A stretch of DNA of 64,000 bases from Niebla homalea (taxonomy: Eukaryota; Ascomycota; Lecanoromycetes; Lecanorales; Ramalinaceae), in contig JAHGAU010000030.1 of NCBI GenBank assembly GCA_019925105.1, positions 310,001 to 374,000 of the forward strand. The letters are read 5' to 3'. Under the pieces are notes generated by a model. The model saw only the letters and a list, made by a program, of their open reading frames with translations, was not told the DNA's origin and did no database searches. A program made the translations under genes and the position numbers. Positions 1-64,000 of this stretch are shown one piece after another (position 1 is the first letter of the stretch; every line of letters starts with the position of its first letter).

Positions 1-524
1 ATTTATATTATAATAAGGTTTCATATTACTCCCCTATATTATAGAGTATTCCTTAAAGTATTTTTTCTTCCGGATATTAAATACCCTATATTATAAAGTA
101 AGTATAAAATTAAATATTTTAATTAAAGGTTTTAAGGAATAAAAAAATAAGTAATAAATAAGGATTTTCTAGGCTTTTATAAACCTATTTTTAATTGGAG
201 TTATAATATTTTTAAGGTTTACTTTATTCATAACCTTTAAATCGCTTTATTAAAATTTAACCCTTTAAATTAATTCTTTAGATAGCTTAATAGAATTAAT
301 ATCTATTTATTTAAAATTATCGTAACCTCCTATTCTAGCTATTAACCGTTTTTTATAGCCCGTCCGGATACTAATTACCGTACGTTTTAACCGTAATTAC
401 CGCCCGTTTAATACCGTTAATAATTATCGGCTTACCGTCCGTTGCTGGTAAATATAATTAATAAGAGCCTTTATTTTATTTCGTTACTTTCTGCGAGGGC
501 GTAGATAAGTTAACTTTATTATAA
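1..524. other. AT-rich RIP-degraded DNA, no gene seen
   Basis: CpA-depleted, TpA-rich sequence with no open frame of note. Positions 350-440 are somewhat richer in CG dinucleotides, as expected where only CpA has been mutated. I recognise no protein fragment here. Confidence 0.6.
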
Positions 525-740
525 TGTTAAAGTGTAAGCCCCTTTAGGGTGGTTAAAAGGCAAAGGGTATATTACATATAATTAAAGATATTAAAGTACA
601 AAAGTATAGGAGTAAAGGGGCCGAAGGCCCTGATATACCCAGTCGGTAACACTCCTGGGTACCGGACTAACCCCGGGCTTGGCCCGGGGTAGGCCCGGTA
701 GGGCCCTTTCCTAAGTTACAAATAACCCTGAACCCTGACA
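525..740 (+). repeat. LTR-like GC-rich island (possible 5' or solo LTR)
   Basis: This stretch is much richer in G+C than its surroundings. It starts with TGTTAAAG and ends with CCCTGACA, the TG...CA pattern of an LTR; the second TRIM of this window has similar ends (TGTTATGG...CCCTGACA). It holds short inverted repeats (a GCCCCTTT copy near 537 against AAAGGGGC near 616). The flanking 5-mers (tataa / gtata) do not match, so it is not a solo LTR with an intact duplication. It may be the 5' LTR of the Gypsy remnant that follows, but no matching 3' LTR was recognised near 5.4-5.6 kb. Boundaries are tentative. Confidence 0.35.
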
Positions 741-1220
741 GTATAGTAAGGGAATTACGGATAAAAGAAAGGCCCTTAAAGTTATTCGGATTTAATTATT
801 TAAATATATTAAGAATATTATTTATAAAAAAGATATTTAATTACTTAAATTTTAAATACGCCCGTTAAGTAAAGTATATTAAAAGTTAACATATAAGAAG
901 TTATATTATAAAAACGTAATAATATCAGAAAAAGAAATTAAATTAATCTTGTTTAAATATAAAAACAATAAAAAAAGCTTAAAAATTAAGTTAAAAAATG
1001 AAAAAAAAAATGAAAAATTGATAAACTATAAGAAAAAAGAAGTTTAAAGAATAAAATCAGCTTTAAAAGTATATATTTTAATAATTAATTAATAAAAAAA
1101 TATATTGATATAGTTAAAGAAAAGCGGAAATATATAAAAGATAATCGGAATAAATAGAGGAAGATTAAAAATAAGTTAAAGCGTTAAAACGGGGTAAAAG
1201 AAGTAAGTTAAATAAAAAAT

Positions 1221-1370
1221 AAATAAAAATAAATAAAAACAAATAAAAACAAATAAAAACAAATAAAAACAAATAAAAACAAATAAAAACAAATAAAAAC
1301 AAATAAAAACAAATAAAAACAAATAAAAACAAATAAAAACAAATAAAAACAAATAAAAACAAATAAAAAT
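1221..1370. repeat. 10-bp minisatellite, 15 units of aaataaaaac
   Basis: Thirteen consecutive exact copies of the decamer aaataaaaac (1,231-1,360) are flanked on each side by one aaataaaaat variant. The perfect homogeneity stands out inside heavily mutated DNA and indicates recent slippage. On the - strand it yields an artificial Phe/Leu-rich open frame, which is not a gene. Confidence 0.95.
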
Positions 1371-3248
1371 AAATAAATAAGGGTTTAAAAGAATCAGAAA
1401 GGATAAAACGGTAATAGGAATACTTAAGGGATAGTAAAGAAGCTTAAAAGTATTAAGGAGACGATAAAAAAATTAAGGAAGATATAATTAATAATTTAAT
1501 TAATATTTTAAAATTAAAAATAAGCTTTATTTTATATTAATAATAACCCACCGGATAGAAGCGGAAAATAATTAAATTCATAAACTTAAGACTTAATAAA
1601 ATAAATAAAAAAACAATATAATATTTAAAGTTATAATTAATTACGTAAGATAACGTTAAACGGTATAAAGAATATATAATATATAAAGAAAAAATAATAT
1701 TAATTAAATTAAGAACCCTTATAATAGTAGAAACGGACGATTATATATATTAAAAAAATAATTAATAATTTAAAGAAATAAATAATAAGAAGAAAAAAGC
1801 TATATATTAAGGTAATACGAAGAAAAAGATAAAGTAAATGAGAAATAAAGATAATAAGAACTATTTACTTATTATAGAAAATATAATTTTAAGAGTTAAA
1901 TAACCCGATAACTTAATAGCTTATTAAAGATTATTAAAATGTAAATATAATATTTATTAAATTTATTTATGATACGTACATAAAGTAACGGATAAACTAA
2001 CTTTAAAATTATACAATAAGGAAATAAATATTAAAATAAAGTTATTATAAGTTATAATCTTAATAAATAAAAGGGTAATAAAAAAAAGGTTAATATTTTA
2101 AAGGTATATAAAAAGCTATAAGTATAAATAAAGGAAAAGATATTATATTAAGGGGTATTATCTTAAATAATTAAATGTAATTCAAAATACTCTAAATATT
2201 ATAAACGTATAAAAATATAAACGTAAAAGAATTATACAAAATCTTAATAATAAACTTACTTTTATATAAAGTAATATTAAGATTAAGGATTAAGTTATAT
2301 AAAGCTATTATTAAAAGGTTATTAAATAATAAAGAATAATAGCTTAAAATAATTATATAATAAGGAATTAAGTTAAGTATATATAAAAAATATATATAAG
2401 TAAATAAATAAATAAGTATATAAAATAGATTTCCCGTACTTATAAAGAAAAAAAGATAAAATTAAATTACAATTTATATTTAATTATTATTTTATATACG
2501 AAGTATTATTTACGTTTTATATAAAATTAATAAAAAGAATATATAATTTATTAAGAATTTTATTATATAAAACTTTCTTTAAAATAAATATAAAGTATAA
2601 ATATTAAGTAATAAAAGTATGTTTTAATAATTAATATTATTTTATTATTAACGTATTAAGTATTAAATAATTATAATTAATAAAAATACTTTAAGAACGC
2701 GTATATTTTTATTCATTTCTATTAAACTAATAAATATTATAATAAGAATTATCCTTAAATTAAATTTAAAGTTATCCTTTTTTATTCTTAAAAAGGAATA
2801 TAATTTTATTAACTTAACCTTTTATTTTAATAATATCTTTAAAGTATACAAGATATAAAAAAGTAATTTATTTTCTTAAGAAATTATTTCTTTTTATAAA
2901 CTTTATAATTAAAGTTAAAGTTATTATTTAATAAATTAGAAATTAGTATAATAAAAATTAAAGTATTAAAAAAAACTATAAGGTAAAAAAACGTATATAA
3001 ATTAAATTTAAAAAGTATAAAAAGATATTTAATTAATCCGTATTATAAAATATAAAAAACATTAAAGGATTCTTAAATACCGTTAATATAATAAAAAAAT
3101 AAATTAAAGGCTTTATAAAGATAATACGCTTATTTATCCGTTTAACAGGAAAAATTTTTTAAAAATAAAAATTTTTTAAAAATTTATTATTTTAACTTAT
3201 ATAAAATATAATAACGGGGGTTAAAGCTTTATTTAAATAAAATTTCAA

Positions 3249-3600
3249 AATACCGGTTTATATATATATTAATACCTTAAAATACGGAGCCGGATATTAT
3301 ATTACTTAAATTTAGGACGGTTATACCGTTTTATTTATTTATAACTTATATATAATAAATAAAACGGAACGTAACTATAATATTTTTAAGTAAAAATTAA
3401 TAATTATTACGTTTAAGGAAAAGTTCTTTTATATATTAAATATAAAATAAGTATTAATTATGTATATAAATTATCAGTTATTTATAAAGTTTCTAAACGT
3501 AAATTATTATAAGGATATGTTTATAAAATAAATGAGTAAATTAAAAAAAAACCATATATTAAAATTAAATATATTAAAGGAGAAATTAATATAATTACTG
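3249..3600 (+). pseudogene. Gypsy RNase H fragment
   Basis: A frame starting at 3,249 reads IPVYIYINTLKYGAGYYIT, then NKTERNYNIFK, then FLNVNYYKDMF. These correspond to the Ty3/Gypsy RNase H landmarks: the TDAS-x-x-GxG strand, the ERNYxxxxxEL segment carrying the catalytic Glu, and the TDHxxLxxF strand. Internal TAA/TAG codons sit where Gln or Trp is usual, as RIP would produce. The catalytic Asp of TDAS reads as Asn, also a G-to-A type change. The domain has its normal spacing of about 115 residues, so it is mutated but not rearranged. The enzyme would have degraded the RNA strand during reverse transcription. Confidence 0.85.
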
Positions 3601-4439
3601 ATAACCTATTGAGAATATTACTTAATAACTTAAATTATGTATTTAATAAAATAATAAAGAAAATAATTTTTAAAGTATAAAAGAATAAGAATAATACGGT
3701 ATAATTCTAAAAGAGTAATAAAGGAGGATATCGCGTTATATTAAAAAAGCTTTTTAAAGAAATAAAAAAGGATAGAATTAATATTTCTAATAATATATAA
3801 ATTATAATATAATAATTAAAAAATTAATTAACTTAAAATATAAAGGGAAAATCGATAAAGAAAAGCGTAAATAAAAAAAATAAAATAAATATAAAAGAAC
3901 TATAATTATCAAGAATAATCGATATTAAGCCGGTATAAATATATAGTATAAAATTGAATAATAATTATAAAATAAAATATATATAAATTAATTACGAGCT
4001 TATAAAGTTATTAAAATTTAAAAAATTACTTTATTATAAAGATAACGATTAATATATTAATATTATTATATACCTTAAAATGAAAGTAAAGTTAAAAAAA
4101 AGATATAGTTTATTAAGTTAAATTTAATAAATAGCTTATAAATTATAAATTTAATTTAACTATTAATAAGTTACTTTATTAATATAAAAAACGTTAAATA
4201 ATACATATAATAAAAAAAGAAATAATCTAAATATTTAAGGAAGTTTATAATAATGTAAGATATTTCTTATTAAAAATTCTATTAAAGAAATTACGATATT
4301 ATTATTAATAACCGGATATAATAAAAAAAGTTATAAAATACGTATAAGGGTACTTAATTTATATAAAGTAAATATACGAAAGCCGTATGGTTTTATTAAG
4401 TTTAATTAAGGTAGAAGCCCCTTTTAATTTATTTAAAGC

Positions 4440-4700
4440 GGACTTTATTAACCTTTTTAAATATGTATAAAACGGTCTTTAATACGTTTTTAATATAGTA
4501 AATTATTTCTTACGATTTATATAATTATTTTATATTATATTAATTCAAATAAAAGACGTAATTATTACGTTAAAAAAGTATATAAATTATTACTTAAAAC
4601 CCGTTACGATATATATAAATATTAAGAAAATATTTACAAGTAAAAAAAAAGAAGTTTCCTTTAATTATATAATATTTAATTTATCTTTATATTAAGTATA
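4440..4700 (+). pseudogene. Gypsy integrase core fragment
   Basis: One frame reads YVFNIVNYFLRFI and then NIKKIFTSKKKEV. I match these to the integrase core motifs VVDxFSKxxxFxP and SDxGxxFTSxxF of Ty3/Gypsy elements (DDE catalytic fold), with D-to-N changes at both expected Asp positions. It follows RNase H at the expected distance. The call rests on motif resemblance only; an HMM search after reverting TAA to CAA would settle it. Confidence 0.65.
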
Positions 4701-4989
4701 ATATATAAAATAATAAGTATAATAAAGTTTAATAATTAAATTTAACAAAACGTAATAAAGAAAACGTAAACTTAATAAAAATATAATTAAATATAAGCGG
4801 GAAGATTAAGAATATTAAATATTAACTTAAAATATATTAAATATTTAAGGTATACTTTTATTAATATTTTCTTCAAGGTTAAGTTAAATATAATATATAG
4901 ACGGAATATAATTAAATTAAGAGTTGAAATATATGATATGAAAAGAATAATACCGCCTTTAAAAAAAGTAATATATAAAGCCGTTTAAG

Positions 4990-5345
4990 GATTTATACCA
5001 AACTAAATAAGTATTAAAAAAATTATAAAAGAAATTAAACGTAATAAAAAATTAATAAAAAAATATTATAATAAAGGAATATAAGGTTAAAAATTACTTA
5101 AAGAAAAGCAATTAATTATATAATGGGATTTTATTTTAAACTTTAAAAAAGTTAAACCTTATTAAGTCGGATTATTTATTTTTAAGGGCTTTATAAAAGA
5201 ATATAAAGTATTATATATATTAAAAAGGATAAATAGAATTCTTATATTTAATTTATTTTATAAGGATTATCTTAAAGTATTTATATTATATATCGGGTAT
5301 TTTAAACCCTTTAATAAGCCAAAGTTAAAGGTAATAAAGAGAATT
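4990..5345 (+). pseudogene. Gypsy integrase C-terminal fragment
   Basis: A frame near 5,160-5,345 reads GLFIFKGFIKEYKVLYILK and then IFNLFYKDYLKVF. This resembles the segment after the integrase core in Gypsy elements, where a LGPFxVxx...Y.LxLP strand is followed by IHxVFHxxxLxPF. It overlaps the left arm of the giant inverted repeat, and the same segment recurs on - at about 27.8-28.2 kb. No chromodomain was recognised after it. Confidence 0.6.
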
Positions 5346-5417
5346 AGAATCCGGTAAGCGCCAGTAAAAAACGCCTTAATCCTTTAAAACCCATTATAAT
5401 TATAAATAATACAATTT

Positions 5418-5431
5418 AAGGGGAAAAAAAA
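5418..5431 (+). other. purine tract, possible Gypsy polypurine tract
   Basis: An uninterrupted purine run (aaggggaaaaaaaa) lies about 70 bp after the last integrase-like residues, where plus-strand priming would occur in a Gypsy element. In the other arm of the inverted repeat the run is interrupted. It is only suggestive, because no 3' LTR start could be fixed beside it. Confidence 0.3.
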
Positions 5432-5639
5432 TATATAAGTAATATAACGCCCTTTCCTTTATATTTTTATTTTATTTACTTTTATATTTCAGTATATTAA
5501 AAATCCTAAGAAAACGCAGATTTAAAAATTAAAAAAAAAGGGGGGGGGGAAGGAATAAATAATTATTTTAATAAATATAATCAAAAATTAAAAATTAAAA
5601 AAGAAAAAAAGTAAAAATATAATAAAGATTCGGAAAAAA

Positions 5640-8375
5640 TAAATATAAATAAAGGGATATTAAGCTCTTAACGTTTTATTTATAGTTTTTTATTTATTAT
5701 ATTATAAGCTATAAACTAATAAAATTATAAAAGATTATAATTATTTATAATTAAAAATACTTCCTTAAATAAAAGAAAAAACGTATTAAAAGCAGTATAT
5801 AAATAAAAGTATAATTAAACATTAAGGTTATATATTAAAAAATTTACTTAAAAGGACGCCTTTTTTACAGATTAGAGGTTTAAATATTAAATTTATTATA
5901 AATATTACGTTCAAAATATAGGTAAAATATACCGTTAATATAAATATAAAAACTATTTTAAATAGAGGGTAATTAAAGTCTTAATTATACCCTTAAGATA
6001 GAAGAATATATTTAAGATTATCCTTTATTACGGTAGTTATGGGGTATAAAACCGTATTAATTATCTTACCTTAAGAACGGAAATAAAGACAGAATAAAAA
6101 AACCAATATATATATAAGGACGTAACCTAAAACCAAAATAACCCGTTATTAAGGAGGCGACCCGATAAATAAGCCCGGTAACGTAATTAAAAGAATTAAT
6201 AAAATAACTTAAAAATTAATTAAAACTTTAATCCGCGGATAACTATATATATATTTTTTTAATAAAACGTATATTAAAACTAAAAATATAATAATACTTA
6301 TTATAATCATAATCGGGAATTAAAGTTAAACAATATAAACTATATATAATACGTTTAAAAATAATCCGGAATATAAAGTTTATTAAAATTAACGATATAA
6401 AGTTAAAAAGGGATATAAATTTCTTTTTAAAGTATAATTGTATTACCCGCGGAAAAAACTTTAACTAAGAACGGTTAAAAAACTATATTTAAATTAAGGA
6501 CATTAAAGGTTATTATATATATAAGAATAAAATAGAAAAAAAAGCTTATTAAAAAAGAGATACTTATAAAGATACGGGTAAAAGCTACCGCGTACGTATA
6601 GTATAAATAGCGGACTTAAAAAAAGTTAATAAAGGAGCTTGAATAAATATATCGTTTAGATAAGGAACCGGTTAATAATTAATTTATATATAAAAAAGAG
6701 AAATAACTTATTAAAATTAAGATTATCAAAATTTAAACCAGAAATATCCTTAATTAAATTTAAGTTAAATAAATAATACTATTTCTTCTTAAGTAATTAC
6801 TTACGCGATTCCGTTAAAGTATTAATCCTTAAAAAGGACGGGCTATATTTTATACGGGCCCTTTTACGTTAATTAAATTTATACGATTAAAATAGGCTGG
6901 CGATATTAATAAGGCCAAATTAACACGGAGATAATTAATATATTTAAATTGAAAAGGGGTTAATTAAGTAAACGGGCGAAAAAAAGGTAAAATAAACGGC
7001 TAAATTAATTAAACGGAAAATAAAAGAAATAAACGGAATAACCGAGATTATTAAAGTGATTAAATAATAAAATAAAATAATTAAGCATTAAAAATAAACT
7101 ATAATAATAATAATTAAATATTAAATATAAAGAACAAAAGAAAGGGTACTTATTAAGGCTATAAATATTAAGTTAATTATAAATTATAATTAATTATAAA
7201 ATATATATAACCTTTTATATCAAACTTACAATTAATATTAAGATTAAGAAATATATAACTTATTACAGAAAAAGCGTTTACTTAAATTATATCTTAATAT
7301 TAAAAATCTATAAAAAGGAATTAACGATAATTAATTAAAAAGTAAATTAATTTATATATATTTAAATAAAAACTATAATCGCCCGGCCGGTATTTAAAAA
7401 TATAATTTAAATAAATATTATTTAATAAATTTTTAATACGGTAATAATTAATAAAAATAAAATAAAAATTACCGTCAATTTATTAATATTTAATATATAC
7501 TTAAGTTTTAATACGTATACAAAAGGTATAAACTTAAATATATATTATAAAAAACTTTTCAAAGTAAAAAAGTTAAAATAAATTAAGATTATAAAAAACC
7601 GTAAAGTATAACTTTAAATATGTTAGCCGATTATTAAGTAAATAAACTTTTATAATGATAAAAATACGTTTATTTAACTTAATAAAATTAATAATAAAAG
7701 TATATTTATTAAGGTATAAAAATATAATTACCATAATTACTATAAACATGATTAAAGAATCCTATATAAGATTCCGAAGGCTATAAGTAGGTTAATATAA
7801 ATATAAAATAAGTAAATAATATTAAGGTTATTAATTTATATATACTTTTAAAGGGATAATCGATAATTAAACGTAAAATTAAATTAAATTTAAAATTAAT
7901 TAATTAAAACATAAAAGGAGTTAAAGATGAAGTAAATTAAAAAAGTAAAGAAATTTAAAGAAATAAAAAAAATTAAAAAAGTAAATAAATAAAAAGAACG
8001 AAGTAAGCGGTTACGCGGTATAATTATAAAACAAATAAATAATTGGATATTATTTTTAATATCTTATTTATTAACAGAACCGATTAAAATAAAACTTAAT
8101 AAGAATAATAAGCAATGTTATTACGTTTAAAAAAACCCCCTTTTGATATTTTTTTTTAAAAATATTTATATCGGGATAATTATACGTAAAATATTAAGAG
8201 AATATAAAAATATGTTTTATTTATAAGTAAATATAGCCCTAAGGGTACTTCATATATTAATTAATTAAGGGAAAAGTATATAAATAAATAAAAATAAATA
8301 TTAAAAGTTATAATAACGAATATGCCTTTAATAAACGTTATTAAGTATAGTATTAAGCGTTAAAGGAGTTCATAT
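5640..8375 (+). other. unidentified degraded coding-like segment in left arm
   Basis: Frames at about 5,880-6,250 and 6,420-6,960 are readable for long stretches if TAA/TAG are taken as mutated CAA/CAG (for example NYTLKIEEYI, and PVIKEATR). A lysine-rich frame lies near 7,900-8,050. I do not recognise a domain. It could be gag of a second LTR element following the first, or a host gene duplicated with the arm. The same sequence lies inverted at about 24.1-27.5 kb. Confidence 0.35.
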
Positions 8376-8385
8376 AAAGGTTAAA

Positions 8386-9031
8386 AATTAATTGATTGAT
8401 TTATTTATATACGAGTCTAGCTACTTTAAGTTAATTTCGGCGTTTTATAATGTTAATGGTTAAACTATGGTTATTTTAATATTTATATTTATTTTAAACT
8501 TATTACTTTAATTTTAAAAGGAAAAAGGAAACTATAATCGGCTAACTTAGCCTTAATTTACCCTAGATATTAACCCGATTTAAATAAAAACCTCTCCCCC
8601 GCAGTTATTTACCTTAATATTATAATTGAATTTTTACGTTAACCCGATTAAGATTAATAATTATTTTAAATCCTTAATTTATTATTTTTATTAAGAATTC
8701 TTTATTTTTTAATATTATAATCCGCGATAAGGATTTAATAATAATATTAAGCTTAATTAAGAAAAAACGGCCTTAATTATATAACTTTATTTTTTTTAAC
8801 GTTTAAATTTTACTTTAAATACTTTATTATATAGTTTTTTAGATTAACCTTATTTAATCTTAACTTTAATTTTTTAATATTAAATCCTTATAACTTTTTT
8901 TTACTGGCCTTACGTGGTAATTAGGTTTATTTAAGGTTAACTACGGGTATCAATAAATCATCGGATATTTATTATTGTTTCATCCATATTAATTACGTGA
9001 TTTGCCAGATGGGGTTTAGGGGCTCTTGGCG
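8386..9031 (-). mobile_element. SINE copy B, 5'-truncated, in left arm
   Basis: The reverse complement matches 31,625-32,270 of the longer SINE copy, including the CGCCAAGAGCCC..CTAAACC segment and the (TCAA)n tail, here seen as attgattgattta at the left end. It lacks the roughly 87-bp tRNA-like head. It is flanked by a 10-bp direct repeat aaaggttaaa (8,376-8,385 and 9,032-9,041). The other arm of the giant inverted repeat, near 23,790, has this site without the insertion, which confirms both boundaries. The 5' truncation is typical of target-primed reverse transcription that stops early. Confidence 0.85.
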
Positions 9032-9041
9032 AAAGGTTAAA

Positions 9042-10070
9042 GAGTTATTTAAAAATTAATAAATAATTATTTTATTTTTTATTTTTTCCTTTATTTTCTT
9101 AAGTAATAATATATAAATAGTAATAATTATAATGAATTATTATTTTTCTTTAATTATTTTCTTAAGACCAATATAATAAATGAATATAAAAATAGTATTA
9201 ATAAACGTATATAAGTCAAGTAATTACGTATAATATTATCTTAAATACGTTAACGAAGAAAGATATCGAGATTTATAAATAAAATTTAAATAGGGTTTAC
9301 TTAAATAATTAAGCCTTCTTAAGATATATTTAAAGTTACGTAATAAACTTACTTAAGATATACTTAATAATAACTGGATTAAAAGAAATATTAGAAGTAT
9401 ATAAATAAAGGAATAAAAAAAAGAATAACCGGTTATAAGGTCCGATCCTTATAAAGGGCAATATTTATAATTTTTTGACGAACGGAGTAAAATACGTTAT
9501 ACCCTTATACGGATTAAATATATTATACTTAAAGAAAATATAAATGTAAATAACTTAAGCTTTAAAATAAATAAATATAAAATACCGAGGTCGCCGTTAT
9601 TAATAAGTTAAGATAATAAAAAGGGGTTGCCCTTAAGAAAATCAAGTCTTAATATATTTATTTATTATTATTAAATAAAACTTAAAAATAAGGCTATAAA
9701 AAAAATAAGTAAATGTATATATAAACGGCATTAAAGGATAAAAACCATTTATTAATAATACGTAATATTAAAGAAATAAATTTTATTATAAAGGGAATAG
9801 AAATAAGTTATTATTATGTTAATACTTTTTTGACTTTTATACTTCTAGTTACTTAAATTATTAAAAAGACATTATAAGCAATATATATATAATCGAAATA
9901 TATATAAATAGGTATAATATAATTCAAAGTTTAATAATATTAAGGGCAATACCTTATTATAAAAGGAGTTAAAGAAAAAAGAATATAAAAGACATTAAAC
10001 TTGCGGATAAATATATAAAGGAATAAAAATATTAAAAAGGTTAATTAAGGGTAAAATCAATTTATATATA
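9042..10070 (+). other. continuation of left arm, no gene recognised
   Basis: Degenerate AT-rich sequence matching 22,741-23,786 inverted, for example the ggtccgatccttataaaggg block at 9,438 against 23,360. I recognise no protein motif. Confidence 0.5.
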
Positions 10071-10109
10071 CTTTAAAAAGAAAAAGTATAATAGATTATT
10101 ATAATAAAT

Positions 10110-10215
10110 AACCTATATTTCACCAATTTATATAGGGGCTACAGCCCATCTCCAATTACACTCCATTGGTACCTGCTATTTTATCACTTTTACTCTTTCA
10201 TCCCTTCCCATCTTT
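10110..10215. repeat. inner end of left arm, little RIP
   Basis: The last roughly 105 bp of the arm before the loop keeps many CA and TG dinucleotides (for example ctacagcccatctccaatta). It pairs with 10,965-11,070 with few mismatches. RIP seems to fade toward the inner end of the duplicated tract. Confidence 0.7.
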
Positions 10216-10964
10216 TTAAGTAATTATTAAATTTCTTTTTACGGGATAATAGTTTAAATACCTTTTAAAGTAAATGATAATTAATAATTAATGACCGTTA
10301 TCCGTTAATACTTCGCGGACTTATTAAATTAAAATATAAACTTATTCCATAAAATAAATAATAAAATAATATTAAAAGGTAAAATTCATTTCTAACTTAA
10401 ACGTCTTAATAAAGGATTAATAAAATTTATTTTATTTTAATAATAAAATACTTTAAAATAATAATTAATAAGTTTTAAAACCTATTAAATTTAACGTAAG
10501 CTTAACGTTAATTAACTTATAAAGCCCCGGAAGTTATTATAAATCGTTTATATTTAAATAGTTTTAAAGTTTCTTGTTAAGTAATACCGTTATTACTTAA
10601 ATATTCTAATAATAATAAGCGACTTCTAAGTATATATTTTATAATTCTATTTAATAAAAGTTTTTTTTTTAAATTAATATATAATTAAGTATTAATAACT
10701 TTCCTTAAATTATTAAAATAAAATGCTTATAATAATAAAATTAAATATATTAACTTTTACTTATACCTTATATTTTAAATTAAACGAATAGAATAATAAC
10801 GTGTTAATAAATATTTTATAAAGTTAATAAAATATTTTATTTATTATAGTATTTTATTTTAATAAGTTAATTTTCTTTTTTTCCATATTACTTTTAAATA
10901 AATTAATTAAAAGCTTAAATACCCTTAAATATTTATAAATAAAATAATAATAAAAATTTATAAA
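10216..10964. other. loop of the giant inverted repeat
   Basis: About 750 bp of unpaired AT-rich, CpA-poor sequence between the arms. No open frame, repeat unit or recognisable motif was seen. Confidence 0.6.
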
Positions 10965-11105
10965 GCTAGAAAAGATGGGAAGGGATGAAAGAGTAAAAGT
11001 GATAAAATAGCAGGTGGCAATGGAATATAATTGAAGATAGGCCGCAGCCCTTATATAAGTTAGTAAGATATAGGTTTCTTATTATAATAATCTGTTATAC
11101 TTTTT
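10965..11105 (-). repeat. giant inverted repeat, inner piece of right arm
   Basis: Reverse complement of about 10,075-10,215. It breaks off at the target site of LINE L1 and resumes on the far side at 22,741. Without L1 the arm would read straight through, which is why I treat this as arm sequence and not as the terminal repeat of a separate small element. Confidence 0.8.
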
Positions 11106-11118
11106 TTTTAAAGTATAT
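11106..11118. repeat. TSD of LINE L1, left copy
   Basis: ttttaaagtatat, repeated exactly at 22,741-22,753 on the other side of L1. Confidence 0.85.
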
Positions 11119-11790
11119 TGATTTGATTTGATTTATTTATACTACGGATCTAGCTAAGCTAATTCCGGCGTTCCTTAATACGCGGCCTTTTAGCCTTCTT
11201 AATAACCGTAAAAACCTGATACTTATAACGTTCAAGCGAAAAAACGGTATTTACCAAACCTTTACTTATTACTTTTTAAGGTAGAAAGTATTAACGGTTA
11301 TTTAAAAAATAACGATTAATTTATATAATTTTTACGTTTTAACTCTATTAAGGAAATCCATAATATTACGACCGTATTATTATAGGGGTTGCTTCCGGAC
11401 CTATAACTTTTCCGTATCTTTACCTATTTACTTAGTATTAATATTAAGTTATACCCTTAGATACCCTTACCGATATATATACCTTTTACCCCTTTATTAT
11501 TATCGTTATTAATATTATTATACTTTTCTTTTACGCCGTATTAATATTATATCTTTAAGCCTTTTAATAAATATAGCCTTTACGTTATTATCCCGAGCAT
11601 TTAAACCGGTAATAAGGTTCGTTAATCAGATATTTAATGACCTTATTTATCTTTACGGTAAGGTTAAACTATATTAATAACTTAATAAATATTATAAATT
11701 TAATAACCGCTTATATATTTCACTTTATAAATAGTATTTAACGATAATTATAAGTATTAGTTTTTATTATAAATTTTAATTTAACTTTAA

Positions 11791-11804
11791 TAAATAAAAA
11801 ATAT
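11791..11804. repeat. TSD of LINE L2, left copy
   Basis: taaataaaaaatat, repeated exactly at 17,618-17,631. It is part of L1 and duplicated by insertion of L2. Confidence 0.9.
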
Positions 11805-11838
11805 GAAAACCTAGAAGCTTAATTATATATTTCTTGAG

Positions 11839-13690
11839 ATGGCGACGAATAAAGGGACCCCAGAGGTCCAAAACGATGCGTATATGCATAGCTTTAACGA
11901 CAGTAAGGGGAGTATATTAAGTGTGATAAATGGAAGTGGCGTAGTGGTTAAGAATAAGGTAATAAACGGGTAAATAGTTTATATTAATAGAAATAACGAC
12001 GACGTATACGGGTAATATAATAATAATAAGGTATACGCTTAAAATAAATAAAAGAATTAAGGTTAATAAAATACGTATATTAAAACGCGTAAAACGCATA
12101 ATAATAATACGGAAATAATAGGTAAATAAAAGGGTAAAAAGGCCGGTACGGTATTAATAACGAAGGATATAAGCGGGGGGAAAAGGTAAAAAGATTATAA
12201 TAAAAGTATTATTAAGGGTATATAAAAAGGAAATAAAACTAATAAAAAAGACGGGATTTTAAGGGATTAAAAATAAAAAACAGAAATAATACGTTACTTA
12301 ATAAAAGAAAACGAAAAGGCGGTAAAGGAAATAATAAAAATTTTAAAAGGACTCCTTATAGTAAAGTAAAAAAATATTACGTTAAAGATTTAACCGATAC
12401 TATAGATTAAATTAAAAAGCGTAAAGGACTTTTATATAAAAATAAAAATAAAGCTAGGGGAAATAGAACGTTTACGGGGCTCTTAAGGGGTAAGAATAAA
12501 AACGTTAATAAGGGATAAAAATAGCGGCTTAAAATTAAGTATATAAAATAAGGGTATAAAAATAATAGCCCTTTAAATGAAAAAGAGCTGGGCGATAAAA
12601 ATAATAAAAAGGATACCCGTAATAAAGAATAAAAGAATAACGGAAAAGAGGGCAACTATATTAAAGAAAATAAAAATAATAATGGTTTACTTATTTAATA
12701 ATAAAAAGAGGAATACGGCGGTAAAAATAAATACGTTATAGTTAATAAAGGTTTTTAAAATAATAATAGAATTATTAATAGAATAAATTATTACAGTATA
12801 TAAATTATAAAACAAAAATATCCTCCTTAATATAACGTTTTTAAAAACGAAGGAAAACTTAAAGAAATTTAAAACTTAAATTAATAAAAAAAAAAATATA
12901 AATCGGTTAAGGTTTTAAGGTAATTATTTACCGTTATAATAAATAAAATATATTTATTACGTTTTAAGGAAGTTAAAAAAAAGGCTATATTAAAAAATAT
13001 AAAAAGGGAGAATACGGTTTTTTACTTAAGGCTTAAGATCGTTAATTATAAGCTTCTATTAATAATAAAAAAATTTAATTTTTTAAAATATATAAAAAGG
13101 TATTTTATTATTATATTAAGCGTAACGTTAATAAAAATATATAATAACGTTTTAAATAAAAAAATTATTAAAAAAAGATTTCTTAAAATAACTTAATTAT
13201 AAGATAAAGCGGTTAATATTTATTAATATTTTAAGTATTAAAGTTATAAATATATTATTATAAAATATTTTAATATTATAAAATATACGGTTTATATTAA
13301 AGGTTATAATATTTATAAATATATAAAGTTAATAATTAAAAAACTTATAAAAAATATATTTAAATACGTTACGTATAATAAAAAGGGATACTTAATATAG
13401 GATTCCGGGTATATAATAAAAGCCAGGGAAATTAAACGTAAAAAGACCCAGATAACTATAAAAATCTAACGGTATAATACGTATAAAATTAATTTAATAG
13501 GTTAATTAAAGGTAGCCTTAAAACGTAAACTTAATTAATTAAATAATAAAAAGTAAATAATAATAGAAAAAAGAAAACTTTTTATAATCTTAACCTTAAG
13601 GGCTGGCCGTCTTACGTTTTTAATAATAGCCGGGAAGGTATTAAGTTAAAAAACGCTTAACTTTAATAGGAAATCCGTAATTTAAACGGA
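11839..13690 (+). pseudogene. LINE ORF1 of L2 (RIP-broken)
   Basis: ATG at 11,839 opens 44 clean codons beginning MATNKGTPEVQND before the first stop at 11,971 (TAA, where CAA is likely: NGQIxYINRN in L4). Beyond it the same frame reads through many TAA stops as a lysine- and glutamate-rich protein (KENEKAVKEI, KSVKDFYIKIKIK), consistent with the coiled-coil ORF1 of Tad-clade LINEs, an RNA-binding Gag-like protein. A CCHC zinc knuckle, usual near the C terminus, was not found, perhaps because RIP removed its Cys codons. The ATG is preceded by a leader unlike that of L3 and L4. L1 has GTG at this position, L3 ACG and L4 ATA. Confidence 0.7.
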
Positions 13691-14450
13691 TATAAAAAAG
13701 GAAGTTTTTATAAAAATTAATATATAATATATTAACGTTTTTAAAAATAATATAATATAACGTCCGTAACGAAGGAATTAAAGTTATAATATTAATATTT
13801 AAGTTTAAAAAAGTTAAAGACGTTAACGTTATAATAATATAGGAATTATTATATAGTTTATATATATATTTATTTATTAATTTAAAAAAAAGGTTTTATT
13901 TAGCCTTTAAAGGGGATAAAATAATTAAAATATACTTTTTTATAAATAAATAACTTAACGTAAATAGCTAAGATATTACTTATTATAATAAAAACCTTTA
14001 TATATTTTATATTATAAAAGAAAAGGACTTAAAAAGCAACCTTAATATTTATAATATATATAATCCGCCGTTAATTAATAAAGAAAAATTTTTTATATAT
14101 TATTACTTAAAAGGTTTTAATTACTTTAAGTAAGTATAAATTACTTAAAAACTTTAATTTATATTATTATATATAAAATAAAGAAAAACGTATAATAAAT
14201 TACGTTAAATCGGATAATTTATTAATAATTATTATTTAAATTAATTTCTTATTATTAATATTATAAAAAATTATTATATAAAAGAGTTATAAGTTTAAAA
14301 TAATAATTAATCTAACTTTTAATATAGAAAAGGTTACCGGCGTAATTATAATATATAGGCTATAAAAAAACTTAAAATATAACTTAAATTATATACCGAT
14401 ATAAATAACTTTAAATTAAACCGTTAATATAATTATATTATTATTAATAA
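13690..14450 (+). pseudogene. LINE ORF2 endonuclease domain of L2
   Basis: The frame reads NEGIKVIILIF, KGDKIIKIYFFINKQL, then IFYIIKEKDLKSNLNIYNIYNPP. The last segment matches the exo/endonuclease/phosphatase fold strand that ends in YNPP before the GDFN motif of fungal LINE endonucleases. GDFN itself is mutated beyond recognition. The domain would nick target DNA to prime reverse transcription. Confidence 0.65.
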
Positions 14451-14939
14451 GGAAAACGTAAAAAACGGTTAAAAAAATAAAGGTTTATATAAAAACGGAG
14501 GAGATAATAATATAATTTACGGACCTCCCTTAATTAAATAATAAAGACCGGATTAATTTCTTTATAAAATAAATAATAAAGGTATTAAATAAAGTAATTA
14601 ATAAGATTATTTTAATAATAAAACCTTCTTAAAAAACTAAAACCTATTAAAACGAAAAATATATAATTATAATTATAAAAATGAAAAGGTTAATTAAATA
14701 AATTTTTAAATATAGGAATTAAAAGATATTTAATTAATTAAAAATTATTTAAGAAAAAAAGGAAAGGATTATTAAAAAGGTTAAATAAATATACTTTTAA
14801 TTTATAATATATAACTTAACGGTCTTATTTTATAGTATTTAAAAGTTAACGAAGTATAATAAAGAACAAAGTAAAAAATTAAAGTTTATCTTTAAATTCC
14901 CGTTTTTAAAAGACTTAATAATATATTAATTAATACCTT

Positions 14940-15920
14940 TAACGGTAAAATTAAGGCCCTTAAAAAGCATTTTTCCCCCTTCCGTTAAAAGTTAACCTAA
15001 ATAATATTAACGGCGTTTTATATTCCGACCCTATATTAATAAATAAAGTAATAATATAAGATATAATAATTAAGGTAATTAATAAATTAAAGAAAAATAA
15101 AGCCTTAAAATTAAATAAAACTTTTAATAAATTCTTAATAATAATAATTTTACTTTTTAAAAAGGTTTTTATTTATTTCTTTTAAGTATATTTTAATATT
15201 AATTATTATTTACGTAAATTTAAGGAAATAAAGACGATTATTTTTAAGAAATTTATTAAGCCGGATTACTTTAAAATAAAGTCTTATAAACTTATTATAC
15301 TTTTATATACGTTAAAAAAAACCTTAAAAGCGGTAATAATAAGAATCCTTAGTGATTATATAGAAAATTACGGACTTTTTTTGATTAATAAATAAAAATA
15401 AGGAAAAATTAATTAATAAAAATAGTTTTTAAAAGATTATTTAACGGTATATATATAATATAAGGTTACAGGAAGAAATATATTACGAGTCTTTTTTCTT
15501 TTAATATTATAAATATCTTTAATAAAATAAATTATTAAAGGTTACTATATAACTTAAGGAAAAAAATATTATTTTTCTTAATTAAGTAAATAAAGAGTTT
15601 CTTAAGTAATTAAGTTATATTAATTAACCTAAAATAAAAGATAAGCTTAATAAAGCTTACTATAATAAGAATTCCTTAAAAATTACTTATTTTTCTTATA
15701 TTATTTTTATTTTTTAATAATCTATTAATTAAAAAGCTTATTAAGTTAAAATAAAAGGTTTAAGTTGGAAACTTTATTAATAATATTTATTTTTTAACCT
15801 ATAATACCTTTATATATATAAATTATTTAAAATTAAAATAAACTTATAAAGTTTATTTTTAATAAGTAAGAATTTACGGGGCTTAATTTACGTTATATAA
15901 GTATGAATTTATTTATATAA
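14940..15920 (+). pseudogene. LINE ORF2 reverse transcriptase domain of L2
   Basis: The following can be read in one frame with TAA/TAG as former Gln/Trp codons: PDYFKIKSYKLIILLYTL (cf. PDYSxPxSYRPIALLNTL), ENYGLF, then RIPxKLLIFLILFLFFNN (cf. GIPQGSPxSPILFLFYNA), and VGNFINNIYFLTY (cf. GFxDDxxLL). The catalytic Asp-Asp reads Asn-Asn, a G-to-A change. A finger/linker segment ending KAFFPLPLKVNLNNI lies just upstream, typical of Tad-clade ORF2. The order and spacing are those of a normal non-LTR reverse transcriptase. Confidence 0.85.
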
Positions 15921-17480
15921 TTAAAAGTTTAAGGTTATATAATATAATAATTATAATAAACTTAAGTAAAGTTACGGTAAAGCCGGATATTAATATTAAA
16001 GTCTTTAAGCTTTAAGTAAATAAAAAGTTTAATTAAAAGGATTATATAAGAAAAATCTAAAAAAATAACTTTATAAAAAAAAAAGCTTTATTTATCTTAT
16101 TATATTAATATAAAAAGCTACGTTATAAAAGGCCCGGACTATTTATTAAGCTATAATAAAGTTAACTATAGTATACGTTATAGTTATTTAATATATACTT
16201 AAAAATACTCCGGGATATAAGAAAAAAGCTTATTTAAATATTATAGAAAGTCCAGAATTAATATTTAAAAGTAATTAATGGTATTTATAAAATAACCTTT
16301 ATTCCGGTATTAAAGTTTAAGGTTTTTATATTATTAATTAAGGTCTTATTAAATTAAATAATTATTTAAATAAAGTTAAAAAAATATATATACTTAATTA
16401 TAATAATAAGAAACGGGTAAATCCGTTAGAATCTTAATAAGCTTAAAGTTAAAAAAAATAAATTAAAGATATTTATCTCTTTTTTTATTAAGATAAAATA
16501 GGAATAAACGGAAAAAGAAATTAATTTTATTAATATCCCGGAGGTTAATTTAAACGGATATAAATTCCCGTTAAACGTAAAAATTAAAAGGATTTAAAGA
16601 GTAAAGGCTATAACGATTACCTTATAAATTATAATAAAATAAATTAAATATTAACGGAAATATAAAGATTTTATATTTTAAGGTTATTATTATTTAATTT
16701 TTAACGATAAAAAGATTATTAATAAATATTTCCGCCGTTATAATATTATAAGGAAAAATAATAACGTATTAATGATTTAACTTTAAATGGGTAAAAACGG
16801 TTTAACTTACTTTTTATTTATTATATATATTAAGGATCGGATAAACGTTAAATATAAGTACGGATAAAAAAAATAAAACGTTATATACGTCCTTATTTTT
16901 TATCCTTTATTTATAGAAATTAAATTAAAACTTATTATAAAAGTTAATATTTATAATTACCGTTAAATATTATTTATAAAGTAAAATATCCGGGTAACCG
17001 TTAAATTTATAATATTCATTGGATTATTATTATAATTTAATTTCATTATAAAGATAAATAAGGTTATTAAAGATTTTACGGAAAAGGCCCGTTACCGGTT
17101 AAGGAAAAAAAAAAAAAAGAACGGAAACCAATTATATTAATTGTATAAATCGGAAAGTATTTTCTATAGTCATAAAGATATAATAATAAATACTTATTAA
17201 AAGTCCTTAAAAAAGTTAATAACGATAATAATATAAAAAAGGTATATATTAAGTATATAAGTATTAATAAAGATATTTAAAGGTATTATATAAGATTAAA
17301 ATAATATAAATATATAAAAGAACGGAAAAGTAACGAGCTTAAAAATAACCCTTATAAGGATATAATTATAATATTACGGATTTTCTTAAGGGAATTAAAA
17401 TATAAAAAGTATATAAATAAATTATTATTCTTTAAACGGCCGTTAATATCCTTTATTTTAAAGGATAAAAGGTAAAGGCC
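15920..17480 (+). pseudogene. LINE ORF2 C-terminal region of L2
   Basis: Directly after reverse transcriptase the frame reads FIKLxxSxLxYTL, then KVQNxYLKVINGIYKITFIPVLKFKVFI. This is the segment after the RT thumb in fungal LINEs (cf. QNxCLRxIxGAYxATP). An RNase H domain is possible further on but its DEDD residues were not recognised. The frame becomes unreadable near 17,480, about 135 bp before the tail. Confidence 0.6.
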
Positions 17481-17617
17481 TGATAAACGCCGGTTTTTAC
17501 TTTAACGTTATAAGTATTAAGTTTTTACGGTTATTAATAAGGTTAAAAGGCTGCGTATTAAGGAACGCCGGAATTAGTTTAACTAGACCCGTAATATAAA
17601 TCAGTCAATCAATCAAT

Positions 17618-17631
17618 TAAATAAAAAATAT
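17618..17631. repeat. TSD of LINE L2, right copy
   Basis: Exact second copy of the 14-bp sequence at 11,791-11,804. Confidence 0.9.
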
Positions 17632-20600
17632 AAAATAAGGATATATATAGTATTTTTTTATCCGTATTTATATTTAACGTTTATTTAATTTCCGGTATAT
17701 ATAATAAATAAGAAGTAAGTTAAACCGTTCTTATTTATCCGGAATTAAATCGTTAATATATTATTACCTTTCTTTATAATATTATAACGGCGGAAATACT
17801 TATTAATAATCTTTTTATCGTTAAAAATTAAATAATAATAACTTTAAAATATAAAGATTTTATATTTCCGTTAACGTTTAATTTATTTTATTGTAATTTA
17901 TAAAATAATTATTATAATTTTTACTCTTTAAATCTTTTTAATTTCTGTCTTTTTTACGTTTAACGGGAATTTCTATACGTTTAAATTAACCCTTAAGATA
18001 TTAATAAAAAAATTTTTTTAATTTATTCTTATTTTATCTTAATAAAAAAGGGGATTAATATCCTTAATTTATTCTTTTTAATTTAAAACTTATTAAGATT
18101 CTAGCGGATCCGCCCGTTTCTTATTATCGTAATTAAATATATATATTTCTTTAATTTTATTTAAATAATTATTTAATTTAATAAGATTTTAATTAATAGT
18201 ATAAAAACCTTAAACTTTAATATTAAGATAAAAATTAATTTATAAGTACCGTTAATTACTCTTAAATACCGGTTCTGGACTTTCTATAATATTTAAATAA
18301 GCTCTTTTTTGTATCCCGGAGTACTTTTAAATATATATTAAATAACTATAACATATATTATAACTAGCTTTATTACGGCCTAATAAAGAATCCGGGCCTT
18401 CTATAATATAATTTCTTATATTAATATAACGAGATAAGTAAGGCCCTTTTCTTATAAAGTTATTTTCTTTTAAATTTTTCTTATATAATCCTTTTAATCG
18501 AGCTTATTTATTTAAAAGTTAAAGACTTTAATATTAAATTCTAGTTTTACGGTAATTTTACTTAAGTTTATCATAATTATTATATTATATAACTTTAGGC
18601 TCTTAATTATATAAGTAAGTTTATACTTATATAATATAATTAAGCTTTATAAGTTCTTATTTATTAAAGACAAACTTTATAAGCTTATTTTAACTTTAAA
18701 TAATATATATATATAAAGGTATTATAGGCTAAAAGGTAAACGTTGTTAATAAAGTTTTTAACTTAAACCTTTTATTTTAATATAATAAACTCCTTAATTA
18801 ATAAGTTATTAAAGAATAAAAAAAATATAAAAAAAATAAGCAATCTTTAAGGAATCCTTATTATATTAAGCTTTATTAAGCTTATCTTTTATCCTAGGTT
18901 AATTAACGTAACTTAACTACTTAAGAAATTCTTTATTTACTTAATTAAAAGGATAATATCCTTTTCTTTTTTAAATTATATAATAATTTTTAATAATTTA
19001 TTTTATTGAAAATGCTTATAATATTAAAGGAAAGAAAATTTATAATATATTTTTTCTCGTAATTTTATATTATATATATACCGTTGATTAATTTTTTAAA
19101 AATTATTTTTATTAATTAATTTCTTTTTCTTTTCATTTATTAATCGGGAAGGAAAAAGTCCGTAATTCTTTATATAATTATTAAGGATTTTTATTATTAT
19201 TATTATTATTAAGGCTTTCGTTAACGTATAAAAGAGTATAATAAATTTATAAGACTTTAATTTAAAATAATCTGGCTTAATAAATTTCTTAAAAATAATC
19301 GTTTTCGTTTCCTTAAATTTATATAAATAATAATTAATATTAAAGTATACTTAAAAAAAATTAATAAAGACCTTTTTAAACGGTAAACTTATTATTAATA
19401 GGAATTTATTAGGAATTTTATTTAATTTTAAGGCTTTATTCTTCTTTAATTTATTAATCGTTTTTATTATTATATTTTATATTATTACCTTATTTATTAA
19501 TACGGGGTTAAAGTATATAACGTTACTAATATCGTTTAAGTTAACTTTTAACGGAAAAAGGAAAAATATTTTTTTAAGGGCCTTAATCTCACCGTTAAAG
19601 ATATTAATTAATATATTATTAAATTTTTTAAAAAGCGGGAATTTAAAGATAAATTTTATTTTTTTATTTTATTTTTTATTATACTTTATTAACTTTTAAA
19701 TATTATAAAATAAAATTATTTAGTTATATATTATAAATTAAAAGTATATTTACTTAATTTTCTTAATAATCTTTTCCTTTTTTTTTTAAGTAATTTTTAA
19801 TTAATTAAGTATCTTTTAATTCTTATATTTAAATATTTACTTAATTAACTTTTTTATTTTTATAAATCGCGGTTATATATCCTTTATTTTAATAAGTTTT
19901 AACTCTTTAAAAGGGTTTTATTAATAAGATTATTTTATTAATTATCTTATTTAATACCTTTATTACTTACTTTATAAAAAGGTCAATTTAATCTTTATTA
20001 TTTAATTAAGGGAGGTCCATGAATTATATTATTGTTTCTTCCGTTTTTATATAAACCTTATTTCTTTAACCGTTTTTTACGCTTTTATTACCGGTAATAA
20101 TAGGGTTATATTAACTGTTTAATTTAAAGTTATTTATATTAATATATAATTTAAGTTATATTTTAAGTTTTTTTATAACTTATATATTATAACCGCGTTA
20201 ATAACCTTTTCCGTATTAAAGGTTAAATTAATTATTATTTTAAACTTATAATTCTTTTACGTAATAATCCCTTATAATATTAATAATAAGAAATTAATTT
20301 AAGTAATAAATATTAATAAGTTATTTAATTTAATATAATTTATTATATGCTTTTTTTATTTTATATAGAATAATTTAAGTTAAAGTCTTTAAATAATATA
20401 TATTTATTTAAGATAATTAAGACTTTTTTAAGTAGTAATATTATAAAAGGTTTTTTTAATTAACCGGCGGTAAATTATATATATTATAAAAATTAAAATC
20501 GCTTTTTAAGTCCCTTTCTTTCCTAATATAGAGTATATAAAGGTTTTTTTTATAATAAATAATATCTTAATTATCTACGTTAAACCGTTTATTTATAAAG

Positions 20601-22740
20601 AAGTATATTCTGGTTATTTTATTCCCCTTAAAGGTTAAATAAAATACCTCCCCCGGGTTAATAAATAAATATATATATAGGTTATACGGTAATTCTTATA
20701 TTATTATAATATTAAGGTTTTTAACTTTATTAAACTTAAATATCGGTATTATTACTTTAATTCTTTTATTATAGATATTATATTATATTATTCTTAAAAG
20801 CGTTAATATATTATATATTAACCTTTTAAGGGTTCCCTTTTTTAAATCCGTTTAAGTTATAGAATTCTTAATAAAGTTAAGCGTTTTTTAATTTAATATT
20901 TTTTTAATTATTATTAAAGACGTAAAACGGCCGGCTTTTAAGGTTAAAATTATAAGGAACTTCCTTTTCTTTATTTTATCCGTTATTATTATTTACCCTT
21001 TATTATTTAATTAATTAAGTTTATATTTTAAGGTAATTTTAATTAACTCGTTAAATTAATTTTATATATATTATACCGTTAGATTTTTACGGTTATCTAG
21101 GTTTTTTTTTACGTTTAATCTTTTTAACTTTTATTATATATTTAAAATCCTATATTAAGTATTTTTCCTTATTATATATAACGTATTTAAGCGTACCCTT
21201 TATAAGCCCCTTAATTATTAACTTTATATACTTATAGGTATTATAGCCCTTAACGTAAACCGTATATTTTATAATATTAAAATATTTTATAATAATATAT
21301 TTATAGCTTTAATATTTAAAATATTAATAAATATTAACCGCCTTAATTTATAGTTAAATTATCTTAAGAAATCCTTTTTAATACTCTTTTTATTTAAAAC
21401 ATTATTATATATTTTTATTAATATTATACTTAATATAATAATAAAAAACTTCTTTACGCGTTTTAAGGAATTAAGTTTCCTTATTATTAAAGGAAGTTTA
21501 TAATTAATAACTTTAAGCTTTAAATAAAGAACCGTATTTTCCTTTTTATATTTTTTAACGTAACCTTTTTTTTAACTTTTATAAAACGTAATAGGTATAT
21601 CTTATTTATTATAACGGTAAATAATTACTTTAAAATTTTAATTAATTTATATTTTTCTTTTTTAATTTAAGTTTTAAACCTTTTTTAGCTCTTTTTTACT
21701 TTCAAAAACGCTATATTAAAAAGGATATTTTTACTTTATAATTTACGTATTACAATAATTTATTTTATTAATAGTTCCGTTATTATTTTAAAAGCCTTTA
21801 TTAATTATAATAAGTTTATTTTTATAATTACGTTTTTTTTATTATTAAATAAGCGGATTATTATTATTTTTATTTTCTTTAATATAATTGCTTTTTCCTT
21901 TATTATCCTTTTATTCTTTACCGTAAGTACTTTTTTTTATTATTTTTATTATTTAACTTTTTTTTTATTTAAGGGGTTATTACCTTTATATTCTCGCCTT
22001 ATATCTTTAATCTTAAACCGTTATCTTTATCCTTTATTAACGCTTTCGTTACCGCCCTTTAAAAACCCCGTAACCGCTCCGTTTCCCTTAACTTTAGTTT
22101 TATTTTTATATAGAAGTCTTTTACGTTTTTTAACTTAATCCGTAATATCGGTTAAGTCTTTAACGTAATATCCTTTTACTTTATTATAAAGAGTCTTTTT
22201 AAGGCCTTTACCGTTTCTTTCACCGCCTTTTCGTCCTTATTTACCGGGCGACGTATTATTTTTACCTTTTATTTTTAATCTTTTGAGTTTTTATCCTTTT
22301 TATTAACCTTATTCCCCTTTATATACCCTTAATAATACTTTTATTACGGTTTTTTTGCCTTTTCTTTCCGCCCGTACCTTTTACCGTTAATGCCGTACCG
22401 GCCTTTTTACCCTTTTATTTACTTATTATTTCCGTATTATTATTATATATTTTATACGCCTTAATATATATATTTTATTAACCTTAATTCCTTTACTTAT
22501 TTTAAACGTTATCCGGCTTATTATTATTATATTACCCGTACGCGTTATTACCGTTTCTATTAATATAAGTTACTTACCCGTTTATTACCTTATTTTCGAT
22601 TATTACGTTACTTTTACTTATCGTACTTAATATATTTTCTTTATTATTATGAAAGCTATACGTATATATATCGTTTTGGACGTCTGGGGTCCCTTTGTTC
22701 GTCGCCACCCCCCAAGAAATAATTATCAATAATCAAGTTC

Positions 22741-22753
22741 TTTTAAAGTATAT
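22741..22753. repeat. TSD of LINE L1, right copy
   Basis: Exact second copy of the 13-bp sequence at 11,106-11,118. From here the right arm of the giant inverted repeat continues. Confidence 0.85.
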
Positions 22754-24264
22754 ATAAATTAATTAATTAACCTTTTTAATATTTCTATTCTTTTATATAT
22801 TTATCCATAAGTTTTATATCTTTTATATTCTCTTTCTTTTTAACTTCCTTTATTATAAGGTATTGCTTATAACATTATTATATTCCGGACCATATTATAT
22901 ATATTCGTATATATCTTAATTACTTATTTAATCGTTTGTAATATTTACTATATAGCTTAACTTATTATAAGTATAAAAATTAAAAAAACGTTAAGCTAAT
23001 AATTATTCACCCCTTATTCTTTTTATAATAAATTTACCCCTTTAATATTACGTATTATTAATAAGTAATTCCTATTTTTTAATATCGTTTATATATATAT
23101 CTGCTTGCCCTTTTTATAGTTTTATTCTTAAGTCTTACCTAATAGTAATAAATAGGTATATTAAGACTTCATTTTCTTAAAGCCCCCCCCCCCGGTTCTA
23201 TTGTTCTGACTTATTAATAACAATGATTTTTATATTTTATGTTTATTTATTTTAAAACTTAAGCTGCCTATATTTATATTTTCTTTAAATGTAATACGCT
23301 TAATTTATATAAGGGTATAATACGCTTTATTTTGTTTATTAAAAGATTATAAATACCGCCCTTTATAAGGATCGGACCTTAAGATTAATTATTTTTTATT
23401 TTATTCCTTTATTTATATATTTCTAATATTTCTTTTAATCCTGTTATTATTAAGTGTATTTTTAGTAAATTCATTACGTAACTTTATACATTTTAAGAAA
23501 ACTTAATTATTTAAGTAAGCTTTATTTAAATTCTATTTTATTAATTTCAATATTTTTTTTTATTAATGGATTTAAGATAATATTATACTTAATTATTAAT
23601 TTATACCTATTTATTAATACTATCTTTATATCGGTTTATTATATTAATCTTAAGAAAGTAATTAAGGGGGCTAATAGTTTATTATGGTTATTACTTCTTA
23701 TATATTACTACTTAAAAAGGTAAAGGAAAGAAGAAAAAATAAAATAAAATGGTTATTTATTAATCTTCGGATAGTTTTCTGGCCTTTATATAAACTCCTT
23801 TAACGTTTAATATTATACTTAATAACGTTTATTAACGGTATATTTTTTATTATAACTTTTAATATTTACCCTTATTTATTTATATGCTTTTCCCTTAATT
23901 AATTAATATATTAAATACTCTTAAGGTTATATTTACTTATAAATAAAATTTATTTTTATATTTTCTTAATATTTTACGTATAATTATCCCGATATAAGTA
24001 TTTCTAGAAAATATATTAAAAAAGGTTCCTTTTAAATGTAATAATATTATTTATGATTTTTATTAAGTTCCGTCCTAGCCGGTTCTATTGGTAAGTAAAA
24101 CGTTAATAATAACGTTTAATTATTCATTTGCTTATTAATCTTATTACGTAGCCGTTTACTTTATCCTTTTTATTTATCCGTTTTCTTTATTTTCTTTTAT
24201 TCTTTTAAATTTCCTTATTTCTTTAATTTACTTAATTTTTAATTCCTTTTATACTTTAATTAGT

Positions 24265-24269
24265 TTATT
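24265..24269. repeat. TSD of TRIM1, left copy
   Basis: ttatt, repeated at 25,257-25,261. The length of 5 bp is the rule for LTR-element integration. Confidence 0.85.
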
Positions 24270-24327
24270 TGTTAGCGCCTATGCGCACCCCGCAGGGGTG
24301 GCCCTTAAGGCCTAATACCGCTTATAT

Positions 24328-24360
24328 GGTAATAGCGGCTTACCCCTAAGCGCTATTACC
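24328..24360 (+). other. conserved hairpin in TRIM1 5' LTR
   Basis: GGTAATAGCG-g-CTTA pairs with TAAGCGCTATTACC around a CCCC loop: a 14-bp stem with one bulged G. The same hairpin occurs in the other TRIM1 LTR (25,171-25,203) and in both TRIM2 LTRs, although other parts of the LTRs differ. Confidence 0.85.
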
Positions 24361-24387
24361 TGCCTAGGTTAGCTACTTTTACCCTGG

Positions 24388-24398
24388 TGGCCGAGTGG
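24388..24398 (+). promoter_or_regulatory. A-box-like Pol III promoter element in TRIM1 LTR
   Basis: TGGCCGAGTGG matches the eukaryotic tRNA A-box pattern (TGGCNNAGTGG), as found in tRNA-Ser/Leu. It lies 15 bp before the LTR end. Confidence 0.7.
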
Positions 24399-24406
24399 TT
24401 ATCCGT

Positions 24407-24433
24407 CCTAACATTATAATAGCGCACTTTAGG
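24407..24433 (+). other. anticodon-arm-like stem spanning the TRIM1 LTR end
   Basis: CCTAA (24,407-24,411) can pair with TTAGG (24,429-24,433), leaving a 17-nt loop that contains the last bases of the LTR (CTAACA). In TRIM2 the equivalent stem is TACCCT/AGGGTA. The primer-binding site would fall within this loop and the 3' strand of the stem. Confidence 0.5.
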
Positions 24434-24473
24434 GGCTGTGTACCCCTTAAGTGAATACATAGGGGCAGGTAGC

Positions 24474-24484
24474 GGTTCGATTCT
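24474..24484 (+). promoter_or_regulatory. B-box-like element in TRIM1 internal region
   Basis: GGTTCGATTCT fits the B-box pattern GGTTCGANNCC at 10 of 11 positions, 75 bp after the A box. That spacing is normal for a tRNA gene with an intron or a long variable arm. Confidence 0.7.
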
Positions 24485-24830
24485 CGGAAAACGCAGGCCT
24501 TTTCTACACTTCTTAAAACCCAAGTGAGTGAAATTACCTAGCGTGGGGCCCGTAACGGCCTTAAACTAGTGGATTCAGGGGCCGGAACGCCCAAAAACTA
24601 CCGAAACGTGGGTTAAAAGCGAACCAATAGGGTATAAGTAACCCCGAAACTTCAAAGTGGGCCTGAGCCAATAAGCTCTTTACGGGTAATAAGTACCCCC
24701 CAGGGGGCTTAAGCAAAACGTGATGCGCGATTTTCGAGTGCGGGGCCTTGCGGGGACCGGCTCAACTGCGGGTCTTTGGTGGTCCGGGTGCCCCTCCACT
24801 GCTGGGTATCTGTTCCTAAAGGGCCGGCTG

Positions 24831-24943
24831 GGTTATACCCTTGCGGGGGCCTCTGAACCCGAAAAGTAAGTTATGCCCTTGCGGGGGCCTCTGAACCCGG
24901 AAAGTGGGTCATGCCCTTGCGGGGGCCTCTGAGCCTTTCGAGT
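24831..24943 (+). repeat. about 37-bp tandem repeat inside TRIM1
   Basis: Three successive copies of a unit containing cccttgcgggggcctctga, plus a partial fourth (cccttgcgggg near 24,950). TRIM2 carries a different tandem array at a similar place. Confidence 0.85.
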
Positions 24944-25097
24944 GCGGTACCCTTGCGGGGGGACCGGCTTAACCCCCGGTAGGTGATCCCCACAGAGGCT
25001 CTCACTGGATACCGAAGTCGGGCTTTGCGGGGCCTCCAGCCTGGGGTAACCCCCCAGAGGCGTGGTTTAATAGGCTATACACTCGGGGACGAATACA

Positions 25098-25112
25098 TAG
25101 GAGGGGAAGTAA
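25098..25112 (+). other. TRIM1 polypurine tract
   Basis: The purine-rich run ataggaggggaagtaa immediately precedes the 3' LTR, as needed for plus-strand priming. TRIM2 has ataggaaaggggatac in the same place. Confidence 0.75.
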
Positions 25113-25256
25113 TGTTAGCGCCTATACGTACCCCGCAGGGGTGGCCCTTAGGGCCTAACACCCCTTATATGGTAATAGCGGCTTACCCCTAAGCGCTATT
25201 ACCTGCCCAGGTTAGCTACTTTTGCCCTGGTGGCCGAGTGGTTATCCGTCCTAACA
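25113..25256 (+). repeat. TRIM1 3' LTR
   Basis: 144 bp, same termini as the 5' LTR, with its own copy of the A box and hairpin, followed directly by the TSD ttatt. Confidence 0.9.
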
Positions 25257-28200
25257 TTATTTTAAATTTAATTTAATTTTATATTTAATTATTAATTATT
25301 TTTTTTAAGAATATATATAAATTAATAACTTTAATGTTATTTACTTATTTTATATCTATATTAATTTACTTATAGTCTTCGGAATCTTATATAGGATTCT
25401 TTAATTATATTTATAATAATTATATTAATTATATATTTATATTTTGATAAATATATTTTTATTATTAATTTTATTAAATTAAATAAACGTATTCCTATTA
25501 TTATAAAGGTTTATTTACTTAAAAATTAATCAATATATTTAAAATTATATTTTACGGTTCTTTATAATTTTAACTTATTTTAATTTTTTTTATTTTTAGG
25601 AGCTTTTTGTAATATATATTTAAGTTTATACTTCCTGTATACGTATTAAGGCTTAAGTATATATTAAAAATTAATAAATCGATAATAATTATTACTTTAT
25701 TTCTATTAATTACCGCCGTATTAAGGGTTCATTAAATCATATTTATTTAAATTATATTTTTAAATATTAATTAAATAATTATAATTTTTATTTAAATATA
25801 TATAAATTAATTCGTTTTTTATCTAATCATCGTTAATTTTTTTTGCAGATTTTTAATATTAGAATATAATTTAAGTAAACGGTTTTTCTTTACTATATTA
25901 TATATTTCTTAATTTTAATATTGATTATAAGTTTAATTTAAAAAATTAAATACGTTTTATAATTAATTATAATTTATAATTAACTTAATAATTATAACCT
26001 TAATAAATAATTTTTTTTTATTTTCTATATTTAATATCCGATTATTATTATGATAACCTGCTTTTAATCTTTAATTATTTCGTTTTATTATTTAATTATT
26101 TTAATAATCTTGGTTATTCCGTTTTTCTTCTTTATTTTCCGTTTAATTAATTTAATTATTTATATCGTTTTCTTTTTATACGTTTATCCGATTGATTTTT
26201 TCGGTTTAAATACGTTAATTATCCCTGCGTTAATTTAACTTTACCGGTATTACCGGTTTATTTCAGTCGTATAAGCCTGGTTAAGATAAAGGGCCCGTAT
26301 AAAATATAGTTTGTCTTTTTTAAAGATTAATATTTTAACGGAATCGTATAAATAATCGTTTAAAAAGAAATCATAGTATTTATTTAACTTAAATTTAATT
26401 AAGGATATCTTTAGCTTAAATTTTGATAATCTTAACCTTAATAAATTATCTTTCCCTTTTATATATAAAGTAATTATTAACCGGTTTTTTATTTAAATGA
26501 TATATTTACCCGGGCTTTTTTATTAATTTTTCCTTTTTTTAAGTCCGTTATTCACGTTATACGTATATAATAACCTTTATTTATATTTTTATAAGTATTT
26601 CTTCCTTAATAAATTAATTTTTTTATTTTATTTTTATATACATAATAGCCTTTAAAGTCTTTAACTTAAATATAACTTTTTAACCAATTTTATTTAAAGT
26701 TATATCCGCGGGTAACGCGGTTATACTTTAAGGAAAGGTTTATATCCCTTTTTAACTTTATATTATTAATTTTAATAAACTTTACGTTCTAGATTATTCT
26801 TAAGCTTATTATATATAATTTATATTATTTAACTTCAATTTTAAATTAAAGTTTTTATAAATATTATTATAATTTTAATTTTAATATACGTTTTATTAAA
26901 AAAATATATATATAATTATCCGCGGATTAAAGTTTTAATCGGTTTTTAGGTTATTTTATTAATTTTTTAGTCGCGTTACCGGGTTTACCCGTTAAATTAC
27001 TTCCTTAATAATAAATTATTTTCATTTTAGGTTATATCCTTATATATATACCGGTCCTTTTATTCCGCTTCCGCCCCCGTTCTTAAGGTAAAATAATCAA
27101 TACGGTCTTATGCCTTATAATTACCGTTATAAAAAATAATCTTAAATATATTTTTTTATCTTAAGCGTATAATCAAGGTTTTAATTACCCGTTATTTAAA
27201 ATAATATTTATATTTATATTAATAATATATTTTACCCGTATTCTTAACGTAATATTTATAATAAATTTAATATTTGTACTTATAATCCATAAAAAAAGCG
27301 TCCTTTTAAATAGATTTTTTAATATATAAGCTTAATATTTAATTATACTTTTATTTATATATTATTCTTAATGTACTGTTTTTTTCTCTTTAAGGAAATA
27401 TTTTTAATTATAAATAATTATAGCCTTTTATGATTTTATTATTTTATAGCTTATAATATAATAAATAAAAAATTAAGGGCTTAATATCCCTTTATTTATA
27501 TTTATTTTTTCCGAATCTTTACTATATTTTTATCTTTTTTCTTTATAATTTTTTCTTTTTAATTATATTTATTAAAGTGGCTATTTATTTTTCTTCTTAT
27601 TTTTTTATTTTTAAATCTGTATTTTCTTATGATCTTTAATATACTGAAATATAAAAGTATATAAAAAAATTTTAAAAAAATAGCGTTATATTACTTATAT
27701 ATATTTCCTTCGCTTAAATCGTATTATTTATAATTATAGCGGTTTTTAAAGGATTAAGGTATTCTTTATTGGTATTTACTGGATTTTAATTCTTTTTATT
27801 ACCTTTAACTTTAATTTATCGGAAGGTTTAAGATACTTAATATACGGTATAAACACTTTAAAATAATCCTTATATAATAAATTAAATATAAAAATTTTAT
27901 TTATCCTTTTTAATATATATAATATTTTGAATTTTCCTATAAAGCCCTTAATAACAAGTAATTTAACCTAAGAAGGTTTAGGTTTCTTAAGATTTAAAGT
28001 AAAATCCTATTATATAATTAACTGCTTTTCTTTTAGTGGGTTTTAACCTTATATTCCTTTATTATAACGTTTCTTTTATCGGTTTTTTATTACGTTTAAC
28101 TTTTCTTATTATTTTTCCTTAATACTTATCCGGTTTATTATAAATCTTTAAACGGCTTTATATATTATTTCTTTTAAAAATATATTATTCTTTCTATAAT

Positions 28201-28306
28201 ATATATTTTAACCTTTAGTTTAATTATATTCCGTTTATATATTATATTTAAGTTAATTTTAAAGAAAATATTAATAAAAACGTACCTTAGATATTTAACA
28301 TATTTT

Positions 28307-28372
28307 TTATGGTAGGAAACAACATAGGGGTTAGTGCTTACCTCGTGACCCTAACGTAGCTGGGCTACAGGA
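28307..28372. other. short RIP-free insert at the duplication breakpoint
   Basis: About 65 bp with ordinary CA/TG content (aggaaacaacataggggtta and following) lie exactly where the right arm stops matching the left arm, with RIP-mutated DNA on both sides. It is too short to classify. A faint likeness to the 3' half of 5S rRNA (ggttagt.ctt ... gtgacc ... tacagg) is not strong enough to call. Confidence 0.5.
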
Positions 28373-28639
28373 TTACTTAATACCTATTTTTTTTACTTTT
28401 CTTTTTATTTCTTTAATAATTAATTTATTTATTAATTATATTATTTATTAAGGCTATATATGTATTTTATATTATTATATTATCCTTAAGCTTTAAATAT
28501 ACGTCTAACTTAATATTTTAATTACTATTAACCTTTTTAAAGGGTAATAATTTAAAATATTAAATTACGTATATAATTAAAAGGGGAAAAAACCGTATAC
28601 TTCCCGTATTCAAGCCATATTTATCGGTATAATAAATCT

Positions 28640-28920
28640 TAATACTTTACGTTAAAAAACTTAACTTAAAAAGAAATATATTATGCTTTTTATCTTTTGG
28701 ATTTAAGAAATCTCTTTTAGGTTTTCATTTAAATTAAAGTCTATAACCGTTAACGGTAAAAGTTAACGTTAAAAATCCCGATCCAAGTCTATCGTATTTC
28801 CTCTTTATAAGTAAAAACGGATACGGTTTAAGTCCGTATTAAACCCTTTTTAAGAGTAGAAATATTAAAAGTAACGATTTAAATCCGTTACGTTTACTCC
28901 CCCAAAGTAAAACCTTTTTC
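28640..28920 (-). pseudogene. Gag-like retrotransposon remnant
   Basis: One - frame reads KRFYFGGVNVTDLNRYF, then LNRIRFYL, RGNTIDLDRDF and LKEI, with TAA at expected Gln positions. The TD.xRIRF...L.GxAxxWxRxF pattern is that of Ty3/Gypsy Gag capsid. It would fit a Gypsy element on - whose pol was lost at the 28.3-kb breakpoint and whose integrase end is the outer part of the right arm. That link is inference. Confidence 0.4.
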
Positions 28921-30134
28921 CTTTAAAATAAATATCCTTTATAAATATATATTATAATAAGAAAAAATAAAATTTTTATATTACCGTCATATAAAAAGAA
29001 AGGAAACTAAACGAAATAATTTATTAAACCGAGCTTTATAAAGTAAAGCTTTATAAATAACTTACTTATTTAAATAAATAAGTATTAAAGGTTCGTTCCG
29101 TAAAGTTTTAAAATACGTATAAATCGTTATTAAACCGTACGGTACGGATTAAAACGCTTTATTCAATCGTTATTAATCGTAAGTCCGTATTACTAGATAT
29201 TTATAAGTAAACCTTAAATAAAACTTAAACTAAAAGTTTAAAGAAAAAATTATATAATTATATTTAAATCCTTATATTTTTTAAATATAAAAGTAAAAGT
29301 ATTAAAGAGCTTTAAAAATAAGCTAAAAATGCCTTTATAGTTTTCTCTTTAAATTCCGATTATGATATAAATTACGTTTATATTATATAAGCTTTACTTT
29401 CCTTAAAAAGTAAAATTAAAAGCTTATTAACGTATTATAAGCGTAAACTCAAACCCAATTTGACGTTAACTTAAAAAAATTTATTAAATTTTTAAGTTCC
29501 TTAATATCGGATTTTATTAATAGAAAGATAGAAGTTTAATTTTAATATATAAATTTAAAATAAAACGAAAGGTAATTAATTTATAACTTTAACGTATAAA
29601 TAATATCTTTAAAAAGTTACCTTTTAAAATATATAAAAGAATAATAAATTATTTATTTATTTTATAAGCTTAAAGAATAATTACGTTATAAAATAATATA
29701 AACGTTAAATAAAGTTCCCTTTATATGTAATAAAATTATTATATATATAAATTGTTTTAAGTTTAATAACATAATTATTTATTCCTTATAAAGGAAAAAT
29801 TAAAAAAAAATTATTAAGAATGAGTTTTTAAGGAAAAAATATAGACCTTTTATAAGTTAACCGCCGAATGAAAGTTCTTTATAAAGCTAATAAATAATTT
29901 TTTCCGATATAAAGTATTATTATTATTAAATAAAAAAGTATAAAAAATTAAGTTATCCGTTATTTAAAAAGGAACGCAAAGTTATTAAATCCGCTTTATA
30001 TATTAAGCGGAAAAATAGTTTAAGAAACGTTAATTTTACAATGAAAGCTTTATCGGGACATAAAGGCCTTAATTATGAATCTCGGAAAAAACTACTATTA
30101 ATAAAAGTTAAATATTCCTTAATAATTCTAAAAA
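28921..30134. other. degraded AT-rich DNA, unidentified
   Basis: RIP-mutated. On + a frame near 29,990-30,140 reads SLRNVNFTMKALSGHKGLNYE, vaguely like the helix-turn-helix of pogo/Fot-type transposases, but I do not call it. No RNA gene or repeat unit was seen. Confidence 0.4.
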
Positions 30135-31524
30135 AAAGAATATTGATTGATTGATTGATTGATTTATATTACGGATCTAGTTAAGCTAATTCCGGTATTC
30201 TTTAATACGCGGCCTTTTAACCTTATTAATAACCGTAAAAACCTAATACTTATAACGTTAAAGTAAAGACCAGCGTTTATCAGGCCTTTACCTTTTACCT
30301 TTTAGGGTAAAGGATATTAACGGCTATTTAAAGAGTAGTAATCTATTTATATACTTTTTATATTTTAATTCTTTTAAGAAAATCCATAATATTACGATTA
30401 TATCCTTATAAGGGTTATTTTTAAGCTCGTTATTTTTCCGTTCCTTTATATATTTATACTATTTTAACCTTACGTAATACCTTTAAATATTTTTATTAAT
30501 ACTTACGTACTTAATATATATTTTTCTTATATTATTATCGTTATTAACTTTTTTAAAGACTTTTAATAAACGTTTATTATTATATTTTTATAGTTATAAA
30601 AAATATTTTCCAGTTTATATAATTAATATAGCCGGTTTCCGCTTCTCTTTTTTTCTTTAATTAATAATAAGCCTTTTTTATAAGGTCTTTAATAATTTTA
30701 TTTATTTTTATAATAAAGTTAAACTATAATAATAACCCGGTAAATATTATAAATTTAACGGTTATCCGGATATTTCGCTTTATAAATAATATTTAACGGT
30801 AATTATAAATATTAATTTTTATGATAAGTTTTAATTTAACCTCCGTAAATAAAAAATAAAAAATAAAAATATATATAATAATTTACTTTCTTTATTTATA
30901 TTTATATCCGGCGTTTATCCGATTTCCGATATATATAATAAATAAAAAATAAGTTAAACCGTTTTTATTTATCCGGAGTTAAATTATTAATACGTTATTA
31001 CTTTTTTTTATAATATTATAATAACGGAAATACTTATTAATAATCTTTTTATTATTAAAAGTTGAATAATAATAACTTTAAAATATAAAGTCTTTATATT
31101 TTTATTAACGTTTAATTTATTTTATTATAATTTATAAAGCGATCGCTATAATTTTTATTCTTTAAATTTTTTTAAATTTTAATTTCTTTTATATTTAATA
31201 AGAATTTGTATACGCTTTAATTAATCTTTAAAATATTAATAAGGTTAATTTCCCTCTTAATTTATTTTTACTTTATCTTAATAAAAAAGGGGATAAATAT
31301 CTTTAATTTATTCTTTTTAACTTAAAGCTTATTAAGATTCTAGCGGATCCACTTATTTCCTATTATTATAATTAAGTATATATATTTCTTTAATTTTATT
31401 TAAGTAATTATTTAATTTAATAAGACTTTAATTAATAATATAAAGACCTTAAACTTTAATACCGGGATAAAGGTTACTTTATAAGTATCATTAATTATTT
31501 TTAAATATTAATTTTAGACTTTTT

Positions 31525-31537
31525 ATAATATTTAAAT
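31525..31537. repeat. TSD of SINE copy A, left
   Basis: ataatatttaaat, repeated exactly at 32,271-32,283. In L1 and L4 the corresponding LINE sequence has a single copy (near 18,291 and 44,509). Confidence 0.9.
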
Positions 31538-32270
31538 GGTGGGGCGAGCGTGGCGGAATGGCATTTTTGAGTGCAGAAGACAAACTACAGAATAATCGAA
31601 TATTTCAAGGGTAAAGGACGATTTCGCTAAGAGCCCTTAAACCTTATCCGGCAAGTTACGTAGTTAATATAATAAAATAATAATAAATATTTAATGATTT
31701 ACCGGTGCCCGTAATTAACCTTAAATAAGCCTAATTAATACGTAGGGTTAATAAAAAGGGATTACGGGGATTTAACGTTAGAAAATTAAAATTAAGATTA
31801 AATAAAGTTAATTTAAAAAATTATATAATAAAATAATTAAAATAAAGTTTAAACGTTAAAAAAAATAAAATTATATAATTAAGGCTATTTTCCCTTAATT
31901 AAGCTTAATATTATTATTAAATCCTTACCGTAAATTATAACGTTAAAAAGTAAAAATTTTTTAATAGAAATAATAAATTAAGGATTTAAAATAATTATTA
32001 ATCCTAATTAGGTTAACGTAAAAACTTAATTATAATATTAAAGTAAATAATTACGGGGGAGAGGTTTTTATTTAAATCAGGTTAATATCTAGGGTAAACT
32101 AGGGTTAAGCTAGCCGATTATAGTTTCTTTTTCCCTTTTAAAATTAAAACGATAAGTTTAAAATAAGTATAAATATTAAAATAATTATAGCTTAGCCATT
32201 AATATTATAGAACGCTAAAATTAGCTTAAAGTAGCTAGACTCGTATATAAATAAATCAATCAATCAATCA
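31538..32270 (+). mobile_element. SINE copy A, full length, nested in L3
   Basis: A 733-bp element with a 13-bp TSD. Its head resembles a tRNA 5' half (GCGAGCGTGGCGGAATGGC, with a perfect A-box pattern). A B box is not convincing: ATAATCGAATATT near 31,591 keeps only the TCGA core. The body has no coding frame. The 3' end (AACGCTAAAATTAGCTTAAAG, then CTAGACTCGTATATAAAT and (TCAA)n) closely parallels the 3' end of the LINE family here. The head is free of RIP, while the part shared with copy B is mutated. It is long for a SINE; a non-autonomous LINE derivative with a tRNA-like head would also fit. Confidence 0.8.
31551..31561 (+). promoter_or_regulatory. A-box-like element in SINE head
   Basis: TGGCGGAATGG fits the tRNA A-box consensus 13 bp from the 5' end of the SINE, the place expected of a tRNA-derived internal promoter. 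Confidence 0.6.
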
Positions 32271-32283
32271 ATAATATTTAAAT
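32271..32283. repeat. TSD of SINE copy A, right
   Basis: Exact second copy of the 13-bp target; LINE L3 sequence resumes after it. Confidence 0.9.
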
Positions 32284-35200
32284 AAACTCCTTTTTATATT
32301 TTAAAGTATTTTTAAATATATATTAAATAACTAAAATATATATTATAGTTAATTTTATTATAATTTAATAAATAATCCGGGCCTTCTATAACATAACTTT
32401 TTATATTAATATAACGAGATAAATAAAATCTTTTTCCTATAAAGTTATTTTCTTTTAAACCTTTTTTATATAATCCTTTTAATTAAACTTCCTATTTACT
32501 TAAAGGTTAAGGATTTTAATATTAATATCCGGCTTTATTATAATTCTATTTAAATTTATTCTAATTATTATATTGTATAACTTTAAGCTTTTAATTATAT
32601 AAATAAGTTTATATTTATACGGTATAAATTAAACCCCGTAAATTCTTATTTATTAAAAATAAACTTTATAAGCTTATTTTAATTTTAAATAATTTATATA
32701 TATAGAAATACTATAATTTAAAAAATAAACGTTATTAATAAAGTTTTTAATTTGGATTTTTTATTTTAATTTAATAAGCTTCTTGATTAATAAACCGTTA
32801 AAGAATAAAAATAATATAAAAGAAATAAAGAATCCTTAAGGAATCCCCGTTATAACGGGTTTTATTAAACTTATTTTTTATTTTAAATTAATTAATATAA
32901 TTCTATTGCTTAAAAAATTCTTTATTTATTTAATTAAGAAGGGTAATATCCTTTTTTTCTTTCAATTATATAATAACCTTCAATAATTTATTTTATTAAA
33001 AATATTTATAATATTAAAAGAAAGAAAATTTATAATATATTTTTTCCCGTAACTTTATATTATATATATGCCGTTAATTAATCCTTTAAGGGTTATTTTT
33101 ATTAACCGATTTTTTTTTACTTTTATTTATTAATTAAAAAGAAGTCCGTAATTCTCTATATAATTATTAAGGATTTTTATTATTACCGTTTTTAAGGTTT
33201 TTCTTAATATATAAAGGAATATAATAAGTTTATAAAATTTTACCTCAAAGTAATCTAGTTTAATAAACTTCTTAAGGATAATTATCTTTATTTCCTTAAA
33301 CTTATATAAATAATAATTAACGTTAAAATATACTTAAAAAAAGTAAATAAAAACCCTTTTAAACGGTAATATTATTATTAATAGGAATCTATTAAGGATC
33401 TTATTTAATCTTAAGGCTTTATTTTTCTTTAATTTATTAATCGTTTTAATTATTATATCTTATATTATTACCTTATTTATTAATACGGGGTTAAAATATA
33501 TAACGTTATTAATATCGTTTAAGTTAATTTCTAATAAAGGGGGAAAAATACTCCTTTAAGGGCTTTAATTTTACCGTTAAAGGTATTAATTAATATATTA
33601 TTAAATCTTTTAAAAAATAAGAATTTAAAAATAAACTTTAATTTCTTATCTTATTTTTTATTATACTTTATTAACTTTTAAATATTATAAGGTAAAACCG
33701 TTAAGTTATATACCGTAGATTAAAAGTATATTTACTTAATTTTTTTAATAATCTTTTCCTTTTCTTCTTAAGTAATCCTTAATTAATTAAGTATTTCTTA
33801 ATTTTTATATTTAAAAGTTTACTTTATTAGTTTTTTTATTTTGATAATTATGGTTATATACTTTTTATTTTAATAAATTTTAACTTTTTAAAAAAGCTTT
33901 ATTATTAAGATCTATTTTATCGATTATTTTATTTAATACTTTTATTATTTATTTTATAAAAAGGTTAATTTAATCTTTATTATTTAATTAAGGGAGGTCC
34001 GTAAACTATATTATTGTTTCCTCCGTTTTTATATAAACCTTTATTTTTTTAACCCTTTTTTATGCCTTTTTTACCGGTAATAATAAGGTTATATTAACGG
34101 TTTGATTTAAAGTTATTTATATCGGTATATAATTTAAGTTATATTTTAAGTTTTTTTATAACTTATATATTATAATTACGTTAATAATTTTTTTTATATT
34201 AAAGGTTAAATTAATTGTTATTTTAAACTTATAACTTTTTTTACCTAATAATCCCTTATAATATTAATAATAAGAAATTAATTTAAGTAATAATTATTAA
34301 TAAATTATCCAATTTAATATAATTTATCGTCTGTTTTTCTTTATTTTATATATAATAATATAAGTTAAAATCTTTAAGTAATATATATTTATTTAAGGTA
34401 ATTAAAAAATTTTTAAATAATAATATTATAAACGGTTTTTCTTTATTAACCGGCGGCGGATTATATACGTTATAAATATTAAGGTCGCCCTTTAAGTCCT
34501 TTTTTTTTTATAATACGGAATATATAAAGGTTTTTACTGTAATAAATAATATTTTAATTATTTATATTAAACCGCTTATTTATAAAGAAGTATATTCTGG
34601 TTATTTTATTTCCTTTAAAGGTTAAGTAAAACTTTTTCCTTAATTTAATAAATAAATATATATATAAATTATATAATAATTCTTATATTATTATAATATT
34701 AATATCCTTAATTTCTTTAAATTTAAATATTAATATTATTATTATTTTTTTTATAAATATTATATTATATTATTTTTAAAAGCGTTAATATATTATATAT
34801 TAACCTCTATAAAGGCTCCCATATTTATATCCGTTTAAGTTATAGACTTTTTATTAAAGTTAAACGTTTTTTAACTTAATATTTTCCCGGTTATTATTAA
34901 AGACGTAAAACGGCCGGCCCTTAAAATCGGGATTATAAAAAATTTCTTTTTCTTTATTTTATCTGTTATTATTATTTATTATTTATTATTTAATTAATTA
35001 AGTTTATATTTTAAGATTGTTTTTAATTAACCCGTTAAATTAATTCTATACGTATTATACCGTTAAATTTTCATAATTATCCGGGTTTCCTTACGTTTAA
35101 TTTTTTTAATTTTTATTATATATTTAGAATCCTATATTAAGTATCTTTCCTTATTATATATAACGTATTTAAACGTACCCTTTATAAGCCTTTTAATTAT

Positions 35201-36719
35201 TAACTTTATATATTTATAAATATCGTAATCCTTAATATAAATTATATATTTTATAATATTAAGGTATTTATAATAATATATTTATAATTTTAATATTTAA
35301 AGTATTAATAAATATCCGCCGTTTTATTTTATAGTTAAGTTATTTTAAGAAATCTTTTTTTAATAATCCTTTTATTTAAAACGTCGTTATATATTTTTAT
35401 TAACGTTATACTTAATATAACGGTAAAATATTTCTTTATACATCTTAAGGAATTAAGTCTCCTTATTATTAAAGGAAACTTATAGTTAATGATTTTAAAT
35501 TTTAAGTAAAAAACTATATTTTTTCTTTCTATATTCCTTAATATAATTTCTTTTTCGGTTTTTATAAAATATAAAAAATATATTTTATTTATTATAACGG
35601 TAAATAATTATCTTAAAATTTTAATTAACTTATATTTTCCTTTATTAATTTAAGTTTTAAATTTCTTTAAGCTTTCCTTTATTTTAAAGACGTTATATTA
35701 AGAAGGATATTCTTATTTTATAATTTATATATTATAATAATTTATTTTATTAATAATTTTATTATTATTTTAAAAGCTTTTATTAATTATAACGGGTTTA
35801 TTTTTATAACCGCGTTTTTTTCCTTATTATTAAATAGGTAGACTATTATTATTTTCATTTTCCTTAATATAGTTATTTTTTTTTCCGTTATCCTTTTATT
35901 CTTTATTATAAGTATCCTTTTTATTATTTTTATTACTTAATTCTTTTTTATTTAAAGGGTTATTGTCTTTATATTTTTACTTTATACCTTTAATTTTAAA
36001 TTGTTATTTTTATTTTTTATTAATGTTTTTATTTCCGTTTTTTAAAAGCTTTGTAAGCGTTTTATTTTTTTTTTAATTTTATTTTTATTTTTATATAAAA
36101 ATCCCTTATATTTTTTAATTTAATTTATAATATCGGTTAAATCTTTAACGTAATATCCTTTTACTTTATTATAAGGAGTTTTTAAGGCTTTTACCGTTTC
36201 CCTTACCGCCTTTTTGCCTTTATTTACCGGGTAATAAATTGTCTCCGTTTTTTACCTTTGGTCTTTTAAGGTTTTATTTTCCTTACTAGCTTTATTTCCC
36301 TTTTATATATTCTTAATAATATTTTTACTGTAATCTTCCCGCTTTTTCCCCCGCTCGTATCCTTTATTATTAATATTATACCGGCCTTTTTACCCTTTTA
36401 TTTATTTATTACCTCCGTATTATTATTATACGTTTTATATACTTTAATATGCGTATTTTATTAACTTTAATTTTTCTATTTACTTTAAATATTATCCGGT
36501 TTATTATTATTATATTACCTATATGCGTCGTCGCCGTTTCTATTAATATAAGTTATTTGCCCGTTTACTATTTTATTCTTAACCATTACGTTATTTCCAC
36601 TTATCGCACTTAATATACTTCCTTTGTTATTATTAAAGCTATACGTATACGTATCGTTTTGGACCTCTGGGGTCCCTTTGTTCGTCGCCGTCCTTAAATC
36701 CTTCTCCGAGCCATAAAGA

Positions 36720-37170
36720 ATCTAATTTAAGGGTTTAATTTATTTATTTAAAAATATTATTTTATTGGGGGTTATAAGGTACCGTAAACTTTCACTGAAT
36801 CCCTTTAACGTACCGTTAATTATTAAATTAAAAGCCGTTATATATATTATTATTATTAATATATAAATAACGGATAAAGCGGTTTAAGTAATAGATTCTT
36901 TTTATATAACCTTAAAAGGCCTTAAGAACCGTCTCGTATAAGGAATTTAATAATAAGGTTATATAGATGACTTTAACAACGTCTTTAATAAAGATAACGA
37001 CCCACTTATAATCGGCTTTTATATTATTAATAAGGTTAATTAAATTGGAATAAATAAGCTCGTTTTAATAAGTACCAGGCTTAATATAGCCTTTATTCGG
37101 CTTAAACTTTATTCATATCTCCGTATAAATAATATACTTATAGTTTCTTAATAGATTTAATAGGTTAAAA
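36720..37170 (-). pseudogene. Copia integrase fragment
   Basis: The - frame gives NELIYSNLINLINN followed by YKWVVIFIKDV (cf. ELIHSDLxGPI...YFVTFIDDxT, the first catalytic Asp region) and KFTVPYNPQ-stop-N (cf. FTVPYTPQQNG near the catalytic Glu). The Asp residues of the first motif read Asn or Lys, as G-to-A changes give. The integrase would have joined the element's cDNA to the chromosome. Only the N-terminal two thirds of the core is present before L3. Confidence 0.8.
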
Positions 37171-37449
37171 AAGTTAATACTGGTTATTATTTCCGGTAAA
37201 AGCTTAATATTTTATTCCTTTATATATTTTATTACCTTATATTAATATTTTGAGGCTTTTTAATTTATAAGAATAATATATAAAATTACGGGTATTAAAT
37301 TATTAATAATTTTAATATCGATTTTAAGGAAATAAAAAGCCGCCGGTAAGAATTTTATAAAGATACCGTTACGGTTAATAAATATATTTAAATCCTCTAG
37401 GTTATTATTTTACTTAAGGGGATAACCGGCTTATTATAGTTATCCGGGG

Positions 37450-37670
37450 TTAATAAGATTAAAGGTATTATTAAGGATAAAAAGGATATTATAAATAATT
37501 AAATTATAAACGTCTTTATTAAATTAATATAAGATTTTAACGACTTTAATATAAGTAATATTCCTCCCCTTAGAAAAGCCTTTAATAATAATAAGCTTAA
37601 GAAGGAGTTCTTTACGGATAAAAATACGGTTATTACCGACGATATAATTTATATAACCGGTATTAAAAAT
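37450..37670 (-). pseudogene. Copia aspartic protease fragment
   Basis: The frame reads FNTGYINYIVGNNRIFI, which parallels the Copia protease active-site segment (LDSGCTxHIxxxxxxF). The Asp reads Asn and the Cys reads Tyr, both G-to-A changes on the coding strand. A hydrophobic strand LIIYNILFILNNTFNLI follows at the normal distance (cf. VLYVPxLxxNLLS). Confidence 0.75.
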
Positions 37671-38099
37671 ATATATAATAAAAGTAAATATATTTATAAT
37701 TAAATATGCCTGGTAATCCCGGTAAATAACGGGCGGTAAAGCCGCTATAGCGATAATAACGTATATAAAAACCAGGTTTATTAAGGCTTTAACCCCTAAA
37801 AAGGCTTTATATTCCTTATCCTTAAACTTATTATTACTTTTATTATTGTCTTTATTACCGTTATTACCGCCGTTACCGCGGTATTAACGTTTTTAATCGT
37901 TATTGGTACTTATATTATTATTATTATCGTTATTACGGCGCTTATTATTATTATTATAGGTCGATTTATTATACCCGTAAAATAAGTAATAACCGGTAAC
38001 GATATAAAAACGTTTCTTTTATAAAACTTTAACATAATAACCCTAATGGATACCGAACTACGGAAGAATATAAAGCGGAATAAAATTATTTAAATAAAT

Positions 38100-38770
38100 A
38101 TTATCCCGGAAGCGTAAATTAATAATAAGAACCGTAAAAACTATAATATTAAACGTAAACGTTTTATTTAAGGCTTTATATTAAAGAAATCGGTTAATAA
38201 TATAAATAAGTACGTATTTTAAAACGTTAATATTATTATTAGCCGTTTAAAACGGTTTATATTTATTATTATATTAATTAATATAAGCTTTATACTCCGG
38301 GTTAAAACTTTTTTAAAATTATTAAATAAATATATTATTATTAATAATAAATATACCTTAGAAATTCTATAATTTATTAAAAAGATTTTAATATTTATTA
38401 TAATACTTATTTAAATCTAAGTATTAATTAAGGGTAAAAAAAATAAAACGCTTAAGGGTTAAGGTAAAATAATTTAAGCTTTTAAGTTAATATTAAGTAC
38501 GGAGGGTATTCTATGTTACTTTAATATTTTTAATATTCTTAATAATATATTAATTAATCTTTTTAATCTTTATACGGATTATAATATAAATTATAAAGTG
38601 CCTTTAATTATAGGTATTTTAGGCCTTTATAAGCTTATTACCCTTAAGAATATCAGTTTTAATAAAACCTAAACTGGAATTTATAATCCAATAATTAACC
38701 CGGGTAAACTTGAGTTTCTAACTTATTTTACGTTCCTATATAATATACCCAAGGTTATCCTTAAGCTTAA
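38100..38770 (-). pseudogene. Copia gag-like segment
   Basis: Long readable stretches upstream of the protease (for example LKALYNLYYNPYKD) lie where Copia Gag belongs. The likeness to UBN2-type Gag is weak and no zinc knuckle was found. The assignment rests mainly on position. Confidence 0.4.
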
Positions 38771-38809
38771 TAACCTTATTAAAAAAACCGGTAATCTTAA
38801 AGGGGTCAG

Positions 38810-38976
<167 letters not shown>

Positions 38977-39014
38977 CCTAGAAATTAAAGAGATCTTCGT
39001 CGTTAAGGGGCGAC

Positions 39015-41296
39015 GGGATTATAATTAATAATATTAAGCCCTTAAATAGAAATAACTTAAATAGCGATAATAATAAATAATATTTTAAGTTATTATCCTT
39101 TAAGACTATAGTTTTCTTAAATAATATACGTAAAAAACGGAACGTCTTATAAAGTAAATAATAACGGGCCCAGAATTTCTTCTTATTTAATAAGAATTAT
39201 AATTTAAAAATTAATAATAAATAATAAAGCTTCTTAATCTTAATAAACCGTTTAAGGCGTAAAGCTTATAGAATATATATAATACGCCGGGTAAAAGAAC
39301 GTTATTTAAGGATAAATAATTTAATTACGGGCTAAAATAATAAAACGTATAAATTAAAATAATCGATATATTCTTAATAATCTTAATAATAATAAAGATC
39401 TTAATAAAAAGCCTTTAAAAATAAAGTTATAATTAATTTAAGTTTTAATAATTTTAATAAAAAGGAAAAAGCCTTAAAAATAAGTATTTTATTTTTTATA
39501 CTTAAATTTCAATATAATAATTAAAGTAAACTTTAATATAAAGCTAGAATAATAATAATTTAAATTAAATAATTAACTTAATTAAAAGGTTAAATATATA
39601 CGATAATAAGCTTTATAAGTTACTTTAATTGCCTTAATAATAAATAAAAATTTCCCTTTATTCTTTAAGGGTATTAACGTATTTATTAAGGATCCGCCGA
39701 TTTAATAACCTTATAGGTATTACTATACCTTTATAGCGTACGTATAAATCGGTATATAAGGCTATTATACCCTATAATTCTGTATATAGATATTAATTTA
39801 GGCTAAAAGTATCTTAACCTTCTTATTTTCATCCCAGCCTCCTTATTTTTCAGGTAATTAAAGATTAAATCGATAGGATTATTAGGTAACTATAGTAGTT
39901 ATAATAATTATAAAAGGCGTTATAATATTTACGATAGCGGAGCGATAACTCTTAAGGTATTTAAGCTATATAATATAGTTAAGGCTTGCTAAATTAATGA
40001 ACGCAGTAGTAAGTATATAAGCCGGGCTTATAACCTATTGAAATAATAGGGTGTAACTTGCTTAATTAAGTACTATATAAGGTGCTAAGCGATATCTATC
40101 TATGAGAAGTCCAGGAAGTAGACTAGCCCTCTTTTTGGTAATAGCCGAGGTCTTTGCCTTCTGCACTTCTGACAAGAAGGCAGAGACCTCGATTAATACC
40201 AAAAGGGGACTAGCTTACTTCCTGGACTTCTTATAGATAGATATCGCTTAATACCTTATATAATACTTAATTAAGGAGTTATACCCTATTATTTTAATAA
40301 ATTATAAACCCGGCTTATATATTTATTACTGCGTTTAACAATTAATAAGCCTTAATAATAACAGCTTAAATACCTTAACAGCTATATTATCGCTCTATTA
40401 ATATTGTAACGGTTTTTATTATTATTATAACTATTATAGTTACTTAATAGTCCTATCGATTTAAGCTTTAATTACCCGAAAATAAGGAGGCTGGGACGAA
40501 AACGAGAAGGTTAAGAACGTCTTAACTTAAATTATTATCTATACGTAGAATCGTAGGGTATAATAGCCCTATATACTGACTTACGTATACGTCATAAAGG
40601 TATAATAATACTTATAAAGTTATTAAATCGGCGGATCCTTAATAAATACGTTAATATCTTTAAAGAATAAAGGGAAACGTTTATTTATTATTAAAGTAAT
40701 TAAAACGGTTTATAAAGCTTATTATTATATATATTTAGCCTTTTAATTAAGTTAATATTTAATTTAAATTATTATTATTTTGACTTTATATTAAAGTTTA
40801 TCTTAATTATTATATTAAAGTTTAAATATAAAGAAAAATAAAATATTTATTTTTAAAGCTTTTTTCTTTTTATTAAAATTATTAAAACTTAAGTTAATTA
40901 TAGCTTTATTTCCAGGGGCTCTTTACCAGGATTATTAAAAATACGTTAATTACTTTAATTTATACGTTCTATTATTTTAGCCCGTAATTAAATTATTTAT
41001 CCTTAAATAATATTCCTTTACCCGGCGTATTATATATACTTCTTAAGCGTTAAATCTTAAACAGTCTATTAGGATTAAAAAGCTTTATTATTTATTATTA
41101 ACTTTTAAATTACGATTCTTATTAAGTAAAAAGAAACTCCGGGCCCGTTATTATTTACTTTATAAGATATTTTATTTTATACGTATTTTATTTAGGAAAA
41201 CCATAATCTTAAAAAATAACGATTTAAAATATTATTTTTTATTATTATTATTTAAGTTATCCTTATTTAAGGGCTTAATATTATTAATTATAACCC
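39015..41296. repeat. 2.3-kb palindrome with 12-nt loop
   Basis: The left arm (39,015-40,162) and right arm (40,175-41,296) are reverse complements, with a loop of only 12 nt (gcacttctgaca). Arms are 1,148 and 1,122 bp, a 26-bp difference from indels. Near the centre (about 39,990-40,330) the arms are nearly identical and keep CA/TG dinucleotides; outward they diverge by transition-type changes. Paired landmarks are the aggaagta stem beside the centre, the catcccagcctccttatt block at 39,829 against 40,490, the ggatccgccgattta block at 39,689 against 40,622, and ataatattaagccc at 39,028 against 41,272. No open frame and no recognisable transposase were seen. It may be a fold-back transposon or an inverted duplication; no clear TSD was found. 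Confidence 0.9.
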
Positions 41297-43157
41297 AAAA
41301 TTTTATTAATAAATATATAATAAGACCCTATTAAGAGTAATATTAACTCTAAAACGGAAGTTATATATTATCTACTTAATCCTACGTTAATTTACTTATT
41401 ATACTTACGTTCAATAATATTATATTATTAATCTTATAATAACCGCCGTAATATAAAGAACTATTACGATAAGCTAAATTTATTGGTTATTAAACCTGGG
41501 CTTAAACTAACCTAAAGGTACGTAAAGGATGATCGGAGCTTTATATACGCGTACGCTCAGTCCGGTATAATTCAATAATAAAGTAATAAAGCCGTTTTTG
41601 GAGCTTAAGTCTTAATACGTAAATAAGTAAAAAAAGGAATATTTATTTTAGAGTGAATATTAAAAGTTGAATGAAAATAGGAGTAGCTTTAATATAATTG
41701 CCCTTAATCTTTAATAAATTTATTTAATATAGCTTATAAATAAGTTATATATAAAACGAAAAACTTAGCGTAATTCTATATTTAGCTTATTAATATATAT
41801 TGCTTAATATAATATTCTTTTTTATTACTTTATCTTTAGCCTTAATTGATATATCGGTCTATTTACTATATTACCGCATCGCGGAGTCCTCCTTTACCTT
41901 AATTTTATGTTTCCTTATAAAAGCTTAAAAACTTATAATTTCAGGAGATCAGCATATTTTAAAATGGGACCATTAAAGTATTAATCTTTATAAGTCGTAA
42001 TTATATAAAGGAATATTATTGCGGTTAACTTAGTTTACTTATAGTTCTTATAATATTTCAGATTAATATTATTAAAATATATAATCTATTAACGATCTAA
42101 GATTACTTTTTAATTAATTATAGTTATATTCTACCTATAATATTACGTTACTTTTAGGGTACTTTATATTTTATATAAATATATAGTCTTTAATTAATAT
42201 ATATTATAACGTTAACCTCGGTAATTAAGTTAATAATTAAAAGTAGCAATCTATAATACTTTAATTATATATATCCTTTATCTTTTATAGTTTAATATAA
42301 AAGATAGAAAAGTCCTTTATATCTTCTTTAATAACTTTAATCTTATTAGACCCTTGCTTTATCATATAAAAGGGAAAAGATTTTATTATAGCCTATTTTA
42401 ATTAAGCTAAAAGCTATTTATTTATAATTAATATTTATTTACGACGTATATAAAAGCTTAAACGAAACGTTTTATAAGTTAATTCTTTAATTCTTATAAA
42501 TAATAATATTAAATACGGAATCTTTATATCATTTAACTTTTAATAAACTTTTACGTATTTTTTATATTAATCGGTAAGAATAAAGTATTAAGAAATAAAA
42601 ATATATATAATAAATTTAAAAAGGATAAGTACGTTTAAGAATAATTTTAAAGCCGTTAATCTTTTAAAATAATAAGGGGATAATATTAATTTTACGATAG
42701 GATAAACTTAATAATATATTATTATTAAGAAGGGCAATATTTAGTAAAGTACTTTAAGATACGTCTATTACGAATTTTTATAAATGTTAAAGCCGCTTAT
42801 TACTTTAACTTATACGGCTTTTATTATATAGTATTATTCTAATTAAATTAAGAGCGTTAACTGGATAAATATATATTTATATTATTTTAAGTTATTATAA
42901 TTGCCTTAAAGATATTTTAAACGGAATAATAAAGCATTTATAAGGCGTTATATTAAAAAGATCCTAACGTAACGAGCTTAATATATTATAATAAATCTTA
43001 CTTTTAAGGCCGTAAGATCCGTACGGGAGGCCTTTTTTTTATACCAGATTATACCGGCGTAATAATAAATTGAATATCTTTTAGTCTCTTAAAACGGTGG
43101 AAAAAAAAGGATTATTAATTTATTTTTAATCGGATACCTTAATCTATAGACTTTTTA
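41297..43157. other. degraded AT-rich DNA, no gene recognised
   Basis: RIP-mutated sequence with a slightly less affected patch near 41,500-41,600 and another near 41,930-41,990. No motif, RNA gene or array was recognised. Confidence 0.5.
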
Positions 43158-43170
43158 ATCTCTTTAATAT
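43158..43170. repeat. TSD of LINE L4, left copy
   Basis: atctctttaatat, repeated exactly at 48,958-48,970. Confidence 0.9.
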
Positions 43171-46100
43171 TGATTGATTGATTGATTTATACTACGGGTC
43201 TAGCTAAGCTAATTCCGGCGTTCCTTAATATACGGCCTTTTAACCTTACTGGTAACCGTAAAAACCTGATACTTATAACGTTAAGGTAAAAACCGGCGTC
43301 TATTAAGCCTTTACCCTTTATCCTTTAAGGTAAAGGATATTAATGGCCGTTTAGAAAGTAATAATTTATTTATATACTTTCTATATTTTAACTCCCCCAA
43401 GAAAATCCGTAATATTACGATTATATCCTTATAAAAACTATCCTTAAACTTATTATTCTTTTACTCCTTTATATATTTATATTATTTTAATTTTATATAA
43501 TATTTTTAAATATCCTTATTAATATTTATACGTTTAATATATACTTTTTTTATATTATTATTACCGTTAATTCCTTTAAAGACTTTTAATAAGTATTTAC
43601 TATTATATCTTTATAGCTATAAAGATACTTTCCGGTTTATATAATTAATATAACCGGTTTCCGCTCCTCTTTTCTTTCCTTAATCGGTAATAGGTTTTCT
43701 CCGTAAAATCTTTAATAACTTTATTTATCTTTATAATAAGGTTAAATTATAATAATAATCCGGTAAATATTATAAATTTAACGGCTGCTTAAATATTTTA
43801 TTTCGTAAATAATATTTAACGGTAATTATAAATATTAATTTTTACGATAAGTTTTAATTTAATTTCCGTAAATAAGGAATAAAAATAAGGACGTATATAG
43901 CGTTTTACTTCCTTTATCCGTATTTATATCCGGCGTTTATCTAACCTTTAATATATATAATAAATAGGAAATAAGTTAAACCGTTTTTATTTATCCGGAA
44001 TTAAATCGTTAATACGTTATTATCCTTTTTATAAGCGTTAAAAGCTAGGTAATAATAATTTTAAGGTATAAAGTCCCTATATTTCCGTCAACGTTTAATC
44101 TACTTTATCGTAATTTATAAGGTAATTATTATAATCTTTACTCTTTGGATCCTTTTAATCTTAATTTTTCTCGTACCTGGTAAGAGTTTATACCCGCTTA
44201 AATTAACCTCCGGAATATTAGTAAAATTAATTTCCTTTTTAGTTTATTTTTACTTTATCTTAATAGGAAAAGAGATAAATATCTTTAATTTACTCTTTTT
44301 AACTTTAAGCTTATTAAGATTTTAACGGATCCGCCCGTTTTTTATTATTATAATTAAATATATATATTTCTTTAGCTTTATTTAAGTAATTATTTAATTT
44401 AATAAAATTTCGACCGGTAATATAAAGATTTTAAATTTTAATATTAAAATAAAAATTACTTTATAAATACTATTAATTACTCTTAAATACCGATTCTGGA
44501 CTTTTTATAATATTTAAATAAACTCCTTTTTATGTCCCGGAGTACCCTTAAATATATATTAGATAACTATAACGTATATTATAATTAACTTTATTATAAC
44601 CTAATAAATAGGCCGGGCCTTTTATAATATAATTCCTTATATTAATACGGTAAGATAAATAAAGCTTTTTTTCTTATAAAGTTATTTTCTTTTAAATTTT
44701 TCTTATATAATTTTTTTAATTAAGCTTTTTATTTACTTAAAGGTTAAGGACTTTAATATTAATATCCGGTTTTATTATAATTTTATTTAAGTTTATTATA
44801 ATTATTATATTATATAACCTTAAGCTTTTAATTATATAAATAAATTTATATTTATACGGCGTAAATTAAACCCTATAAGTTCTTATTTATTAAAAATAAA
44901 CTTTATTAGTTTATTTTAATTTTAAATAATTTATATATATAAAGATATTATAAGCTAAAAAGTAAATATTATTAATAAAGTTTTTAATTGAAACCTTTTA
45001 TTTTAACTTAATAAGTTTTTTAATTAATAGACCGTTAAAAAATAAAAATAGTATAAAAGAAATAAGCAATCTTTAAGGAATCTTTATTATAATGGGCTTT
45101 ATTAAGCTTATTTTTTATTTTAGGTTAATTAATATAACTTAATTACTTAAGAAACTCCTCATTTACTTAATTAAAAAGGGTAATATCCCCTTTTTCTTTA
45201 AGTTATATAATAACTTTTAATAGTTTATTTTATTAAAGGCATTTATAATATTGAAAAAAAGAAGACTTATAATATACTTCTTCCCGTAACCTTATATTAT
45301 ATATACGCCGTTAATTAATCCTTTAAGGGTTATTTTTATTAACCGATTTTTCTTTATTTTTATTTATTAATTAAAAAGAAGTCCGTAATTCTTTATATAA
45401 TTATTAAGGATTCTTATTATTACCGTTTTTAAGGCTTTCCTTAACGTATATAAGAGTATAATAAGTCTATAAGACTTTATATTAAAGTAATTCAGCTTAA
45501 TAAGCTTTTTAAAAATAATTATTTTTATTTTTTTAAACTTATATAAGTAATAATTAACGTTAAAATATACTTAAAAAAAGTAAATAAAAATCTTTTTAAA
45601 TAATAAAATTATTATTATTAAGAATCTATTAAGAATCTTATTTAATTTTAAGGCTTTATCCTTCTTTAATTTATTAATCGTTTTAATTATTATATTTTAT
45701 ATTATTATCTTATTTATTAATACGGGGTTAAAATATATAATACTATTAATATCGTTTAAATTAACTTTTAACGGAAAAAGGAAAAATGCTTTTTTAAGGG
45801 CTTTAATTTTACCGTTAAAGGTATTAATTAATATATTATTGGGTCTTTTAAAAAATAAAAATTTAAAAATAAGCTTTAATTTCTTATTCTATTTTTTATT
45901 ATATTTTATTAATTTTTAAATATTATAAAATAAAATTAATCAATTATATATTATAGATTAAAAATATATTTATTTAACCTTTTTAATAATCCTTTCCTTT
46001 TCCTTTTAAGTAATCCTTAATTAATTAAGTATCTTTTAGTTTTTATAATTAAAAACTTATTTAACTAGCCTTTTTGCTTTTATAATTGCGGTTATATATC

Positions 46101-48957
46101 CTTTATTTTAATAAATTTTAACTTTTTAAAAGGATTTTATTATTAAAATAATCTTATTAATTATGTTATTTAATATTTTTATTATTTACTCTATAAAAAG
46201 GTCGATCCGGTCTTTATTATTTAATTAAAGGAAATCCATAAACTATATTATTATTTCCTCCGCTTTTATATAAACCTTTATTTCTTTAACCGTTTTTTAT
46301 ACCTTCCTTATTAATAATAATATAATTATATTAACGGTTTAATTTAAAGTTATTTATATCGGTATATAATTTAAATTATATTTTAAGTCCTTTTATGGCC
46401 TATATATTATAACCGCGTTAATAACCCTTTTTATATTAAAAATTAAATTAATCATCGTTTTAAATTTATAACTTTTTATATAATAATTTTTTATAATATT
46501 AATAATAAAAGGTTAATTTAAACAATAATTATTAATAAATTATCTAATTTAATGTAATTTATTATACGTTTTTCCTTATTCTATATATAATAATATAGGT
46601 TAAAGTCTTTAAGTAATATATATTTACTTAAAGTATTTAAAATCTTTTTAAGTAACGGTATTATAAAAAATCTTTTTTTATTGGTTAACGGCGGGTTATA
46701 TACGTTATAAATATTAAAGTCGTTTTTTAAGTTTTTTTCCTTTATAATATAAAGTATATAAAGGTTTTTATTATAATAAATAATATTTTAATTATTTATA
46801 TTAAACCGCTTATTTATAAAGAAATATATTCTGGTTATTTTATTTCCTTTAAAGGCTAAATAAAACCTTTTTCCCGGGTTAATAAACGAATATATATATA
46901 AACTATATAATGGTTTTTATATTATTATAACGTTAATATTTTTAATTTTTTTAAATTTAAATATTAATATTATGGCTTTAATTCTTTTATTATAAACGTT
47001 ATATTATATTATTCTTAAAAACGTTAATATATTATATATTAATTTCTATAAAAATACTTTTTTTTATATTTATTTAAGTTACGGATTTCTTATTAAAGTT
47101 AAGCGTTTTCTAATTTAATACCTTCCCGGTTATTATTAAAGACGTAAGATAATTAACCCTTAAAATCAGGATTATAAGGAACTTTCTTTTTTTATTATTA
47201 TTTATTTTTTATTATTTAATTAATTAAGCTTATATTTTAAGGTTATTTTTAATTAATTTATTAAATTAATCTTATACGTATTATACCGTTGGATTTTCAC
47301 GGTTATCCGGGTCTCCTTATATTTAATTTCCTTAACTTTTATTATATATTTAAAATCTTATATTAAGTATCCTTCCTTATTATATATAATATATTTAAGT
47401 ATATCCTTTATAAGCCCCTTAATTATTAACTTTATATATTTATAAGTATTATAATCCTTAACGTAAATTATATACTTTATAATATTAAAATATTTTATAA
47501 TAATATATTTATAATTTTAATACTTAAAATATTAATAAATATTAGCCGCTTTATTTTATAATTAAATTATTTTAAGAAATCCTTTTTTAATAATCCTTTT
47601 ATTGAAGACGTTATTATATATCTTTATTAATATTATACTTAATATAACGGTAAAATATTTCTTTATACGTCTTAAGGAATTAAATCTTTTTATTACCGGC
47701 GGAAGCCTATAATTAATAATTTTAAGTTTTAAGTAAAAAACCGTATTCTTTTTTTCTATATTTTTTAATATAGCCTCTTTTTCGGCTTCCTTAAAATATA
47801 ATAGGTATATCCCGTTTATTATAACGGTAAATAATTGCCTTAAAACCTTAATTAATTTATACTTTTTTTTATTAATTTAAATTTTAAACCTTTTTAAGTT
47901 TTTTTTCGCCTTTAAAAACGTTATATTAAAAAGGATATTTTTATTTTATAACTTATATATTATAATAATCTATTCTATTAATAATTCCGTTATTATTTTA
48001 AAAGCCTTTATTAATTATAATAAGTTTATTTTTACCGTTATATTCCTTTTTTCATTATTAAATAAATAAACTGTTATTATTTTCACCTTTTTTAATATAA
48101 CCGTTTTCTCCTCCGTTATCCTTTTATTCTTTACCGTAAGTACCCCCTTTATTATTTTTATCGTCCAGTTTTTTCTTATTTAAGGGGCCGCCGTTTTTAT
48201 ACCCTTATTTTATATACCCAACCTTAAGCCGTTATTTTTACTTTTTATTAACGCCCTTATTACCGCCCCTTAAGAGCCCTATAACCGCTCTATTTCCCCT
48301 AGTTTTACCCTTATTTTTATATAGAAATCCTTTATATTTTTTAACTTAATCTATAGTATTAATTAAGTCTTTAACGTAATATTCTTTTACTTTACTGTAA
48401 GGAGTCCTTTTAAGGCCTTTATTGCCTCCTTTATTGTTTTTTCGCCCTTATTTATTGGGCGATATATTATCTCTGCCTTTTATTTTTAATCTTTTAAAAT
48501 CCTATCCTTTTTATTAATTTTATTTCCCTTTTATATACTTTTAATAATATTTTTATTGCGGTCTTTTTACCTTTTCCCCTTATTTATATTCCTTACCGTT
48601 AATACCGTACCGGCCTTTTTATCCCCTTATTTACCTATTATTTCTACATTATTATTACGTATTTTATATACTTTAATACGTAAATTTTATTAACCTTAAT
48701 TTCCTTATTTATTTTAAGCGTTATCCGGCTTATTATTATTATATTACCCATATATATTATCGTTATTTTTATTAATATAGGTTATTTGCCCGTTTACCAC
48801 CTTATTCTTAACCATTACGCTACTTTTACTTATCGTACTTAATATACTTTTCTTACTGTTACTAAAGCTATACGTATACGTATCGTTTTGGACCTCTGGG
48901 GTCCCTTTGTTTGTCGCTATCCCTATTATATTTTGGATTAGAGCTTTTATATATTTC
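43171..48957 (-). mobile_element. LINE L4, full length
   Basis: A 5,787-bp Tad-like LINE on -, uninterrupted, with a 13-bp TSD. The 3' end is TACTACGGGTCTAGC after a (TTGA)n tail. By position, reverse transcriptase is at about 44.9-45.8 kb and endonuclease at about 46.3-47.1 kb. This copy has the best-preserved ORF1 start and serves as a reference for the family. RIP stops fill the rest. Confidence 0.92.
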
Positions 48958-48959
48958 AT
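48744..48959 (-). pseudogene. LINE ORF1 N-terminal fragment of L4 (71 codons)
   Basis: An open frame of 71 codons includes IATNKGTPEVQNDTYTYSFSN and, later, VMVKNKVVNGQITYINKNN, aligned to the ORF1 start in L2. The apparent ATG is made partly of target DNA: A and T belong to the TSD and only G to the element. The first 14 codons (KYIKALIQNIIGIA) are leader sequence found in no other copy. The inherited start may instead have been the ATG directly before GCGACGAAC seen in L2 (ATA here). The frame ends in a TAA at a probable former Gln codon. It is not expected to make a functional product. Confidence 0.8.
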
Positions 48960-48970
48960 CTCTTTAATAT
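48958..48970. repeat. TSD of LINE L4, right copy
   Basis: Exact second copy of the 13-bp target at 43,158-43,170. Confidence 0.9.
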
Positions 48971-50330
48971 ATAAAGCGTTTTTAATATTAATTATAATCC
49001 GTTATTATTTAATTTATAATATTAGAATCTTATATTAAGTAAGTTACTCCCATACCCGCTTTTACTTATAAATTTTATATTTCTTATATACCTCGGATTT
49101 AAGTTAATTATAAAGTATAAGGTAATAATGTTAATATTTAACTTAATCCGTTAACGATTTATTTTCTTATATAATAGAAATAAAACGGTGATACTTTTAT
49201 AAATTATATTTTTAATAATAATTAATTATCTTATCTTATAATTTAGGAAGTATATCTTATTATAAATAATAATAACGTTATATATCCCCTTAAAAATTAC
49301 GAAACGTTTATTAATTAAATTCTTAAGTAAAGAAAATTATTTACTTAATTTCGGGCTTTAACTTCCAGTACGTAATTATTCCTTAATATTATTAAGGGAC
49401 CTCTTATAAAAGGAACGTAAAAAAGGGCGGATAATAAAGTTAACCGTTATCTTTTAATAAACCTTTACGAGCCCGTTTTTTATAATATTAAGTTTCCTTT
49501 ATAAATAATAATAAATCCGAGGGGGGCGTTAACGTAAAAATATACTTAAATAAATCCTTAAGGTAATATATTAATAAACGGGGTCTTAAGATATTAAGAA
49601 GAGCTTTATTAAAGTACTCAATATAAAGTTTACGTATTTAAAGTATATGTTTTTTATTATTTTCTTTTATATATTATTAAATTAAATATATAAGCTTAAA
49701 GTTTAAAAATAATTAATAAGCTTTATACTATATTTCAATATAAAGGTTTTTCTATTTTAATTCTGAATATATTAATTATTCCGGGAGTATAATAACGTTA
49801 TTTTAAAAAAGAACGTTAATATAATAAGTTTATATATAGGTTCCTTTATAAACGTAAGCTATAAACCTGAAATTACCGTATTCTTTAACGGTCCGACGTA
49901 TAATTATTAAATTATTATTTAAAATAAATATATTAAATTATAAATTATATATAAAATAAGAATTATATATTAATAATAAAGCAATATAAATATAAATTAA
50001 AGTTAAAGATTAAATAAACAATATAATAACTTAATAGTAACCTTTATATTAAATAATAATTAAATTAATTATAGAATAATTAAGATTATTACTAATATAT
50101 TTTAGCGTTAACGATAATAGGAAAGTTAATCCGCTAAACTTATTATAAATTATATATATAAAATATTATAAAGGTTACTTTAAATATTTCTTACGTAGCT
50201 ATCCGAATACTAAATTATATAAAATAAATACTATATATTTAACGCGATTTAAAGATAACGAGAATATTAATAAATAAGATATTTATATAATAAATATTAG
50301 GACTTAAAGTTATAGTATTACCCGTTTCTA
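48971..50330. other. degraded AT-rich DNA, no gene recognised
   Basis: RIP-mutated. A G-rich hexamer context near 49,520 and scattered CpG remain, but no readable domain was found. Confidence 0.5.
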
Positions 50331-50639
50331 TTTATCCTTATATAGTATATTTTTTATCTTTTCTTATTCTATAAGCATAAACGATTTTAAGGTCTTTATT
50401 ATTATAACCCCTTAAAATAAATTAAGTCTTATAAAGAAAACTATAGGCTTAAAAAAAATACTGCTTTTTATTATAATTTTATTGAAAATACTATTATAGA
50501 AGAGTTTATTATTAATAATAAGCAATTTACGTTAATTTTATTATACTTTTTTAAAAGCTACCTTTATTTAAGTAACGGTATTATTTTATCCTTAAATTCG
50601 ATCTTAAAGAATCCTTATAAAGGATAACAATTTAATATT

Positions 50640-50915
50640 AACTTAAGATCCTACGATATTCTTTTAAAATATCGGGGAATTCCGGGTATTAATAATTATT
50701 ATTTTATTATTATAATTATAGAAGATTACCGTTTAAAGTTTATTAATATATTAAAATTTAAAAGCTTTATCGGTTATAATAATTAATTAGAAAATAAACG
50801 GCGGACGGATATAAAGTGGATATTATTTAATTAATTTAATATAAGAGAAAATTAACGTAAAATTATTATTTATCTTTTTAATAAATTCGCCTTTAAGATT
50901 GACTTTTTAATTATA
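50640..50915 (+). other. FHA-domain relic within the kinase pseudogene
   Basis: About 90 residues with the expected alternation of beta strands. The GINNYYFII segment aligns to the conserved S-x-x-H-F/C-x-I strand, with Ser read as Asn and His as Tyr (both RIP-type changes). Confidence 0.6.
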
Positions 50916-51069
50916 AAAAAGACCACTTTAAATATTAAGTAAATCTATATATTTTTATTAAATAACGGACGGTAGTAATACCTTAAATTATTATACTTAA
51001 TATGGTTAATTTCTTACCTACGGTAGCTTTTAATTAGCCTCGGACTCTTAAGGATAAGCCTATATATCT

Positions 51070-51900
51070 TAATAATAGATTAATTAAACGTAATGGCTAC
51101 GTATTAATCTATTACTTTATACTTACTTAAACGTTTTAAATATATATTATTAAGAAGTTTATCCGGCTTTTTAAATACCCTAAAGATATATAACTTTATA
51201 AAATTCGGAACGAAATTATAATAATAAGAGATAATCCTTATATAAATTTATATATATTTTATAATAAGCGTAAATTTAATATTTATAAAGTTTAATATTA
51301 TACTTATAATTGACTTTTAAGAAACGTTTAAGCCGTTCCTTATTATATTTTTATATTTACGTAATAATTTATCGGACGTAAAAATAAATAAATTATAATA
51401 TATTAATACTTTTCACTAAATACTTTTTAGCCTTTAATATCTTTATAAACGTAATATTATATATTAAGATTTAAAGCCAGAAAACTTTTTTGTTATAAAG
51501 CCGTTTAAGATTATTATTATAGACTTTAATTTTTTAAAATTGGTATTAAACGGGGGTTTCTTATAATTTACGTTAAATATTTATTTTTACGTTATACTTA
51601 AAATCTATTATAAACGCGGGTACGGCTTTATAGTAAATTTATAATTTATTAATATTATAATTATAGAACTTTTATATTATTTCTTAAATCGGATTAAAGC
51701 TATATAGTTTAGAAGTTATAAATAAGTATAAAAGTAAGTAAATATACTTATTTATATAACTAAGGATATTAATGAGAATAACGACTGAATTAAGGTATTA
51801 ATATTCTTATTAAAATTATTAAATATTAATTTAAGAGAAAATTAACGGTAAATAAATACTTAAAGAAAAAATATAAAAACGGTATATTTAAGAAAGACAT
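51070..51900 (+). other. protein kinase domain relic
   Basis: Subdomains I-III, VI and VII are legible in order. HRDLKPEN reads approximately LRFKARKLF and DFG reads DFN. The C-lobe is faint but follows (LNGGFL... near 51,550 would precede the APE loop). Confidence 0.7.
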
Positions 51901-53000
51901 TAATAGAAATATTAAAAACGTAAATACTTTAAAGGATAACGATTATGTTAACGGAGCGTTAACGCCCCGATATTTAAGATTAATAAAAATTTTATTTATT
52001 ATTACCGTTATAAATAAAGACATTTAAGATCACATTAATAACCGTTGATTAAATTTAATAAAGCTATAATTACCTTATAATTAATTAATAATTTTTACTT
52101 ATAACTTATTAAGGACCCCCTTATATTAAACGACGAAATATCGAGGTATTAATAAGAACCGTTATAAAATGTATAAAGGAAAAGCCTTAAATCTCGATAT
52201 AGAAAAAATAATTAATAAAAGTTAAGGAAAAGGCTATTAAGTTATTACTTTTATAACTTTAAAAACGTCTTAATATATACGTTCCGATTCGAAACGAAGG
52301 ACTTATTAAAGTTAAATATATCGGTAAATATAACGTTTTATCGTTTATTAAGTAGCTTTTAAACTATAATAATATTAATAGTACTATAATTAATATATCC
52401 GCTTAAAGCCGGGTATCTTTTATAATTTTTTATATTACGTAACTTCTCTCTTATATCTTAAAGTATTAAATACGTTTTATATTAAGAAGGTTTCCTACTT
52501 TTTATAATAAATTTAATTTTCTAATTAATAATAAGTTTTTAACGTTATAATTTAATCTTTATTATTAAGCGTTAAATTATAGGCTATTATATTATTAAAC
52601 CCCGTTATTATTAAGGTATATAATAATATTTATATTATATTACTTATAATTAATAATATGAAAGTCGAATATAATAACTTTAACCTTAATATAATTGCTT
52701 TATATAAGGCCTTTTAATTAGAAAAGAAGTATATTAAGATTATTAATTGCGTAAAGTATTAATATATTTATATAATAATAACTTAAATCTTGCCCTTTAT
52801 TAAACTTATATAATAATAAAGTCCTTAAAAGATAATAAGACGTAATCTTATAGTCCTATTACCGGGGGCTATTTTAAATTACCTACCGGCACCCTATATA
52901 TTAATTTTAATCAATATAAATCGTTTACCGCGAATAATAACGATTTAAAGTAATCATATTATTACCGTAAATTAAGGTACGGCGGCCGTTTAAAATGTTA

Positions 53001-53005
53001 CTTAA
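53001..53005. repeat. TSD of TRIM2, left copy
   Basis: cttaa, repeated at 54,102-54,106. Confidence 0.85.
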
Positions 53006-53095
53006 TGTTATGGCAGTACCTACCCTGGAGCAAGGGCTCCGGGGTAGGGCCTACCCCTGGGGGTGATCCCCCGGGTAGACTACCTTCTTATATAT

Positions 53096-53128
53096 GGTAA
53101 TAGCGGCTTACCTTTAAGCGCTATTACC
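53096..53128 (+). other. conserved hairpin in TRIM2 5' LTR
   Basis: GGTAATAGCG-g-CTTA pairs with TAAGCGCTATTACC, the same stem and bulged G as in TRIM1. The 3' LTR copy is at 54,014-54,046. Confidence 0.85.
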
Positions 53129-53158
53129 TACCCCGGATAGCTACTTTTATCCATAAGA

Positions 53159-53169
53159 TGGCCGAGTAT
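53159..53169 (+). promoter_or_regulatory. A-box-like element in TRIM2 5' LTR
   Basis: TGGCCGAGTAT here and TAGCCGAGTGG in the 3' LTR. Each is one or two G-to-A/T-type changes from TGGCCGAGTGG. Confidence 0.6.
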
Positions 53170-53253
53170 TTATTACCCTAATAGAGTAATAACGCAACTT
53201 CAGGGTAATGCACCCCCGGAGTTAACCTTAAGGGTTTAAAGGGGTAGGTTTAT

Positions 53254-53264
53254 AGTTCGAATCC
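53254..53264 (+). promoter_or_regulatory. B-box-like element in TRIM2 internal region
   Basis: AGTTCGAATCC fits the B-box consensus (RGTTCGANNCC) fully, at the same relative place as in TRIM1. Confidence 0.7.
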
Positions 53265-53381
53265 GAGGACGCTTATAAAGTGAGACTTTTAGGTAATTCA
53301 GGAGGTAAAACTGAGCGTGAATACGGGGGCGGGTAGGACCCGCTACCCTATAGTACCGGGGGCCGAGGTCCGAGGTACAGC

Positions 53382-53524
53382 GGGGGGCCGGAATGCCTAA
53401 AAACTACCGAGGGGGGGCCGGAATGCCCGAAAACTACCGAGGGGGGCCGGAATGCCCGAAAACTACCGAGGGGGGCCGGAATACCCGAAAACTACCGATA
53501 CGGGGGGCTGAAACGCCCTAAAAC
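53382..53524 (+). repeat. about 29-bp tandem repeat inside TRIM2
   Basis: Five copies of a unit gggggccggaatgcccgaaa followed by actaccga, the last one degenerate. TRIM1 has a single copy near 24,580, so the array expanded in TRIM2 alone. Confidence 0.9.
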
Positions 53525-53907
53525 TACGCGGGCCAATCGTGGGATCATAGGTAAGGCACCTTAAGACGTGGCCTTTACCTGCTTAATAAGGAACGGTACG
53601 GGTATGGGTACTTATTAAAGGTTACCCGGGCCTACTTAATAAGAGAAAAGTAAGTTATTCTTAACGAGGATATTAAACCCCGGGCTATATTCTTATAAAG
53701 TTATTAAGCTTTTAAATTATACTTACGGGTTATTAAATCCGGGTCCGGTTTAAGAGGTTTAGATTTATACCGGAGGTAATCTCCCTTAGGTAAGGAGCTT
53801 TTAACCCTTACTTACCTATTTAATTAAGTTTTAAGAAGACCTCCAGCCTGGGGGGTAATTCCCCCCCGGAGGCGTGGTTTATAGTCTATGGGCTTAGGGA
53901 CGAGCCT

Positions 53908-53923
53908 ATAGGAAAGGGGATAC
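53908..53923 (+). other. TRIM2 polypurine tract
   Basis: ataggaaaggggatac directly precedes the 3' LTR. Confidence 0.7.
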
Positions 53924-54101
53924 TGTTATGGTAGTACCTACCTTGGAGCAAGGGCTCCGGGGTACGGCCTACCCCTGGGGGTGATCCCCCGGGTAGACTA
54001 TCTTCTCATATATAGTAATAACGGCTTACCCTTAAGCGCTATTACCTACCCCGGATAGCTACTTTTATCCATAAGATAGCCGAGTGGTTATTACCCTGAC
54101 A
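53924..54101 (+). repeat. TRIM2 3' LTR
   Basis: 178 bp, TGTTATGGTAG...CCCTGACA, followed by the TSD cttaa. Confidence 0.9.
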
Positions 54102-54106
54102 CTTAA

Positions 54107-55640
54107 GATATTAAGCTGACGGCGGTAAACGTAAAAAAGGGGTTTTTCTTGGTATTATAGGGATAAAATATTACTTATAAGGTCGGACGGGATAAAATAG
54201 AGTTAATCTTTAATGAATCTTATTTTATTATTACGCCCTTACGGTATTAAATCCTTTTATACTTTATATTTATTTTATTTTTTAAGTTTTAAATTATTAT
54301 TTTATAGCTTTTTATTTTTATTAATATTTATTACCTTTAAAGTAATTTATATATTAATATTAACTTTAATAAAAACGGGTATATAATTATTTAAAGCAAT
54401 TTATATATTAATATTAATTTTAACGAAAACGGGTATATAACCCTCCCAAGTAATTTATATATTAATATTAAGGTTAATAAAGAAAAGTATATAATCTTTA
54501 AGAATAATTTCTATATTGCTATTAAGTTTATTAAAGAAGGGTATATAATGCTCCTATTAGAAAGTTATATTTATAAGGGTACCCCTGGAAATTCTATTTA
54601 TAAGGTATTATAACGATAATTAATATAACACTGAAGAACTATATTTATATTTATTAAGAGTACTTTTATATTACGTATAACGTATTAAAAGGTATTAAAG
54701 TAATTTATAAATAAATAAGGGAGAAAATTTACTTATTATTACTTATATCCTTTACCCCCTAGACTCTTAATACTTTAAAAGATTAAGGTATATAAGTATT
54801 ATAAGCTTTTTTTAATAAGTTAAAGTTAAGTATATATAATCTTATTGCCGGTATTATAAAGCTTAAATTTTCTATCCGGTTAAAAATAGGATTTTATTTT
54901 AGATTTCGGATTTTAATAAGTATTTTAATTATAAAGTTAATTAATTAAGGCTTTAAATATCGATTTAATAAAGGTTTTTACGTATTATTACGCTATATTA
55001 CTATAATATAAGAAGTTCTTTATTATAATAACGGTAAGTACGTATTATTATATTATTTCTAATACTCCTTAAATTAAAATGCTTTCCCTTTTATAAGTTA
55101 TATTATTTATTTAAGCTTAGTTATTATTTATTTTAACGTTATAAAATCTTTATAATTTATTTTATAAAAAAGCGTAAATTTTAAAGTTAAAATCATAAAA
55201 ATTACGCTTAAATTAAATAGCCGTTTAAAAATAAATAATTTAATTTTATCTTTAATTATAAATTTAATATATCGCTCCCGTTTAATTATAAATTAAGCCT
55301 TCTTTAAGTTAAAATATTATTAAAGATATTTATTTCGTCGCTTTAATATTATTATTTAGTCTTAATATAACTTATTAAGTCTGGAAAATCTATAAATATC
55401 GATTTCTTATTAAAGGTATTTAGACGTTAAAGACCGTTAACTTAAGATTTTTCGTAATTTAATATCTTAAAATAATAATTTTATTTTATAATTAAAATTA
55501 ATAGTATTATCTTAATAATTTAATTTAATTATAAACTTAATGATACGGTATTGATTTCACTTAAAAGTATATATTAATTTCTCTATAATAGAAATTTTCT
55601 ATATATTTTAAATATTTAAACGTAATAAAAATAATAAACA
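54107..55640. other. AT-rich degraded DNA around a 54-bp tandem repeat
   Basis: The first roughly 60 bp (gacggcggtaaacgtaaaaa and on) may be the end of the kinase pseudogene separated by TRIM2. Beyond that, apart from the tandem array at 54,340-54,555, I see no readable domain. Confidence 0.4.
54340..54555. repeat. 54-bp tandem repeat, 4 copies
   Basis: The unit begins aagtaatttatatattaata and ends cgggtatata plus a variable hexamer. Copies 1-3 are close; copy 4 is more diverged. Confidence 0.85.
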
Positions 55641-58300
55641 TAAAGATTCTACAGCCGATTAAGCGACTATTTAAACCTTTTTAAAGACTGATAAAGGCCC
55701 GGCTTAATAAGACTTAAGTTAATCTTAAGAAGCCCGGCGAAAAAGTTTTAAAGTATTAAAAATTCATTTATCCTTATTATAGGGTATACTGGATATAATG
55801 TTAATAAAATTATAAACTATTAAAACCTTAGTCTTTTAAAATCGATTATAAGAATTTAGGGTATTTCGGCGGTAAAATCCTTATTACTTAATTTTAAGTT
55901 AATTACAGCCGTTATTACGGCCGGGCGGTTACGGAAAAAGTAACATAAAATACTATTAACTTTTTATTTTTAATTAGAATCTTAGGATTGCTAAATAAAG
56001 CGCTTTTTGTTTTTTTATATATATATTTATAATTTAAGTATTTATAATAACTTTTAATTTTACGTTTAAGACCTTCCGTAATGAATTTTAACCTTATTTA
56101 AGCCGTTAATAACTTTATAAATATTCCTATTTTTATTTTAAATATTAATGCCGATTTATATATTTTAATTATTATTGCGACTTTTTACTATTAATATAAT
56201 TTAATAAGTTTTCTTAAAAGTAAAGATTTTAACGTAAAAGGCTGGATCTTTAATTATCGCTTATTATATTAAAGTTTAACTTAATCCGAATTGGATATTT
56301 TAATTATTACTTATAAGGTTATAATAGGCTTATTAAATTACTTAATAGATAATTTACGATCATCTATAAATTATTAAAAACTTTATTAAAGAAATAAATA
56401 TAAATAAGTCGGGATATATTATAATAAATAACGTAAATAATAATATAAAAAGTAATAATAAAAATAATATAATAAAGAATAAACAGAATAGTATATTTAA
56501 TAACGTAAAAAATAATATACTTATTAAAGATAAAGTTAATAAATCAGAAGAAATAAACTATTTAATTTATACTTTAAAAAACGGGTTTTAAAAAAAGAGT
56601 AAAATTATTATATTTATTATTATCGGTATTAATATTATAAACGGTAAGTTAAATAAATTACGAGATATATAATGGTAAAGATCTATTATAATAAAGTATT
56701 TTTATCTTTTATAAAATTATTATTAACTTTACGTATTAATAATAAGGATAAAGCATTAAGATTATAATATTTATTAATAATCTATAATATTAAATTTATA
56801 CGTTTTCTTTTTAACCGTTATCGCCGCCTTTTAATATTATATTAAGGTTAAAAGGTTACGGGTAATAAATACGATTTATATTATACTTAAAGTTAATTAA
56901 TAAATTATATATTATATCGCGTTTATTATTTTTAATATTAAAAATAATTATTATTTATATTCTTTTAATCAATAAATATAAAACTGTTTATTTTTTTTAT
57001 ATAATTAATATTATATTTACGCTATATAATTACGTAAACTTATCCGCTTTTTTTATGAAATTCGATTTCCGTTTTATAAATCGTTAAGTTTTAGCCTTTA
57101 TTTAATACGATATATTAAATTTAATAATTATAAGTTAAAATAATAAATTATAAAATAAAATTCTTAAAATAAAGCGTTTTTTATCTTAAACGGTTTTTAA
57201 TAATAAATTATAACTTTAAACGGTAGTAATTTATAACTTTAGCTAATAACTTAACGTTAAAAGTGGCGGTTAATTATTTTTTATTTAAAATACTATTAAT
57301 TTACATAACGTAAAAACTTTAAACTTAAAGTTATATAATTAAAAAAATATATCTTTTAATTTTTACCTTTATTACGTTACTTTTTACCTCCGAATCTTAT
57401 AATATTAATATAAAGGCTATTTATATAATATCCTTAAGTAACGCCGCTATAATATTAAATAGCGTTATAATATTAAATAATATTATAACATTAAATAGCA
57501 TTATAATATCGGGTAACGCTATAATATCGGGCAGCGTTATAATATTAAATAATACCGTAATAAATTTAGTATTAGAAATACTATGGTTTAAAGTAATAAC
57601 CTATAACGAGCCTTTTTACCCCTTATTAATATATATTACGCTTAAATTCTAATAAAAGTAAATTATGGTTTTTTTACTTTATCCCGTTACCGATTACCGT
57701 AATGGGTCGTAAAATCCGGGTATAACGGATTATATTTTAAGCGTTAAAAACTTTAAGTCTTATTTTTAGTCTTACGTTATAATTAATATTAACCCTTTAA
57801 AAGTATATTAAATATCTTTTAATTTATTATATATAGGTTTAATTTTTAAAGAAGGCGTATATTAATTAAAATTAGGATTTTATGAAAATTATATCCTTAA
57901 TAAGGATTCTATAGTATTTATTACGTTTCTATATTTATTAAAATAATATAAAAAGGATATTATAAATAAATCTATAAATAATAATAATATAATATAATTT
58001 ACTTATTTATTAAATAATTTTTCTATAGATAAATAATATATTATCCGTTATATTATTATATTTTCTTTTATTTTAAAATATTTACTTTATCCGTAACCTT
58101 TTAATCATATTATAAGTATTTATTTATAATTTCGACTTTTAAATATATCTTATAAATAAAAGTATAATTTATATATAATTTATTAATTAATCGATATTAT
58201 TAATTATAAAGGAGAAGGATAAATATATTAAGTAGAATATAAGAGGAATTAAGTTTATTATATTTAAAATTAATATTATAAAAAAGAGTAATTTAAGTAT
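55640..58300 (+). pseudogene. unidentified RIP-broken gene with P/Q hexapeptide repeat
   Basis: Long stretches on + become open if TAA/TAG are read as former CAA/CAG: about 55,650-56,350 (for example KPGEKVLKY, then DYKNLGYFGGK) and 56,330-57,560 (asparagine-rich, NNVNNNIKSNNKNNIIKNK). The latter runs into a hexapeptide repeat rich in Pro, Gln and Tyr. A second frame is readable downstream to about 58,300 (EGVYxLKLGFYENYILNKD). Frame changes suggest introns or indels. Stop codons of only the RIP type argue for a real former gene. I recognise no domain and assign no function. It may be one gene or two. Confidence 0.45.
57443..57560 (+). repeat. 18-bp coding minisatellite
   Basis: About 6.5 copies of an 18-bp unit (taatattaaatagcgtta and variants). 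In the frame whose stops are all TAA, reading TAA as CAA gives a QY[Q/R]xxP hexapeptide repeat, as found in low-complexity tails of fungal proteins. The competing stop-free frame (VIILN repeats) is likely the artefact. Confidence 0.75.
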
Positions 58301-59174
58301 AAGCTTATATATATTATTTAAATTAATAAGATATAATAATTTATTTTAATCTATATATTAATAAAATTAATATATAAGAAAAATATAATATTTATATAAA
58401 TATTAAGATTAATATTTTATTATAAAATTTAAGATTTATAATTACGTATATTTTTTTAATTATAGAATATTTTATCTATTAAAAACTTTTCGTAAAAAGT
58501 TACGTTAAATATTTTAGATTCTATTGGTAGTTTAATACGGAGTTTAATTATTAAGTATTTATAAGTTATATAGAAGAATATATTTATTTAAGTTAACGCT
58601 TTTTATAATAACTTCTTTTATTAACGCTTTATATATATTCGGGTTAAAAGGCTTATAGGATACTTTAAAGTTCGTTAAGCCCTTATCGTTAAAAAGACGG
58701 GGAAATATACGACGTAATTAATTATTAAGTTAATTTAACGGAAACTTAAGTAAATATCCGTTCGGTTTATATACGTAAAAGATTATAAAGTATATTTTCT
58801 TAATACTTAATAAATACTATATATTTAAAAGTAGGAAAGATTTTAAATATATATATAAATAATTAACGGGGTAAAGTTTAATATTAAGTTTAACGTAAGA
58901 AATCTTTACGGCCTTTTAAGAGTTTAAGGTACGTTTAGCCCGTACGGGCTCCTATAATTAAACTTTACAATAAAGTTATAGCTTATTAACGCGTATTTTA
59001 ACACTTTAGACCTTACGGTTATCTTAACGTATGGGATATATAAAACCTTTATAATATTAAATAACCGTATACTTAATTGGAATTTTAAGGGCCGAATTAA
59101 CCCTATAGTTAAAAAATACTTTAAGGAAATAGTATATCTTACGGTACTTATATTTTTACTTATTATTAAATAAT
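58301..59174. other. degraded AT-rich DNA, no gene recognised
   Basis: RIP-mutated. A 14-bp perfect palindrome agcccgtacgggct lies at about 58,937-58,950. Nothing else was recognised. Confidence 0.5.
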
Positions 59175-62100
59175 TTGATTGATTGATTGATTGATTTATA
59201 CTACGGATCTAGCTAAGCTAATTCCGGCGTTCCCTAATACTCGGCCATTTGGCCTTACTGGTAACCGTAAAAAACCCGATATCTATAACGTTAAGAATAA
59301 AAACCGGTATTTACCTAGTTTCTACTTACGTCTTAAGGGCTAAGAGTATCTACGGCCGTTTAAAGAGTAAGAATTTATTTATATACCTTTTTTAAGAAAA
59401 CCTATAATATTATAACTGAATCTACTTAAGGATTGCCTTTAAACCTGTTGCTTTTCCGTTACCTTATAAGTTTATTTAATATTAAAATTTCAGAATTCCG
59501 ATTATATTACTAAATATCTTTATTAATACGTATATTATTATTACCTTATTTATATAATTCTGCCGACCGATATAATATCGCCTTTTATGCCGCCCCGGTA
59601 TTTATAGCCTTTTTAGCCCCCTATTGGGTACAATTTTCCCGCTACTATTTTTTACCCCCGGGTTAACGGTAAGGTTTTTTAATTAAGTTCTCGATTACTT
59701 CCTTTATTTCCTTAACTAGGCCGAACTATAATAATAAGCCCGTAATTATTATAAATTTGACGGCCGCTTTAATACCCTTTTTATTAATAAGTATTTAACG
59801 ATAATTATTGGTTTTTATCCTTTTAATTAATCTTAATTTAAGCTCCTTAAATAATAAATAAGAGATTAATATATATATAACGTTTTGCTTTCGTTATTTA
59901 TATTTATAATTAACGTTAATCCGATTATTAACGTATATAATAAAAAGGAAATAAATTAAGCCGTTTTTATTTATCCGGAATTAAATTATTAACGTATTAT
60001 CGTTTTCCTTATAATCCTATAACGCCGGAGATACTTATTAATAACCTCGTTATTATCTAGCGCCGGGTATTATTACCCTTAAAGGATTAATTCTTTATAT
60101 TTATATTAACGTTTTATCCATTTCTTTATAATCTATAAGGTAATCGTTATTAACTTTATCCTTATGGTTTTCTTTTTTTCCGCCGCTTTTACTTTAAGTA
60201 AGAATTTATATATTCTTACGTTAACTTCTTAAATATAAGTTAAGTTAACCTCTTTTTTAATTTACTTTAATTTAACTTTTATAGGGGGTAAGTACCGTTT
60301 TTTTACGCTTTCTTATTTAAGGCTTTTTATAATTTTAACGAATACGTTTATTTCTTATTAACGTAATTAAGTTTATATTTTTTTTAAGCTTCGCTTAAGT
60401 AATTATTTAATTTAAAGCTAGCTTTATTAATAATATAAAGACCTTAAATTCTAATATCGGGACGGGAGTTATTTTATATACTTTATTTATTATTTTTAAG
60501 TATCGGTTTTAAATTTTCTATAATTACCAGACGGGTTTTTTCTTATATTTAAACGTATTTTTAGGTACGTATTAAATAATTACTACGTATATTATCGTAA
60601 GCTTTATAACTATTTAATAGACGGTTTTAACCTTTTATAAAATAACTTTTTACGTTAACGCTATAAGGTAAATAAGGCCTTTCTTTTATAAAATTATTTT
60701 CTTTTAAACCTTTTTTATATAATTTTTCTAGTTTAATTTCTTATTAACTTATAAACTAAATACCTTAATACTGGCTTCCGGTTTTACCGTTATATTACTT
60801 AAGTCTATTATAACTATTATATTATATAACTTTAAACTCCTTATTATATAAATAAATTTATATTTATATAAAGTAAATTAAACTTTATATATCTTTATTT
60901 ATTATAAATAGACTTTATAAATTTATTTTAACTTTAAATAGTTTATATAAATAGACGTATTATAAGTTAAAAGGTAAATATTATTAATAAAGCCTTTTAT
61001 TTAAATTTTCTGTTTTAGTTTTATTAAGTTTTTAATAAACGGGCCGTTAAAGAATAAGAATAAGATTAAGGAAATAAATAACCCCTGAGGAATCCCTATT
61101 ATTACGGGCTCTATCGTACTTATCTTTTATCCCAGGTTAATTAACGTTACTTAATTACTTAAGAAACTTTTTATTTAATTTATAAAGAAAAATAAAACCC
61201 TTTTTTTCCGTAAATTATATAGTAACCTTTAATGGTTTACTTTATTAAACGCCTTTATAATATTTAAGGAAAAAAGACTTATAATATACTTTTTCTTATA
61301 ACCTTATATTATATATACGTTATTAATTAAGCTTTTAAAAGCCGTTTCCGTCGACCGTCCTTTTTTTACCTTTATTTATTAATTAAGGAATAACTTATAC
61401 CCTTCTATATAATTACTTAAGATCTTTATAATTATTATCTTTAAAGCCTTCCTTAACGTATAAAGGAATATTATAAGTTTATATAATTTTACCTTTAAGT
61501 AATCTGATTTAACCGGTTTCTTAAGGATAATCGTCTTAACCTCCTTAAATTTATGGGGGTAATATCTTATATTAAAGTAGGCTTAAAATAAGTAAATAAA
61601 GACCTTTTTAAATAATAACGTTACTATAAATAAGAACCTATTTAATATATTATTAAGTCCGGGGGCCTTATTCTTTTTCGGCTTATTAATTGCCTTAATT
61701 ATTATTTCTAAAATTATTATTTTACTTATTATTATTAATTTAAGATATACCGTACCGTCGATATTTATTAAATTAGTTTCCGGTAATAAGGGAAAAAACG
61801 CCTTTTTAAGAGCCTTAATTTTATCGTCAAAGGTATTTATTACCGTACCGTCTGGTCTTTTTAAGGGTAAAAACTTAAAGATAAGTTTAAATTTCTTATT
61901 TTATTCCTTATTATATTTTATTAACTTTTAAATATTATGAAAAAAAACCGCTAAATTATATACTATAGCCCGGAAGTATATTTATTTAACCTTCCGGATA
62001 ATTTTTTCCTTTTTTTTTTAAGCTTTTTTTAACCGTTAAAACGTCTCCCGGTTCTTATATTTAATAACTTATTTTATAAGCGTTTTTACCTTTATAGTTA

Positions 62101-64000
62101 TTTTTATATATTCCTCGTTTTAATAGGTTTTAACTTTTTAAGACGGCTTTATTATTAAGATTATAATATTAATTATTTTATTTAAAGCTTTTATTATCCG
62201 TTTTATAAAACGGTCGATTTATTCCTTATTATTAAGTCGGGGACGCTCCGTTAATTAAGATATTATTTTTACCGCCTTTATTAATACCTTAACTTCCTTA
62301 ATTATCTTTTATATTTATTTAAACGGTAAAGGCGGAATTACGTTAATAGATTAATTTAAAGTTATTTATATTAGGACGTAATTTAAACCGTATTTTAGGT
62401 CCTTTTAGGGTCCGTATATTATAACTAAGTTAATAATACCTTCCGAATTAAATATTAAGTCAATTATAATCCTAAGTTTATAGCTTTTTTATATAATAGT
62501 CCCTTTTAATGTTAATAACGTAAGGTTAAACCGTATAATAATTATTAATAATTTTTTAAATTTAATATAATTAATTATATAACCGTCTTCGTTCTATTAA
62601 ACGTAATAAAGATTAAAGTCCTTTATTAAAAGGTACTTATTAAGTATAACTATAATATTCTTAAGTAACGGGATCGTAAAAAGTTTCTTTTTATTAATTA
62701 ATAACGGATTATACGTATTATAAATATTTAAGGTACTTTCAGTATCCTTCTTTTATATAATCCGGAATATATATAGGTTCCCTCCGTAATAAATAACGTC
62801 TTAACTATTTATATTTAATTTTTTATTAATAAAAAAATATATTTACGTCGTTTCGTTACCCTTAAAGGCTAAATAAAAACCATCTCCCGGGTTAATTAAA
62901 GAATAGGTATATAAATTATATAATGGTTCTTATATTATTATAATATTAATATCCTTTATTTTTTTAAATTTAAATATTAATATTATGGCTTTAATTGCTT
63001 CCCTGTATATATTATATTATATTATTTTTAAAAGCGTAAATATATTAAATATTAATATCCGTCGGGCTCTTTTTATTAACTTTTATTTATATAAATAATC
63101 TCTTTTTAAGGTTAAACGTTATTTATTTTAATCTTTTTATTATGATAATAATCCTGGTCGGGCGGCCGGCCTTAAGGGTTAATATTATTATAAGTTTCCT
63201 CTTTTTTACGTTATTAATTACTATATTTTACCCTTCCCCGTTTAATAAACTCCGTTTACGTTTTAAGACCGTTTTTAATTGCCTTATTAATTTAGGTTTA
63301 TACGAATTATAGTATTAAACCTTGGCCGTTATCCTAATCTCCTTATATTAAGTCTTTTTTATTCTTATTATATACCGTAAATCCTACGCTAAATAGCTAT
63401 TATTATTATATACCGCGTATTTTAATACGTTTTTCACTAAACCCTTTATTATTAAGTTAGCGTATTTATACGTATTATACCTTTTAATATATACTATATA
63501 TTTCGTACTATTAGGATACCTCGTAATAATATACCCGTACCTTTAATATTTAAAATATTAATAAATATCCGCTGCCCGGTCTTAAGGTCTTATTAATTTA
63601 AAAGACCCACCCTTTATTACCCCTTTATTAAGGATATCGTCGTATATCCTTATTAACGTTACGCTTAAAATAACTATAAAGTATTTCTTTATATAATTAA
63701 AAACGTTTAACTTTTTTATTATAGCGGAAAGGTTATAATCGACGATCTTTAACTTAAGGTAAAAAACTATATTCTTCTTCTTTATCTGCCTTAAGGTAAT
63801 TTCCCTTTCCTCCTTTATAAATTTTATTAAATATATCCCGTTTACCGTAATAACGAAGGATTATTTTAATACCTTTACCGTTTTATACCCCTTTTTACCG
63901 GCTTATCTTTTTAACTTTTTTAGCTTTTCTTTCACCTTTAATAAGGTTATATTAAGGAGGATATTTTTACTTTATAACTTACGTACCGTAATAATTTATT
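59175..64000 (-). mobile_element. LINE L5, 3' 4.8 kb, runs off the window
   Basis: Same family on -: (TTGA)n, then ACTACGGATCTAGCTAAGC at the left edge, and continuous similarity to L1-L4 to the window end. By position, reverse transcriptase lies at about 60.9-61.8 kb, endonuclease at about 62.3-63.1 kb and part of ORF1 beyond. It is less mutated and more different from L1-L4 than they are from each other (for example actcggccatttggcctta near 59,240), so it may be a separate subfamily or an older insertion. The TSD cannot be checked because the 5' end is outside. Confidence 0.88.

Follow-up and report, generated by a model that had tools for sequence, protein, structure and literature searches.

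Structural organization of the TRIM1 and TRIM2 elements

The analysed window, a stretch of 64,000 nucleotides of the Niebla homalea genome, harbors a complete non-coding LTR element, designated TRIM1, at 24270-25256, in which two LTRs, a TSD and a polypurine tract (PPT) were read from the sequence. The LTRs (24270-24413 and 25113-25256) are 144 bp each, display the ends TGTTAG...CTAACA and differ at 7 positions, 6 of which are transitions; the TSD ttatt flanks the element at 24265-24269 and 25257-25261, and the PPT, aggaggggaag, lies ahead of the 3' LTR. The longest ATG/GTG/TTG frame encodes 69 aa, frames being checked in the window copy alone, and a related repeat elsewhere in the window reads across the TRIM1 site without the element, representing the empty site. 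As a short LTR element with TSD, PBS and PPT and with no coding capacity (judged from the frames of the window copy), TRIM1 shows the makeup of a TRIM. The initial annotation had reported these LTRs, the TSD, the PPT and the lack of a coding frame, together with an A box in the LTR and a B box 75 bp further on in the internal part, and all of these were confirmed for the window copy, with the boxes located at 24388-24398 and 24474-24483. The features of TRIM1 are as follows.

24265..24269, no strand: left TSD, ttatt (window sequence and copy comparison)
24270..24413, +: 5' LTR, 144 bp, TGTTAG...CTAACA (LTR comparison)
24323..24329, +: TATA-like box, tatatgg, in the 38/38 between-family block, with the A box 65 bp downstream
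24328..24337, +: LTR hairpin, 5' arm GGTAATAGCG (pairing analysis)
24350..24359, +: proposed self-primer GCGCTATTAC, starting 27 bp past the start of the TATA-like box
24351..24360, +: LTR hairpin, 3' arm, overlapping the proposed self-primer
24358..24365, +: x, LTR side of the long-range pairing; less mutated copies read acctgccc, the window copy ends in t
24388..24398, +: A box TGGCCGAGTGG (between-family conservation, genome-wide pattern search)
24414..24415, +: 2-nt spacer tt from LTR end to PBS; the intact Tf1-type Gypsy has tt as well, TRIM2 has ga
24416..24425, +: PBS, gtaatagcgc in less mutated copies, first base a here, so that 9/10 pair with 24350-24359
24426..24453, +: predicted hairpin H2 in the interval from PBS to B box (fold prediction)
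24463..24470, +: x', internal half of the long-range pairing, gggcaggt (covariation analysis)
24474..24483, +: B box GGTTCGATTC, internal base 61 (conservation, pattern search)
24500..24503, +: T4 run following the B box; sampled host tRNA genes are followed by longer runs, T5+
25078..25097 (approximate), +: hairpin directly upstream of the PPT, pairs exchanged between TRIM1 and TRIM2
25099..25109, +: PPT (window sequence)
25113..25256, +: 3' LTR, with A box and no internal B box behind it (LTR comparison)
25257..25261, no strand: right TSD, ttatt (window sequence)

The window also contains one copy of a second family, TRIM2, with the following features.

53001..53005, no strand: left TSD, cttaa (window sequence, TRIM2 copy reading)
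53006-54101, +: whole element, 178-bp LTRs, TSD cttaa
53006..53183, +: 5' LTR, 178 bp (TRIM2 copy reading)
53118..53127, +: proposed self-primer GCGCTATTAC (PBS complementarity)
53126..53133, +: x half, acctaccc (covariation analysis)
53159..53169, +: A box, mutated in the window copy (core alignment)
53186..53195, +: PBS, one base mutated in the window copy (PBS complementarity)
53242..53249, +: x' half, gggtaggt (covariation analysis)
53255..53264, +: B box, gttcgaatcc (core alignment)
53924..54101, +: 3' LTR (TRIM2 copy reading)
54102..54106, no strand: right TSD, cttaa (window sequence, TRIM2 copy reading)

The internal region of TRIM2 contains repeats of a short motif, about ggccggaatgcccgaaaactaccg (53384-53506), which was observed once in TRIM1 (24578-24612).

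Distribution and diversity of TRIM copies in the genome

The assembly containing the window comprises 50.57 Mb in 52 contigs, where a search with TRIM1 as query yielded at least 131 match rows (40 scored of 149 candidates). The designation of TRIM1 as a miniature non-autonomous LTR element in the initial annotation is supported by at least 26 distinct full-length copies with paired LTRs, recovered from 60 loci, of which 24 display an exact 5-bp TSD, while the remaining two rows represent one array (L048) with matching outer flanks. The LTR pairs within TRIM1 copies are separated by 0-27 differences, 187 of the 204 differences being transitions, and two copies exhibit identical LTRs. For TRIM2, 13 of the 14 found loci and the window were read; L145 showed a single LTR, and the rest gave 14 rows, of which ten carry an exact 5-bp TSD, two make up a single array whose outer flanks agree, one has its 5' LTR broken and one lacks a match. 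The window copy of TRIM1 is 987 bp long, the other 25 copies range from 1049 to 2125 bp and the 14 TRIM2 rows from 965 to 1204 bp; a total length <1000 bp is given for TRIMs in the available portion of PMC10886601. The U3 regions of TRIM1 and TRIM2 appear unrelated by eye.

Head-to-tail arrays were observed in both families, with three TRIM2 LTRs, two internal regions and matching outer 5-bp flanks at L138 (C20:182000-185200), and a similar TRIM1 array at L048, where the two element rows share the middle LTR. Several copies exhibit further rearrangements. In L111 the stretch downstream of the copy's own PBS, in reverse complement, has taken the place of the U3 beside the hairpin, and in L055 the LTR hairpin stretch recurs as its reverse complement behind the B box, both rearrangements being inverted and template-switch-like; in L069 the end of the LTR, with part of the A box, is duplicated in a short tandem directly before the PBS; and A runs of very different length lie directly behind the B box in L073, L112 and L064-L066 (TRIM2), reaching about 28 in L112.

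The surroundings of TRIM1 are AT-rich and RIP-like, with a GC content of 20.5% in the window and RIP indices of 1.29 (TpA/ApT) and 0.21 ((CpA+TpG)/(ApC+GpT)). Together with this composition, 78 matches to the HET domain point to a host within Pezizomycotina. An internal GC content >55% beyond base 130 was observed in 19 of the 26 TRIM1 copies, the other 7 being mutated, and such GC-rich copies amid RIP-like surroundings suggest young copies or escape from RIP.

Conservation of the A and B boxes

The boxes were compared over an alignment of 53 cores (26 TRIM1 and 27 TRIM2). With C-to-T and G-to-A changes allowed as RIP tolerance, both boxes are present in 23/26 TRIM1 and 26/27 TRIM2 cores, the layout being kept in the second family as the initial annotation had held when it judged the recurrence in TRIM2 not to be chance; exact A boxes were found in 14/26 and 14/27 cores, and exact B boxes in 20/26 and 18/27, respectively. 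From A-box start to B-box start, 22 of the 23 TRIM1 cores with both boxes measure 85-87 bp and 25 of the 26 such TRIM2 cores 95-96 bp, and the B box starts at internal base 51-62 in 24/26 TRIM1 and at 72-73 in all 27 TRIM2 cores. The recurrence of the boxes in other copies, named in the initial annotation as a check on its reading, stands for the 49 of 53 cores that keep both boxes and breaks down in four, each without one box (L052, L057, L059 and one L101 copy with a partly deleted A box), which either tell against a strict need for the boxes in every copy or mark dead copies.

Differential conservation was observed along the core when the RIP-aware majority letters of TRIM1 and TRIM2 were matched segment by segment. 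From left to right, the block of TATA-like box, hairpin and primer matches at 38/38 positions, the next U5 stretch at 10/13, TACTTTTGC at 9/9, the stretch ahead of the A box at 2/7, the A-box columns at 11/11, the stretch on to the LTR end at 12/16, the 2-nt spacer at 0/2, the PBS at 10/10, H2 at 18/27, the linker at 7/20, x' at 7/8, the stretch ahead of the B box at 1/5, the B core at 8/9 and the stretch behind it at 4/11. The A box, the B-box core, the PBS and the TATA/hairpin block are conserved islands between the two families.

The specificity of the arrangement was examined with the pattern TGGCYGAGTGG-N50-80-GTTCGANTC over 50.6 Mb, whose gap excludes TRIM2 by design. This pattern occurs at 16 places, consisting of 14 TRIM1 copies and two tRNA-scored places (C2:299228-299333 and C9:189255-189347), and the reversed pattern at none. 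From their A-box sequence and length, the two places are presumably intron-bearing tRNA-Leu genes, the second being labelled tRNA-SeC(tca) by ARAGORN, and the 16 nt around the TRIM1 A box are identical to one of them (labelled L100, also L190). The tRNA search by Infernal (cmscan) that the initial annotation had proposed detected no tRNA fold in the element, and ARAGORN likewise detected no cloverleaf, so that what is conserved is a promoter-like motif and not a tRNA. At the gathering cut-off no Rfam match was found in the window, including the 5S rRNA of a Cassandra-like element. Overall, a conserved bipartite tRNA-type A/B signature, split across the junction of LTR and internal part, is supported.

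Primer-binding site and long-range pairing

The PBS, GTAATAGCGC, begins 2 nt past the LTR and matches LTR bases 81-90 exactly in reverse complement, its first base being mutated in the window copy. With the PBS start allowed 0-3 nt behind the LTR, a 10-nt match of this kind was reached by 14/20,000 shuffled LTRs of TRIM1 copy L032 and 16/20,000 of TRIM2 copy L140. A PBS complementary to a stretch of its own LTR, the feature of the Tf1-type self-priming group, is therefore present in both TRIM1 and TRIM2. Over the 53 cores 512 of 530 PBS/primer pairs are kept, against 59-270 in slid controls, and all ten pairs are kept in 37 cores. This helix shows little covariation, limited to 2 pairs and 4 cells, and its score of 0.069 compares with 0.059 +/- 0.003 for shuffles and with 0.066 for one of the slid controls; the helix therefore rests on complementarity, position and conservation.

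A second pairing was observed between ACCTGCCC (TRIM1) or ACCTACCC (TRIM2), which adjoins the primer in the LTR, and the complementary GGGCAGGT or GGGTAGGT just before the B box. Here 95.7% of cells pair and 23 cells are changed on both sides, with a compensatory exchange of A-U and G-C. The covariation score, 0.184 versus 0.124 +/- 0.009, lies above all slid controls and was reached by 0/500 shuffles, which related copies can beat without structure, while the counts of pairs changed on both sides and of pair types show no excess, being reached by 267/500 and 288/500 shuffles. Most of the signal represents one exchange between TRIM1 and TRIM2, and the divergent TRIM1-type L057 carries the A-U form too. 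Pairs are similarly exchanged between the two families in the hairpin ahead of the PPT, where 39 of 41 sequences fit the pattern that was read and L052 and L058 do not.

No tRNA complementary to the TRIM PBS, which is a trait of fungal Helenus elements, was found among the 63 scored of 2585 tRNA candidates in the genome scan. The 12-mer complementary to the PBS has 14 matches genome-wide, 11 of them in TRIM1, and the 11-mer BGCGCTATTAC, a pattern that would miss a tRNA in which the 10-mer follows an A, has 64 (32 for the reversed control), which were sorted by hand into 31 in TRIM copies and 33 elsewhere. Of the latter, ARAGORN reported a tRNA in 0/30, and the other three were read as non-tRNA; no 11-mer match falls at a tRNA-scored place among the 63 scored of 2585 candidates. 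The best tRNA match to the PBS complement is 9/12 in 17 sampled genes.

TATA-like box and T runs

The proposed primer begins 27 bp past the start of TATATGG, and the distance from this box to the A box is 65-66 bp in 24/26 TRIM1 cores and 65 or 68 in 24/27 TRIM2 cores. Among 20 sampled host tRNA genes a TATA motif lies 30-63 bp before the A box in 13 and 69 bp before it in L190, the gene sharing the 16 nt with TRIM1; in the rest it occurs only at 92-94 (two genes) or is absent (four genes), where the A-box position was taken from the stretch end to within +/- 2 bp and the TATA counts carry no chance control. An RNA start near the primer, set by the TATA-like box, would put the A box near +38. 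An A box alone would place the start about 20 nt upstream of itself, on the 3' side of the proposed primer.

A T5+ run was found for each of the 20 sampled host tRNA genes when 61-66 bases at and past the 3' end were read. The conserved T runs of the TRIMs, one in the 5' LTR and one following the B box, are T4 in most copies and could terminate transcription early, yielding short RNA only. Beyond internal base 130, the 19 GC-rich TRIM1 bodies contain one T5+ run versus 4.7 in shuffles and 13 A5+ runs versus 28.0, while T4+ runs are not depleted (32 versus 26.0); across all 26 TRIM1 copies T5+ runs number 17 versus 27.3, and 14 TRIM2 internal regions contain one. As a sign of Pol III the depletion is weak because the copies are related.

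Candidate autonomous partner

The search for a partner gave 148 Gypsy RNase H domain rows (150 scored of 274 candidates), three of which lack an internal stop and lie in frames of 1225, 219 and 81 aa. The 1225-aa frame encompasses RT, RNase H, integrase, SH3_Tf2-1 and Chromo domains, and its element exhibits identical 333-bp LTRs (TGTTAG...CTAACA), the TSD ACTTT and the spacer TT. Its PBS, CTAATTCTT, is a 9-nt complement of LTR bases 208-216 at the same offset as in the TRIMs, a match reached by 35/20,000 shuffles, and its PPT side, AAAGGGGGAGATAAT, resembles AGGAGGGGAAGTAA of TRIM1. No B-box match was found in 954 bases from the LTR start of this element and one loose A-box match was observed; no LTR similarity to the TRIMs was seen beyond the ends in an alignment with free end gaps, which is a weak test.

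Copia elements gave 150 listed RT matches, mostly stop-riddled. One intact Copia has a 1567-aa frame (G000 C23:739945-740682), and two further stop-free rows lie in frames of 714 and 111 aa. Over 15 nt the PBS of the intact Copia agrees with the tRNA-scored gene L094, which we take to be an initiator tRNA gene, and the self-complement at this PBS is 6 nt only. The TRIMs thus follow the Gypsy pattern, since the intact Gypsy has the self-complement and the examined Copia a tRNA-type PBS, and a Tf1-type chromodomain Gypsy is the probable partner. A gag-pol of chromovirus type was not found within the TRIM, the window copy containing no long coding frame, and exact and RIP-tolerant patterns of the TRIM PBS gave, among the matches listed out of a total of 131 (reversed control, 86), the two TRIM families and AT-rich, chance-like matches, with no autonomous element among those listed.

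Discussion

TRIMs with a tRNA promoter were named Helenus/TRIMp3 by Kojima in 2024, and the available portion of that paper reports 113 families in rust fungi and more in Agaricomycetes (PMC10886601), so that the suggestion of the initial annotation that a tRNA-type promoter in such an element might be undescribed in fungi does not stand. As described there, Helenus elements are likewise short and non-autonomous LTR elements with a tRNA-type Pol III signature, a PBS and a PPT, their boxes are conserved while most copies lack a predicted working tRNA, their autonomous partners are inferred from the PBS, and the fungal ones share the 5-bp TSD. Helenus carries its tRNA-derived sequence with both boxes inside the LTR, whereas TRIM1 and TRIM2 have only the A box there and the B box outside it. 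Moreover, fungal Helenus is listed in Table 1 of that source from Basidiomycota only, with no Ascomycota, and is described as having tRNA primers, mostly of the anticodon loop, and Copia partners (PMC10886601), unlike the ascomycete TRIM1 and TRIM2 with their self-priming layout and probable Tf1-type Gypsy partner. Cassandra, as covered in the portions available, also combines a TRIM with a Pol III-type promoter and forms head-to-tail arrays, but it is a plant element with 5S-type boxes in the LTR and a tRNA-complementary PBS (PMC7215508, PMC10886601). Nine TRIMs are known from the ascomycete Cochliobolus heterostrophus, a tRNA promoter being unmentioned in the text available (PMC4112212).

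Self-priming was shown for Tf1 and proposed for Tj1 (PMC4600332) and is reported for other fungal elements (PMC6934838), according to the parts of these papers available. In Tf1/Tf2 and Tj1, as in TRIM1 and TRIM2, the PBS complements a stretch of the element's own LTR, located in those elements at the RNA 5' end; they are autonomous, with A/B boxes unmentioned in the text available (PMC4600332, PMC6934838), whereas TRIM1 and TRIM2 are gene-less.

The sequences show the anatomy, the insertion, the conservation, the complementarity, the compensatory change, the lack of a detected tRNA fold and the presence of a matching intact Gypsy. The reading we favor, with somewhat better than even confidence, is that a split promoter yields a Pol III-type RNA and that this RNA is primed for reverse transcription by its own 5' end, with a Tf1-type Gypsy as helper; Pol III use, start site, self-priming and helper identity are all deduced from sequence features. 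TRIM1 and TRIM2 would then be TRIMp3-type elements of a filamentous ascomycete, miniature and non-autonomous LTR retrotransposons with RNA made from a tRNA-gene-like promoter, its A box in U5 of the LTR and its B box in the internal part. Because the boxes are placed in this way, the promoter is complete only where a 5' LTR continues into the internal part, and solo and 3' LTRs would lack it. The TATA-like box would set the RNA start near the LTR stretch GCGCTATTAC, the RNA 5' end would fold back on the PBS 2 nt behind the LTR, in a fold held by the second pairing of LTR and internal part, and after cleavage this 5' end would prime reverse transcription as in Tf1, with proteins supplied by the Tf1-type chromodomain Gypsy. 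Several points count against this account. The TATA-like box fits Pol II too, the start expected from the A box alone would miss the primer, and TRIM1 copies of 1.0-2.1 kb are long for Pol III; host tRNA genes end in T5+ and the TRIMs carry T4, at which termination might still occur.

An alternative that is unlikely, though the strongest of those considered, keeps self-priming and has the RNA transcribed by Pol II from the TATA-like box, the A and B boxes serving as a TFIIIC site for insulation or open chromatin. The 27-bp step from TATATGG to the primer within the fully matching between-family block, the self-primer layout of the intact Tf1-type Gypsy without a B-box match and element lengths of up to 2.1 kb all suit it; the TATA-like box itself does not point to Pol II, since 14/20 sampled host tRNA genes have such a motif 30-69 bp before the A box, and the retention of both boxes despite changed flanks speaks against it. 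An explanation of the boxes as a relic with no present role, for example of a tRNA gene or a tRNA-derived SINE that once inserted across the junction, is improbable: such a relic is expected to decay evenly, and the boxes are instead islands amid divergent flanks in two families with different U3, even though the exact 16-nt match to a host tRNA-scored gene, the lack of a detected tRNA fold, the four cores without a box and the SINE insertion proposed by Kojima as the origin of Helenus (PMC10886601, as far as available) would agree with it.

About equally improbable is a tRNA primer, whole or cut at the anticodon loop, with the LTR complementarity being incidental or an RNA-end panhandle. This mode is described for fungal Helenus (PMC10886601, in the portion available) and fits the intact Copia examined, but the 33 non-TRIM matches to the PBS complement gave no tRNA, none of the matches coincided with a tRNA-scored place among the 63 scored of 2585 candidates, and the closest of the 17 sampled tRNA genes stopped at 9/12. 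The identity of these elements as tRNA-type SINEs or DNA transposons with long repeats is contradicted by TG...CA direct repeats, 5-bp TSDs, PBS and PPT, and by LTR pairs that within a copy lie 0-27 differences apart, leaving it next to no probability. A and B boxes are typical of tRNA-derived SINEs, which likewise have no coding capacity and depend on a partner; they insert by target priming, whereas TRIM1 and TRIM2 have LTRs, PBS, PPT and integrase-type TSDs.

The self-priming layout, the RNA pairing that flanks the PBS and the probable Tf1-type Gypsy partner were absent from the initial annotation. In the literature covered, which takes in few subscription journals and several papers in part, no report was found that joins a tRNA-promoter TRIM with self-priming or describes boxes split across the LTR boundary. 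It is conceivable, at slightly under even chances, that TRIM1 and TRIM2 represent the first LTR retroelements with a self-priming Pol III genomic RNA, in which the RNA start is the primer and a split promoter is complete only in complete copies.

The findings extend tRNA-promoter TRIMs to an ascomycete and, if the favored reading is right, to another partner superfamily and priming mode, which would hint at repeated origins of Pol III TRIMs, each built on the LTR machinery that happened to be present. The split promoter offers a simple answer to how 3' and solo LTRs are kept from firing, and tying the RNA start to the primer would make it testable whether Pol III RNAs serve as templates for LTR reverse transcription.
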